This document shows positions 1-64,000 of a DNA stretch of 64,000 bases, in pieces. The notes under the pieces were generated by a model, which worked only from the letters and a program-made list of their open reading frames with translations, was not told where the DNA came from and made no database searches. The stretch covers positions 9,999,029 through 10,063,028 of the forward strand of contig NC_135185.1 of the NCBI RefSeq assembly GCF_041146795.1, given 5' to 3'. How positions within the stretch are numbered: position 1 is the stretch's first letter; every line of letters begins with the position of its first letter. The translations under genes and the position numbers were made by a program. Source of the DNA: Maylandia zebra. Its lineage: Eukaryota > Chordata > Actinopteri > Cichliformes > Cichlidae.

Positions 1-271
1 GTGGCCTCTGTGGGAGGGGCTCCAGGGCCTGATCCTGTGGATTACCTGATGAATGTGAGCAGGTCTCTAACCCGCGGCGTCTCCAGGAGGCGCTGTGGGC
101 TGAAGCTGGAAGTGATAGACTGTATATAAAAGATGGCCATATCCACCGTGACATCTTAGGCTTTGGTTTGGGAGGTGTTGGCGTTAACAGAGGGGGCGGG
201 GCCGAGTGTAATAGCCGGGCTGCTATGATTACTCTGTGATGGACGTCTAAGCGTGTGTTTCCTTTCCGCAG
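1..271 (+). other. pxdn intron (3' part)
   Basis: This is the intron before the first visible pxdn exon. It ends in a good pyrimidine tract and acceptor (cctttccgcag). I could not identify another exon in it. Confidence 0.75.
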
Positions 272-3200
272 CGTTTCGCTACAACGACCTGGTGTCCCCC
301 CGCTTCCTGGACATGATCGCCAACCTGTCTGGCTGCACGGCCCACCGCCGCATCAACAACTGCTCGGACATTTGTTTCCACCAGAAGTACCGCAGCCACG
401 ACGGCACCTGCAACAACCTGCAGCACCCGATGTGGGGCGCCTCGCTCACCGCCTTCGAGCGGCTGCTGAAGTCCGTCTACGATAACGGTTTCAACCTTCC
501 GCGAGGCGCCACCGACCGCGTCCATAACGGCTACAAGCTGCCGCTGCCGAGGCTGGTGTCCACCACCATGATCGGATCGGAGACCATCACCCCCGACGAC
601 CGCTACACACACATGCTGATGCAGTGGGGTCAGTTCCTGGACCACGACCTGGACTCCACGGTGGTGGCTCTGAGCCAGTCCCGGTTCTCCGACGGCCAGC
701 TGTGCGCTCAGGTGTGCACCAACGACCCGCCCTGCTTCCCCATCCAGTTCCCGCCCAACGACCAGCGGCAGCTGCGGAGCGGCGCCCGCTGCATGTTCTT
801 CGTCCGGTCCAGCCCGGTGTGCGGCAGCGGGATGACGTCTCTGCTGATGAACAGCGTTTACCCGAGAGAGCAAATCAACCAGCTGACCTCCTACATCGAC
901 GCCTCCAACGTCTACGGCAGCTCGCGGCACGAATCGGAGGAAGTCCGCGACTTGGCGAGCCAGAGGGGTCTCCTGCGGCAGGGCATCATACAGCGGACGG
1001 GCAAGCCGCTCCTGCCGTTCGCCAGCGGGCCGCCAACCGAGTGCATGAGGGACGAGAACGAGAGTCCCATTCCGTGCTTCCTCGCCGGAGACCACCGAGC
1101 CAACGAGCAGCTGGGTTTGACCGCCATGCACACCGCGTGGTTCAGGGAGCACAACCGCATCGCTACAGAGCTGCTGAGGCTGAACCCCCACTGGGACGGG
1201 GACACCATCTACCACGAGGCCCGGAAGATCGTCGGCGCCCAGATGCAGCACATCACCTACAGCCACTGGCTGCCCAAGGTAACGGCTCCGAGCTGATGGC
1301 GCCCGCGCTGCTCAGCTGATCATCAGGTGAGCTCAGGGTTAGCATGAGTGTGACAGCCCGGGACACAGAGAGAGGGAGGGGCTCACTTCATTCAGCTGTT
1401 TAATGTAAAAGTTGCAGCCAATGAAACGCTTCTCTGATGATGTCACAGCAGGCAGACTAACCCTCCTCTTCTCTCAGATCTTAGGTGAGGTTGGCATGAA
1501 GATGATGGGGCCGTACGGGGGCTACGACCCCAACGTGAACGCCGGCGTCTTCAACGCGTTTGCCACCGCCGCGTTCCGCTTTGGCCACACCCTCATCAAC
1601 CCGATCCTGTACAGGTTAGATGAGGACTTCCAGCCGATCCCGCAGGGCCACATCTCGCTGCACCGGGCCTTCTTCTCGCCATTCCGCATCGTGAACGAGG
1701 GCGGCATCGACCCGCTGCTTCGCGGGCTCTTCGGCGTCGCCGGTAAAATGCGTGTCACCACGCAGCTTCTGAACACCGAGCTGACGGAGCGGTTGTTCTC
1801 CATGGCCCACGCCGTGGCTCTGGACCTGGCCGCCATGAATATACAGCGAGGGAGGGACCACGGCATCCCGCCGTATAACGACTACAGGACCTTCTGTAAC
1901 CTGACGTCTGCTCGGACCTTTGATGACCTAAAGAACGAGATTAAGAATCCGTCGGTCAGAGAGAAGCTGCAGAGGTGGGCGTGGCCTCAGACAGGCTCAG
2001 TGTGACTCGCCAGAGTTATGGTATGAGCTCAGCGTGTTTCTATTTCCTCGTGTTGCAGGCTGTACGGCACGCCTCTGAACATCGACCTGTTCCCCGCCCT
2101 CATGGCTGAAGATCTGGTCCCCGGCAGCAGGCTGGGCCCCACCCTCATGTGTCTCCTCACCACTCAGTTCAAACGCGTGCGTGACGGCGACAGGTAGGTC
2201 AACCTTTCAGTACCGAACTGTCGCCGAGCGTCACGTGACCGCAACAAATGAATCCTATTTCTCTCCTTCCTGCCGTGTTCAGGTTCTGGTACGAGAACCC
2301 CGGCGTGTTCACGCCTGCCCAGCTGACCCAGCTGAAGCAGGCGTCCCTCGCCCGGGTGCTGTGCGATAACGGCGACAACATCACGCGCGTACAGCGCGAC
2401 GTGTTCAGGGTGGCCGAGCTGCCTCACGGCTACATCAGCTGTGACGACGTCCCTCAGATCGACCTGCGCATGTGGCAGGACTGCTGCGAAGGTAAGAGTC
2501 AGCAAACGCTCGCTTTATTCTTCAGTTTACTCGACAGCTCAGATCACGACGACCAGGATACCTTAGCAGACGTTTGTTGTTTTCAAAACACAAACATTTA
2601 TTTTAAGCTTGAATAAATTAAACTCCACTGAATAAATCACTGGTTGAATATTAGCATTCGAGTGTATCCCAGATGTGTTGTACAGCTGCAGCCCTGAGCA
2701 AGCGCAGAACAACAAATAGAACAGCCTGCAGACCCGTGAGGGCGAGAGGAGCTTTCAGGACGTTGTTTGGTTTTGGTTGTTTTTCTGATCTTAGCTGAGA
2801 CAAAGTGGCTCTGTGGTCACAGAGGTCGCTGTCTCTGCTTCAACCTTTTAAAGTTTATTTTTGGCCCGTAGTGTGAATTTGTTGCACAAATCTGATCCCA
2901 GTTTTATTATTTTATACTGGTGCATGAAAACAAACCTCCATTATTAAAAAGAGGCTTTTATTGCGGTTGGAGTGATCTCAGTGTTTGATGTAAAGGTTTA
3001 GTCAGGAGTTTAATCACAGGATGGAAACATGTTTTCTTCTTTAAAGAGGAAGCAGACGCTGGTGATGAGTCTGCTCTCTGACTGCAGCCTCTTACATACT
3101 GCACATATTCACTGTATGAGGAGAGCAGAAACAATAAACAGAGAATATAGCTGCGTTTGCTAACAGTGACACGTGTGTGTTCGCTTTTATGTGTCGGCAC

Positions 3201-5616
3201 AAGAGAGGAAGTGTTGTTGTTCTCGTCTTCTACACGCAGTCTGTGAATCAACCGCAGCTGAGATTTGAGCGTTTACATAAAGACGCGGCGCTCGTAAACC
3301 TGGAAGCTGCGTCACTGTGACAGTGGAGAAGGATTTGTCAGTTTTTTCATCCTCCAGGATGACAAAAGCGGGATCGTTAGGGGGGTCGCGGTCGTCTCCC
3401 TCACAGCTCGATAAATGGGTGAGTCGTCTGCATAGCAGAGAGTCTAAAGGAGCCGATACAGTGCAAGACGAAGCACGTCAGAGAAGATTTAAACAACTCG
3501 CGCTAAGAGATGAGGGTACCGTGTGCTCCTGTGGTTGATTCCAGCACTTCAGCCTAAAAGCACTGCAGTCAGGTCGTAAACGGTCCTTCTGTTGGCCTCA
3601 GCGACTCTGTTTTCTTCTTCTACTGATTTTCAGTGTGTTGTGTTTAACCCACCAGACTGCAGAACTAAGGGCCAGTTCAACGCCCTGTCGTACCACTTCA
3701 GGGGACGCCGGTCAGCTGAGCACAGCTACAAAGAGTACAAACCTGCCAGCAGCTCCCAGGAGAACAGGTAACAACACCTGTAAACTTAAACTGCTCCAAC
3801 AGCACAGACGTTGTCCAGAGGTCCAGTTCAGGGACTCTGGTTACCCGAGTCCAGCAGATAGCTAGCAGGGCACGCCCCTAATCATGCAAACCTTCAGGAA
3901 GTATCCATGGAGACCAACCAGTTTGTGTATCAGGCTGTAAACATGTTTATATGTGCTGTAAAGTTTGAACATGGCTGACTCACTGCTGCCTCCTGTGTAA
4001 TCTTACAGCGTTCCCTCGGTGTCAGCAGTCCTGGAGCGTGGGAAAGTCTGGCATCAGTTTTTAGGCCAGAAAATTCTTGTTTTACAGCAAAAATAAAAAC
4101 ACTTGTAGGCCTCAGAAACCTGCAACATACACTTACAGATGTGTGAGTCAGGTGACCTGCGATGTGGCGAGGAATGCTGTCCTGACAATACCTCGATAAC
4201 AGATATTTGAGGTGTAGAATAAGTAAAACACTCATTTGTGCATCTTTGTCCTGTAAACTGTTAACTGTGAACATCTTCAGTCATTTGGTTTGTGTGTGTG
4301 TGCAGCTCAGTGGAGGAGACCCCGGGCAGTCTGGGAAATGTCTCTGCGACTTCCAGGAAGAGCACTGAGCCCTCCATCAACGACTTCCAGGATTTTGTCT
4401 CCGACATGCAGAAGACCATCACCAGCTTACGAAAGCAGGTGTGTCTGCATCCACAGACAGATGTTTGCAGCTGTTCTTTATCCTTTAAATCCAGATTGTG
4501 ATGTTTGTGATCAAAGTGTCTGAAACTTCTAACCATCTTAAAAACGTTGCCATGTCTCACTGCTCAGAGCACAGTTAATTCCTCAAGAAGGGGTCGGCGT
4601 GCCGAGGTCGGTGTGCTGGCTCCGCCCTCTGGTCAGCTGCAGGTGTCAGTGTGTTTGGGGAGGTGAGGTGTGTGTTCTGACTTTTAAAATGTGTTGTTCT
4701 CATGTTTCTGCAGATTAAAAGACTTGAAGCCCGTTTGAGCACCACTGACTGCACTGACAGCGAAGGCCGCGAGCGAGCGGACGGCGAGCGGTGGAAAAAG
4801 GACCCGTGCGCCACATGTGAATGCAGAGTGAGTGTAGCGGGCAGGGCTGTGAGTTAACACGTGAACACGTCCTCTGTCAGACGCCGTTTAAATGTTTCTG
4901 AGAGTCTGGAAGCGTCTCGTCTCTTTGAGCAGCTCTTGGTATCATGTTCAGTTTTCGTGTCTGACTGTGTTGCTGCTGGCGATGGCGCTCCGATGCCAGA
5001 CCTTCCCACCTCCTGCAGGCCTGGCCTCCACGCCGCTGTGTTGCCATCTTTCGCTCTCCTCTTCCACACCTCTCTGCATTCAGAGGGATGTTTGCAGTAA
5101 TTGAGCTTGGCAGGCAGAAGCAGACGAGGAAGACAGCCTGCGAGCAAACAGACCGCACGACGACACAGCGAGCATGACGGGCAGGTCAGTCCCAGGTCAG
5201 GTGGTCCTGGTGGCAGGAGGCGGAGTGACCGGCTGAGGGTCACATGGTGTTATTGTCACAAGCAAACAAACAGAACCCAAAATCAAACCTGGGTTTGAAC
5301 GCGATCATGTCGACCTGCCCTGGTTTGCAGCCATGTGATTGGCTGTTGATCACGTGAGCTAAATGATGTCAGTTTAAGTTTTCTTTCCCGTTTTGGTGTT
5401 TTTGGCGTCTTTTCTGTCAGTTTCGCCTCACATCTCACACGTAACGACGTCATGACTTGTCGCCCTTGTTGTGTTTTCCCGCCCCGACAGGACGCCCAGG
5501 TGACCTGCTTCGTGGAGTCCTGCCCAGCAACCGAGTGCAAACGGCCCGTCAAGCTAAAAGGCAGCTGCTGCCCGGTGTGCCTCGAGCAGCTGACGGCGCC
5601 CGCCCGCCGCCCGTAA
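272..5616 (+). CDS. pxdn: Peroxidasin, 3' part: haem peroxidase and VWC domains (partial at 5')
   Basis: Peroxidasin is a secreted haem peroxidase that makes sulfilimine cross-links in collagen IV of basement membranes. Eight exons with consensus splice sites can be read: 272-1278, 1478-1974, 2059-2193, 2283-2491, 3656-3767, 4306-4438, 4714-4827 and 5491-5616 (stop TAA). The first encodes the distal haem motif (GQFLDHD) and the animal peroxidase core. The second has the proximal-histidine segment (FRFGHTL) and the RGRDHG motif. The sixth and seventh carry a coiled-coil-like stretch ([11 protein letters not shown] then IKRLEARLS), and the seventh and eighth a cysteine-rich VWC domain (CATCEC ... 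CCPVC). The leucine-rich repeats, Ig domains and N-terminus lie upstream of the window. The phase is consistent across every junction and no stop interrupts the exons, so the gene looks functional. A peroxidasin-like paralogue is the only serious alternative. Confidence 0.96.
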
Positions 5617-8575
5617 CGACCCTCAGGACCCCCGCAAACACGCCCTCTGGCGTCTGAACGTCACACGCTCGCAATCAGACGCACGGAGAGGACATGAGAC
5701 TCGTGAAATTGCGCGGCTCCACCGCCGCCAACAACCTCGACAGACCCAACAGCCTCGTCTCAGTTTTTCGTTTTCTTGACCCAGGGAGGGATTTTATTTT
5801 GTTTCCTGTTTGTTGCACCCAGCGGCGCGAGGCTCGCTTCGAAATCCTCCGGCGACGAGCCGCTGTCACTACGTGGATTTATTTCTGACCCGCCGGATGG
5901 ACGAACGGGCGTGAGATGGGCCGGCCTCTCCTTCCTCCCTGCGCCGAGGCTCCCGAAGAGCCGCGACCAGCCGCCGTTTGCCGTCCTGCTCCTCCCGCTC
6001 GACGATAAATCGCAGGGCAGGGAAGTAGATGGAAAGGCGGTCGCCATTTTCTTGTCTCACACAATATTCTCAGGTTAGAGATGCCGAAAACTGGTGCTAT
6101 CCCCCGATTTTATCACAGTTTAATCACTAAACCTTCAAAGTATTTTGTTGTATATGCAAAGCAGCCTATATACACTCAGTATGTCCTTAATGCTACATCA
6201 CAGTTGAGACGACTGTTGTACTTATGAGTAGAGTTACTGCATCTTTAACCCGCGGTGCTTTTTATCATGTTATTCTCTTCTTTTCCCTTTTTGTATAAAT
6301 TGTTGCATATGAAGAAAATGTGAAGCCCTACAAAAATGTTTGTAATGCAAAAGAAATGTCTACTGATCTCTGCTCGTCGGTCCACTGACGACTCCCTCGC
6401 TGTGTGTGCCGGACGCTCGGCCGGCTCTCGCTCCGGCGCCTTTGAAAGAAACCCTGTTTGTACCACTGTGTTCACGTGCCGCGGACTTTATTCCAGTATT
6501 TTCCTCAGTGTTTTAAAGCCAAAAGTATGATTTTATGAGTTTATGTTTGAATGTTGTCCTGGTTCAGTATTCTCACTTTGACCTGCTCATGTTCGGACCG
6601 GTGCTTCTGCAGTCGTGGGAAGATGAGCTCAGTAATTTCAATGAAACGAATATTTGACTGGATCTGAACAAGTTTTAGCACAAAGGCTTAAAGCCAAACA
6701 AACCAGTGTCTGTTTATTAAGTAGCTGAAACGATGCTTACCTGCCAGAAACACTCAGCCACAGTCGTGTGCGCTAATATCAAATATAAACAATTCGATTC
6801 TCATCAGGTGTCTAAATGAGGTTAACACAACCTGTTATCATCTATCCTGCAGACGCTAATGCAAAATGCAGAAACAACGTGATAAACCGAGTCCACTCTT
6901 AATGCTTCTGCAGGAGTCAGCGTCAGCGTGGAGCTGCCAATCAGATGCATTGATTAATTAATCATCATCATCGTCATCATCACCAGCGCCTCTATAAAAG
7001 CAGGAGCTGTGTCAGTTTGCAGGTCTGGATCTTCACAGCAGTGGACGTCCTAGAAAATTCACCGTGAGGTCAGACCCAAGAGTTCCGGCTCAAACTCAGC
7101 TAGCATGTGAAAGGTTAAAGGTCACGACAAGCAGAAGAAAACAGAACAAGCGTGGGTCGTTTGGAAGCTGAACAGAGGGCAGATGTTTGTCCACCAACCT
7201 AACAGCTGGACCATGAACTCCAAAGATGCTGAAACCTCACAGTGGAGAGACCGACTGAGGCGGTCACACAGGAAACTTCCAGTGCTCCTCCATGAATCAC
7301 AGGCTGGACTCGCATACACGCCGTCTGCATGAATAATGAATTAATGTGTCGCTTATTCCAGGTCGTATTTACCTAATTTTACAGACTTTATTTTGCCCTG
7401 ATATGAAAAACAGAGAAACTTTTCTTTCTCTTGATTACAGTTATAAAGCTGCACATTTAAAGGTCAGCGTGACAAACAATGAACAGCTGAAATATAACAG
7501 AAATGGCTGCTGTCCATAACAGACTTAATGCTCTAATAAGTAGCAGAATATTGCTGCCAGTTTGTGCATTTATGGACAGTTTGGCTAAAAGTTGTTTAGA
7601 TCCAGTTTAAAAGAATAAAGTGAGAGGTGCTGGGGGGGCGGGGTCACAGCCTGCGGCTCCGCTGGCGCCGACGACACCGTTGGAGGACTGCGAGCAGCTC
7701 TGCTCTGCAGCTCTCTCGGTCCAAGGACACGCTTGCATTCCTTTGTCCAGCAGCCCCCCTCCTCGCTCCCCCCCCGTTGGGTGTTTATATAGGTTAGGAA
7801 TGCTCTGAGATATGGAGGATGACGCCATGTAGCCGAGCATGTGTGGCGCGGGCCTCTGACCCTCATTCCTTCATAATTGAAGCCATATGAGAGAGGAAGT
7901 GATGTTGGGGGAGGGGCGCTCAGGGTCGGGGGGGCTGTTTGTCAGACCGATTTACCGCCTTTCACACGTACTGTACTCCTCGTACTCTCCGTGCACTGAC
8001 TCGCTCCGTGCGACACAATTCCCGATCTCGTCTTCCTGTTTTCCTCCGATTGTGTCGGAGCGTGTGCAGTTTTCCTTTCCTGTGTTTTCTTCTTCAGTGG
8101 TAACATCCTGCGAGCTGAGGGGCTGATCGGTGACAGTAAAGATGTCAGAGCACCAACAGTCACACTGGTAAACAGTATCACCTCATACTGGACGAACTGT
8201 GTTTACAGTGGTGTCTCCTTCTCCTGCAGCACCATGTTACTGTGTGTTCGTGTCCCCGTGTCTCGGTCACAGCTACTAGCTTTGGCTTGCGCCCCGAAGC
8301 TCTGTGAGCTCTTTGCGTTACCCGTCTGTGTGTGTTGATAGATGTGTGTATTTGTGAGTCCCTCTTTTTATTTCCCCTTGAAAAGGTTCCCAGTGTCAGT
8401 GGAGCGCACTGCCCTACAGTACTGAACGTGTGTTACCTACACTGTCCTAACCAGTGGTCATTGTGGACAACCTAGTGCCTGTCATGACAGTTGTATTGTA
8501 CCTTTGCCAAAGAATGGTTTGCACTGTAATGTATGCCTCTCAACAGTAATAATAAATAAAAAAGCCACATTTGAA
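5617..8575 (+). other. pxdn: Probable pxdn 3' UTR
   Basis: No gene-like reading frame follows the pxdn stop codon for about 3 kb. An AATAAA occurs near 7614, and a cluster of overlapping AATAAA-type signals lies near 8551-8560 in a context typical of a transcript end. I infer a 3' UTR of up to about 2.9 kb with possible alternative ends. The stretch also holds an AT-rich block around 7330-7620 and C-rich tracts around 7740-7780. Confidence 0.55.
8552..8561 (+). terminator. Candidate distal polyadenylation signal of pxdn
   Basis: Overlapping AATAAA-type hexamers (aataataaataaa) follow a long non-coding tail that begins at the pxdn stop. No other + strand gene nearby would use them. Site choice is inference. 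Confidence 0.45.
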
Positions 8576-11500
8576 TTACAGTCACATGTTGGTGCCTGTT
8601 CTTTGTCAGCTCATCATTAATGAGAGGACTTTTTTATTTGCTCATCACAAAATGACTTTTGTTTCACTGAACATGACTCGTCTGATTTAGTGTTCTGGTT
8701 TAAAGCAGATACTTGATCAGGTCCAAACTACAGAGCCTACAAGTTTGCATTTGACTCTGATTACTCTCAAGTTCCTGCACTTCCTGTTTGGTTTGTTAGT
8801 TGGTCTGTCAGTCATGACTGGATGGGTCCCATTACAGTTTTAGACCCATCCATCCCACTTATCCTTGGGGGGGGGGCTGAAACCAGGACAAGACGATGTG
8901 TCCGCAGACATCGACTATCAGTACGGTGAGTCCACCTCCATCCATACCTGTGAATATTTAGCCTTTTAGGAACTTTTTGAAATTCATCTTGACCACGACT
9001 CTCACGTGCAACAGGAACTCTGCAGATCTGTCCTCACATAAACTTCCTGCTGAGGTTAAACTGTCATCTGCATATAAAATGAAACCTGTCAGTAGATTTG
9101 GGGCTAACAGTAGTTAACCCTTTAGTGTAGTACCCACCTGGTCTAATCTCAGAATCATCGATGACCATCAGTTTTTCATTTGTCCTCTTCTAACTGCTGA
9201 AGTGCATTTCACTCTTTGAAATCAATCTGCTTTTGGAAACTGACCAGCAGACAAAACAGGAAGTCTTGGCTGAGATATCTGCTGCTACAGCAGACGCTCC
9301 AGAGCGGACCCAGCAATTCTTTGCCCCAACAGCCACATGAAAAACTGGGACTGTTGTGGAGGGTCGCACCAATAAGCTCATAAAGGGCTGAAAGTGGAGC
9401 TGAGCTGAGTTCAGTTTATTGGTGTGACTCTCCAAATGTGAACATCATCTCCTACCCAGGCTCCAGAGTCAACGGCCAATTCATGCAGCAGATGGAAGAG
9501 GACGTCTCGGCCCGAACATCTGATCGTCTCTGAAAACTCGTCTGCAGGTTAAAAGGCCTCAGTCACGCAGGCCTGCATGTTTCATGCAAACATGGAAACT
9601 GCAGTAATCTGCAAACATCCTAAAACCTCACAGGAGCTGTTCTGCTCTTTGCTACCTTCAGGCTCCGGTTCAGTAAATAACCTTCTAACCTGTGCTCCAC
9701 TGTGTCAGGTTAATCAGACCCATCCTTTGCTGCAGTCGCTCACCTCAGCAGGGACACCGCCTACTCTGTGTTGCTAACAGTTGCTCCACCTGTTGCTACC
9801 GTTCACCGTGTCACTGACCTTCAGTGATCGCTGGTCGCTCTGGCAGCTCTGTGGATGAGAGCAAATCAGTAACACACCTGCAAACATGAAGGCGACAAGA
9901 CTGAGTATGCTGTGCCTTTAAACATTAGCATGTTAGCACACTAACTGCCAGCTTTTGCCAAGAGCAACAACAGCATCTAAACTATGTGCAGACAAGCAGA
10001 AAGCAGCTGTGAGGGATGTTTGCAAGGTGAGTAATATTAGCAGCTTCAGACTGCTGGCCACATGTGGGTTGAAGTAAATGAACTCTGCTCTGGGAGTTGT
10101 CTCGTTGAACTCTACGCCTGGTCTTCCACGCTTCTCCCCACAGACTCGGCTCTGGCAGCCGGACCGGAGTGGACAGAGCCTCTGGAAGGAAAACCGGACC
10201 GGGAAATGAGGTTTCCAGTGCTGCACAGATAAAAGAGCCTCAATCTTTGGCAGGAAAACACATTATCGCCCTGACAACAAGGGACCTGGCTCACTTGGAG
10301 ATCCAAACAGGAATACACACATGGACTGTGTCTGGTTGTTTCCTTGTCTGCTGCAGAGTTTAACATGAAAGCCAAAGGTCCAGACTGAGCGATTCAGAGA
10401 GAGGTGGAAAATCTGATTATGTAAGTGTTGTGGACGGGCTAGATTAGACCAGCACGTCTCACACACACACTCAGCAAAGCAATGCAGACCTACAAAATCT
10501 AAAGCAACCCTGAGATCTGGATCTCCATGCAGTGTGTGTCAGAGTTTGAGGCAGAGCACTGGAGCTAAACTTCAGGGTTTGAAAAGGACACGAGTCTGCA
10601 GCTGCACAGTCCTGGCTACCCGGCGAGCCGCCTGCTTCCCACTCATCACATACTGGAATTTCATTTAGGCAATTGGCCCTCAGCGATGCACCTCTCGCTC
10701 GCCAAGGTGGGGGATTCTTTCCCCTCGCTAATGGAACGTCATTCTCATTTCCAGAGCGGGGCGGATGAAAGCCAGAGAAGTGGTGTCCTGCTGAGGGAAA
10801 ATGGGTTTTGCATCCCAGCACTCAAAGGACTGCGGCGATGGCTTGTGACCCCGGCGGGTAGGAAGTGTCATGAGATGGATTCCCGCTAGCGTTTTTGGCT
10901 CTGACACATGAGGCAGAGAGTTTACAGGGCAGGTGTTTGCATAAAGCAACTGCTGAAATCACAAGAGATGCAGTTTAATGTGCTTCACCGAGTTATTAAG
11001 AATTACAGGCGCTTTATTTCATGCAGACGTAATCTTAGTCCTGCTGGAGGCACGGGGGGGATCTTTTTGAGAGCTCGTGGACTTGCAGCTTCCTGTGAGC
11101 CTCCTGCCAGAGTCCAGACAAGCAAACTGTAAGCAGGTCTGTGCTGATGGACTGCAGCTGAGTGTTTATCTTTTCAACAGCTTTTCAAAAGCTCCACACT
11201 CTCAGCTCTCGTCTCTCCCCTTGTTGACATGAGCAACCCGCCCATTTCCTGCCTGTATGTTCACTTTATTCTGGTTTATTACTTTTAGTCTATTGATGTC
11301 ATAATGTCATTAGTTATACGACAGCTTTGTTGGAGTTTGCTTCTGCTGCCTTGAAGTAGATCAAACGTTTATTTCAGGTTTACAAAAATACATGTAAATC
11401 ATCACGATACCATGTGTATGAAGTGTAATCACAAAACTGGAAAATACGTCTATAAAAGTCAAAAACCTGAAACCTGACCATGAGGTGCTGGCCTGTCACT

Positions 11501-12197
11501 GGAGCATGCTCAGTTAGAGCCTGAGGCTACCCATAATGCACCAGTAAAAAAACAAAGGAAAGCAAGCAACCAACACAATCACTCCCCACATGAATCACTC
11601 ATCACATCTCTCGGCCTGTGACCTGTCCCACTTCCTGAAAACAAAACTCAAACTGGAGGATCAACGGTTTGACTCGCGGGAGGCGGTCGAGCATCCGTCA
11701 CAGAGAGACGAGTACAAGAATACACAGCAGGACTGCAGGAAACAGTCCAGAGCTGCTCGAGAAGATCACCATGAGTGTGAGAGTGAACAAATTTACATCA
11801 GTTATGTTTTTATGGATGTTTCTTACTGGACCTTTTGATCACAGCTGGTCGTTTTCTGAGCCCACGTGGAATTATCAGCCAGCTCACGCCTGCGAGGACG
11901 CGCTGATATGCAGCGTAGTCTCCCTGCACACGGAGTGAACCTGGATGAAACTGGTGGTTGGGTTCAGACTCGCGCTGTGATTCTTGCCCTGAGAATTCTA
12001 GCTGCAGACGCCATGAGTGGGCGTGTGCTCCGGTCCTATCTGCCCGTCTGACTCGTCTCTGTGGTCACAACAAACTGGACACATCTTTAGGTGCTGGTTC
12101 AGAGCCAGGTGCCTTAGTGCCTTAGGAGAACAGATTATAATCACGAGCAGATGTTGGAATCTATAGGCAGCATCTGCTGTGTATTGGTTCCTGTGGG
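8576..12197. other. Intergenic spacer, nothing recognised
   Basis: Only short chance reading frames occur here. I saw a short poly-G run near 8868 next to a (CATCC)-like tract that may be a LINE tail, but no gene, RNA or complete transposon. Confidence 0.6.
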
Positions 12198-12205
12198 AGC
12201 CCGTT

Positions 12206-13075
12206 ATGGGAAGAAATCTGTGCCATCAGAAACTGAATTTGAATAAGTTCAATTTGAATTTGAATTGCTCAGATTGAATCTGAACTGTAACTTGAATAAA
12301 TGCTTTTGAAAACTGAATTTGAATTAGTCTAATTTGAAATTGAATTTATGGTTTGAAAATGATCATCACTAAATTGAAATTGAATTTTATATTTTGAAAA
12401 TGAATTGATTTGCTTTGAAACTGCATTTTATCCTTTAAAAATTCAGCTCTCGAATAATTTCAGTTTCACTTCTCACCATTCAGTTTCAGTTCTACAATTC
12501 AGTTTTTTGGAACTTACATCCGGTTCCGGTTCAAGCGCAGATTAATAGAACTACGTTTTACTAGCGGACCGAAAGTGTTACTGACAGGAATCTACAGCGT
12601 CTTGAGCTGAATTAAGACTTCAGAAGTCATTCGTCATGTCGAATGACCAGCGGATAAACTCTCAGGTTGGTAAAAAATGTATTACATGTATAAGAACAAG
12701 CGTCATGTTAACAAAAGATAGCCGTACAGTAACTGTTATGCTTATTGTAGCTGTTAGCTAAAAACGGTAATTTAGCGTAGTTTGCCCTGAATTCAGCTTT
12801 GACAAACAAATATGATCGACTGTTTCTAGTAGAATTCCAAAGTTGTCATCTTGTACCCTCTCAGAATGCTTGCAGAGACCCCTACAGTAGGGAAACATGC
12901 AAAACGGTGCCCAAACCTTTGTATTTTAGCTTTATTTATGCCTTACACAGCATCCAACTCTTTAGCTAACTTAATAACTTTGGCTAAAGTGAATAGTTAG
13001 TCTAATTCATTAGTGCAGCATTACTGGGTCACCTCTGTTTGAAGTGATATGATATGTGACTATCACTGTGTTTAA
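12206..13075 (+). repeat. Left terminal inverted repeat of the composite element
   Basis: The outer 250 bp is a low-complexity series of TTGAATTTGAA-type words. The inner part is unique-looking sequence with ETS-like CCGGAA sites near 12520, then a short ATG frame (12636-12665) ending at a possible splice donor. The pairing with the right arm is direct sequence observation. Confidence 0.85.
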
Positions 13076-13739
13076 CTACCATAATAATTCTTAGGGTACT
13101 GAGTGCATGCTTAATTAGATATATTTTTTAAACATACTGCTCCATTACTATGTTTGACAGGCTGAAGTTGTCGGGTCACCTCCTAAATCGACCATCTTTT
13201 ACAGGTGTTTTGTGCCAGAAATGGAGTGTCCACTGAAGACTGAAGATACTGAATCTCTATGCCTTGCCATTGATCCCTCTTGTGCCCTCATATAGACAAG
13301 AGACATTAACTTAACCACTCTCATATGCTCTGTACCTACATCACCTTCCCTGACAGTCGTAGCTTGGCTCATCTGTGGGTGAAATTATAAGAATGTGTTA
13401 TTTTGCAAAGTGCTCTCTAGGGTTCCTAAATAAAATATGGCATTGAGGTCATTTCTTTTGAATTAATCCCTTCTTCTGAAATATAAGAACCTCTGCTGGT
13501 TTTAATGGCACTTTGGATTTCTTTACTTTCTGTTCCACTTCCAAACCCAAATAGATGCTGACAAGCTGACACAGTAACATGGAAGAGGGAAAGACGTTGG
13601 AAAGGACTACTACAAATAAACCTAATGCCTAACAATGAAAAGTGTAAAATAAGAACAATAATAACTAGAAAAATTTGCATTTCCTGCGAAAATGCAGTGT
13701 GGATGCTTAAAGCTGAAGCTGTATGCAAAAACTAGCTGA

Positions 13740-14345
13740 AAAAGCTGAAAAGTTGCAGAAATTGTAAAAGCTTTGCAGAAGCAAAAGAAGTTTGCTAAAA
13801 TGGAATAACTTAGCAGAACTGCAATATCTTAGAGGAAACATAATACTTGGCAGAAATACAATAGCATAGCAGAATTTAGCAGAAATATTGTAACTTACCA
13901 GAAACATGATAACTTCTCAAAAATACAAGAATTTAGGAGAAATAGTATAAGATAACAGAAAGAATATATTTAGCCAAAAATACTTAAACATTACAGAAAC
14001 ACTATGATTTAGAAAAATAGTACAACAGAGCAGAAATATTGTGATTTACCAGAGACACTGTGATGAACTATGAATATTGTAATTTTAAATTAAGACTATG
14101 TTTTAGCACAAATATTATAATTTGGCAGAAATACTATAATTTAGCACAAATACTATAAAAAGCAGAAATACTATAATTTAGCAGAAATACTATATTAAGC
14201 ACAAACCCTATAAAAAGCAGAAATACTGTACTATGATTTGGTAGAAAAAACTATAATTAATCAGAAATACTATATTTGGCAGAAATACGGTGTTTGGCAC
14301 AAATCTTATAAAATAGCAGAAATAGTATGATTTAGCACAATAGTA
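13740..14345. repeat. AT-rich degenerate tandem array, first block
   Basis: Short units of about 18-22 bp on the theme tagcagaaatactata(attt) repeat with drift. No gene is supported; the reading frames on the opposite strand are composition artefacts. Confidence 0.7.
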
Positions 14346-14596
14346 ATAAGTTAAACAGAAAAATTGGAAAAGCAAAAATGGACAGCTGAAAAAATGATGA
14401 ACATGGTGAACGTCCCTCAACTATACTTGTTAAATGAAAAAAATCAGCAAAAAAATCTATAACAGCCACACAATCACAAATATGTACACATAAGAAAACA
14501 CACATGCACAGAGAGACACACACACAAGATCCAATTCAGTCAACCAGTCTAAATATATTGAATTTGAATATTAGAATGAGATCATCCCATTAAAAG

Positions 14597-15003
<407 letters not shown>

Positions 15004-15008
15004 GGATG

Positions 15009-15290
15009 ACTTGTTGACTTAGAAGCCACGAATTCCCCAATATGCAAATTTGAATACCTGGAGCCCACATACATGATTGGCTGGCTGGGAAGCTGTGCAG
15101 GCCCTGATTTGTGGATTTGAATTCCTCAGCCCTCAGATATGATTGGCTGGCTTAGAAGCCACGAAGGCCCCAATATGCAAATTTGAATGCCTCAGGACAC
15201 TTATTTGATTGGCTGGGAAACCGTGCAGGCCCTGATTTGAAAATTTGAATGTCTCAGTCCTCACAGAGGATTGGCTGCCTGGGGACCTGG
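15009..15290. repeat. 66-bp tandem array with ATTGG and octamer words
   Basis: The word GATTGGCTG occurs at 15075, 15141, 15207 and 15269, which gives periods of 66, 66 and 62 bp. Units alternate between an 'aagccacgaa...ccccaatatgcaaat' type and a 'gtgcaggccctgattt' type. Perfect ATGCAAAT octamers lie at 15042-15049 and 15175-15182. ATTGG is an inverted CCAAT box. Any regulatory role is inference. Confidence 0.8.
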
Positions 15291-15294
15291 CAGA

Positions 15295-15900
15295 AATATA
15301 TAGAAATACTATTATTAAGCATAAATACTACATTTAGTAGAAATACTATGTTTTAGCACAAATATTATAAAAAGAAGAAAAACTATAATTTAGCAGAAAT
15401 ACTATATTAAGCACAAATCCTATAAAAAGCAGAAATACTATAATTTAGAACAAATAGTATAAAAAGCAGAAATACTATAATTTAGCAGAAATACTATGTT
15501 AGGCACAAATCCTATAAAAAGCAGAAATACTATAATTTAGCAGAAATACTATGTTAGGCACAAATCCTATAAAAAGCAGAAATACTATAATTTAGCAGAA
15601 ATACTATATTAAGCACAAATCCTATAAAAAGCAGAAATAGGATGATTAAGCATAAACACTACATTTAGTAGAAATACTATGTTTGAGCAAAAATCCTATA
15701 AAAAGCAGAAATACTATATTAGGCACAAATCCCATAAAAAGCAGAAATAGTATGATTAAGCATAAATACTACATTTAGTAGAAATACTATGTTTTAGCAC
15801 AAATAGTATAAAAAGCAGAAATATTGTAATTTAGCAGAAATACTATATTAGGCACAAATCTTATAAAATAGCAGAAATAGTATTATTTAGCACAATAGTA
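15295..15900. repeat. AT-rich tandem array, second block, with 55-bp units
   Basis: Exact 55-bp units start at 15461 and 15516, followed by a slightly diverged one at 15571. Each contains aaaaagcagaaatactataa, an ATACTATGTTAGGC-type core and caaatcctat. The flanking sequence is more degenerate. Confidence 0.85.
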
Positions 15901-16014
15901 ATAAGTTAAACAGAAAAATTGGAAAAGCAAAATGGACAGCTGAAAAAATGCTGAACATGCTGAGGGTCCCTCAAATATACTTGTTAAATGAAAAAATCAG
16001 CAAAAAAATGCACA

Positions 16015-16322
16015 GGGAGAGAGAAGTAAGTTTCTAGGTCAGCCTGGGAGCTGCTGAATTTGAATCCACCAATCAGAGAGCCTGTGTACTTTTTCCCGCC
16101 AAAACATGTGCCTCTTTTTACACACGCAGCACAGAGAGGCACAGGATTATTGCAGCCTATTTCTCATAGTGAGGACTCCCCTCAAACAAATGACCATAAT
16201 TTCCAAACCGTAGGGGCTAGAGCGGTCATTCTTACACCGTTTTGTTCAGAAGAGATGGGGGAATCTTCCAGTGTTTACAATTTATCATTAAAATATGAAT
16301 TATTAAAGATATTTGACTTGTA
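16015..16322 (+). repeat. Internal duplicated block, copy 2
   Basis: This is a direct copy of 14698-15003, about 1.3 kb downstream. The sequence diverges soon after 16322. The spacing suggests an internal tandem duplication of array plus block. Confidence 0.85.
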
Positions 16323-17470
16323 ATGCACCATAACTGAGTAGAGCGAAGCAAAAACTGCCTTGACTTGCCCTCAAACAACGCTTTGTGACTTGAAATCTAT
16401 TTGGAGTATCGATATCATTCTTTCACCGTAAGAGACAGCAGGCTTTGGTGAACAATCATGGAAATTTTCAGGTCTCTGTGGAAATCCAACAAAAAGTTAT
16501 GACGAGAGAAAAAAGTGGTTCATTTCCACAGTTTGAAATCTGAAGAAATCTGAGCGAAGGACGAATTTCCTACCCTCAAACAAGTCCAACTCATTTCAGA
16601 ACGGTAATAGGTGAGAAAGAAATTCTTGAATTGTGAGCGTCAGGGGTGTCTGAAGATATTCGGGGACAAGCCTCATGTCTTAACTTTGCTTCGTTAAGGA
16701 GATATGACGATTCGAATATGCCTCTCATTACAGAAATCCAGCGGTGATTTTGAACAAGCTCTCCATTCACTTTATATGGAGAGTTTTCTGACCTTGTGTT
16801 AGTCTGAGGAGATTTGCAAAAATTCTATAAATCCCACAACAATGATGGTGACATTTTCTGAAAGCCAGCAAAAATACCTACGTTTTGATGTATAATTTGT
16901 GGAAGTTGAGTGAAAATTGAGCAAGTAGCAGGAAGTTGTTCGGACATGAAGTGAAAATTGCAAAACCTTCAGTGGCACACTGGAAGCCAAGAGCATAGCA
17001 ACCATAACAACACATGTATTTTGTGAAAAATCACAATTTTGCAACTCAAAACTGTAAGAGGCATAAAAGTAAAACAGTAAAAGATTTGAAAAAGCTGAAT
17101 CATACCTGAATAGCCCAATAATTTGTGAACATTTTAAAGTTTGAATGGTTGTTCTAGGTGAAAATATGAGGAAGTAGTTAAGTTTCAAAAACAAGCAAAT
17201 TTTAGCAGAATTGCTGAAGTTTCCCATTCATTTCAATGGGACAAATTAAAGGAAAAAAGTGGAATATTTTAAAAAGTATAATAGTTAAAAATACCAAAAG
17301 ATATAGCAGGAATTAGCAAAAATAGCTGAATAGTTTAAAGTTTGAACGGTGAAAATAGCACAAAAACTGTGGAAGTAGTTAAACGGCGAAAAGTGTACGG
17401 AAGTCCTAAGAATAATAAAGAATAAAGAGAAACAGGAACTCAATAGTGTGGATGCTTAAAGCATCCACAC
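16323..17470. other. Non-coding remainder of the GTGTGGATGCTT element
   Basis: AT-rich sequence without a supported gene. It ends in a 24-bp near-perfect palindrome, TGTGGATGCTTAAAGCATCCACA (17448-17470 region), followed by (AAT)n. Confidence 0.5.
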
Positions 17471-17702
17471 AATAATAATAATAATAATAATAATAATAAA
17501 GATAAAAGATGAAGTAACACGTTTTTAGTATTTTATTTATTCCAAATGATCATCCAGATGTCTGTGACATGTGATGACAAACACCATAATGGAAGGCCTT
17601 AGTCATCACATGCTTAAACTCATCATATATTTTTGCATATGCTGAACAGGCAGTCAGACATGCTGTAACTGTGGGGTAGAAAACAGCATGAACACCATAC
17701 GG

Positions 17703-17757
17703 CAGGTGTCTCAAACTCCAGTCCCTTGAGGACTGGAGTTTGAGACCCCTGTCATAT
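17703..17757. repeat. Short hairpin, MITE-like
   Basis: The arm ggtgtctcaaactccagtcc pairs with ggactggagtttgagacccc across a loop of a few bases. The arms resemble the ends of a common fish hAT-like MITE. They may be leftover termini joined after an internal deletion. Confidence 0.6.
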
Positions 17758-17952
17758 GGAATATGACAGGTGTGGTTGAACTGCATGAAGACTCTGAAGT
17801 TTGTCTTCTCTTCTGGCAGGACAGGAATGTGGCCTTGTCCTGTGAGCCACTGTAAGGATGTACTTGGAGTAGAACTGGACTGTTCTACTCAGGCTCTTCA
17901 CCCTTTTCAAAGACAAAGCAGTCATTTAGATAAAATATTAGATATTGTTTAC

Positions 17953-19614
17953 CAGAGGTGTGGACTCGAGTCAGACTCTAGTCATTAATTTTATGACTTT
18001 AGACTTGACTTGAAAAAATGTTCTAAGACTTGTGACTTGACTTGGACTTTTACACCAATGACTTGGGACTTGAATTGGACTTGAACCGGTTTACTTGAAA
18101 AGACTTGATATTTTACCCCAAATACAAAATTTAACATGCATATTATATAGAGATTGAAAATGTGACGTCATTCCGGGGTAGAACCGCAAAGGATTCTGGG
18201 AACTCGTGGCAAGAGGTACTAGCGCACGCAGGCTTTCAATTGAACTCAGTTACACAGCGATAAAAAGAAACACAAAAATGTCAAGAAGCTGTTGTATTAT
18301 TAACTGCAATAGCCAGTCACATGACAGCCACGGGAAGCCGACGGGTAAAGAGATCGGTTGTTATCGGATTACGTCGTTGAAGAGAAATTGTTCGAGCCAT
18401 GTTTCCGAAGTAACAAAGACGCGACTGGATTGCAGCCATTCAAAGACCAAATATAACGTCCCAGAACACTCCAGCTCACAGGTTAGTCTGCTCCAAGCAT
18501 TCCCACAAAGGTCAGTCTGCTGTTGTAGTTAATGCGTCATTTTCTTAACATAACTGGTGATATAGGTTACAAGCAAGTCTGGCGCTGAACAGAAATTGTC
18601 GCGCTATGCTCCTTTATTTATTGTGCATAAATAGTGAATTGTCCTGACACAATATTGTGTTTCGCTTCTGTTATTATGGTACATTGACAAAAACATATAC
18701 TTTTATTCACAGGATAAAACCGGTTTTTTGTATCACTAATTGCCCAGTACGATTACAGCACACAGTATTATTGTCACTGCTACATTTCTGTAATGCGAAC
18801 CAGAAATTATTTCCACTACTAATTAATTACCGTTGAGCTCAAAGGTTATATTAATAAACGGTTAACGAATCTGTATTTATGAAGACGATTTGTGAGACTG
18901 GTAAACTTACCTTTGTTCGTACGATGGTCTTTACTTTCTACACGGTGCATTTCAAGGTCCTGCACCCATCCGTCGGTAAACTGTACCTGGGCTTGTTGCA
19001 GTGACCTGAAGTTACTAAACTTTCATGAGTGTATGCACTCACTCCAAGAACCGTATGATTATAAATATGCATATAAATATGCTAGGATGAGATAGCTGAC
19101 TTCATCTAACTAGCAAATGTTGTCCAGGCTACGTTGGTGATGCAGTTTTTTTTAATGTGTATGATATTTTTGTCATGCGATTTTAAAGCCGGTCCTACAA
19201 CCGCATCCAAGAATAACATGCAGCTTATCTCAGAACAGTCGGTGAAAATTATTCTAGGAGCTAGGTTTAATTGAGCTGCATTTTAAAGAGTGCATGCTTT
19301 ATACACAATTTGTGTATATTTTCTACGTTCACTATTTCGTCATGTGTTGAGAAAAACACAGATTTAACAATTACATGGTCTAATATTTACATTTAGCATA
19401 ACTGCAACATTATTTTTTCGTTTTTTTTTTTAAAGACTCAAAAGGACTTGAAATTCAAAAGTTCAGACTTGTGACTTTACTCGGACTTTTACACCAGTGA
19501 CTTGAGACTCGACTCTGACTTGCCTGACATTACTTGAGACTTGACTTGTGACTTGAGGATAAAGACTTGAGACTTACTTGAGACTTGCAAAACAATGACT
19601 TGGTCCCACCTCTG
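17953..19614 (+). mobile_element. 1.66-kb element with 8-bp target duplication and a THAP-domain remnant
   Basis: The ends CAGAGGTG ... CACCTCTG are flanked by identical 8-bp copies of TTGTTTAC (17945-17952 and 19615-19622). Subterminal zones at both ends are rich in ACTTG/GACTT words. Inside, on the + strand, is a THAP-type zinc-finger reading frame. Ends of this kind are usual for hAT elements, whereas THAP domains are the DNA-binding part of P-element-type transposases, which also make 8-bp duplications. No catalytic domain is visible. Confidence 0.85.
18278..18540 (+). pseudogene. THAP-domain (C2CH zinc finger) remnant
   Basis: The frame starts MSRSCCIINC, with the first cysteine pair of a THAP finger, and runs through SEVTKTR. 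The conserved continuation (DWIAAIQRPNIT ... LVCSKH) follows in another frame, which points to a one-base frameshift near 18422-18430. The Cx2-4C ... CxxH pattern is present across the shift. THAP fingers bind DNA in P-element transposases and host THAP proteins. Nothing downstream resembles the rest of a transposase, so this is probably a decayed exon carried by the transposon. Confidence 0.6.
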
Positions 19615-19691
19615 TTGTTTACCTGTAAATGCACAAAGTAAATTTAGAAATGTAATTAATGTCAAGAGTGAACAAGCACTGATAGTGTAAT

Positions 19692-19756
19692 CTACAGCTG
19701 TGGCCAAACGTTTAGAGAATGAGAAGTGCTGTTTGCTTATTTACAAAGTTTGCTGT
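19692..19756 (+). repeat. Short Tc1-like terminal fragment
   Basis: The text acagctgtggccaaacgttt followed by agagaatgagaag resembles the inverted-repeat end of a common fish Tc1 family. The other end is absent. Weak, short match. Confidence 0.35.
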
Positions 19757-20627
19757 TTCAGTGATAGTTGTATATCACATTATATCACTTCAAACAGAGG
19801 TGACCCAGTAATGCTGCACTAATGAATTAGACTAACTATTCACTTTAGCTAAAGTTATTAAGTTAGCTAAAGAGTTGGATGCTGTGTAAGGCATAAATAA
19901 AGCTAAAATACAAAGGTTTGGGCACCGTTTTGCATGTTTCCCTACTGTAGGGGTCTCTGCAAGCATTCTGAGAGGGTACAAGATGACAACTTTGGAATTC
20001 TTCTAGAAACAGTCGATCATATTTGTTTGTCAAAGCTGAATTCAGGGCAAACTACGCTAAATTACCGTTTTTAGCTAACAGCTACAATAAGCATAACAGT
20101 TACTGTACGGCTATCTTTTGTTAACATGACGCTTGTTCTTATACATGTAATACATTTTTTACCAACCTGAGAGTTTATCCGCTGGTCATTCGACATGACG
20201 AATGACTTCTGAAGTCTTAATTCAGCTCAAGACGCTGTAGATTCCTGTCAGTAACACTTTCGGTCCGCTAGTAAAACGTAGTTCTATTAATCTGCGCTTG
20301 AACCGGAACCGGATGTAAGTTCCAAAAAAACTGAATTGTAGAACTGAAACTGAATGGTAAGAAGTGAAACTGAAATTATTCGAGAGCTGAATTTTTAAAG
20401 GATAAAATGCAGTTTCAAAGCAAATCAATTCATTTTCAAAATATAAAATTCAATTTCAATTTAGTGATGATCATTTTCAAACCATAAATTCAATTTCAAA
20501 TTAGACTAATTCAAATTCAGTTTTCAAAAGCATTTATTCAAGTTACAGTTCAGATTCAATCTGAGCAATTCAAATTCAAATTGAACTTATTCAAATTCAG
20601 TTTCTGATGGCACAGATTTCTGCCCAT
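19757..20627 (-). repeat. Right terminal inverted repeat of the composite element
   Basis: This is the reverse complement of the left arm, ending with the same terminal word and the same 7-bp flanking duplication. It carries an identical copy of the short ATG frame, on the - strand at 20196-20167. Confidence 0.85.
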
Positions 20628-20639
20628 AGCCCGTCCCCT

Positions 20640-21679
20640 AGCCACTCACATGAGTCAGACTCTGTGTACAGGCTTTTTACAGGTTCCAGGTTTAAAACCA
20701 AGAACCCATCAGTCAGGGAGCAAATCTGCTGTGAGCCCCACAGAAAAGTTCTCATCCTTCCTGTAAATGTTCAGATGTTCTGACTTCAGTGCACAGATTA
20801 TTAGTCACCTGTGCTGCAGTGCTGAATGCAGGGTTGGGCAGATTTTACTGAAGACTGCATGTAAAGTTCATAAGCAAGCTTCACTCTAAATGCTTGCGTG
20901 CTTATCTGCCAGCATTAACGATGGCAATCCAGAGCGATCGTAATGGGAGACAGTGATGAGGAAATGTTTGCATGCTCAGTGGAAAAGTTGTGCTCATCAA
21001 ACCTGGCAGAGAGCTTATTGGCCTCATTTGCAGTAACTGCCTCTCAGGAGGTCTCTGTGGAGCTTCAGCCTGATGTCCTCAACGTTTCTGTTTGTATCAC
21101 ATCTACTGTGATGTTAGCATCAGCAGCTAACTGCTAACAAAGCATCTTTTCATTCAGCATGATTACTTCCTGTTCTTTGTGTCCAGTGTGCTTTGGACTG
21201 GACTTAATTCATTCAGTGGCAGTGATACTCAGAAAACACGAGGCATGTTTGACTCATTTATTCCTTCCAGCTGCTCGATGATCTTCGACATGTTTGTGAA
21301 ACTCGTGTTTTTGTCCTGAACGCTCGCCTCGAGCGCTTTAAAAAAAAGTGAAGCAAGCACCTCCTTATGTCAAACGGCAGCCTTCCATATTTAGACTCGT
21401 GAATCTGAGAGGATGCTCACGTTGATAAGTATGGCTGCTTTACACGCACAAAGACCTCAGTTTTATTTATAACTGGTAACAGATGGGACCACCACAAATA
21501 TGCATCTTGCACAGAGGCGCCATCAGCAGCAGAAAAGGTAATCCTAACAAGCTACTGCAGATGTGTTCAGGCATCGTATCCTCAAATAAAAGTGTCGTCT
21601 TAACACTGGAAGCATCGTGCATACATGACATAATGATTCCTGTGCACTGGAGGGGATGGGATGGCAAACAATGTTATTT
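20640..21679. other. Spacer, nothing recognised
   Basis: Only short chance reading frames. No repeat family or RNA gene was recognised by eye. Confidence 0.55.
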
Positions 21680-21681
21680 AT

Positions 21682-22060
21682 GTACAGTCACAGCCGAAAT
21701 AATCAGCACCCCTGAAATCTTTCCAGAAAAAGCACCATTTCTCCCAGAATATTGTTACAGTTACAAATGTTTTGGTTTACACTTTATTTCGTTTATTTGC
21801 ATTTGATCAAAAAACCCCAAAAGAACAAAAGTCACATTTGAAGCGTTTCACACAGAACTCGGGCTGGACAAAATTATTGGCATCTTTTCAATATTGTTGG
21901 TGAATTGTCTTATGTCAAGCGTATGACGCTTGTTTGAAATCACCTGTGGCAGGAAACAGGTGCTGGCAATGAAGCAATCACACCTGAAGCCAGTAGTAGC
22001 GTGAGTGTGCTGCACGGAGGACAGAAAGGAGAGCAGAGAGCTGTCTGAGGACTTGAGAAC
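21682..22060 (+). mobile_element. Tc1/mariner fragment, one end only
   Basis: Starting at gtacagtcacagccgaaata, the text reads like the terminal and 5' non-coding part of a Tc1-like element (lacking transposase), including the cacctgtggcaggaaacagg region that precedes the transposase in related fish copies. The coding region and right end are missing. Confidence 0.5.
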
Positions 22061-24734
22061 AAAATATGATTTTTTTTTTTTAAACTTTTGCTCACTTTAG
22101 GTTCAGGAACATTTCATCACTTGGTGTAAAAAGATTTCCTTACAGGCAGTAAACTGCTCATTGGGCCATGATGAGCTGAGAGTGACAGATTTGTCTCTGT
22201 TGCACATGCTAAAGCACACGGCAGCACTACCTGCTGCCCCGCTGGCTGGTGCTGCTCTCAGTCCCTGAACTCGGACCCACTTTCATCACATCTCCTGCAG
22301 ACACGAGTGGCTCCGGATGAACTCCACCACACTGCCCTGCATGTTGAAAACAGATGCTGAAAGGGTTGAAGCCTGTGTGGCGTTGCTGCATTAGTCTGTG
22401 TGAAAGTGAAGGCTGGGTTGTTTGTTCCTCTTTCCTCCTCAGTCTCTGATTTCATTCTCAGCTTTGCTCTTTTCAGCTTCCAGCGTTTAAGTTACACAAA
22501 TTAGATTTACAGCTGTAACTCGACGCCAAATAGAGTGCTACATATGACCCCCCTCCCACCAGGGGGAGTCTTTCCCCCCTTATGAAAATACCAAACTGCT
22601 TTCCCAGGTCTGTAAAGTGTGATTGCCTAAGCAGAGTGTCTCCTGTGGCTGAAACGCAGACACAGATAAGAGGAGGTTTGATCGTCAGTGTTCTCCAGGT
22701 TAGATACGATTATTTCAGGCGTGTGAGTGCTGGGCAGAGTAACGGTTGCTGATAGAGAGCCAAGCATGTGAGGACTGGCCGAGTGCCTTGCTGGCAGATG
22801 ACTGACTGGCAGATGGGATGACTCGGTGCGTGACTGACTGATCGGCCCGCTGGTTGATTTGCCCGCATTCCTCGGTGGACGCCAGCGGGGTACAGTCTGA
22901 CCCAGCGTGATAATCCTCTCCTCGCCTCCAGGACCCCCTAATCGGCCCTCCTTCAGGCATAAAATGGGCCAAGCACACACTGGAGGAATGTATGTTCACA
23001 GGCACACAAACACAGACTGTGACGCCAAAAAGAACCATCTGTCTGCATCTCTTAAAAAAGAAAGATAAATGACCTGTCTGCAGCTTTCTTCACAGAGCCT
23101 GGGAGAAAATAAAACTCTAAATCAGCAAAACCACTGAGAGACACTTGGATGCACGAGGAATCAAAACGAATGCATGTTGGTTTTCATCGATGGAGTTCAT
23201 CTGCGACCGTATCTCTGAGGCCTGTCGGCGCTGACGGGCTGATGTCAGGTGCTCAGTGAGGGGGGGGGGGGGTGTCTGCAGCTCAGGGTGTTGCCCCTCG
23301 GTTGACTACATGACAGCGTGTTAGCATACAAAGACTTGGACATGTCTCCTGGTCCTGGTCTCAGGGTTTGAGTTCTGCACTCCTGATTGATGCGATTGAG
23401 TTTCTGTTTGGATTTCTTGGCTGTTTCAGTGCTCGCGGCTGTTTGTTCACTTGGCTTTTCTCGTCTTGTTTGAGGTTTTTCTTCATACTTTGTGTTTCTG
23501 TGCCCAGCCGTGCTGCTCTTGGCCCTCACCTGTGTCTAGTCTTCAGTCAGTTCTCTGCATGTTCTCCATATTTCGCCCCGTTTCTTCAGCTCTTTGTCAA
23601 AACTTCAGTTTGTTTCGCTGAAGTCGTGCCCTGTTTGTGTGTGATATTCTGTTTCCTTTGGTACTTTGTTGGTGGATATTTGTCTTTGTCTCGTCTTCAC
23701 ACACCTTTGTGTGACACCACGGTGGAGGCTCAAAGAGTTTGGGGTCTTTTACTAATCTGTTGAAATCGCTCTCAGAGATCTAAAAGTGAAAAAATATTCA
23801 TACGCAGATGATAAGACACTTTTTTTGTTTTTACTTTCTTAAAGATTTGACACCATGACAGCCTCCGCTGTGGTGTACACACAGCAGACCTCAAACATAA
23901 GGATCAGGGTGTGGATCCATCTCTCCGTCAGACCTGTTCCTCGGATCTTCAGTTCAGTTCTTGTGTCATTTTCATACATCAGCCTTTGCTCCTGTTTCCC
24001 TTCATTAAGATTGACTTGCTGACAGCCGTCCTTCACTGAGAGAGTTTCTGATGAAGCTAGGGTCAGGGGTTAGGGTTCACTAACCCAGGCTTCAATGAAC
24101 AGAAGATGATCGGCTGAAGGTCCAGATCATCTCTCAGGGCCTCCGTCAGGTTTCTGCTGGATCTTTTGCTCTTTTCTAAAGAACGTACTTTCAGATTCGT
24201 CAGCTGTAGATAATTGTTCTCAGGCCTTTTCTCCACAAGTTTTCAGTTCTTCAGGAATCACCCTGTTGGTGCAAAAAATATGCTGTTTCACTGTGTTATC
24301 TTTGGGATTTTTAAAAAAAATGCAACTAAAGAACGGTGAATAAATGTGTTTGTGTGACAGGCTGCTGATGACAAAGAGGCCAAAGATGCAGCTCTAAGCT
24401 AAGCTGTGACAACACAACACTGGAATGATTCATAGCTCAAAAACACTCCTCTGAAAACGTTCAGATACAAGTGAACAACATCTGGAAATGAGTGAAAAAC
24501 ACCATTGAAAGACTTCAAAAATTGCATTTTTGTTTACAGCACAGTCGCCCCCTGCTGGACATGAGAGAAAAATACAGGTTTAAGGTACTATGGCACTGGC
24601 TTCACTTTTGTAATCCGTGTAAGAAATGTTGCACGTCTCCAAATTTAACTTCTAATCAACCAGCAAAGGAACTCAAAGTGTTATTAGCTGTGATTTGTCT
24701 CATTTAACCAGGTGTAGATTTGCTAACTAGGACC
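22061..24734. other. Spacer with no supported gene
   Basis: I found no domain-bearing frame. A poly-G run lies at 23259-23272. The 23368-23763 frame is cysteine- and phenylalanine-rich with no recognisable motif and is treated as chance. Confidence 0.55.
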
Positions 24735-24742
24735 AGTGCAGC

Positions 24743-25016
24743 CAGGGCCGGCCCGTGGCATAGGCCGTATAGGCAAATGCTAAGGGCGCCGTCCATCAGG
24801 GGGCGCCACGCCAGTGCCACAAATGTTGAAAGAAAAAAAAAAAAAGTTGGTACTATTATTTCTAAATACAAAAAATAATCCCACGTTAATTAAAATGCAA
24901 AGTAAAGCTTATTTAATAGAAATATTATTTGTTACAACATTACACTACACTGCTGATGTAGGGGGGCGCCACCTAAAATCTTGCCTAGGGCGCCAGATTG
25001 GTTAGGGCCGTTTCTG
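24743..25016. mobile_element. 274-bp hAT-like MITE
   Basis: Exact 8-bp flanking duplications AGTGCAGC (24735-24742 and 25017-25024) bracket it. Its left end is CAGGGCCGGCCCG, and the reverse complement of its right end begins CAGAAACGGCCC. Inner GGGCGCC words occur near both ends. The middle is an AT-rich filler. Confidence 0.8.
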
Positions 25017-25024
25017 AGTGCAGC

Positions 25025-27400
25025 TCCAGTTAAAGCTCACAGATAACCAAATGAGCCCCCACGATGCGTCAGTGACGACTCCTGAGATAATCACTCAGCT
25101 GTAAGAGAGAAACCAGTGCTTTCGTTATCAGGTACCAGATGTTTTGACGTTCCTCATGAAAAGGCCGCACAGGAGAGACCTCTCTGAGGCCCTGAGGTAT
25201 CTATCTATCTCAGCTCATCCATAATAACTGAAAAACATAAAACGAGTCATCTGGAATGAGCCCGGGGCTGATGGGCTCTCTCAGTCAACACGCTAACGTT
25301 TTACAAGCTGCCATTTCTGTGACGAGAGGTGGATGCTCATAAATCAGCTGATGCTGTGAGTCCTGACCGCAGAGACCGCTGCCGTTCCCTGCGTAGACGC
25401 TCCTCACATCCATGAAACTACCAACAAAGCTAGGCATGCAGTAATGATCCTATCCTGCCCCCTGGTGGTCGTATGTATGTATGCATGTAAGCGGACAGCC
25501 CGCAGTGGCTGCAGCTGCGTTTTTCTACAGTGCATGTGTCTGCTTGTTAGAAGCAAAGCAGTGGAAAAAGAAAAAGGAGCCGTCAATTCTACATGTGCTC
25601 CAGTCATGTATTTCTCTGCAATTACAGACTCTGTGTAAACATCTTGGTATCAAAGTAAAGCGAACGCTTGTGAGATTTCTTTAGAGGTGTAAATATTACA
25701 GCAGAAGTTACTGTGTCAAAGTTACCAAGGCTGGAGCAAAAAGAAGTAAGAATATTTTTTATCACCTAATTTGTTTGTATTATATTGGTTATAAACTCTT
25801 TGAAAATATGCACAGTGGACAATAAACTCCAGGAAACCACATATGAGCATCATCTGTGCAAACACAGAAATTACACAGTGGGTTTAATGAGGACACAGGC
25901 CGGCGTTTGGCACATTGTGACACATCTGTGAGTAGAAATTTCTGTTGAACAGCAGAAATGATTGAACTTTATTTACAGGCCTAAAAAATGTTTGTTGTTT
26001 GAATATTTTTTGAAGAATTACCAACACTCTCAGTATGATGGGATGGTTGACGTTGTGCCCCAGAGTTGATTAAATAGGCTGAACTTCGGCTTCTATTGGC
26101 TGATTTGCATGGCTGACAGTAGAATCACAGTAACGTCACTACATTTACATCAGTCCCACAAGTCAAAAGTTGCAAGGTGAGAAAAACGTGCTGTAAAATT
26201 TACAACAATTTACGACTCTCTAACTGGGCTGGAAATGGCGATTTGATGTGAACGGCTCTGTGTTGGTGTCCAAGGTGGAGGCCTCACAGAAGGGTCGTAG
26301 CAGTTTTGTGGAATCGCTTCATGTTGTAGTTTATCGAACGTGAAACGTCTGCGGTTCGGAGCGTAATGAAAGCGTCGTCTGATTTGTGACGTTCGCTCCA
26401 GTAAATCTGAGCTTCGGTTGTTTTTTGTTTCCATACAGTTGGTGAAATGATGCTCTTTTAATTGTTTGTTATTTTACCTGTTTGATGGTCGTAGAAATAT
26501 TTTTATGAGCTTTTATTTGAGATTCAGGGTTTTTGTGGCTCCCACACGACTGTATTTACATAACAGGTCACACAGACGCAGTCACCTTTGTCTGGATCGA
26601 ACAAACAAAGCCTGGATCTAGTTATGTGACCGTGTAAGGATTGAGAAGCTATGGGTAAAACTTTAACAGTAATAATTCAACAGTGTTACTAGTGCACATT
26701 TGCCTGTACTGTAGTAATGTGTTCACAGTTCATGCTGATGCAGCAGCTTCCAGCAGAGCGCTGCCATTGTTCAAGCGTGGACTGATCTTGTTGTTATAGA
26801 GGTTTCTGGAGCAGTGACTGACACAGTTTGGAGTTTCAGTTTTAGGTCAGCCAGCGTTTGATAAAGTGCTTTATGTCTGAGGTACAGCTGTTCAAACACA
26901 CAGTCTAACACTTTGTGATACTTTTTAAAGGTTTTACACATTTTTCTGGTCAGTACGGCAGCTTTGTCCTCAGTGTTTTTTATCTCTATGGAAACTTTGC
27001 AGAGGAACTACAAACGCCAGCACAGATTTTGACTGAAACTAATTTAGTGTATTAGAGACACAGTTTCCTGCTCCAGTGATCATAATTTCTCCATTAATGA
27101 CAGTTTCATGTGTCATTTCCTGTCCTGAGGCCTTTACGTGGCACAAACAATGACATGTGAGGTACAACATGAACTCACACATCAGTGCTCAATAAAATGT
27201 TTTATGTGTGCTTTCAAAAGTCTGACCTGCGCAGAGGTCCCTGTCCTCCACAGCAGGCTGCAGGAGCACATCAGCACATCTGAGAAAGTCATTGTTGGAA
27301 ACCGCACACGGTGTCACAATCTGCTGCCACACTTCTCTTTTCACTGTTAATCTGATCTACATCTAGTTTTCCCATCTTCCTGTTTCTCCAAAGCCCAGTT
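25025..27400. other. Spacer, nothing recognised
   Basis: No gene, RNA or complete repeat was identified on either strand. Confidence 0.55.
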
Positions 27401-27404
27401 TAGC

Positions 27405-27520
27405 TGTGGTGTTCCCCAGAGCCCCGTGCTCGGCCCACTGCTCTGCTCGGGTTACCCACTTCCTCTCAGACATGATACTCAGAACTGTACGATGATATCT
27501 ATCCACAGAGAAACCACGCA
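27405..27520 (+). pseudogene. L2-type LINE reverse-transcriptase fragment
   Basis: The translation contains CGVPQSPVLGPLL, the reverse-transcriptase motif usually read as GVPQGSVLGP, then YPLPLRHDTQ, where the full-length L2 copy in this window has a matching leucine-rich segment. It is a short isolated remnant. Confidence 0.6.
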
Positions 27521-28328
27521 CACAATATCTTAAAAATACATTTTAGTCTGCAAACTTTTGGCACATCCAGTTAAATTAATAATTAATATTGATTAAAACC
27601 CTGATATTTTCATACAGTTTTATTCAGATAATGCAAAAACAAAACAAAACACAGGTCTACAAAATGCCAAATATTAAAAACAGCAGGGCAGGTGTACAGC
27701 ATGCTTCAAGAAAAGAAGATGAGGTTCAAGTGACAGTTATGGGAAGATCCAGAAAATGAAGAAGTTTAGCTTCTTATCTTTAAAAACAGCAGATTTAATC
27801 ATCATACACAAAAAAGAAGCTCCTGCTGGTGACACGAGAACAGGAATAAACGCCTCGACTGTAATACCAAATTATTCCAACAGGGCGCTTCATTCTCAGA
27901 TTGCAGGATTATGTGTTTACATGTTCATGTCACAGAAAACCGACCTCGATGTCCCAAACATCCAAACCTGCCCGTTAAAAAAAGTACATTATGTTTAGTT
28001 CAGTTAGAGATGCGGTTTATAGCATCAAACTTCATTAGCAAAGAGTACAGTTGCAACCTGCACGACACAGTTACTTCTAAATCACAAGAACAATACGTGA
28101 AGTCAAAGCGTGAGATTCTGCTGCTGTGTTTTTAGTTTGATGGATAATAAGCTGCTGTGGTCACCTGTGTTTCTGAGGACAGCTGTTGGACTTGATGTCC
28201 AGTTTTGTGTCATATAAACTGGATGCAGTAGATGAGAACATCTCACAGTCTCTATGATTAAAGCACAGTTTCATAGCAAAGCTTGAGAGCGATGAGCGCC
28301 AGACTGATTTCCCTTTATAGCTGAAGTG

Positions 28329-29432
28329 TTAAGCGCTGAACGACGACATGTTGTTGGAGCCTTCCGACAACTTCAGCCCTGACACGCAGATCTCGGACGT
28401 GCCACGTGACGAGCGAGCGGTGTAGATGTACCTTTTGCTGAAGCACCAGAGGTCCAGCATGATCTGGCGGAAGTGGTTCCTGAACTTGACCCCGACGAAG
28501 GCGTAGAGGAAGGGATTGAGACAGCAGTGCAGGTAAGCGACGGTCCTGCAGATGTTGAGAAATTTGAGTTTAAGGTTCTCGGCGTCGCAGCTCCTCTGCT
28601 TGAACAGAGACAGCATGTGGATCAGCAGGGTCACGTTGTACGGAAGATGGCAGACGATGAAGACAGCAACGACCGCCAACACCACCCGGACGGCCTTGTG
28701 CCGCTGGTTGCTCTGCGCCCTCAGCAGCGTGTAGATGATGCAGGAGTAGCAGAACGCCATCATGCACAGTGGCAGCAGGAAGCCAACAGCCATCTGGAGG
28801 CTGGGTACCAGCAGCTTCACGAGCGCCGCAGTTTCAGTCTGGTTGAAAGACATCTGACACATCACGGTGACGCGGTCAGACCCCGGGGAGTTATCTTCAG
28901 AGGGTTCAGTGTAGATGAGCGTGGGGAGAGTTAACGCCACTGCAAACACCCAAACCGCCAAGCAGATCAGGCGGCTGTAGACGAGGGCACGGGAGCGCGT
29001 CCCAAAGGAGCGCGTCGCCCGAACAATCGCGATGTACCGATCGCAGCTGATACAGGCGAGCAGCAGCATGCCGCTGTAGAGGTTAATGCTGTAGGACGAC
29101 CGGAGCACCTTACAGGCCACCCTGCCCATCGACCAATCGTGCTGCTCGTTGTATATGACGAACGGAAGTGTAGCCACGAAGATCAGGTCGGCCACGGCCA
29201 TGTTGAAGAGGTAGACGTCCGTCATGGTCTTGGTTCTCTTGTAGAAGCTGTAAGTCACCATCACCAGGACGTTGCCAATCAGGCCGAATCCGCAGATGAT
29301 GGAGTGGATCAAAGTCTGGGTGATGACCTCACTGGCGTCAGGATCCATGATGCAGAAGCCGTCGTCATCGATATATGTCTCAGTACCGTTGTCATAGTCA
29401 CCGAATGTCGCGTTTGCAGGACTCTCCGTCAT
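28329..29432 (-). CDS. ccr6: CC chemokine receptor, CCR6-type (complete)
   Basis: This is a 367-residue class A GPCR in one coding exon. It has an acidic N-terminus with NAT and NGT glycosylation sites and tyrosines in acidic context (DYDNGTETY, sites suited to sulfation). Seven hydrophobic segments follow. TM1 has GLIGNVLV, TM2 MAVADL, and TM3 ends in DRYIAIV. TM6 has CHLPYN, and TM7 LHCCLNPFLYAF before KFRNHF. The DRYIAIVRATRSF segment, the RHKAVRV loop, the LHCCLNP run and the DLWC tail fit CCR6 better than CCR7 or CCR9. CCR6 binds CCL20 in mammals and guides lymphocytes and dendritic cells; the fish ligand is not shown here. Just 5' of the ATG is a splice acceptor (cttttcttctccag), so a non-coding exon lies upstream. 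Confidence 0.85.
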   Translation of the reverse strand: MTESPANATFGDYDNGTETYIDDDGFCIMDPDASEVITQTLIHSIICGFGLIGNVLVMVTYSFYKRTKTMTDVYLFNMAVADLIFVATLPFVIYNEQHDWSMGRVACKVLRSSYSINLYSGMLLLACISCDRYIAIVRATRSFGTRSRALVYSRLICLAVWVFAVALTLPTLIYTEPSEDNSPGSDRVTVMCQMSFNQTETAALVKLLVPSLQMAVGFLLPLCMMAFCYSCIIYTLLRAQSNQRHKAVRVVLAVVAVFIVCHLPYNVTLLIHMLSLFKQRSCDAENLKLKFLNICRTVAYLHCCLNPFLYAFVGVKFRNHFRQIMLDLWCFSKRYIYTARSSRGTSEICVSGLKLSEGSNNMSSFSA

Positions 29433-31093
29433 GTTTGCGACCTGGAGAAGAAAAGAAACATGATGAGTGAAGCACTGACTGGAGACATTTGCAGAAGGAC
29501 CTGAAACACGCTGTCAGTGAAGCTTTGATCATGTGATGTTGTTCAGGTTGAGCAATGAGAAAAGAGACTTCAGAGAGGATCTCCGGCCTCCATTGTTCCC
29601 AGTAGATCTGACGTGTTATTTAATGCTCCACCGCTCACAGAAACCAGACGTTGTACATTGTAAAAAACGCTTGTTTATAAAGAATTAAAACACATAAATT
29701 GTGAATGTTTCCTGAAAGCTGTCCAGCTGCTGCGCTGCCTGGGTTCGCCGTCCTGGAGCCGACCTTTCTCGTGTCTTTGGGTCAGTCATGTTGACATCAA
29801 GGATCCCTCCAGCGTGAAGTGTCTGACGTGCTACATGAGCTGAAGCCGCGGCGTCTGCTTCCACCAGTCAGTGAAGGTCTCGCAGTCACATGTGGGTGTT
29901 TTGGTCTGTGCCTCTAATAGCTTCCTGTTTCTGCCACGTATCCACATAAAGCCGCCACAGCAGCTCCGACCTTAAACTTCAGCACAGTGTCTTTGGTGGT
30001 TTTTGTGTTCCTGTCTGCTCTGTGCCACATAACGATCTCTTCTCCAGATGAGTCTGTCTCATCCATTTAACAGCAAACTCAGCAGAACGAGTCTGAGACG
30101 CAGATGCAAAAGTTTCAGGACACTGAAGTTGTAAAAGTTTACACACCGCCTGATTTCTAAATGTATGATCGTGTGACGAATAATATTGTAATAATAATTT
30201 TTAACATTGAACCAATTTTAATTTGAATCAGATCCTTTGATTTGAAGGAAAACTTTGTAACATCAGTTGTGTTGGGTAGTTTGTGATGTGATTCTCACAA
30301 ACAGCTGAATTACTGTGATTTCTGTCCTGATCTAAAGCTGCAGTTTTACTTCCAGATGTAGAAATCTGTGGTGCCAAAAAAAAAGCCAAAATTAATCATC
30401 TGTGTGATGACACCAAAGGAAAGCCCTGTGCCATCATTAGAAAGCAGGTTTGACCTCTGACAGACCACTGCGCTGTCTGATGAAAGAAGATATGAAGAGT
30501 TCAGCACCAACAATACAAATCAATCCAGCACAGCGTGCACCCTGCACACACCGGGGGTTGAGACTCCTCACACCTTTTCTGGTGGTTTCAGAAAATAAAC
30601 CATCGTTCTGTGTCAGCTGTTCCTCTGGTTATGAATGACCCACTTTCAGCCCGAGGCGACGCCTGCACAGGTACGCCGTGCTTTGTGCTTCGCTTAGAAA
30701 ATGATCCGATTGTTATCAGAGGGCATCTCAGATGTAATGAGGTCAAAAAACAAACACTAAGAGCCAAACTGAAGTGAGAAAATCACAAAAAAGGGAGTGC
30801 AGAGGCTTTGTGTCTGCAGAACTGCACTTTTTTGCATTGTTCAAACACAAACGAAGATTCTCTGAATCAGATTCTGATTTCTGAAGAAGCCGGCGAGCTC
30901 TAACCTCCAGTCCGGATAACATTTCATTCACTCGTTAATTTATTTATTTGTCAATAAAACTATGCTGTCGGATGAGAAGTTAAAATCGGTCTAGATGCAG
31001 ACAAACCAAATATAATGATGTCAAATCCAAACAGTCAGAATCTTCACAGACTGGCTTTTACTGCTGAGTTTAACTGTTTAGTATTTAGTATTT

Positions 31094-31136
31094 ATTTATT
31101 TATTGTCATTGTCAGAGAACAATGAAATTGTTGGGT
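31094..31136 (-). repeat. 3' tail of a CR1/Rex1-type retroelement
   Basis: Read on the - strand, caatgaaattgt-type text then TCTGACAATGACAATAAATA matches the 3' tail typical of short fish LINE copies. Only the tail is present. Confidence 0.4.
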
Positions 31137-31996
31137 CAATTTTAGAGTTTTTATGCTTCATTTCAGTTTGTGGCTGTGAGGTCGTCACATCTGTGGCTGT
31201 AAAACTGTTTCAGAGCTCGTTTGAATCATTACTAACATAAAAAACAAGATCAGATTTATTATTGTTATTGTTGAGAATCAGAGGAACTAACGTGATGAAC
31301 TAAACGTGTGGATAAAATGTAACAGTTTCAGATTCACTGAATCTAGATTTTATCACCTCGCTGTTAAATTTTGTGCTTTTTCCAGGAGAAATCTTTAAAC
31401 TATTTTTAGTAAAAAAAATAAATTTTGAAGTTTTTTTTTTTTAATAAAGCATTTTTACTTGAGATCAAACCAGGCCACACGTGGGCCGTGACCTACAGAC
31501 AGTGTGTCACCTTGATGAGATTAAAGTACCTCATTTGACCTTCTTTGAAATCCTTTCGCAGAATTAAATCATCTAAGACTTCAAACGTCACTTCTTAAAC
31601 ACGACGACTCAGAACTGTTCACAGTTTTTCTGATCTGAGCTGATATAAAGCAGCGAGGGTGGGAGAGTGTGAGAGGCAGAGGAGGATGAAGGGAGGAAGA
31701 TGGAGGGCAGCGCGTACAGACAGTCCTAACCCATATAAAAAGCAGAGGACATGCAAAGTGTGAGATTTAAATGTCTCACTTTTGATGCATTCATGAACGT
31801 GGGTCTGTGCAAGGATCCGTCTGCAGGCTTTGAAGCTGTTTCCCACATGAGCTCGTTCATTGTGTCTTTGAACAACGTGTGATTACAAAGCTGCTAAAAT
31901 ACAGATAATTAAACAGGAAAAGTTTCATTTTTAGTTCCTCTCCACCAACAGTAGTGTTTGAGTTAAACATGCCTGTAACAAAAATAAGCCCACATA

Positions 31997-32013
31997 ACAA
32001 CAACAACAACAAC

Positions 32014-32070
<57 letters not shown>

Positions 32071-32102
32071 TATTATTATCATTATTATTATTATTATTAT
32101 TA
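31997..32102. repeat. (AAC)n-(AAT)n-(ATT)n compound microsatellite
   Basis: The array switches from AAC to AAT and then to its complement ATT near 32070, so the tract could fold back on itself. Confidence 0.97.
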
Positions 32103-34075
32103 ATCCCAGAAATTACATGAAATGAAAACTAAAACTTATAAAGCAACTAAATCAAAAAAATCTGTTTAAATTTAACTAAAAAAATCCAACATGATAATAA
32201 TTCTGCTTGTTCAGCTGTTTATAATGAAAACAGCAGGAAACGGAGAGAGCTGACCTTCAAAGTAAAAACTTTTAAGCAGCATTAATAATTAATATTATGT
32301 GTTGTTTCTTTGTTAAATTTTAATTCATTGATCTGAGGAGACTCCTGTGGGTCCTGAGGTCAGGGCCCAGCAGTCACTGGGACGCCGGCTCACATATTTC
32401 ACACCTTTTCACGCTTCCCACCAAATTAAAATGCTATGTTTAACACATGAAGCTTTACATGGACATGATAATAATAATATTTAAGTGTGGGCTGAGTGTG
32501 CCGGTGCTCTGGTTTCCTCCTGCAGGCCACAGACTTGCATGTAGGGTTAATTAGTGGCTGTAAATTAGCTGCAGGTGTGACTCGTCTGTAATCTGAGGTC
32601 CAGCTCTGCTTTTACTTCACGTGTTTGTAGAATTGCTGTAACACGTTTCTGTAGCTGCGTTAACAATGAAGCCTCTGCAGCGCCGTCATTAGTCTGACTG
32701 ACTGTGTCTGTCTCCTAATGTGTGGTTTGCCAATAAGACAGTTTTGGTGCATTGGTGAGGTTTGAAAGTTGAGTTTGGGGTTTAGAGATTTGAGTCACAG
32801 CAGTTGTGGAAAAACCATCAAAGCAGATAGAAACGAGGGATGGAAAGAGTTTGGGCGAGCAAGAAGGCGTCAGTTATTTCACATGAAATCAGAGCGCGAT
32901 GGATCCGCACGAGAGGAGGAAGCATCAGGACAACTTAATGTTCCAGTCACTTGTTTTCGTTTGCTTTTTCCTCACACAGCATTCGTGCTTCTTATAATTA
33001 TGATAGATGACACAAAAAAACAAGGTCATGGCTCCTCCCACCCGAACGCCTCAGAATCTTTTTTTTTAGGTACATTAACTCGTTTTTTTAATGAAGCATT
33101 ATTATTATTGTTTTAATGAAACATTGCTACACTTTACTTTCATACTGTGGATGTTTTCTGAGTTCCAGGCCCTGAAATCCACAGCCAGTGGGTTCAGATT
33201 TAAGCATTGAAAAAAAATTCCAGCATTTTTTAACAATGTCACAAATCCATCAGATGTTCACATGAAATGTTCAAAGCTGAGAAACACATTGAAGCTCTGT
33301 TTAAAAACCAAAGTGTTGGAGCCACAAGAGTCCAGAGCTACAGATGGTTTTCGCTGACAGGCTGTGAGCATCGGTATAAATAAACTGCAGCGGTTTGATA
33401 TCTGTGACACAGAGGAGCAGAAACCAACCTCAGTGTCCTGATGTTTGATCTGTTTCTGATAAATCACAGTGCATTCTGGGTAAACCTTCGAGGCTCGTAT
33501 TAGCATGTGGAGCAGGTAGCAGTCAGATTAATCTGTATTTGACCCCACGATCGTCTTAATTACGTGATTACCTGATATGTATCGTTCTGTTTCTGGAATG
33601 AGGAGGCAGGACATGGATGCTGTTTTCACAGCTTTGAGGAAACACATTTAAGTTCTGAGTAAATGGACCCTGCAGCGCCGCGATAAAGACACAAACAAGA
33701 ACTTGAACTTCTTTAAAAACCTGCCGTGAGGAACAAATGTGACAGGCTGATATTGCTCTCACTTTACCTCTTTCAGTTCTCACTACCCTCAGTGAGGCTG
33801 TTATTAATGAGAAAGGCAGTAAAGAAAAGACAACACCTTTCTAAAAATGCAAACTGGGAACAAACAGGGTTTCATGTTTTTGCAGAACTGGCAGTTCTCC
33901 AAATATGAAATAATATCTGTGAAAGGCATTTTATCCTTTAAAGTCTGATCATTTCTTTAAAACTTTAAAATTAATTCTGTGTTGCATCTAAACAAACGTT
34001 TCTTTAGATGCAGCACAGTGAAAACAGACACACTAAAATCACAATGCAGTGAGACAGTAAAGTGTAGAGCATGCA

Positions 34076-34140
34076 TACCTTGCAGAGCGTTCTCCCTGAG
34101 CCGATATTTTTCTGACTCCTGACAGAGCGGCGGCTCTTTA
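34076..34140 (-). other. Possible 5' non-coding exon of the chemokine receptor gene
   Basis: On the - strand the text ...gctctgcaag|gtatgcat offers a good splice donor at 34075. It lies upstream of the receptor's 5' acceptor near 29443, and no other gene lies between. This would give an intron of about 4.6 kb. The exon start is unknown; only a cDNA could confirm it. Confidence 0.25.
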
Positions 34141-36530
34141 ACAGCTCCTCGCTCTGTGTGGGTAAGAAGACGGTGATGGCACCACAAAGAACAAAACCTC
34201 AAAGCAGGCACAGTCAAAGCCACGTTCTCTCGGGCTCGATGACTGTGAAAAGCTCCTCTGATCTTCGCACTCACACGGAGCTTCCTTATCTGATGGTTTG
34301 ATCAGCAAAGCCGTCACCAGCCGCGTGGGGACGTTCTCCCTACGCGATTTACCCGCCCCCACAAAGGTCACGTCTGACACGAAGGATTTCTCTTTTTTGT
34401 GGGAAACTGTAACATTTGATTTGCTGGCTTTATTTAAAAATGCTAATCTGTTGCCTTAAAACAAACAAACAACAACTTTAGAGTTATGAGATACATTAGT
34501 TAAATAAACCCGGCCTAGATTTGGAAGGAGAACCCACAATATTTGCATTGTGTGTCATCCGTGTGCTCCATACACCGCACTGTTACAGTAACACCAGTGA
34601 CAGTGGTTTGTTACAGTAATAGTAAAAATAAAGTACACCTTTCCTCTATTCTGAGGTCTTTACATATCAGGGAATCATGAAATTCATCCTTTATCAAACA
34701 CAGCAAGAACGATCTTCTTTGGACAGACGAGACCAGCGTGCAGATGTTTGCAGCACCAGGCCTGATGTGAGTCATAAATCCTGTGTACATCAAAGTAGTA
34801 TTTACTCATCTGTGAGGTCGTCTGTTCCACAGCTACAACTGGGACCAAACTGGGACCAAACAATCAACAGAACAATGATCCCACACAGAGGAAATCTAAA
34901 AAGCATTTCTGGGATTTTTATTAGTTATTTATTAACAGCATTATCAGTGGAAAACAGGTAAATGTACAAATAAATACTGGATACCAAATCAAACATCCAG
35001 AAGAATCCAAGTTTCTTTCTTTCTGTATTTTTAATACAGTTTTACATAATATAACATGTTATACTTTATTTAATAAAATAAATTCCATTCAAAATAACAG
35101 TTAATAAGTAAATAAACTTCAAAACATTTGAGGTTTTTGCAGGAAGTTTGCCTCCATCTCTGTTGTTTTCTAACTTTGAACAGAAACTGATGATGTCAGA
35201 CGTCAGCTGCAGGTTTTCTGGGAGTTTGAGAGCAAAGCTGAACTTTATTTCTCTGTATTTACGGGATAATATCTGAGACAACAATCAGAGATTGCTCCAC
35301 AAAGCACCAAGTTCACCAAACTCTAACTTTTAACTCAGAGTTTCCAGTTTCACAGAAACGCATGTAGGTGACAGGACAGATTCACTGTGGCAACGGGTAA
35401 ACAACGAGCAGAGCTTCAGGGAACTGAGGAAGATGAAGACGATCAATGTGGGGCATCATCATCACTCAGTCACCATCTGGCCAACTTGTAGATTATAGAT
35501 AAAACTGCAGTTCTGCCAAATTTCACATCTGAGTTTTAAATCCAAAGATTCAGCTTCACAGGGATGAAGAGCAGGTGGAAAAAACTGGAGATAATAATAC
35601 GAATCAAACAGATGAGGCCGAGTTTACTGACAGACCTGTGATATTAATGTCAGTCAGATATTCACAACATCACCTGTGATTATTTTCCATCCCTGTAACT
35701 GATCACAACCCAGTAAACGATTGATCACTGATCAGCGTGTGCTCCGTGTTTAGATTTAGATTTCTCTGTGTGAATGTTCACTGCAGTGCGTCTCCTGTTT
35801 CCTCTCCTGCTGCTGTTTGTGGCTCCAAAACAAACTGACAGTATTTGGTAGTGAAATGGCGCCACCTCGTGTCTATGCGATGCATTTCACTGACGTCACA
35901 GCCAGTTCAAGTTCATCCTTCCTGTCTTTGTTACAGGTGATGAGGCTGTCATCGAAGGACTCAGGATACATCTGATGGCTGCAGTCTGTTCTGTTATTTC
36001 CTAGATGCGTTAGTATTCTCCACCATTAATCCTCATTCTGTTTTGTGCATAACGTAAATCTACACCACAGAGTCAAGGTATCTAATATTGCGTCCACCCT
36101 GCACCCTGTACATGCACACAGGTGGACGACGTCTTATGCAGAAGGTGCACTCTGAAACAGACAGGAAACTGTAAGGTGGAGACAGCCTCTGGGTGGTGTA
36201 GAAGAGTATCAGATGACTGAAGTGCTGAGGTAAGTTATAAATGATATAGTGGCTGACCTACACACTAACACTGATATTTATTTATCAATAACATTTTATT
36301 AATAATAAACAGGTGTGATGGTGATAAGTAATATAATTCATATCGTTATTATTTGTGTTGTAGTTTCTCACTTTGGCCACCAGAGGGCAGTGAACACTCA
36401 TCACAATCCACAGTCAACAGCAAGTAAAAACATCAAAACAACCCCTGATTCTCACATTACATCAAACAGTCTGTTTAACTCTGGAAGCTATGATGTGAAA
36501 ATATAATACAGCAAAACAACCAGTTTCATC
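34141..36530. other. Spacer between chemokine receptor and IRG gene
   Basis: No domain-bearing reading frame, RNA gene or complete transposon was recognised. Confidence 0.5.
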
Positions 36531-36534
36531 ACAA

Positions 36535-36540
36535 TTTATT
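36535..36540 (-). terminator. Polyadenylation signal of the IRG gene
   Basis: AATAAA on the - strand lies about 450 bp past the IRG stop, in the context gaataaattgtgatgaaactgg. The inverted IRG duplicate keeps the same signal and context (ttaataaaatgatgaaactg near 63445), which supports it as a used site. Confidence 0.6.
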
Positions 36541-36985
36541 CAAACAACAAGACATGTTTGAGTAAAGGTAGAAACAGCTCAGATAAATTAAGTTCAGTGA
36601 AGTCCCTACAAATCAGAGAAAACCCCAACAATCAGACATCACTCTATGACGAAAGACCTGGTGACAGAGGGAAGGAAAAACTGCCTTTAACAGGAAGGAG
36701 ACCCAGGAAGTTCAGCCATCTGCCGCAACTAGTTGAAGCTGGGTCATCGTATCTCCTGATGTCCTGAGGAAGCACTTACACAAAGGAAAAAACATGACAA
36801 TGACTCAGACTTCTACACTTTACACAGTTCATATCTGAATAATATGATGATGTTTGTTTCTGTATGTATGTGATGATGAGAAAAGTTTGAGTGTGAAGCT
36901 GACCAGCTGTGCAAGGAGACTGGTTTACTGAGTTTCATGTGTAAATCCCAGTTTCACTGAGTTTCATTGCCTTTTCCTTTCACGC

Positions 36986-38273
36986 TCAGACCAGAGCCTT
37001 ATTTAACACCTTCTGAGCGTCTTCAGCGAGCTGGTTGAGGATAAAGTTCAGAACTCTGTAGGTTGTGACGAAGGAGAGGCTCATGGCTACCGGGATTCCC
37101 ACTATCGGAATGAATCTGGATACTTCCTCTGCTCCAATTAATCCAGCTGCTCCTCCAAGTTGGGCGAACACCTTCAGGAAGAGCTCTTTAGTAATTTCCT
37201 TCGCAGCCACTGGTGAAATGATGACATCACGCAGCTCAGTGTATGACACAGCTGTTCTGATAGCGAGTCTCTTCAGAGATTGGACATCGAGACCAAACGC
37301 ATGTACAAAATGTGTGACAGCACCAATGAGCACAGCAACATCAACAGCAACAGAAAGCCCAGGAACGGGAACAGCTGCAGCAGCTGCAGACAGAGTGGCC
37401 AAGAGGTATAAGTGTACCTTTAAAGCCTTTTTCTTCTTGCTGATGACGTCGGGGTTGACGTTGGGCATGACATACAGCAGAGTGTCTCTCTTATCTTTGG
37501 GAAGCTCTGTCTCTAAGGTCTCTTGTAAGAGAGAGAAGTCGTACTTGTGGAGCTGAAAACTCGACATTAGGAAGACTCGTGGAGACTCGATGCCCAAGTC
37601 TTTGAGTCCTGCGTCACAGAGGAAACATGTCAACACCATCAGATTCATACAAATAAAAAACGATTAAAAACGAGATTTAAATGATTTTGAAAACTCGACC
37701 TCACTCACGTTGAACGCAGTCGTCTCTGATTTTTGTGAGAGTTTTCTCTTTGCTGGAGTCGGAAACACTTTCCTCGGCTCGGATATCGTTGTCAATCTTT
37801 GAGCGAACAAAGTAGAAATTTTTCTTCATCTTCTGAATCTTCTGAGCGAGTTTCACGTCATTTTCTCTGAAGCGAGTGTCTGAGATGATGAGGAAGAAGT
37901 CATACTTGTCAAACCCAACAAGCTTCAGGTATTTCCTTGCTGGGAAGTCTTTGGTTCCGATTCCAGGAAGATCCCATAAAGTGACGTTGGGATTATCTGG
38001 ATGGGGGTACGGTGTGACCTCCGACGTCGTTTCTGTAACACCAGTAGGAGCAGCTCCCTCGTCTCTGTTCTTTATCCCCCTGAAGGCATTAATAAAGGTG
38101 GATTTACCTGCACCACTTTCTCCTGTGATGGCGATATTTAACGAGACATTGGTTTGCTTTTCTAAATATTCTTTAATCCTTTTTGCTGCTCCGGCCGTGT
38201 CGTTGTTCTTCAGGGCTTCTTTAACTCCAGGAATTTGTTCTGGGCACGAATCATCTGGATCCTCCATGCTCAT
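36986..38273 (-). CDS. Immunity-related GTPase (IRG family), two coding exons
   Basis: Exon 38273-37709 and exon 37608-36986 join across a consensus intron to encode 395 residues. The G domain has a P-loop GESGAGKS (residues 51-58, canonical lysine type), DLPG (101-104) and a G4 motif read as SKID (158-161). The C-terminal half is the helical IRG domain with an alanine/valine-rich hydrophobic segment (SAAAAAVPVPGLSVAVDVAVL). IRG proteins are interferon-inducible GTPases that act on vacuoles and membranes holding intracellular pathogens. The first of two in-frame ATGs (38273 and 38267) follows a splice acceptor (tttctttctgtcag) directly, so a non-coding exon lies upstream. A decayed inverted copy lies at 58-63 kb. 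The subgroup (irge/irgf-like) cannot be fixed by eye. Confidence 0.93.
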
Positions 38274-38717
38274 CCTGACAGAAAGAAAAACATAAAGACT
38301 TTTATTTTGGAATGCAGACATATACTATTGATAATCAGTAATGTTACTGACGGCACACGGACACAGCACATGTGGGCAGTAAGTGATTAAAGGTAAAACG
38401 TTAAATGTCGGTAAAAGACGTGTTTATATGAGAAAACACTGAGGCCACCAAAGTCTCTTCCTGGGGTTTGTTGAGTATTTTTACATCCAACATTAACATT
38501 AATTTACAAATAATATCTTTCTATAAACCTGAAACTTTTCCTTTTCCTTGACTTGAAAAAATAATTTGTGCTTATTCTCATTCTTGTTCTGATAGGACAG
38601 CAAACCTGTCACTTAACTAAGTTTAAGGTAACAGCAGGTACTCACTGGATTCTTCGTACTGTTGACACACACACAGCTGGATCAGCAACAACAGCGATCG
38701 GTGCTTCAGTTTGTTCT

Positions 38718-38760
38718 CACCTGGTTGTTATAGAGGTGCAGAACAGGTGAGGGCAGATCC
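38718..38760 (-). other. Possible 5' non-coding exon of the IRG gene
   Basis: On the - strand ...ctataacaaccag|gtgagaac is a strong splice donor about 440 bp upstream of the coding-exon acceptor. The exon start and promoter are not defined, and I saw no clear ISRE or GAS between here and the Harbinger element at 38832. Confidence 0.35.
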
Positions 38761-39057
38761 ACAGAGAGCGACCGATGAAAATGCTGCAAACTGAACCAAC
38801 CAGTTTGTTTTTACTCTTTTTTTAACTGCAGGGCCCTATTTCAGGAAGCCGGTTTAGTGCAAACTCTGAGTAAGTATACCCTGAGTTAACGAAAACTCTG
38901 GGTTTTCGGTTTCACAAAGCGAGTTTAGATTAATTCTGAGTGAGTTACTATGACGACACACTCCGTGAAGCTAACCTGCCCCCTAGCAGGTTAGCTTCAA
39001 CTAACCCTGACTGTCCCCGCCTCTTTGTCGGAAACCTGACTGTAGGAAGTGTCAGAC

Positions 39058-39830
39058 ATGGCGTGCCCCTTCCTTGAAGAGCCAGTAGATGTTGAAGCCC
39101 AAATTCTCCGCAGAGCTCTCCGCCGGGAGAGAGTGATTAGAGCGCGTTTGGACATTTTATCATTTCCTGATGATTTTCTGTGTGAACGTTACCGTTTTTC
39201 AGCACAATCTATAATTTCTTTGAATAACATCCTCAGGCCTAATATTGCTCATGTGACACATCGCGGACATTCTCTCAGTTCTGTACATATTATTTGTATT
39301 GCACTTCGTTTTTTGCAAACGGGAGCTTTCTGTATAATATTGGTGACGCTGAGCACGTTTCCAAGGCTACCGTCTGTCGGGCAGTCAGGAATGTTACAGT
39401 TGCACTGAAACGTCTCCTGCACTCGTTTGTGGTGTTCCCCGGTCATAGACCCACAAGATTTATCAAAGAGGGATTCCACAAAATTGCAGGTATCAGGATG
39501 AAGAAAACTTAATTCATTATATGGTGATACTTGAACTACTACTTAAATTTTACATTTATGTTCACGGTTCCCAGGCGTGATTGGCTGTATAGATGGCACT
39601 CACATTCCAATCATTGCTCCTTCAGTAAATGAAGGAGACTATGTGAACAGGAAGTCTTTCCACAGCATTAATGTACAGGTACATAGTTCCCTGTAGCATT
39701 TCAAACTAACAAATTATTTCATTATAGTAATGGATGCTAATTTGTGTTCTCTGCACTGTGAAGATCATATGTGATGCTGCCAACATTATGACAAATGTGG
39801 AAGCCAACTGCTCAGCCTCTGTGAGTGGTG
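39058..39830 (+). pseudogene. HARBI1-like transposase (nuclease), frameshifted and truncated
   Basis: The first exon reads from MACPFLEEPV through FLCERYRFS to LRFLQTGAF, then shifts frame near 39325 to LYNIGDAEHVSKATVCRAVR. After a short intron comes [10 protein letters not shown], with the first catalytic Asp of the DDE nuclease, and a third exon begins IICDAANIMTNV. The later catalytic residues are missing, because the sequence breaks off near 39830. Confidence 0.85.
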
Positions 39831-40218
39831 GTGGTGGAGGACCCCCACCTGTTTTTCGGGCCTCCGCTTTTTTTCTGTTGGCTATAACGGGTCACATTTG
39901 AGCATACAGACTAAGCAAATATGTACTTGTAATGTGCTCAGATAATTTCAATGTGCTTACAGAAAGAAAATTAATGTAGCCTCTAACTGCAATTGATTTA
40001 CATAGGACAAACAGACCAAGCACTATGGCTCATGATACAATTACACCTTACCTGTTTGGACTATATTTTTATATTTCATTTTTACTTGCTGCCAGGAACG
40101 TTTGGGGCCTGTTGGGTTGCACCTGCGCTCACATCACGTCACAAAATCAAATGTATAAAATAAAAAAAATAACGTGTAAAATGGGTGGAAATCCCTAGAT
40201 CAATGTTTAAATTAACAC

Positions 40219-40446
40219 TCACGCATTGACTCTGTCGGCTATGTTTTGCCATGCATGCTCCCTTTCTTTTGCAGCTGAGGCTGTGTTACTTTTTTTCTGC
40301 AAAATTTGCATGTTATCGGCATATGCTGCCATCAGAATTTCGGCCTCAAGCGATGTAAAATACATTGACCGCGCCTTCTTTCCCTCCGTCTCCATGGTGA
40401 CTCGCTTAATCTGTGCTCCACTAATCAGGGCTTTATGTATCCTCAT
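40219..40446 (-). pseudogene. Harbinger Myb/SANT-like DNA-binding protein, N-terminal fragment
   Basis: The frame contains RSMYFTSLEAEILMAAYADN and ends ...EREHAWQNIADRVNA, the pattern of the Myb-like trihelix domain carried by Harbinger elements (NAIF1-related). In these elements it binds the transposon ends and helps the nuclease enter the nucleus. Only the domain remains, and its downstream exons are not seen. Confidence 0.7.
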
Positions 40447-41259
40447 GCGCGCGTTTAACTTGGGGTTAAAGCAACTCCGCGTTGACTGAACTAATTGTTA
40501 TCAGCCTTTCTGAAACCGAATATTCCGAGTTGGACAGTTCGGGGTTACTCAACCCCGAGTATCGTTTTTCACTCTGAGTTTTCCAAACTGGCTTCCTGAA
40601 ATAGGGCCCAGGTGTTGTTGGAAACAGAGAGGAAGGCTGTGTGTTGATAACAGAGCTGCACCTGCAAGAGCAGCAAACATCATGGTTAATGAAGTGAACC
40701 ACAGACACTGTTTGGACAATTAGAGTCTAATACTTAAAATCCACGAGCACCGCCTACAGCAGAGCTCAGCCAATAAGATCACTGTGTTTGCTGCTGTGAT
40801 GGGCGATGAGTCAAAACCAAAGAATGTTCGTTTTGTTGTGTTTTAAGTTCGACTGGTTGTACCTGAGTTTGGGCGGAAGTTACACACACACACACACGAA
40901 GCACAGGCTGAGGAGTGGCAGCATTCTTACACTCATCAATCACCCAACAATGTAGACGTAGTTTTAATTCACTTGAAAGCCAGAAAACTAAAAAAAACAG
41001 TTTTATTTGTTGTTATCGATCGTCCATCTGGGCCTTAGAGTTTCTGATTGTCATACTTTTATCTCATTTAGTGCTCAGTTCTGATAAAAATATTAATTGT
41101 AGATGATTTTAACATCCAGATGTTGAAAATCAGTTACGGTAGCCTTTACATTTAGAATAATGGATTACACATGAGGACTCTGATCACAGTAGGTGTCTTT
41201 CTGAAAGTGCTGTAACAAAGTTTAAGGATCTGCTGTTAACAAAAGTCTCAAATGAGAAG

Positions 41260-41690
41260 TGGTCATGGGCCGGCTGAGTTATCTGGATTTTTCCATGGCG
41301 TCCCTGTGTTCCCGCCTCTGGGCGGAGCCCTCGTCACTACACCTGTTATACTCACCTGTGGGAGATCCAGGCCAATCTGCAGGCAGTATTTAAGACTAGA
41401 AGAGGAATCAATCTGTTTCACCGTCCCCAATTGCAGCTTCTCCATACCTCCATTAACCAACCTGTTCATCGAGCCCCCACTCCAAACATTCACTGCTGTG
41501 TCTTAGTTTTACTGTCACTGTTACACACTGAAGGAGGACGAGGTTCATCCAGGTGCACACTGAGGCTTATTGCTCTGAAACACAGCAAAACAGCAGTTCT
41601 GTGTTACTGACGGCTTTTGTTACCATAACTGTCCTGTGTTCCTTTTGTAAGGGATTACTTGGCCAGTCACTTATTTGTCAGAGTGACTGT
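41260..41690. other. Unidentified insert within the L2 LINE
   Basis: It sits between two collinear parts of the L2 element but does not read as LINE. It is locally GC-rich, with no gene recognised. Confidence 0.4.
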
Positions 41691-41854
41691 CTGCCACCTA
41701 CTGGTTACTGAGTTAAAGCAGATGACTCGTAAGCTGGAGAGGAAATGCCGTGTCACAAATTTAGAGGATCATCATTTAGCCTGGAGAAATAGTTTGTTGC
41801 TTTATAAGAAAGACCTCTACAAAGCCAGAACATCTCACTACAACCCTAAGAACT

Positions 41855-43300
41855 CTAATAAATATACAGTTGGGGTATTTGTTGATTTAAAAAAAGCTTT
41901 TGATACGTTACAACATTATATTTTGATTTCTAAATTGTATAATTATGGTGTGAGATGAGTGGCATTGAATTGGTTAAGGAGTTATTTAGAAAATAGGTCA
42001 CAATATGTACATTATCTCGGTAACACCTCTGAAATATTGAAGATTGTATGTTGCGTTCCTCGAGGTTCTGTTTTGGGACCTAAACTTTTTAATTTATATA
42101 TTAATGATATCTGTGACGTATCAAAAAGGTAAAATTCTATTTTATTTGCAGATGACACAAATTTTTATTGCTCTGGAGAGAATTTGAAAGATTTGGTTGA
42201 AATTATGACTTCTGAGATGTTAAGATTAAAAATATGGTTTGATGTAAATAAATTACCCTTGAATTTGACAAAAACGAAATTCATGATATTTGGCAGTCGT
42301 GTAAAGGAGGAAGAAGTTATTATGTCCATTGATGGAGAATTGATTGATAGAGTTACTGAATTTCGCTTTGTGGGTGTAATAGTAGATGAAAATTTTACGT
42401 GGAAATCACATATTGAGTATATTAGAAAGAAGATGGTTAAAAACATTTATATTTTGGGAAATGTTAGAGATTTATTAGACTATAAAACAATGCGCATTTT
42501 ATATTTTTCATTGTTTTTCTCATATTTTAGTTACTGTGTGGAAATTTGGGGGAATACATATGAGAATACTATAAAACCTCTAAACTTATTACAGAAGAAA
42601 GTGATACGAATGATTCATAATGTTAAATATAGAGAACATACAAATAAATTATTTATAAAATCAAAATTATTAAAATTAGGAGATTTAGTGAAACTACGGA
42701 CACTATTTATTATGTTTAAGGCTAAAAATAATATTTTGCCCTTTAAATTACAAAGAGTATTTTTAATGTGTTCAGGGGGAGAAGATAGCAGAAGGAAATT
42801 TTATTTTAAGCATCAGTTAGCTAGGACAACACAAAGATTAATGAGTACAACGGTTAGCGGTATATGACTGTGGAACTCTCTTCATTATAATTTAAAGAAT
42901 TGTATAAGTTTACATTGTTTTAAAAAGTGTTACATGCTTAAAATGATAACTCAATATGAATGAAATTGGAGTTCATTGAAAAAGGATCCTTTATAATTTT
43001 GTTTTGTTTTAATTTTATTTTTCTCCTTGTTACTATGTGGAGTGGTATATTCTGATTGTAAATTTGTTGTTTGGTTTGGGTTAGGACCGGAGATAAATGT
43101 TAATGTTAGTTTGTTCCCTGATTTTTGGTGCCCACTTGTAATATACGTTGGAATGTAGCTAGCGGGCAGGGTTTAATAAGAAGATTTTCTTCTTCCTGCT
43201 CCTTTTACCACATGGTTGTAGTGCTTTTTGATAGAAAGTGTGGTTGGTTTGTTTGATCTGTTGTACCAAGTGTGAAATAAATAAATAAATGAAAATGAAA
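41855..43300 (+). mobile_element. Second non-LTR retrotransposon (5'-truncated LINE) nested in L2
   Basis: The translation has VFVDLKKAFDTL, GSVLGPKLFNLYINDI and FADDT of a reverse transcriptase. After these comes a long intact frame (42184-42867) with the thumb region and a C-terminus containing FLMCSGGEDSRRKFYFKHQLARTTQ. The copy ends in an (AAAT)n tail near 43277-43295. In-frame stops near 41956 and 42129 disable it. Its coding region is markedly AT-richer than the L2 around it, which marks it as a different family. The clade was not fixed. Confidence 0.8.
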
Positions 43301-43388
43301 GGACAACCCCAGGTTCAGGTACAGGTTCAGCTCTGTAACCAGGCTGACAAACAGTCAGAGCTCTGTTGAGCCAACAGTCCCTTTAAAA

Positions 43389-43609
43389 CAGAGGTGGGGG
43401 AACTCCAGGCCTCAGGTCCCGAAGGTTTTAGATGTGTCCTTGATCCAACACAGCTGATTTAAATGGCTAAATTACCTCCTCAACATGTCTTAAAGTTCTC
43501 CAGAGGCCTGCTAATGAACTAATCATTTGATTCAGGTGTGCTGACCCAGGGCGTGTTATCTAAAACTTGCAGCACACCGGGCCCTGGTACCTGGAGTTCC
43601 CCACCCCTG
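43389..43609. mobile_element. hAT-like MITE nested in L2
   Basis: The ends CAGAGGTGGGGGAACTCCAGG (left) and CCTGGAGTTCCCCACCCCTG (right) are inverted copies. The L2 reading resumes directly after it (SNDFMNFFT). Flanking 8-mers ctttaaaa and ctttgact match only partly, so the target duplication is imperfect or eroded. Confidence 0.85.
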
Positions 43610-45934
43610 CTTTGACTAGTAATGATTTCATGAACTTCTTTACAAATAAAATGTAACCATTACTGAAATAAAAAAGCCAAATTTGATAACTGCTGATATT
43701 TTAGACTCTTTCTCTCTGATCTTTCTGAGTTAACTTCAATAATTACTTCCTCCAAACCATCAACGTGTCTTTTAGACCCCATTCCTACAAAACTGCTCAA
43801 TGAAGTCCTGCCATTAATTAATGCTTTAATCTTAAATATGATCAACCTATCTCTAATAATCAGCTATGTACCACAGGCCTTCAAGCTGGCTGTAGTTAAA
43901 CCTTTACTTAAAAAGCATCTCTAGACCCAGCAGTCTTAGCTAATTATAGGCCAATCTCCAACCTTCCTTTCATATCAAAAATCCTTGAAAGAGTAGTTGT
44001 CAAACAGCTAACAGATCATCTGCAGAGGAATGGCTTATTTGAAGAGTTTCAGTCAGGTTTCAGAGCTCATCACAGCACAGAAACAGCTTTAGTGAAGGTT
44101 ACAAATGATCTTCTTATGGCCTCTGACAGTGGACTCATCTCTGTGCTTGTCCTGCTAGACCTTAGCGCAGCGTTCGATACTGTTGACCATAATATCCTAT
44201 TAGAGCGATTAGAACATGCTGTGTAGGTGTTACAGGTACTGCACTGCAGTGGTTTGTATCATATCTATCTAATAGACTCCAATTTGTTCATGTAAATGGA
44301 GAGTCCTCTTCACACACTGAGGTTAATTATGGAGTTCCACAGGGTTCAGTGCTAGAACCAATTCTGTTTACATTATACATGCTTCCCTTAGGCAGCATCA
44401 TTAGAAGACATTTACACTGCTATGCAGATGACACCCAGCTCTATCTGTCCATGAAGCCAGATAACACACACCAATTAGTTAAACTGCAGGAATGTCTTAA
44501 AGACATAAAGACCTGGATGGCCGCTAACTTTCTGCTTCTTAATTCAGATAAAACTGAGGTTATTGTACTCGGCCCTGAAAAGCTTAGAAATATAGTGTCT
44601 AAGCAGATTCTTACTCTGGATGGCATTACCACAGTAACGCTGTGAGGAACCTTGGACTCATTTTTGACCAGGACATGTCCTTCAACGCACATATTAAACA
44701 AATATGTAAGACTGCTTTCTTCCATTTGCGCAACATCTCTAAAATTAGAAATATCCTGTCTCAGAGTGACGCTGAAAAACTAGTTCATGCATTTATTACT
44801 TCCAGGCTGGACGACTGTAATTCATTATTATCATGATGTCCTAAAAACTTACTGAAAAGCCTTCAGCTAATCCAAAATGCTGCAGCAAGAGTCCGGACAG
44901 GGGCTAGAAAGAGAGAGCAGATTTCTCCTGTATTGGCTTCCTGTTAAATCCAGAATTGAATTCAAAATCCTGCTCCTCACATACAAGGTCTTAAATAATC
45001 AGGCCCCATCTTATCTTAATGACCTTGTAGTACCATATCACCCTATTAGAGCACTTTGCTCTCGCTCTGTAGGCCTACTTGTTGTTCCTAGAGTATTTAA
45101 AAGTAGAATGGGAGGGAGAGCCTTCAGTTTTCAGGCCCCTCTTCTGTGGAACCAGCTTCCAGTTTGGATTCAGGAGACAGACACTATCTCTACTTTCAAG
45201 ATTAGGCTTCAAACTTTCCTTTTTGCTAAAGCATATAGGTAGGGCTGGACCAGGTGACCCTGAATCCTCCCTTAGTTATGCTGCAATAGGCGTAGGCTGC
45301 CGGGGATTCCCATGATGCATTGAGTCTTTCCTTTCCAGTCACCTTTCTCACTCACTATGTATTAACAGACCTCTCTGCATTGAATCATATCTGTTATTAA
45401 CCTCTGTCTCTCTTCCACAGCATGTCTTTATCCTGTCTTCCTTCTCTCACCCCAACTGGTCCCAGCAGATGGCCCCGCCCCTCCCTGAGCCTGGTTCTGC
45501 TGGAGGTTTCTTCCTGTTAAAAGGGAGTTTTTCCTTCCCACTGTCGCCAAAGTGCTTGCTCATAGGGGGTCATATGATTGTTGGGTTTTTCTCTGTACCT
45601 ATGAAGCGCCTTGACTTTTGTTGTGATTTGGCGCTATATAAATAAAATTGAATTGAATTAAACTCCAGTGCAGATTTTATATGCCCATTTTCAAAAAGCC
45701 AAGCTTTTTTGTTACGCCTTGGCACATGTGCAGTTAGATGGTCTGGCAAGAGAATCTCTTCTTTGGTGAAAGACTGAGCCACAGAATGTGACCTGCTTAG
45801 CTGTGCTGGAAACCTAATGGAGGATAAAGGCAAAGTAAACATTTCTGCATGTAATATACTCACACTTCTCTGATCAATGAAGTACATTTTATTAAAAAAA
45901 AATACACCATGCTGTACACATGTCCAATTAATAA

Positions 45935-46025
45935 ACACCCTCTAGCCCCATGGTAGCTAGGATAGGCTCTTGGAATCCTGAATTGGATAAGTGGAAGAGA
46001 ATGGATGGATGAATGGATGGGTAGA
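45935..46025 (+). repeat. LINE/SINE 3' tail with GATG repeats
   Basis: The text gataggctcttggaatcctg ... ggataagtggaagagaatgg followed by (GATG)n resembles the 3' end of RTE/Rex3-type fish elements. Only the tail is present. Confidence 0.5.
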
Positions 46026-46032
46026 TGAAAGG

Positions 46033-46640
46033 GGTGGGGAAAAAAAATCGATACTGTGTAGTATCGTGATATTTTGTTTGCTAATAATGTATCGATACAG
46101 GGACAGCAGAAATCGATATTTTGTTACAAAAAAAGTTTTTGTGGACTGACTTCAGAGCATGTTGATCCTTTTTCTGAGCAAGAACCCTGACATTCCTTCA
46201 CTGTCCAAATGTGTTTAACTTTTTTTTTGGCAGCAATAAACATGACAGTTTACTTATTTTAATTTAAGACATGTTTTATTTTAAGTTTAAAACTTTTTTA
46301 TTTAATGTAAAATTATATTTTGTTTTAATTTACTTTCAAATTCTTCAGTTGCTGAATGGGCTGCATAGTTTTCACAAATTGCATAGTTCAGAATAGCTAT
46401 AATTGTACCAGATGGTTGCATTCAGTTAAGTTGGACTAGACTGTAATACAAACCGTTCAGTTTGTCAACATTAAAACTGAGTGAAATGAGAGAAAGACTG
46501 AGTGCGAGACTTTGTTATTAGATAAAATGAATATTGATGAAGTTTACCTTTATGTACAGAATCTGAATATCGCAAAATATTTTTAAAAAATTGCAATAAT
46601 ATCGTATCGTGGGATGTATGGTGATTCCCACCTCTAGTAG
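46033..46640. mobile_element. MITE-like element with ATCGATA-rich ends
   Basis: The left end ggggtggggaaaaaaaatcg leads into gtatcgtgatattttg. The reverse complement of the right end (agaggtgggaatcaccatac) leads into a similar cacgatacgatatt text. The arms are imperfect and no target duplication is certain. The interior is AT-rich and non-coding. Confidence 0.5.
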
Positions 46641-47302
46641 ATGATGTAAGATAGTGAGATGGGTGGGTGGAGAAACTTAACAATCACATAAAAATATTTT
46701 CTTAAATTCACGGAGTACTTTTTGTTGCTTTAAAAAAAGTTTCATTAAATTATATACTGACAAAAATTATGCATTTTTATGTACATTAAGTACATTTTAT
46801 GCAACTGATGTGCTTTACTTTTACACAATGTTTGCAGATTAAGGTTACGGGACGTGAAATATTAAAGAAATCGCATGTTTCCACAATTAAACAAATTAAC
46901 TGTTGTGCACATTGTAGATGGGACCCATTGTGGGGGACTCCTGTGATGTGGAAGGCACATTCTCCATAACGTTAGCTGGTTAACCAGGGGCTATCTGACT
47001 GGAGAGGTTCACTGCATTTGGTCTTCCATGATGAAAAGGTGAAAAAATTTCTTCATCAGTTAGGGCTGTTCGATATAACGATATACAGTGGAGCAAAAAA
47101 GTATTTAGTCAGCCACCGATTGTGCAAGTTCCCCCACCTAAAATGATGACAGAGGTCAGTAATTTGCACCAGAGGTACACTTCAACTGTGAGAGACAGAA
47201 TGTGAAAAAAAAAATCCATGAATTCACATGGTAGGATTTGTAAAGAATTTATTCGTAAATCAGGGTGGAAAATAAGTATTTGGTCAATAACAAAAATACA
47301 AC

Positions 47303-48325
47303 TCAATACTTTGTAACATAACCTTTGTTGGCAATAACAGAGGTCAAACGTTTACTATAGGTCTTTACCAGGTTTGCACACACAGTAGCTGGTATTTTGA
47401 CCCATTCCTCCATGCAGATCTTCTCGAGAGCAGTGATGTTTTGGGGCTGTCGCCGAGCAACATGGACTTTCAACTCCCGCCACAGATTTTCTATGGGGTT
47501 GAGGTCTGGAGACTGGCTAGGCCACTCCAGGACTTTCAAATGCTTTTTACGGAGCCACTCCTTTGTTGCCCGGGCGGTGTGTTTTGGATCATTGTCATGT
47601 TGGAAGACCCAGCCTCGTTTCATCTTCAAAGTTCTCACTGATGGAAGGAGGTTTTGGCTCAAAATCTCACGATACATGGCCCCATTCATTCTGTCCTTAA
47701 CACGGATCAGTCGTCCTGTCCCCTTGGCAGAAAAACAGCCCCATAGCATGATGTTTCCACCCCCATGCTTCACAGTAGGTATGGTGTTCTTGGGATGCAA
47801 CTCAGTATTCTTCTTCCTCCAAACACGACGAGTTGAGTTTATACCAAAAAGTTCTACTTTGGTTTCATCTGACCACATGACATTCTCCCAATCCTCTGCT
47901 GTATCATCCATGTGCTCTCTGGCAAACTTCAGACGGGCCTGGACATGCACTGGCTTCAGCAGCGGAACACGTCTGGCACTGCGGGATTTGATTCCCTGCC
48001 GTTGTAGTGTGTTACTGATGGTGACCTTTGTTACTTTGGTCCCAGCTCTCTGCAGGTCATTCACCAGGTCCCCCCGTGTGGTTCTGGGATCTTTGCTCAC
48101 CGTTCTCATGATCATTTTGACCCCACGGGATGAGATCTTGCGTGGAGCCCCAGATCGAGGGAGATTATCAGTGGTCTTGTATGTCTTCCATTTTCTGATG
48201 ATTGCTCCCACAGTTGATTTTTTCACACCAAGCTGCTTGCCTATTGTAGATTCACTCTTCCCAGTCTGGTGCAGGTCTACAATACTTTTCCTGGTGTCCT
48301 TCGAAAGCTCTTTGGTCTTGGCCAT
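47303..48325 (-). CDS. Tc1-family transposase, intact frame (340 aa)
   Basis: This is a DD34E cut-and-paste transposase. It starts [10 protein letters not shown], with an N-terminal paired-like helix-turn-helix region (about residues 1-110, including [20 protein letters not shown] and a GRPR-like SGAPRKIS linker). The catalytic triad can be read as D153 (WSDETK), D244 ([10 protein letters not shown]) and E279 ([11 protein letters not shown]), with 34 residues between the last two. Length is normal for the family and there is no stop or frameshift. Nothing here shows expression, and the nested insertion in the right repeat could impair mobility. Confidence 0.95.
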
Positions 48326-48500
48326 GGCGGAGTTTGGAGTCTGACTGTTTGAGGCTGTGGACAGGTGTCTTTTATACAGATGATGAGTTCAAACAGGTGC
48401 CATTCATACAGGTAACGAGTGGGGGACAGAAAAGCTTCTTACAGAAGACATTACAGGTCTGTGAGAGCCAGAGATTTTCCTTGTTTGAGGTGACCAAATA

Positions 48501-49767
48501 GGGGAGACCGGGGATAGTTGTAACATTTTTGACATTTCTGTCTGTAAATTGGAGCTCTTTTAAGGTAGTGGATTCAAAATGTAATGCAAAGTATTTACAT
48601 GTCTCGGCTATTAAATAGTGCAGCTATTTTCTCTGCAGCACAATTACCCATTGCATGGTATGGTCTCAAACACAAAGAGTGAAATGTTACAATTAACCCC
48701 ATAGTCTGGGTTAGTTGTAACATCCTGGGGTGAAATGTAACACAATGAAATAAGGGTACTAACAAAACATTAACATGTAATCTTTGTTTATTCAACACAT
48801 GAATGCACTTACATCCATTTATGTAGCTGTGTGTGTGTGTGACAGAATGCAGAAATCTAGCTTTTGAACATATTCCAACCCCCCCAAAAAAGACAAGTTA
48901 TGGAATTTTCTGCAACTGAATATTTCATTAATTTTGGTTGGTCTTCCTTGAGTTTGGCCTCATTGGCTCAGTGGGCATCGTAACCTACAACTCTTGCACC
49001 AATTTTGAACATAACAATGAAGCTGAAAAAATTTAGTTGTTCACCAGCATCGCAATTCCATTACTTTTTATCATGGCTTACCTTGGTGTGGTTTGCAAAG
49101 TGCTTCATAAAGATGAGGAAATCTGTTTCTTGCACCCATCCTGATTTATTTCCACTGCCAGTACTTCCTACTGGTCCATCTCTGACACAGTGGTCTGCAT
49201 AATGTATGTGTGGGAACACAAACAGTGGAGGAATTGTGTTGCCAATGGCATTAACCGCATATACAAATGCGACCAGTGAACCTCTCTCTGCTGATGTCGT
49301 TGCCCCAACTTGTTTAATATAAGTTAAAGTAATAGTGTGGTAAGTTGTAACATCTGCATTATTGTTACAACTGACCCAGACTGTTGCTGTTACAACTGAC
49401 CCAGGCTCCTATAGCCATGAACTAGCTAACATTACAGCCAACGGCTAAAACATTAGCACTAAAGACCTACACAGAATATATCCCCATAGACATACAAATA
49501 ACAATTTAGGTTTGATGAGTTTAACTGCAAAGCAGATAATGCTATTACAAATTGAAATAAAGTAGAAAAACTTATTTTTTGGCATACAAATTACTTTTTT
49601 TCATGTTAAATTGTCTGTGTTTGACAAAATGTGCTGATTTTCCACATGTGATAGCAGAACTGAGTTGGGCATGCACAGGATGAGTCACATCATTTGAAAC
49701 TTAGCCCTGATTGGAGAAATTGGAAGTGTTACAACTGACCCACGTTACAACTATCCCTGGTCTCCCC
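48501..49767. mobile_element. 1267-bp non-autonomous TA-target element nested in the Tc1
   Basis: The ends GGGGAGACCGGGGATAGTTG and inverted GGGGAGACCAGGGATAGTTG differ at one base. TA flanks both sides (48499-48500 and 49768-49769), and deleting the insert restores the expected Tc1 text (gaccaaatacttattttcc). Words of the form GTTACAACTGACCCA recur near the right side and their complements near the left, resembling subterminal binding sites. No coding frame is present. The family was not recognised. Confidence 0.9.
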
Positions 49768-50430
49768 TACTTATTTTCCACCCTGATTTACGAATACATT
49801 CTTTACAAATCCTATCATGTGAATTCATGGATTTTTTTTTTCACATTCTGTCTCTCACAGTTGAAGTGTACCTCTGGTGCAAATTACTGACCTCTGTCAT
49901 CATTTTAAGTGGGGGAACTTGCACAATCGGTGGCTGACTAAATACTTTTTTGCCCCACTGTATATCGGATGATGATATAAAAACGTCTATCGTTTCATTT
50001 TACGCTATCGTTTGTTTCGTGGTGTCGCAAAATAAACTGTTTACGGCAATATTTTTATGGTTTTGTTGGTCACTGTTGTGGCTATATTCATTTCTTAAAG
50101 TTCTCTCTTTCTCTTATATTTAATATAACCACACTACTGACGGACAAGCGCCTGTTTTTATGCGTTGAGGTTAGCAACAACGACGGTAACACCATTGCGT
50201 GTCTGCTTATGTTCCACATAAACCTTTCACAATAAAGCTCAATATCCTGTTAAGACTTTTCAAAATAAACTGAATCACGTGAAAGAGCAGATTATTTACG
50301 GATGAGAAGCAAAACAAGAGCCGCCAGGTGCTAAAAAATACAGGCTTTTCCCCGCAGCACGACGTGTAATAAACACTCAAAGAAAACGGCGGCCGTTACA
50401 ACTTATGTCTAAAAATTCACGCATTAGTTA

Positions 50431-52220
50431 CCGTATTTTCACGACCATAAGGCGCACTGTGCTAAAAGGCGCAGTCTCAGTTATGTGTGCCCTTACTGTA
50501 TTTAACACACACATAAGGCGCACTGGACCATAGGGCGCATACAAGTACCGTATGCGTATTTAAAAATAAAGCGGGAGCAAACCCGAGTTCGGTACCTTAC
50601 TCACATTTCTATTACCGGTAATTGTCATCATCAACAACACACAAGCATACAAGTGTGCGTATTTAAAAATAAAGCAGGAGCAAAACAAAGTTTGGTACTC
50701 ACATTTTTATCATCAATCAAACCCATCAAAGTCCTCATCCTCTGTGTCTGAATTGAACAGCTGCGCTAAATCTCCATCAAACATGCCAGGTTCACGGTCT
50801 TCACCGTCAGAGTCACTTTCCGTGCCGTGCGGCTCCTCGGAAACGATGCCGGCTTTTGCGAAAGCTCGAACAACAGTGCCAGCAGACATGTTAGCCCAAG
50901 CATGTACAATCCATTGGCAAATTGTGGCGTAACTCGCCCGGCGCTGCCTTCCACTCTTAGTGAAACTGTGGTCTCCACCGGTCATCCATCGCTCCCACGC
51001 CGCTCGCAGCCTTACTTTGAACGGGCGGTTCACACCGATGTCCAGCGGTTGGAGTTCCTTTGTCAGGCCTCCCGGAATGACAGCAAGCTCACAGTTCATT
51101 TGCTTCACAAGTTTTTTCACATCGGCTGTGAGATGGGCACGCATAGAGTCACAGATCAACAGCGATGGTGATGCGTGGAAAAAACCACCTGGTCTCCTTA
51201 CATACACCTCCCTCAGCCACTCTTTCATCATTTCCTCATCCATCCAGCGCTTTTCATTTGCCTTAATGATGATTTCTGCTGGAAACTTCTCTTTAGGCAA
51301 AGTCTTTCGCTTAAAAATCACCATAGGCGGCAGTTTCTGTCCATTAGCATGGCAGCCAAGCACAACAGTGAAAGAAGACTTTTCATACCCCGTTGTGCGT
51401 ATCACTACCGTGCTGGTCCCCTTCTTCTCCACAGTGTGACTCACCGGGATGTCAAAAGTGAGCGGGACCTCGTCCATGTTTGTGATGTGGCTGGGCTGGA
51501 TGTTTTTGTCGCCGATGTGTTTGCTGCAGTAGGAGCGGAAGATGGCCAGCTTTTCCTTATACCGGTAATCCGCTGGAAGTTGCTGCGCTACCATAGTCCT
51601 GGTCCGGATGGAAAAATGGCACAGTTTCATAAAACGAAAGCACCAAGACGGACCTCCTTGGAAATGTTCAATGTTCATCTTTAAGCTAGTGAAACTGCTT
51701 TTAGCCGAATGGTGACCGTCGAAACGCTTCTCCCGCTCGCTCTTTGCTCGATGATCCACCGCTCGAGTCTTTCCTCCAGCTCGGGCCACCTCGCCTTATG
51801 TCCGCGGAAACTCAGCTGCGTTTTCTTGACCTGCCGGAGCTTGTTTTCCAGCTTCCTCCATTTGCGAACCATCGATTCGTTAATCTTAAATTCTCTCGCC
51901 GCTGCTCGATTTCCATGTTCCTCCGCGTAGCTGATGGCCTTCAGTTTAAACTGTGCTTCGTAAGCGTGTCTCTTTGCCATTTTCAGGGTTGTTAAAACAA
52001 CGATGTCCTGCATAATGCACATACCTGTTCTTTTATACAGGTATGTGCGATTGTCCCGGTATATACGATCAATGCCCACACTTCACCCTTTAGCGTTCTC
52101 ATGGTGTTCTCTACTACGTCCTCCTTACAACACATAGGGCGCACCGCGCTATAGGGCGCGCCGCACTTTTTGAAGAAAATCTAAGACTTTTAAGTGCGCC
52201 TTATGGTCGTGAAAATACGG
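50431..52220 (-). mobile_element. Pogo-superfamily DNA transposon
   Basis: The inverted ends CCGTATTTTCACGACCATAA are flanked by TA (50429-50430 and 52221-52222). GGCGCA words recur near both ends. It holds one transposase gene on the - strand, which is frameshifted once. Confidence 0.92.
50713..51980 (-). pseudogene. Pogo-type transposase with one frameshift
   Basis: The N-terminus MAKRHAYEAQFKLKAISYAEEHGN followed by AAAREFKINESMVRKWR is a helix-turn-helix of the Brinker/psq type. A second DNA-binding segment (PELEERLERWIIEQR) follows. After a frame change near 51684 comes the DDE nuclease: NMDEVPLTFD, LLICDSMRAHLT and KELQPLDIGVNRPFK. The acidic tail ends DSDTEDEDFDGFD. Apart from the shift the gene reads open, so the copy is young. 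It is related to the source of host POGK-type genes, but it lies within transposon ends and is not a host gene. Confidence 0.88.
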
Positions 52221-52399
52221 TAAAACACTCGACTCCAGCTACATGAGGCGCAGCTGGAAACACTTCCCGCAAGTCGAGCTGCCCGAGATACACAGAATTT
52301 ACAGAAAATGTTACATTTTTGTGATTTATATCGTTACCGGGACAATAGAATTCTTATATCGGGATATGAGATTTTGGTCATATCGCACAGCCCTAAATA

Positions 52400-54860
52400 A
52401 TTATCTGAATCTCACAACCAAAGTTTTTATCTGACGTAAAATGCATAGAAATCATACATATACCAACAAGACTGTACATCACTGTCACAGCAGCGTCTGT
52501 TTTCATTCAAAGGCTTTAATACCTGGTGGGCCGGTCTCTAGTCTAAATGCCCGGGCTGATTTTTTTTGTCCCAGTCCAGCCCTGGACACGACATGCAGTG
52601 AATTAATCTAAGATCACATTAACATGTGTGTCTCTGTATTAAAAAACATGCCATATTGGCCCAGTTTATTTTTCTTATCATTGTTGTGAGGAGACCATAA
52701 ATAGCATTTGCATTTTCTGTTGTACAGTTCATTTGCTGTTATGGATATAAAGTGTCTTTTTTTCGCTGATAGCTGCCAACACCTGCGAACAAATAATTCT
52801 ATAAAGTTGTTCTATATAGTGTGCAACAGTTAATATAGAGCGTTATGAAATTTATTGCTAATGCAATCATATGGCACACTGACTTCTGAGGAAATTTTAG
52901 ATGCACTCATCATCAGAAAGGTTGCCGACCCCCGTTTTACCCTTTCCAAAGGACCAGATCTTAAATCTGGTAAATCTGTTTTTGCTACTCTGTCACATCA
53001 CCAAGTTGATCATAACCCAGACATGTCAGCTCTAGATTTCATGCTTCTGTTTTTAGATCAGGTGGAGAGGTGAAGACCAGATCAGAGCAGCGTCCACTGT
53101 GGGTCAGGAAGTGGAATGAACAAACAGTTTTTTGTCTTAACTTCACAACGAAATTCATTTCCATCAGGTTAGTTCACTGTGACGCTGGTATTTCCCAGTG
53201 GAATTATTAAGTAAACTTAAAGTAAAGTTGCGTGAATGTCGACAGTTGTGAGAATTTGGAAAAGCAAACAATAGAAGACATCTTGGTGGAGTTAGGCCTG
53301 TGGACAATCTTCACAGATATGTTTTGCTGTTGCATTCAAACTTTGTTATTATTTACTTTAGTAATGTTTAAGTAAAATGTGCTGTCAGTGAAAATTAACA
53401 GAAGGTAAAAGTTTCTACTGTTCTTTTAATTTAAGCCATGCTTGGTATTCTGTCTAAAAAGGTCTTTGACAAGGTAATGGCTGTAAAAGGCTCGAGGAAG
53501 AGGAGGTGATACTCCTGAAAGAGAGGAGGCAACACTGACCATTTCTCAGGTGAAAATAAATGAGTTTGCAGAAAGTGACTGTGGCGCAGAGATGGTGACT
53601 AACACCTGGGACTTAGACTCGAGTCACACTTAAGTCACAAAAACTTCAGACTTGACTTGGACTTGAGCTTTGAGAACCATGAGTACCATATTTGTCTATA
53701 AGTTGTCTGTACATTCTGGTTGTGGTAGTTCAGCATCTAGCTGGCATTACAGAAGAGGAGCGAGTATAAAGGTAGTAACGTTTTTTGTGGTTTTTGTGTC
53801 AGGTAATTTAAAATGCAGTGTTTCTATCAGTTCGACAAACATCAGCAAAAACACAAACTGTGTGCAGTTTGTCTCACAGTGTGTTGCAGCTAAAGGTCCA
53901 GCTGCTTATTTCACAGGGAGAAAAAAAGAAAAAGAGCTAAGTTCACTCAGAGATGGAGAAAGATAAGAAAGAAGGACGGGAGAGGAAGAAGAGAGCTTAG
54001 ATTTAAAGGGAAGGATGCTCAGTTAAAGCTTACATGCAAGTCATCATGTTTTTAAATCTGTACAAGTGACATTATGTTTTTCTGCTGCTAATCAAACTGA
54101 GGCAGACTAACTGTGTTATTTAAAGGCTGTATGAAAATCCTCTGCAGGATAAACAGGTTAGTTTGCTGCACTGTGATGGCTTAAAGTAAAGAACAGTGCG
54201 TGACTGCTGCACAGTGGCTCTCGTTTCATGGACACAGTTAGCTTACATCAAGTGTAGCAGAGACTCATATGAATTTTATCTGATGATGGTTGTATAGTGT
54301 CTAATATAAAGACAGCATAAACAGCGTACTGTCAGTGTAGAGGATGAAATCAGCCAGGACAACTCATGAAACATCTGCTCACATCTGGATGAATCCAGGT
54401 GTGTACATCCACAGAGAGCAGCAGGTCAGCTGATCACAGCCTGTGCACTAAGAAAATCTACTGGAGCTTTTAATTATTGTGAGCTTGATTCTTTTCCCCA
54501 CACTGAGACATTATAACCACTTTTAGTGTTCCCCCACCTCCTGAATCCACTTTAACCCCTGACTGCACACATTTCCTGTTTAGAGGCAAAGTCCCCTCTA
54601 CAATGGAGGCAACAGGAAATAGAAACATATTTTTACTTTCCTTCTTTTTCTCTGCTCATGTTCAACTGAACTGATTCAAGATGAGTAGAATTATTAGAAT
54701 GAAAATTTAGACTGAAATAAAGTTTGTATTCCTTTCAAATAATATTATTTTACCATTACATTAATATAGCACATGGTTCAGGCAGCTTTAGACACAAATA
54801 GCTGGAGCCACAGCTGTGGTTGTGATTTGACATTGTATAAATAATTGTATTGAATTGAAT
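52400..54860. other. Spacer with no supported gene
   Basis: Only unrecognised short frames occur. The frame at 52855-53073 has no known motif. ACTCGAGTCACAC/ACTTG-rich text near 53610-53670 resembles the end of the element at 17953. Confidence 0.45.
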
Positions 54861-54884
54861 AGAAATGTCCTCCAAAGAGGTGCT

Positions 54885-55030
54885 TTTTACTTTCAGTACA
54901 TTTCTGAGCCTGTACTTTTTTACTTGAGTAAAAGTTGAATCAGTACTTTGACTTTACTGGAGTATTTTTCAACACTAGTATCTGTACTTCTACTTAAGCA
55001 CAGAATGTCTGTACTGTTGGCACATCTGAA
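54885..55030. repeat. hAT MITE end (TACTTxTACTT-rich)
   Basis: The text tacttttttacttgagtaaa ... gtacttctacttaagcacag is a familiar subterminal signature of fish hAT MITEs. The matching left end was not found nearby. Confidence 0.5.
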
Positions 55031-55735
55031 CTTTGCAGAATAAACCTGTTTTCATCTACAAACAATGTCACCAAAACCTGTCACAGCCACCATACTGTCC
55101 TTCTACTGCTGCCACCACTGGTGTAAGCTACATTTTCAGAAGAGTAGTTTTAGTTTTAGAAAGGTGAGAAATAAAATGTGCATGTTACTCTACTCTGAAC
55201 CGTGTTTTCAGCTTTATTTTTATTATGTGGCTATTTTAGGAGACTCGACCTGTTGTTATTGACCTCTGGATTTCTGAAGCATTCAAATAACAAGTCACAC
55301 GAACATGCTAATGCGACCTTCATCTCTGTACCTGACGAAGGTCACACAGACCGAAATGCTATAATATAAATAAGGACAGTGGAAGGACAGCGAGTGAAAG
55401 AAAGCATTGAGTTTCCAGCTAATCTAAGCTTCACGCTAGCTCCATAGTCAGCATAGTAATGACCTGTCCATCGTTTCATTTTGTAAACATCATGCACAGC
55501 ATTTAGAAAGCTGCTCACTTCTTGATGGACCCACACCTTCCACCATTTTAGTGTTAAACTGTTATTACTGGTAAATCACTCGCACTGAGTTTGTTACAAT
55601 AAAAGTCCTGCCAGCTACAGCTTAGAGTAGGTTTACTTTTGGTTTTTCTAACGTTCCTAATACAAAGATCCTTTCTTCTTTTTGCTATATAGATCCCTGG
55701 TGTTGGTCATGCCATAACATGTTCCTCCAGAGTGC
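55031..55735. other. Spacer, nothing recognised
   Basis: No domain-bearing frame or repeat was identified. Confidence 0.5.
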
Positions 55736-55736
55736 G

Positions 55737-56458
55737 TACATGCCAACCCTTCCGATTTTTCCAGGAGAATCCCGAATTTCAGTGCCCCTCCCGAAAATCT
55801 CCCGGAGCCACCATTACTCTTGTTACTCTTTCTGGGTCGCAAAATAAACTTTTAACATATTTTCAGGCGAGAATGTAGCTGAGTAAACTTCAAATAACTT
55901 AAAGATGTTATTGTTTGGCCTTTTTCAGTATTTTATTTGTTCGTGAGGAAATCGGTTTGGCTGAGATTAAAGTTATTAGATTAGATTAAATAAAAACTTT
56001 ATTAATCCCTCGGGAGGGTTCCTCCGGGATTTTCACACAGCTGACTAAACGTCAAACAGAAAACTGATTAAACAGAAGTGTGAGATGGTCGAGAATCTAC
56101 GTCAGCGTCTGATTATATTTTAGACAGCAAGGAGCAGACGGCTGAGTTTCACTCCACTGAGAGAGCTCATGACTTAATTCTGAAGGCTAGACCGTCCCAT
56201 TTCACAGTCGCTCATCTCCCGGCTTTCGGAGGACCTAGACCGCGAAGGCCAGGTCCTCAGGTGGATGCAGCCTCTGAATTTGGACACCCCGGCCTGTTTC
56301 CGGCTGGACAATAATAACGGTGACATTTAACTTATTTTATCCGATAAGTAAACACTGTAAAATTCAAATGTCTTGTATGTATATGTATACCCCCCCCCCC
56401 ACCCCAACAGCCCTTTTGAATGTCTCCCTACCTCTGAGGTCTCGAGGTTGGCAAGTAT
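55737..56458. mobile_element. TIR element with GTACATGCCAACC ends
   Basis: The left end gcgtacatgccaaccct pairs with the right end ggttggcaagtatgc, and 'cagag' flanks both sides. The interior includes a LINE-type tail on the - strand (55980-56030, 'attaataaagttttta' read on -), a 270-bp segment shared with 61405-61690, and a poly-C run near 56389. Confidence 0.55.
56030..56300 (+). repeat. Dispersed repeat, copy 1
   Basis: This segment, with caaacagaaaactgattaaa and gaaggctagaccgtcccatt, recurs in the same orientation at 61405-61690 with substitutions. No coding function is visible. Confidence 0.75.
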
Positions 56459-56560
56459 GCCAGAGGGACCTCTGTGATTTAGGTGCTGTACTGTTGGGAG
56501 TATTCATTAAGCTATGCATTTCATACACAGACAATTGACATTGAAAACTAAAGATAATCC

Positions 56561-56895
56561 ATCCATCCATCCATCTTCATCCGCTTTATCCGAGGCCGGG
56601 TCGCGGGGGCAGCAGCCTAAGCAAAGAGGCCCAGACCTCCCTCTCCCCAGCCACCTCCTCCAGCCTATCCGGGGGAATACCAAGGCGTTCCCAGGCCAGC
56701 CGAGAGATATAATCTCTCCAGCGTGTCCTGGGTCTGCCCCGGGGCCTCCTCCCGGTGGGACATGCCTGGAACACCTCACCCAGGGGGCATCCTTGTCAGA
56801 TGCCCGAACCACCTCAGCTGACTCCTTTCGATGTGGAGCAGCAGCTGCTCTACTCTGAGCCCCTCCCGGATGGCCGAACTTCTCACCCTATCTCA
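56561..56895 (-). pseudogene. RTE/Rex3-type LINE 3' end
   Basis: On the - strand the translation contains RRPRGRPRTRWRDYISRLAW and LEEVAGEREVWASLLRLLPP, the characteristic C-terminal segment of these fish LINEs. It ends in (GATG)n, seen as (ATCC)n at 56561-56576 on the + strand. Severely 5'-truncated. Confidence 0.85.
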
Positions 56896-56899
56896 CCCT

Positions 56900-58095
56900 A
56901 AAGATAATTTAAGCTAAATATTTGTAATTATAAATAATATAAGGTCTAAAACATAATTAACAACTTTCATTGATGTGTGTGTCTGCTTCACAGCTCAAAG
57001 CTTTTGAACACTGCTTGGTCTGATCGACATAGGATTTCAGTATTTGGAGAGGATAAATCAAAATACTTTTAGTGACATTTTGATGAGCTGCCTTAGATAT
57101 TACAGGCCACTGGAATAAAGTTACTAATGTCCCCCCCCCCAAAGAAAACAAAAACAAGATAAAAAAAACAAAACAAACACACCCCACCCACTGAACTATA
57201 GGTAAATGTTTGATGTTTAAATTCACATTTGCCCATATTACCCCATGTCTGAAGTGACATGTGTATTGGCTGTCTCACACAAACATGTATAGAATCACTT
57301 TGTCACTCATGCTTCAACAACAGGTTGGATGTCTGTTCCCCCCCAAAAGCTATCCTTTGAAAATCCAGTCTGTACCGTTTCTTCCTGCACCAAATGTGAC
57401 GACAGTATTCAGAAAACGCACTTTGAGCTAATTATTTAATCATAGCTCTGGTTTTACTCGGCCTGTCAATTCAATTTAAAAACTGGTCTGTACTTTGAAG
57501 TTGCTGCATCTTCATGTGATTTGGACACTGGTATGTTTGTCGACGCCAAAGGGTTAAATCACATTTTTACTGTTTATAAAAAAAAAACCAAAATCTCTGA
57601 TGATGGCAAATGCATTTATTTTCTCTCCTCTAGTATGTATAGTATAACACAGTGAAAATCAGTGGTACTAATATGAAGCATATGTAAAAAAGAATAAATC
57701 TTTAAGGCAGATCTATGCAGCATCCACTCATGATAACTGATGCATGAAGAGTGACCCTTGAAGACATCAGTTATCAAAGACAGACTCTACACAGACTTCC
57801 TGGGTCTGTTACAGCATTTACAAAGACAGTGAGATGTGAACACAAATGTCAAGCTGGTGGGAATCACCAGACACCACGATACAATCACAATATATCACTT
57901 TATCCTGCTTGAACTCAACAGTATGTTTTTTGGTGCTGTTATATTACAGTTCAAACAAGTGTGTCTCATCCTTACTGTGTTAAGTTTAAGTCCAGTTTTG
58001 TAATTGTACAGCACTGAGAAAAGAAATAAGCCTCCTCGCTGATGACACAAGACTAAACCAATAAACTACTGTCACACTGTGTACTCCTCCTTTGA
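56900..58095. other. Spacer, nothing recognised
   Basis: Only homopolymer tracts (C-run at 57131-57140, A-run at 57579-57588) and chance frames occur. Confidence 0.5.
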
Positions 58096-58098
58096 CAG

Positions 58099-58195
58099 CG
58101 GACTCAAAGATTTAGGCATCGAGTCTCAACAGGTCTTCTTGGTGTCCAAGTTTAATCTCCACCTGTACGACTTCTGTCTCTTACATGAGACCTTA
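58099..58195 (+). pseudogene. IRG GTPase pseudogene, 5' piece of the second exon
   Basis: After an acceptor-like tttgacag the frame reads GLKDLGIESQQVFLVSKF then NLHLYDFCLLHETL. It is collinear with the start of exon 2 of the intact IRG gene (GLKDLGIESPRVFLMSSF). Similarity stops at about 58195. The rest of the exon resumes only at about 62700 on the same strand. No G-domain exon was found upstream. Confidence 0.85.
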
Positions 58196-58479
58196 AAGAG
58201 AGCTTCTGCTGTTTTCTGATTTCCTGGATATTCAGTTTGAGTCTTCCTGACTGTTGCTTTATCTTCAGCATCCTTAATGTCACCAAACAAAGGATCTTCT
58301 GAGTTACTGGGTGGAAGATGGAAACCAGTTGAATCCAGATGAGCAAGCTCCACAGGAACGCTACCAATTCTCATCACATAGACGTTTCCAGTTCAGGAAG
58401 GCAGAGCAACAGCAACAGAGAGAAGGCGGACAAAGCAAAACTCCGGTAGGCAATGATGGAGTGCAAGTATTTTCTTAAA

Positions 58480-58600
58480 TTCTGTTTCTTCGTTATTCTG
58501 TTTCTTTTCGTTCCGGGACCGTGTCTACGTAATTTCGTTCTACCCCATATAAGCATGTGACGCGAAGGCAATAAAGCTCCTTGAATCCTTGAATAATAAC
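58480..58600 (+). repeat. Short retroelement 3' tail
   Basis: The text taatttcgttctaccccata ... gcaataaagctccttgaatc matches the tail style of small fish LINE/SINE copies. Short and uncertain. Confidence 0.35.
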
Positions 58601-58639
58601 CACTGTTAAGTAGACAAAGAGACGCTGTAGTTGTCACAA

Positions 58640-59120
58640 TTGAGAGTAATTCTTCAGATTAGCAATAGGTGAATCTCAGCTTCCCAATTTCAATTAAAGT
58701 CAAAAACACAAAAATCACAGGAGAGGAGCAAAGTTCTCTGCCAGCTGTTTTATTGAACAGTGCAGCTCAGCAAAACAGAAGGAAAAGCAAAGCTCCCCTA
58801 GGGTGTTTTCTGTAAGCGCATGCAGGTTGGGACCAACCCCAAAGGACAGACAGCAGGAAAAAAGCCCCGAGGGCTTTCCCAGGCCCCCTTTTAAAGGTAC
58901 CAGTAGTCCCACCTCCTGCTGCTGAGTAACTTTCCCACACGCCCAAAAACAGCAGGTGCAGGGTCAAGTACTGGCCAGAGTTCGGGCAGGGCTCGGGCTG
59001 AGGGCCCGGCGGGAGGAGCAGCTGATTTCAATTCTATTATTCTTATTTGACTTATAGCAAAAATGAGGCCAGCTCCTAAATCGACTCTAAAAACTAAAAA
59101 CAAGAAATATAACAGTTGAC
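58640..59120 (-). repeat. LTR-like block (possible solo LTR)
   Basis: Read on the - strand it starts TGTTATATTTCTTG, has a TTTAAAAGG box, then about 135 bp later AATAAAACAGCTGGCAGAG and a T-rich tail. This is the U3-R-U5 order of a retroelement LTR. No second LTR, primer-binding site or pol frame abuts it, and a target duplication could not be fixed. Confidence 0.4.
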
Positions 59121-59315
59121 CTGCTTTAATGTGAAGGTAAGAAAAAAGGCAGCAGATGTGCTGAGTGATCCATGAATGGGTGAGGTTATCGAACAGCCTG
59201 TAAATAGTGTGCTACATTTAAACCAATAATAGTTTAATCAGGTGACGGTCACAGCTCTGCTGATGTTCTGAGTGACTGCAACAGAAGGGACAGACAGAGC
59301 AGCTTTAAGATTGAC

Positions 59316-59321
59316 TTTATT
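59316..59321 (-). terminator. Polyadenylation signal of the deaminase gene
   Basis: AATAAA on the - strand (context gtgaataaagtcaatc) lies about 190 bp past the stop codon, with no other - strand gene between. Confidence 0.6.
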
Positions 59322-59507
59322 CACATTTTAAACACAATTTAATGTTTAAACATTTTAAACAGAATTTAAATCATCAGTTTGAAAACAAATTATTTTAAGC
59401 ATGAATAAAGTTTCAATCACTCAGATGTGAGTTCAGCGATGATGTAGGTTTGTTTGATAAATTTTAACTTGTATTGGTGCTGCTGCAACCGCTACTTTTG
59501 TCACTGT

Positions 59508-60358
59508 CTAGCTCTTCCTTTTCTTTACATCACTGTCTGTCTGACTGCCTGAGTCTAGTGAATGAGCTCTCTTTGCACTTTGCTTTTCCTGGTTAGTCTC
59601 ATAGCACTCATCAACAATGTCGTTTGTTTCTGAGAAGCATCTGATGCAGTGAAATGGACCGCTCTCTGGTTTGTAACAACGGAATATATATTGATCACCA
59701 ATCACCTCTGCAATTGCAGTCAGAGCTTTTTTCAACTCATCTTCAGGAATGGACCTTTGGTTTTCCGGTTCAGAGTAAGGTTTCTGAAACACAAGTGCAT
59801 ACTCTTTGCCCCAGCTTGTCATAAAATCAATAAATTCAAGGATATGTTTCTTGCTATCTTTGTCTGCACATCTGTCTGAACATGGAGACAGATATGTGTA
59901 GATGAGCAAGAAGTTATCAGTGCGTTCATCCTTCCACTCATCCATAATGTGTTTCAAAACACGGTATTCTGCATGGTTACCATAAGGTTTTGCTGCAACC
60001 ACTGAGTCACCATAATAAAATTTCGCATTTCCGTTGAAAGACTCTTGCATCTTTGCATCTGTGTCGCGTGAAAGCACCGCTTCAAGGTCCTGATTCAGCT
60101 GATTCTCCTGGTTCACCAGGTTCCCTGGGATCTTCACAGCAGCACAAAACTGGTCCCTTTCTGTATACCTGCCAAATAATGCAAACTTTAGAGAAAGCCT
60201 TTGATGTGTGACTGATGCTGTTGGTGTCCTCACCTCGTCCTGATGATTTCTACAGTTTTAGTCAGCCACTTCACATTAACATCCCCCAGACTGGTTCCAG
60301 CTGACAGCAGCAGGGCCAGCACGGTCCAGGACAGCAGAGACCTTTGCATACCTGACAT
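59508..60358 (-). CDS. Secreted AID/APOBEC-like cytidine deaminase (SNAD type)
   Basis: Two coding exons (60358-60234 and 60168-59508) join in phase to encode 261 residues. The first gives a signal peptide (MSGMQRSLLSWTVLALLLSA, cleavage likely near residues 20-25). The second gives a deaminase zinc site: H107-A-E109 in YGNHAEYRV, and P137-C138-S-D-R-C142 in YLSPCSDRC. H/C ligands plus a catalytic Glu in an HxE...PCx(2-4)C arrangement define the cytidine deaminase fold. With a signal peptide and two-exon structure it fits the SNAD clade described in fish by Krishnan, Aravind and colleagues. Several further cysteines suit an extracellular protein. The C-terminus is basic (KKRKS). Substrate and activity are unknown. 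A promoter and poly(A) signal flank it, and there are no stops or frameshifts. Start: the first of two in-frame ATGs. Confidence 0.85.
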
Positions 60359-60463
60359 GATGTAAACTGCACACCTGCACAGGTCACATTGGTGTTATTA
60401 CAGCTCAGCACAGGCTGACTTCTGCCAAAGTGTCTGCCACACTGCACGACAGAATCAAACTCA

Positions 60464-60530
60464 CCTAAGAGCCGGAGTCGAATCGTCTCACCTGTGGAGT
60501 CGACGGGTTGCTGTTTGGTGACTGAAGCTC
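60464..60530 (-). other. Probable 5' non-coding exon of the deaminase gene
   Basis: On the - strand a donor (cggctcttag|gtgagttt) near 60464 pairs with an acceptor (gtgacctgtgcag) just before the start codon, giving a short intron. The exon would begin about 25-30 bp after the TATA box. A second possible donor (ccacag|gtgagacg) lies inside it. Confidence 0.5.
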
Positions 60531-60548
60531 AGTGTGGCGGCTCGAGGG

Positions 60549-60556
60549 TTTTATAA
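60549..60556 (-). promoter_or_regulatory. TATA box of the deaminase gene
   Basis: TTATAAAA on the - strand, at the expected distance upstream of the inferred first exon. Confidence 0.6.
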
Positions 60557-60580
60557 CGGCTGCACCGACGTGTCTCTGTT

Positions 60581-60588
60581 ATGCAAAT
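60581..60588 (-). promoter_or_regulatory. Octamer element ATTTGCAT
   Basis: A perfect octamer, about 24 bp upstream of the TATA box and in the ATTTGCAT orientation relative to transcription. Octamers bind Oct-1/Oct-2, and this spacing and orientation is the classic arrangement in immunoglobulin light-chain promoters (also in H2B). Use by this gene is inference. Confidence 0.5.
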
Positions 60589-60635
60589 TAGATGTAAATG
60601 CTTCTTTCATATATATCAGTATTATCTCATCTCTC

Positions 60636-60644
60636 TTCATGGAA
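60636..60644. promoter_or_regulatory. GAS-type STAT site (TTCNNNGAA)
   Basis: ttcatggaa is a palindromic TTCN3GAA about 80 bp upstream of the TATA box. Such 9-mers occur by chance, so the position alone makes it worth noting. Confidence 0.35.
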
Positions 60645-60764
60645 ATGGGAAGAGACTCTGCAGCTACGAGTCTTGAGCAGTTCTTTTGAAACAGTTTGCT
60701 TGTATGAAAAACTACACTGATGTTATTTGTCTTGGCTCACAGAATTGCTGGTGTGTTGTTCACA

Positions 60765-60955
60765 TTCAATTTTGGATTTGGGAGCTCACTCTCCCACTCA
60801 TCCCAAGCCTGTTGTAGATCAACAGGGGCTATAGGTTGATCCCACAACTTATTTTTCATCCAAACTGGCTGGAGCAAGATTTTGGCTGTAATGGCAAATA
60901 TATATAACCTAATGTGTTGTGCTAAGATGCTAGTGCTTTGTAAACATTTCTCATT
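60765..60955 (-). pseudogene. BEL/Pao retrotransposon pol fragment
   Basis: The - strand frames carry an MRNVYKALAS-type start, a LGYI segment, then ITAKILLQPVWMKNKLWDQPI and AWDEWESELP, the pattern found downstream of the reverse transcriptase in BEL/Pao elements. The pieces lie in different frames and contain stops, so it is a relic. No LTRs or further pol domains were found. Confidence 0.65.
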
Positions 60956-61404
60956 GTTAGGTTTTGGTAGAAAAATGATCTGTAAACCCCAGTCACCACT
61001 TGCAACACTCAGAGTGTTTGTCAATAGCTTATATTGTTAGATTTTGTTGTTCCAGACAGCTTTCCAGCTCTCTCCCCACCACACTACTTCTCCCTGGAAC
61101 TGCTGGCACTCAAGAAGGAAGAGCGTGATCGCTTGATGAGCTGCAGCTGGCGTGCCAGCCTCCACGAGCCTGCTGCACCACCCCTCCTCTGCAGCTGAGA
61201 CAAATGCTATGTCCCAATGAAGGGGCCGTGTCCTTCGGAGGCAACATTTGAAGGCCAATTATGTCACAGCGAGGCGACAAAGGCCATCCCAATTCAAAGG
61301 CTGCTCCAAATGCGGCCGACAAATTCGTCCTTAATTTCCCCAGATTTGAAGGATGGGTCAGGTGTATCCTTCATGGCCCAACCAATCCCAGAATTCATAG
61401 CGCA

Positions 61405-61690
61405 GGTGAATAAAATCAAACAGAAAACTGATCAAACAGATGTGTGAGATGGTCAAGAATTTACTCCAGTGTCCTGTTATATTTTAGATAGAAAGGAGCA
61501 GACGGCCGAGTTTATTAAACTAAACCGAGACAGCGGTGACGCAAATCTGAAGGCTAGACCGTCCAATTTCACAGCCTCGCACTTCCAGCCTTCTTGGTCT
61601 TTGGAGGACCCGGCCCATGTAGAGCGTGAAGGCCGGGTCCTCAGAAGGATGCAGCTCCTGAATTGGGACACAACCAGCGACTACACCTCG
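61405..61690 (+). repeat. Dispersed repeat, copy 2
   Basis: It matches 56030-56300 in the same orientation (aaacagaaaactgatcaaac, aaggctagaccgtccaattt). The sequence just upstream (61040-61400) is not shared and was not identified. Confidence 0.75.
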
Positions 61691-61699
61691 ACTACACAC

Positions 61700-62690
61700 C
61701 CCCACCGCCTGATTGAAGCCAGGGAGCCATTACTTTGTTCCACTGCAGTAGAATCATCCAGCTTGACATAACACATTGAGCATTTTTTCTTCACTGGCTT
61801 CTTTTCACACTACTGCATTAATCATTGACTGCAACGTGTTTGTCTCTTTATTTTCAAGATTAAGTGACAAATCCGTGTAAATATCAGTTGATACTTTCAA
61901 CATATTAATACATTCACACTAATACAGACTCTGGGTATCAGAAAATTGCATAAGGAGAGTCTTTCTTTTGACATGCTGAGACAACACAAGACTCCAAACG
62001 ATTAGAAATCTATTATGTGCGTCTGTGCAAACAACTTTGCTTCCCTGTTAAGTTTTTTTAGGTGACACCACAGTATGAGTTTCTGTCACAGAAATACCGT
62101 TGAACTAAATTTGGTTAAACCCAACATGATTATAGCCTTGTTTAAACATGCACAGTTTTGAATTTCCCAGACTCAGACCTTTCTTTATCAGCTAGTGAAT
62201 AAACATAACTGGTTTCCATGGAGATGATTTAATCTACAAACTTTTATGTGAACCACAAAGACTGCTCTGTGGAATTAACCGTTACCCTTTCCTGTACACT
62301 AAAGTCCACTTATCACATTCTTCCAGGGAAATGAAGAATATCCTGTCTCCATAAAGAATAGTCACCTGAACACTGAGTTCCTTTGTCTGCTGGTATAAAG
62401 CTCTATGCTGTGTCCTCACACTGTGCTGTCCCAGCCTCCAACAGGTTCATTCTGCATCACACTATTACTATGTACACTACAAGAGCTTTTAAGTAAATGT
62501 TCATACTATCACATAACATATTATTTGTATAGCATATCTATCTATCGATCGATCGATAGATATGAGATTTTCTCGCTGCATAGAGATGATGGATGGTTGA
62601 GTGGCCGACAGAACTGAAGACTGAGCTACAGGTAGCGGTGACACTGGAGACTGAACTGAGGTCATCTGAACAGGAGACTGCCCTAGAGAA
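61700..62690. other. Spacer, nothing recognised
   Basis: Only a short tetranucleotide-like tract (TATC/GATC, 62536-62562) and chance frames. Confidence 0.5.
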
Positions 62691-62699
62691 AAATCACCT

Positions 62700-63174
62700 G
62701 AGTGATCAACCCAGAGATAATCAGCAAGAAGAAATAAGCTCTCAAGCGCCGATTATATTGGTTGGCCACTCTGTCTGCAGCTGGAGCAGCTGTTCCAGTT
62801 CCTGGTCTCTCTGCTAAAGTTGATGCTGCTGTGCTGGTTGGTGCAGTCACAGATTATGTTCATGCATTTGGTCTCAATATCCTGTTTTTGAAGAGACCTT
62901 TTTACAGAACAGGTGTGCCCTACTCTTATCTGCGTGCTGTCATCATTTCACCACTGACTGCAGCAGAAATAACTAAAAAGCTCCTCCAGAAGGTCATGAC
63001 CCAACTTGGGTGCGTAGCTACATTAATTGTAGCAGAGGAAGCATCCAGATTTATTCCATTCATTGGAATCCCAGCAGCAATGCGTCTCTCTTTCACAACA
63101 AAGTTATGAATGTTGTCCTCAACCAGCTCACTGAAATTGCTGAGAAGGTGTTTGAAAAAGCTCTGGGTCTGTAA
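62700..63174 (+). pseudogene. IRG GTPase pseudogene, 3' piece of the second exon
   Basis: It reads INPEIISKKK, then an in-frame TAA where the intact gene has a lysine codon, then ALKRRLYWLATLSAAGAAVPVPG. It continues through ITAVxxYVHAFGL-type text and EEASRFIPFIGIP to LSFTTKL. A frameshift near 63105 is followed by VVLNQLTEIAEKVFEKALGL and a stop. This is collinear with the C-terminal half of the intact IRG gene. The 3' flank also matches: aaaagacaatgaaactg after the stop and the tcactgccctccagtggtca segment near 63570 correspond to the flank of the intact gene. Confidence 0.92.
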
Positions 63175-63440
63175 AAATAAAAGACAATGAAACTGATCAG
63201 TGTGTCCGAGGCCTCAGCAGGTCTCATTTCCTCTGATCACAGCAGAAACAACAGTAACTTCTCCCAGCTTCACATCAACACAGGAACAAATGTGATCACA
63301 GATATGAACTGTGGCAACATTATAAACTTTGTAAAATGTAGAAGAGCTGCTGAATAGTGTTGTTTTTTCTATTTTTTGTGTAATGAGTTTAAACACTTTT
63401 TGATGTGGCATCTCTCATCGAAAATTACATTTTCTCTGAT

Positions 63441-63446
63441 TTAATA
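63441..63446 (+). terminator. Conserved polyadenylation signal of the IRG duplicate
   Basis: AATAAA in the context ttaataaaatgatgaaactg corresponds to the signal downstream of the intact IRG gene (36535-36540). Confidence 0.55.
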
Positions 63447-63479
63447 AAATGATGAAACTGATTTTTTGAATCTGAGTGT

Positions 63480-64000
63480 TTGATGTCATGTGATAAGCAG
63501 ACGTGTGTAGAAAAGAAACTGCTCTGTGGCGTTTGTTTGCTGTTGACTGTAGAGTGTGATCAGAGTTCACTGCCCTCCAGTGGTCACAGTGAGGAACTAC
63601 AACACAAACGATCCCTATGAACAGTAATGTTCATCTTCATCATTCCTGTCTGGTATTAATAAAATGTATTTTAGCATATTTCATAATATCCTCCTAAACT
63701 GGGGGGTGGGATAAGTAAACCTGGTGAATCACTGAACTCTCAGCTTAAATGTAATATAGAGGTCCCTGTTTACTCCATAACGCAATAATTTATTTGGTAC
63801 ATGTATACAAATCTATAATTATAATCTGAAACTAAACTGAGCGACTTTCAGTGACTTGTTCTAAAAATGAACCTACAGTAATTTTACAGTCATTGGAAAT
63901 ATGAGTCTTGGTTTTCCTGCAGAACATTTCAGGCTGAGCAGCCAATCCCAGTCAGAGAGAAGTGGCTGTGACAGAAACACAGCAGAGAGAAGGACAGAAG
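63480..64000. other. Spacer including remnant IRG 3' flank
   Basis: The segment up to about 63600 still matches the 3' flank of the intact IRG gene. Beyond that nothing was recognised. Confidence 0.45.

What the first reader, a model, noticed from the sequence alone, without database searches (positions are those of the whole stretch)
59508..60358. Complete gene for a secreted AID/APOBEC-like deaminase
The second exon alone looks like an anonymous protein, but it contains HAE and PCxxxC at the right spacing for a zinc-dependent cytidine deaminase. A separate upstream exon, joined in phase, supplies a signal peptide. A deaminase outside the cell is unusual. SNAD proteins are known in fish, but their substrates and function are poorly understood.
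Basis: partly seen in the sequence, partly recalled or inferred. Interest (0 to 1): 0.78.

Follow-up and report, generated by a model that had tools for sequence, protein, structure and literature searches.

The report
Fish secreted cytidine-deaminase-like gene (SNAD1)
This is an intact-looking fish gene for SNAD1, a recently named secreted relative of the antibody-mutating enzyme AID whose natural target is still unknown; the gene itself is an ordinary new family member, but many of its relatives carry a positively charged tail whose role is untested.

Summary

SNAD1 is already described (PMC11004436, PMC9207270, PMC13402138), so this is a new member of a known kind. One feature I did not find in the two SNAD1-titled papers by term search is a basic C-terminal tail: 26 of 37 named fish relatives carry at least 20 residues with net charge +2 or more, some RS-rich. 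The window's tail is short and weak (31 residues, +2) but has basic clusters KR and KKRK. Substrate and function are not shown here.

The parts
60550..60555 (-). TATA-like box TATAAA about 200 bases before the start codon
   Evidence: position only, no promoter test
60375..60464 (-). possible 5' UTR intron (AG|GTGAGT donor at 60464, CAG acceptor ending 60375; another AG|GTGAG donor at 60491), which would make three exons
   Evidence: consensus sites; inferred, weak; published zebrafish SNAD1 genes have three exons
60234..60358 (-). coding exon 1: start codon, signal peptide and first helix of the domain
   Evidence: homologous N-termini; helix (exon boundary of that relative assumed by homology)
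60284..60358 (-). predicted signal peptide, residues 1-25, cleavage before D26
   Evidence: hydropathy and comparison with relatives; not run through SignalP
60169..60233 (-). 65-base GT-AG intron, phase 2
   Evidence: 7 of the 9 relatives are unspliced reading frames that start inside the same intron
59508..60168 (-). coding exon 2 with stop: deaminase domain and C-terminal tail
59967..59975 (-). HAE (residues 107-109): predicted zinc-ligand His and proton-shuttle Glu
   Evidence: H[AS]E in 36 of 37 named relatives
59868..59885 (-). PCSDRC (residues 137-142): two predicted zinc-ligand Cys
   Evidence: PCx2-3C in 34 of 37 named relatives
59604..59678 (-). C-terminal cysteines (residues 206, 216, 219, 230)
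   Evidence: C206, C216 and C219 invariant and C230 nearly so over 24 sequences; a three-Cys cluster is described for SNADs in PMC11004436
59511..59603 (-). 31-residue C-terminal tail, net +2, with basic clusters KR and KKRK; predicted disordered
   Evidence: pLDDT under 50 for residues 193-219 of the 219-residue model
59316..59321 (-). AATAAA polyadenylation signal

Best explanation
The gene encodes SNAD1, a secreted zinc-dependent deaminase of the AID/APOBEC side of the deaminase superfamily. [quoted passage not shown] The C-terminal tail is disordered and carries basic clusters; its most likely role is to help hold nucleic acid or other polyanions near the active site (inferred). Membership in SNAD1: about 0.97. 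Secretion: about 0.9. Active enzyme: about 0.8. Nucleic-acid-directed defence: about 0.5.
Confidence: 0.6

Rival explanations
1. SNAD1 works mainly as a secreted nucleic-acid or polyanion binder (microbial surface, free DNA or RNA), with catalysis secondary or dispensable; the basic tails are the working part.
For: 28 of 37 named relatives have a tail of 20 or more residues, and 26 of these have net charge +2 or more. A control (any equally long stretch of the same protein's core) could be computed for 26 of the 28 long tails, P0028 and P0041 being too long: 18 tails exceed it, 8 do not. Tails range from RS repeats (tuna P0041, +43) to lysine-rich repeats (lumpfish P0028, +64). P0028 has lost HAE and PCxxC yet keeps the later Cys cluster.
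Against: H[AS]E is kept in 36 of 37 and PCx2-3C in 34 of 37, so catalytic residues look selected in most. The window's tail is short, weakly charged and does not exceed the control. 11 of 37 have no such tail.
Confidence: 0.2
2. Secreted, taken up by infected or phagocytic cells, and carried to the nucleus by the tail's basic clusters to mutate viral or retroviral DNA, in the manner of the secreted RNase angiogenin (recalled comparison).
For: Window tail KR-x14-KKRK. A pattern KR[ASTR][HR][SP]xD followed by a basic cluster is found in 11 of 61 sequences scanned: the window, its near copies P0001-P0008, P0015 and cichlid P0023, the last two at 44% and 31% identity. Uptake by endocytosis was proposed in PMC9207270.
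Against: The 14-residue linker is outside the 9-13 that my bipartite pattern allowed, so the window and its near copies fail it; the pattern was written after seeing the sequences. Short basic clusters are common. No uptake or nuclear data.
Confidence: 0.12
3. A deaminase of free nucleosides or nucleotides in plasma or mucus.
Against: For the window's own model the 50 listed entries are all AID/APOBEC, and the profile family is SNAD1; dCMP_cyt_deam_1 is only a sub-threshold match (E 0.011).
Confidence: 0.1
4. Not a working gene (decaying copy).
For: Transposon pieces and an IRG fragment lie in the window; no transcript was seen here.
Against: Open frame, splice sites and zinc motif intact, TATA-like box and AATAAA present.
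Confidence: 0.04

Closest known systems
SNAD1 (PF18744) of fish, such as zebrafish si:dkey-96g2.1 and carp Cap31 and paralogues
   Same: Profile match above cut-off, signal peptide, HAE...PC-x3-C (PMC11004436 gives CVxxC, the same spacing), C-terminal Cys cluster, two or three exons
   Different: Ser, not Val, after the first zinc Cys; short KR...KKRK tail (tails of the carp and zebrafish proteins were not seen here)
Nurse shark plasma SNAD1 (PMC9207270)
   Same: Same domain, found extracellularly
   Different: Not compared residue by residue here
SNAD2 and SNAD4 (PF18745, PF18750)
   Same: Same superfamily; sub-threshold matches (E 0.0066 and 0.0022)
   Different: Below their cut-offs for the window protein
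APOBEC3 and AID
   Same: Fold and zinc motif
   Different: They lack a signal peptide (PMC11004436 introduction); two extra helices between strands 1 and 2 here (compared with a recalled APOBEC topology); C-terminal cysteines

Membership tests
SNAD1 | Profile PF18744 above its curated cut-off | tested here: met
   64.9 bits against 25
SNAD1 | N-terminal signal peptide | tested here: met
   Hydropathy, cleavage-site residues and relatives; no SignalP run
SNAD1 | HxE and PCx2-4C zinc motif at the right spacing | tested here: met
   HAE 107-109, PCSDRC 137-142, 27 residues between
[quoted passage not shown]
   Cys 216, 219, 230, with 206
SNAD1 | AID/APOBEC-type deaminase fold | tested here: met
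SNAD1 | Secreted protein | not testable with these tools
   Needs expression or proteomics
AID/APOBEC-type cytidine deaminase (activity) | Deamination of cytidine in single-stranded nucleic acid | not testable with these tools
   No activity known for SNADs in what I read
SNAD2 | Profile PF18745 above cut-off | tested here: not met
   16.7 bits against 25
Classical bipartite nuclear localisation signal | Two basic residues, linker of 9-13, basic cluster (pattern recalled) | tested here: not met
   Window linker is 14; no match. The single cluster KKRK does match K[KR]x[KR]

The most novel reading that the evidence does not exclude
SNAD1s of spiny-rayed fish are two-part secreted effectors: a deaminase domain plus a fast-changing, disordered, often polycationic C-terminal module (RS-like, RGG-like or lysine-rich) that captures nucleic acid or carries the enzyme into target cells and nuclei, with at least one protein (lumpfish P0028) that keeps the module and has lost the enzyme. 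This would say where a deaminase outside the cell finds its substrate.
Probability: 0.3. Interest if true: 0.65.

Novelty: new member of a known kind. Interest (0 to 1): 0.38.

Why it matters
SNADs are described as the only AID-like enzymes of multicellular eukaryotes with a secretion signal (PMC8201067, passage), and no substrate was known in what I read. A compact gene with an intact frame is a good one to express. If the basic tails hold nucleic acid or mediate uptake, they would explain how an extracellular mutator reaches its target, and tail deletion becomes a direct test.

Tried and rejected
Other SNAD copies in the window: none found; tblastn gave the two exons, and six further matches only at E 1.8 to 9.2; the gene's DNA matched only itself. 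Viral capture: none of 102 pattern matches in viral contigs was confirmed as a relative. PDB by sequence: five chance-level matches, best E 0.14. RNA families in the window: none at gathering score. A cytosolic form by intron retention: the exon-2 frame stays open through the intron, but its first ATG codes residue 81, after strand 1, so such a form would lack the start of the domain; judged unlikely. Strict bipartite nuclear signal: not met for the window.

Ascertainment: the query alignment held RS-rich tails, so relatives with such tails may be over-sampled. Split by search: 7 of 11 named proteins first seen and 19 of 26 first seen have the basic tail. Of 60 proteins returned, the 23 unnamed ('lgn') were left out of these counts because their ends may be cut. 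Related species and paralogues are counted apart. For long tails few equally long core stretches exist, so that control is thin. The tree held 46 rows: the window, 36 named (P0035, nearly the same as P0034, left out) and 9 unnamed, whose tail states were counted there although they may be cut; it needs at least 9 changes of the tail state, cannot tell gain from loss, and was the quick method.

Not done: whole-genome count of SNAD1 copies (genome search did not complete); dN/dS (no DNA of the near copies); SNAD3 was not tested separately. Krishnan 2018 (PNAS) is not held, so whether it mentions the tails is not known to me. Papers: of PMC11004436 I saw the abstract and outline, sections 1, 3.1-3.3, 4.6.8, the first of three parts of section 4, and passages; of PMC13402138 the abstract and outline and a term search; of PMC9207270 and PMC8201067 passages; others in listings only. 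'arginine' and 'disordered' give 0 in both SNAD1-titled papers; 'tail' and 'basic' give one unrelated hit each in PMC11004436 and 'tail' 0 in PMC13402138; 'nuclear localization' and 'nucleus' 0 in PMC11004436, 'nuclear' 0 in PMC13402138. PMC9207270 was not searched for tails. Nine held papers contain a word starting SNAD1, several of them unrelated. A search for five of six tail-and-deaminase terms found no paper.

Full report
What is there. On the minus strand of the window, 60358-59508, lies a compact gene. Coding exon 1 (60358-60234) and exon 2 (60168-59508) are parted by a 65-base GT-AG intron and join in phase to a 261-residue protein. A TATAAA lies about 200 bases before the start codon and an AATAAA at 59321-59316 beyond the stop. 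A further small intron in the 5' leader is possible from consensus sites; in Table 1 of PMC11004436 zebrafish SNAD1 genes have three exons and carp ones two or three (section read). One such gene was found in the window.

What it is. The product matches Pfam SNAD1 with E 1.3e-17 and 64.9 bits against a cut-off of 25; SNAD4, SNAD2, APOBEC_N, dCMP_cyt_deam_1 and APOBEC2 follow below their cut-offs. Nine relatives came from a single-sequence search, 28 from a profile of the near copies and 44 from a wider profile, 60 proteins in all, 37 of them with a source name. The named ones are spiny-rayed fish (taxonomy recalled; two, P0034 and P0054, also carry a ferret label in one source, which I take for a labelling fault), mostly 'uncharacterized protein'; two are named after zebrafish si:dkey-96g2.1. 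The near copies P0001-P0007 (90-97% identical) are unspliced reading frames that start inside the same intron, so they give no transcript evidence.

The splice. Annotated fish proteins run in one piece from a hydrophobic leader through the same residues as the window's exon 1 into the exon-2 start (one search prints 12 N-termini, the window's included). In the structure model of a full-length tuna relative, P0018, the stretch that matches exon 1 after the signal peptide forms a confident helix, residues 21-36, mean pLDDT about 90. Exon 1 therefore supplies part of the fold, not only the signal peptide.

The cysteines. Four cysteines from strand 5 on (206, 216, 219, 230) are invariant or nearly so. 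PMC11004436 reads the three-Cys cluster of SNADs as disulfides. The zinc Cys spacing is C-x3-C in the window and in 36 of the 60 relatives, C-x2-C in 23, and absent in P0028.

Variation. Among the window protein and P0001-P0007, 8 of 28 sites in loops 1, 3, 5 and 7 vary against 20 of 163 other domain sites (one-sided p 0.03). A four-residue insertion falls in loop 7 in four of the seven copies, and a ten-residue duplication after strand 1 in one. This agrees with the view quoted in PMC9207270 that substrate-facing loops evolve fast, but the sample is small, related, and the loops were placed by me from the model.

The tail. After the last cluster Cys the window protein has 31 residues, net +2, with KR and KKRK. 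Among 37 named fish relatives 28 have a tail of 20 residues or more and 26 of those have net charge +2 or more. For 26 of the 28 long tails a control could be computed: 18 exceed the charge of any equally long stretch of the same protein's core, 8 do not; nor does the window protein. At least eight RS or SR pairs occur in 15 of 37 (2 of 11 and 13 of 26). Lumpfish P0028 has lost both zinc motifs and carries +64, with eight copies of KGGKVRKQ. On a quick tree of 46 rows the tail state needs at least 9 changes. Two cautions: sampling may favour tailed proteins, and low-complexity tails can drift. In favour of function, a pattern KR[ASTR][HR][SP]xD followed by a basic cluster is shared by the window, P0001-P0008, P0015 and cichlid P0023 (pattern written after seeing them), although P0015 and P0023 are only 44% and 31% identical to the window. 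Term searches in the two SNAD1-titled papers found nothing on such tails.

How it works. Shown: the sequence of the gene model, the family, the motif. Predicted: fold, signal peptide, disordered tail. Inferred: secretion, zinc-dependent C-to-U deamination of single-stranded nucleic acid, a defence role, and a substrate-holding tail. Published support is expression under infection and temperature change, and presence in plasma or seminal plasma (PMC11004436, PMC9207270); catalytic activity was not reported in what I read.

Verdict. The gene is a new member of a known family; the tails are the part worth a specialist's look.

Noticed in passing
window 36989-38324, minus strand: Interferon-inducible (IRG) GTPase in two open-frame pieces (PF05049; E 6.8e-64 and 3e-22).
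   Followed up: partly
window 62738-63106, plus strand: IRG C-terminal fragment, 64% identical over 99 residues to the piece at 36989; no Pfam match of its own. It begins about 2.4 kb from the SNAD1 start codon.
   Followed up: partly
window 229-2005, plus strand: Animal haem peroxidase frames (PF03098, E 1e-106 and 1.2e-48), possibly a myeloperoxidase-like gene.
   Followed up: partly
window 28329-29513, minus strand: Rhodopsin-type receptor in one open frame (PF00001, E 1.8e-60); looks chemokine-receptor-like by eye.
   Followed up: partly
window 47303-48388, minus strand: Uninterrupted Tc1-type transposase frame of 361 codons with HTH_SB and DDE_3 domains.
   Followed up: partly
window 50713-52082, minus strand: Pogo/Tigger-like DDE_1 transposase in two overlapping frames (type named by eye).
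   Followed up: partly
window 13873-15895: Block of tandem repeats, mostly AT-rich, with periods such as 19, 37, 55 and 92 bases.
   Followed up: no
P0028 (Cyclopterus lumpus, named oleosin GRP-17-like): A SNAD1 relative without HAE or PCxxC and with eight KGGKVRKQ repeats; its public name looks wrong.
   Followed up: partly
P0014 and P0017 (P0014 is from tuna; P0017 unnamed): The segment carrying HAE is partly duplicated, so an altered DAE copy precedes the intact HAE.
   Followed up: no
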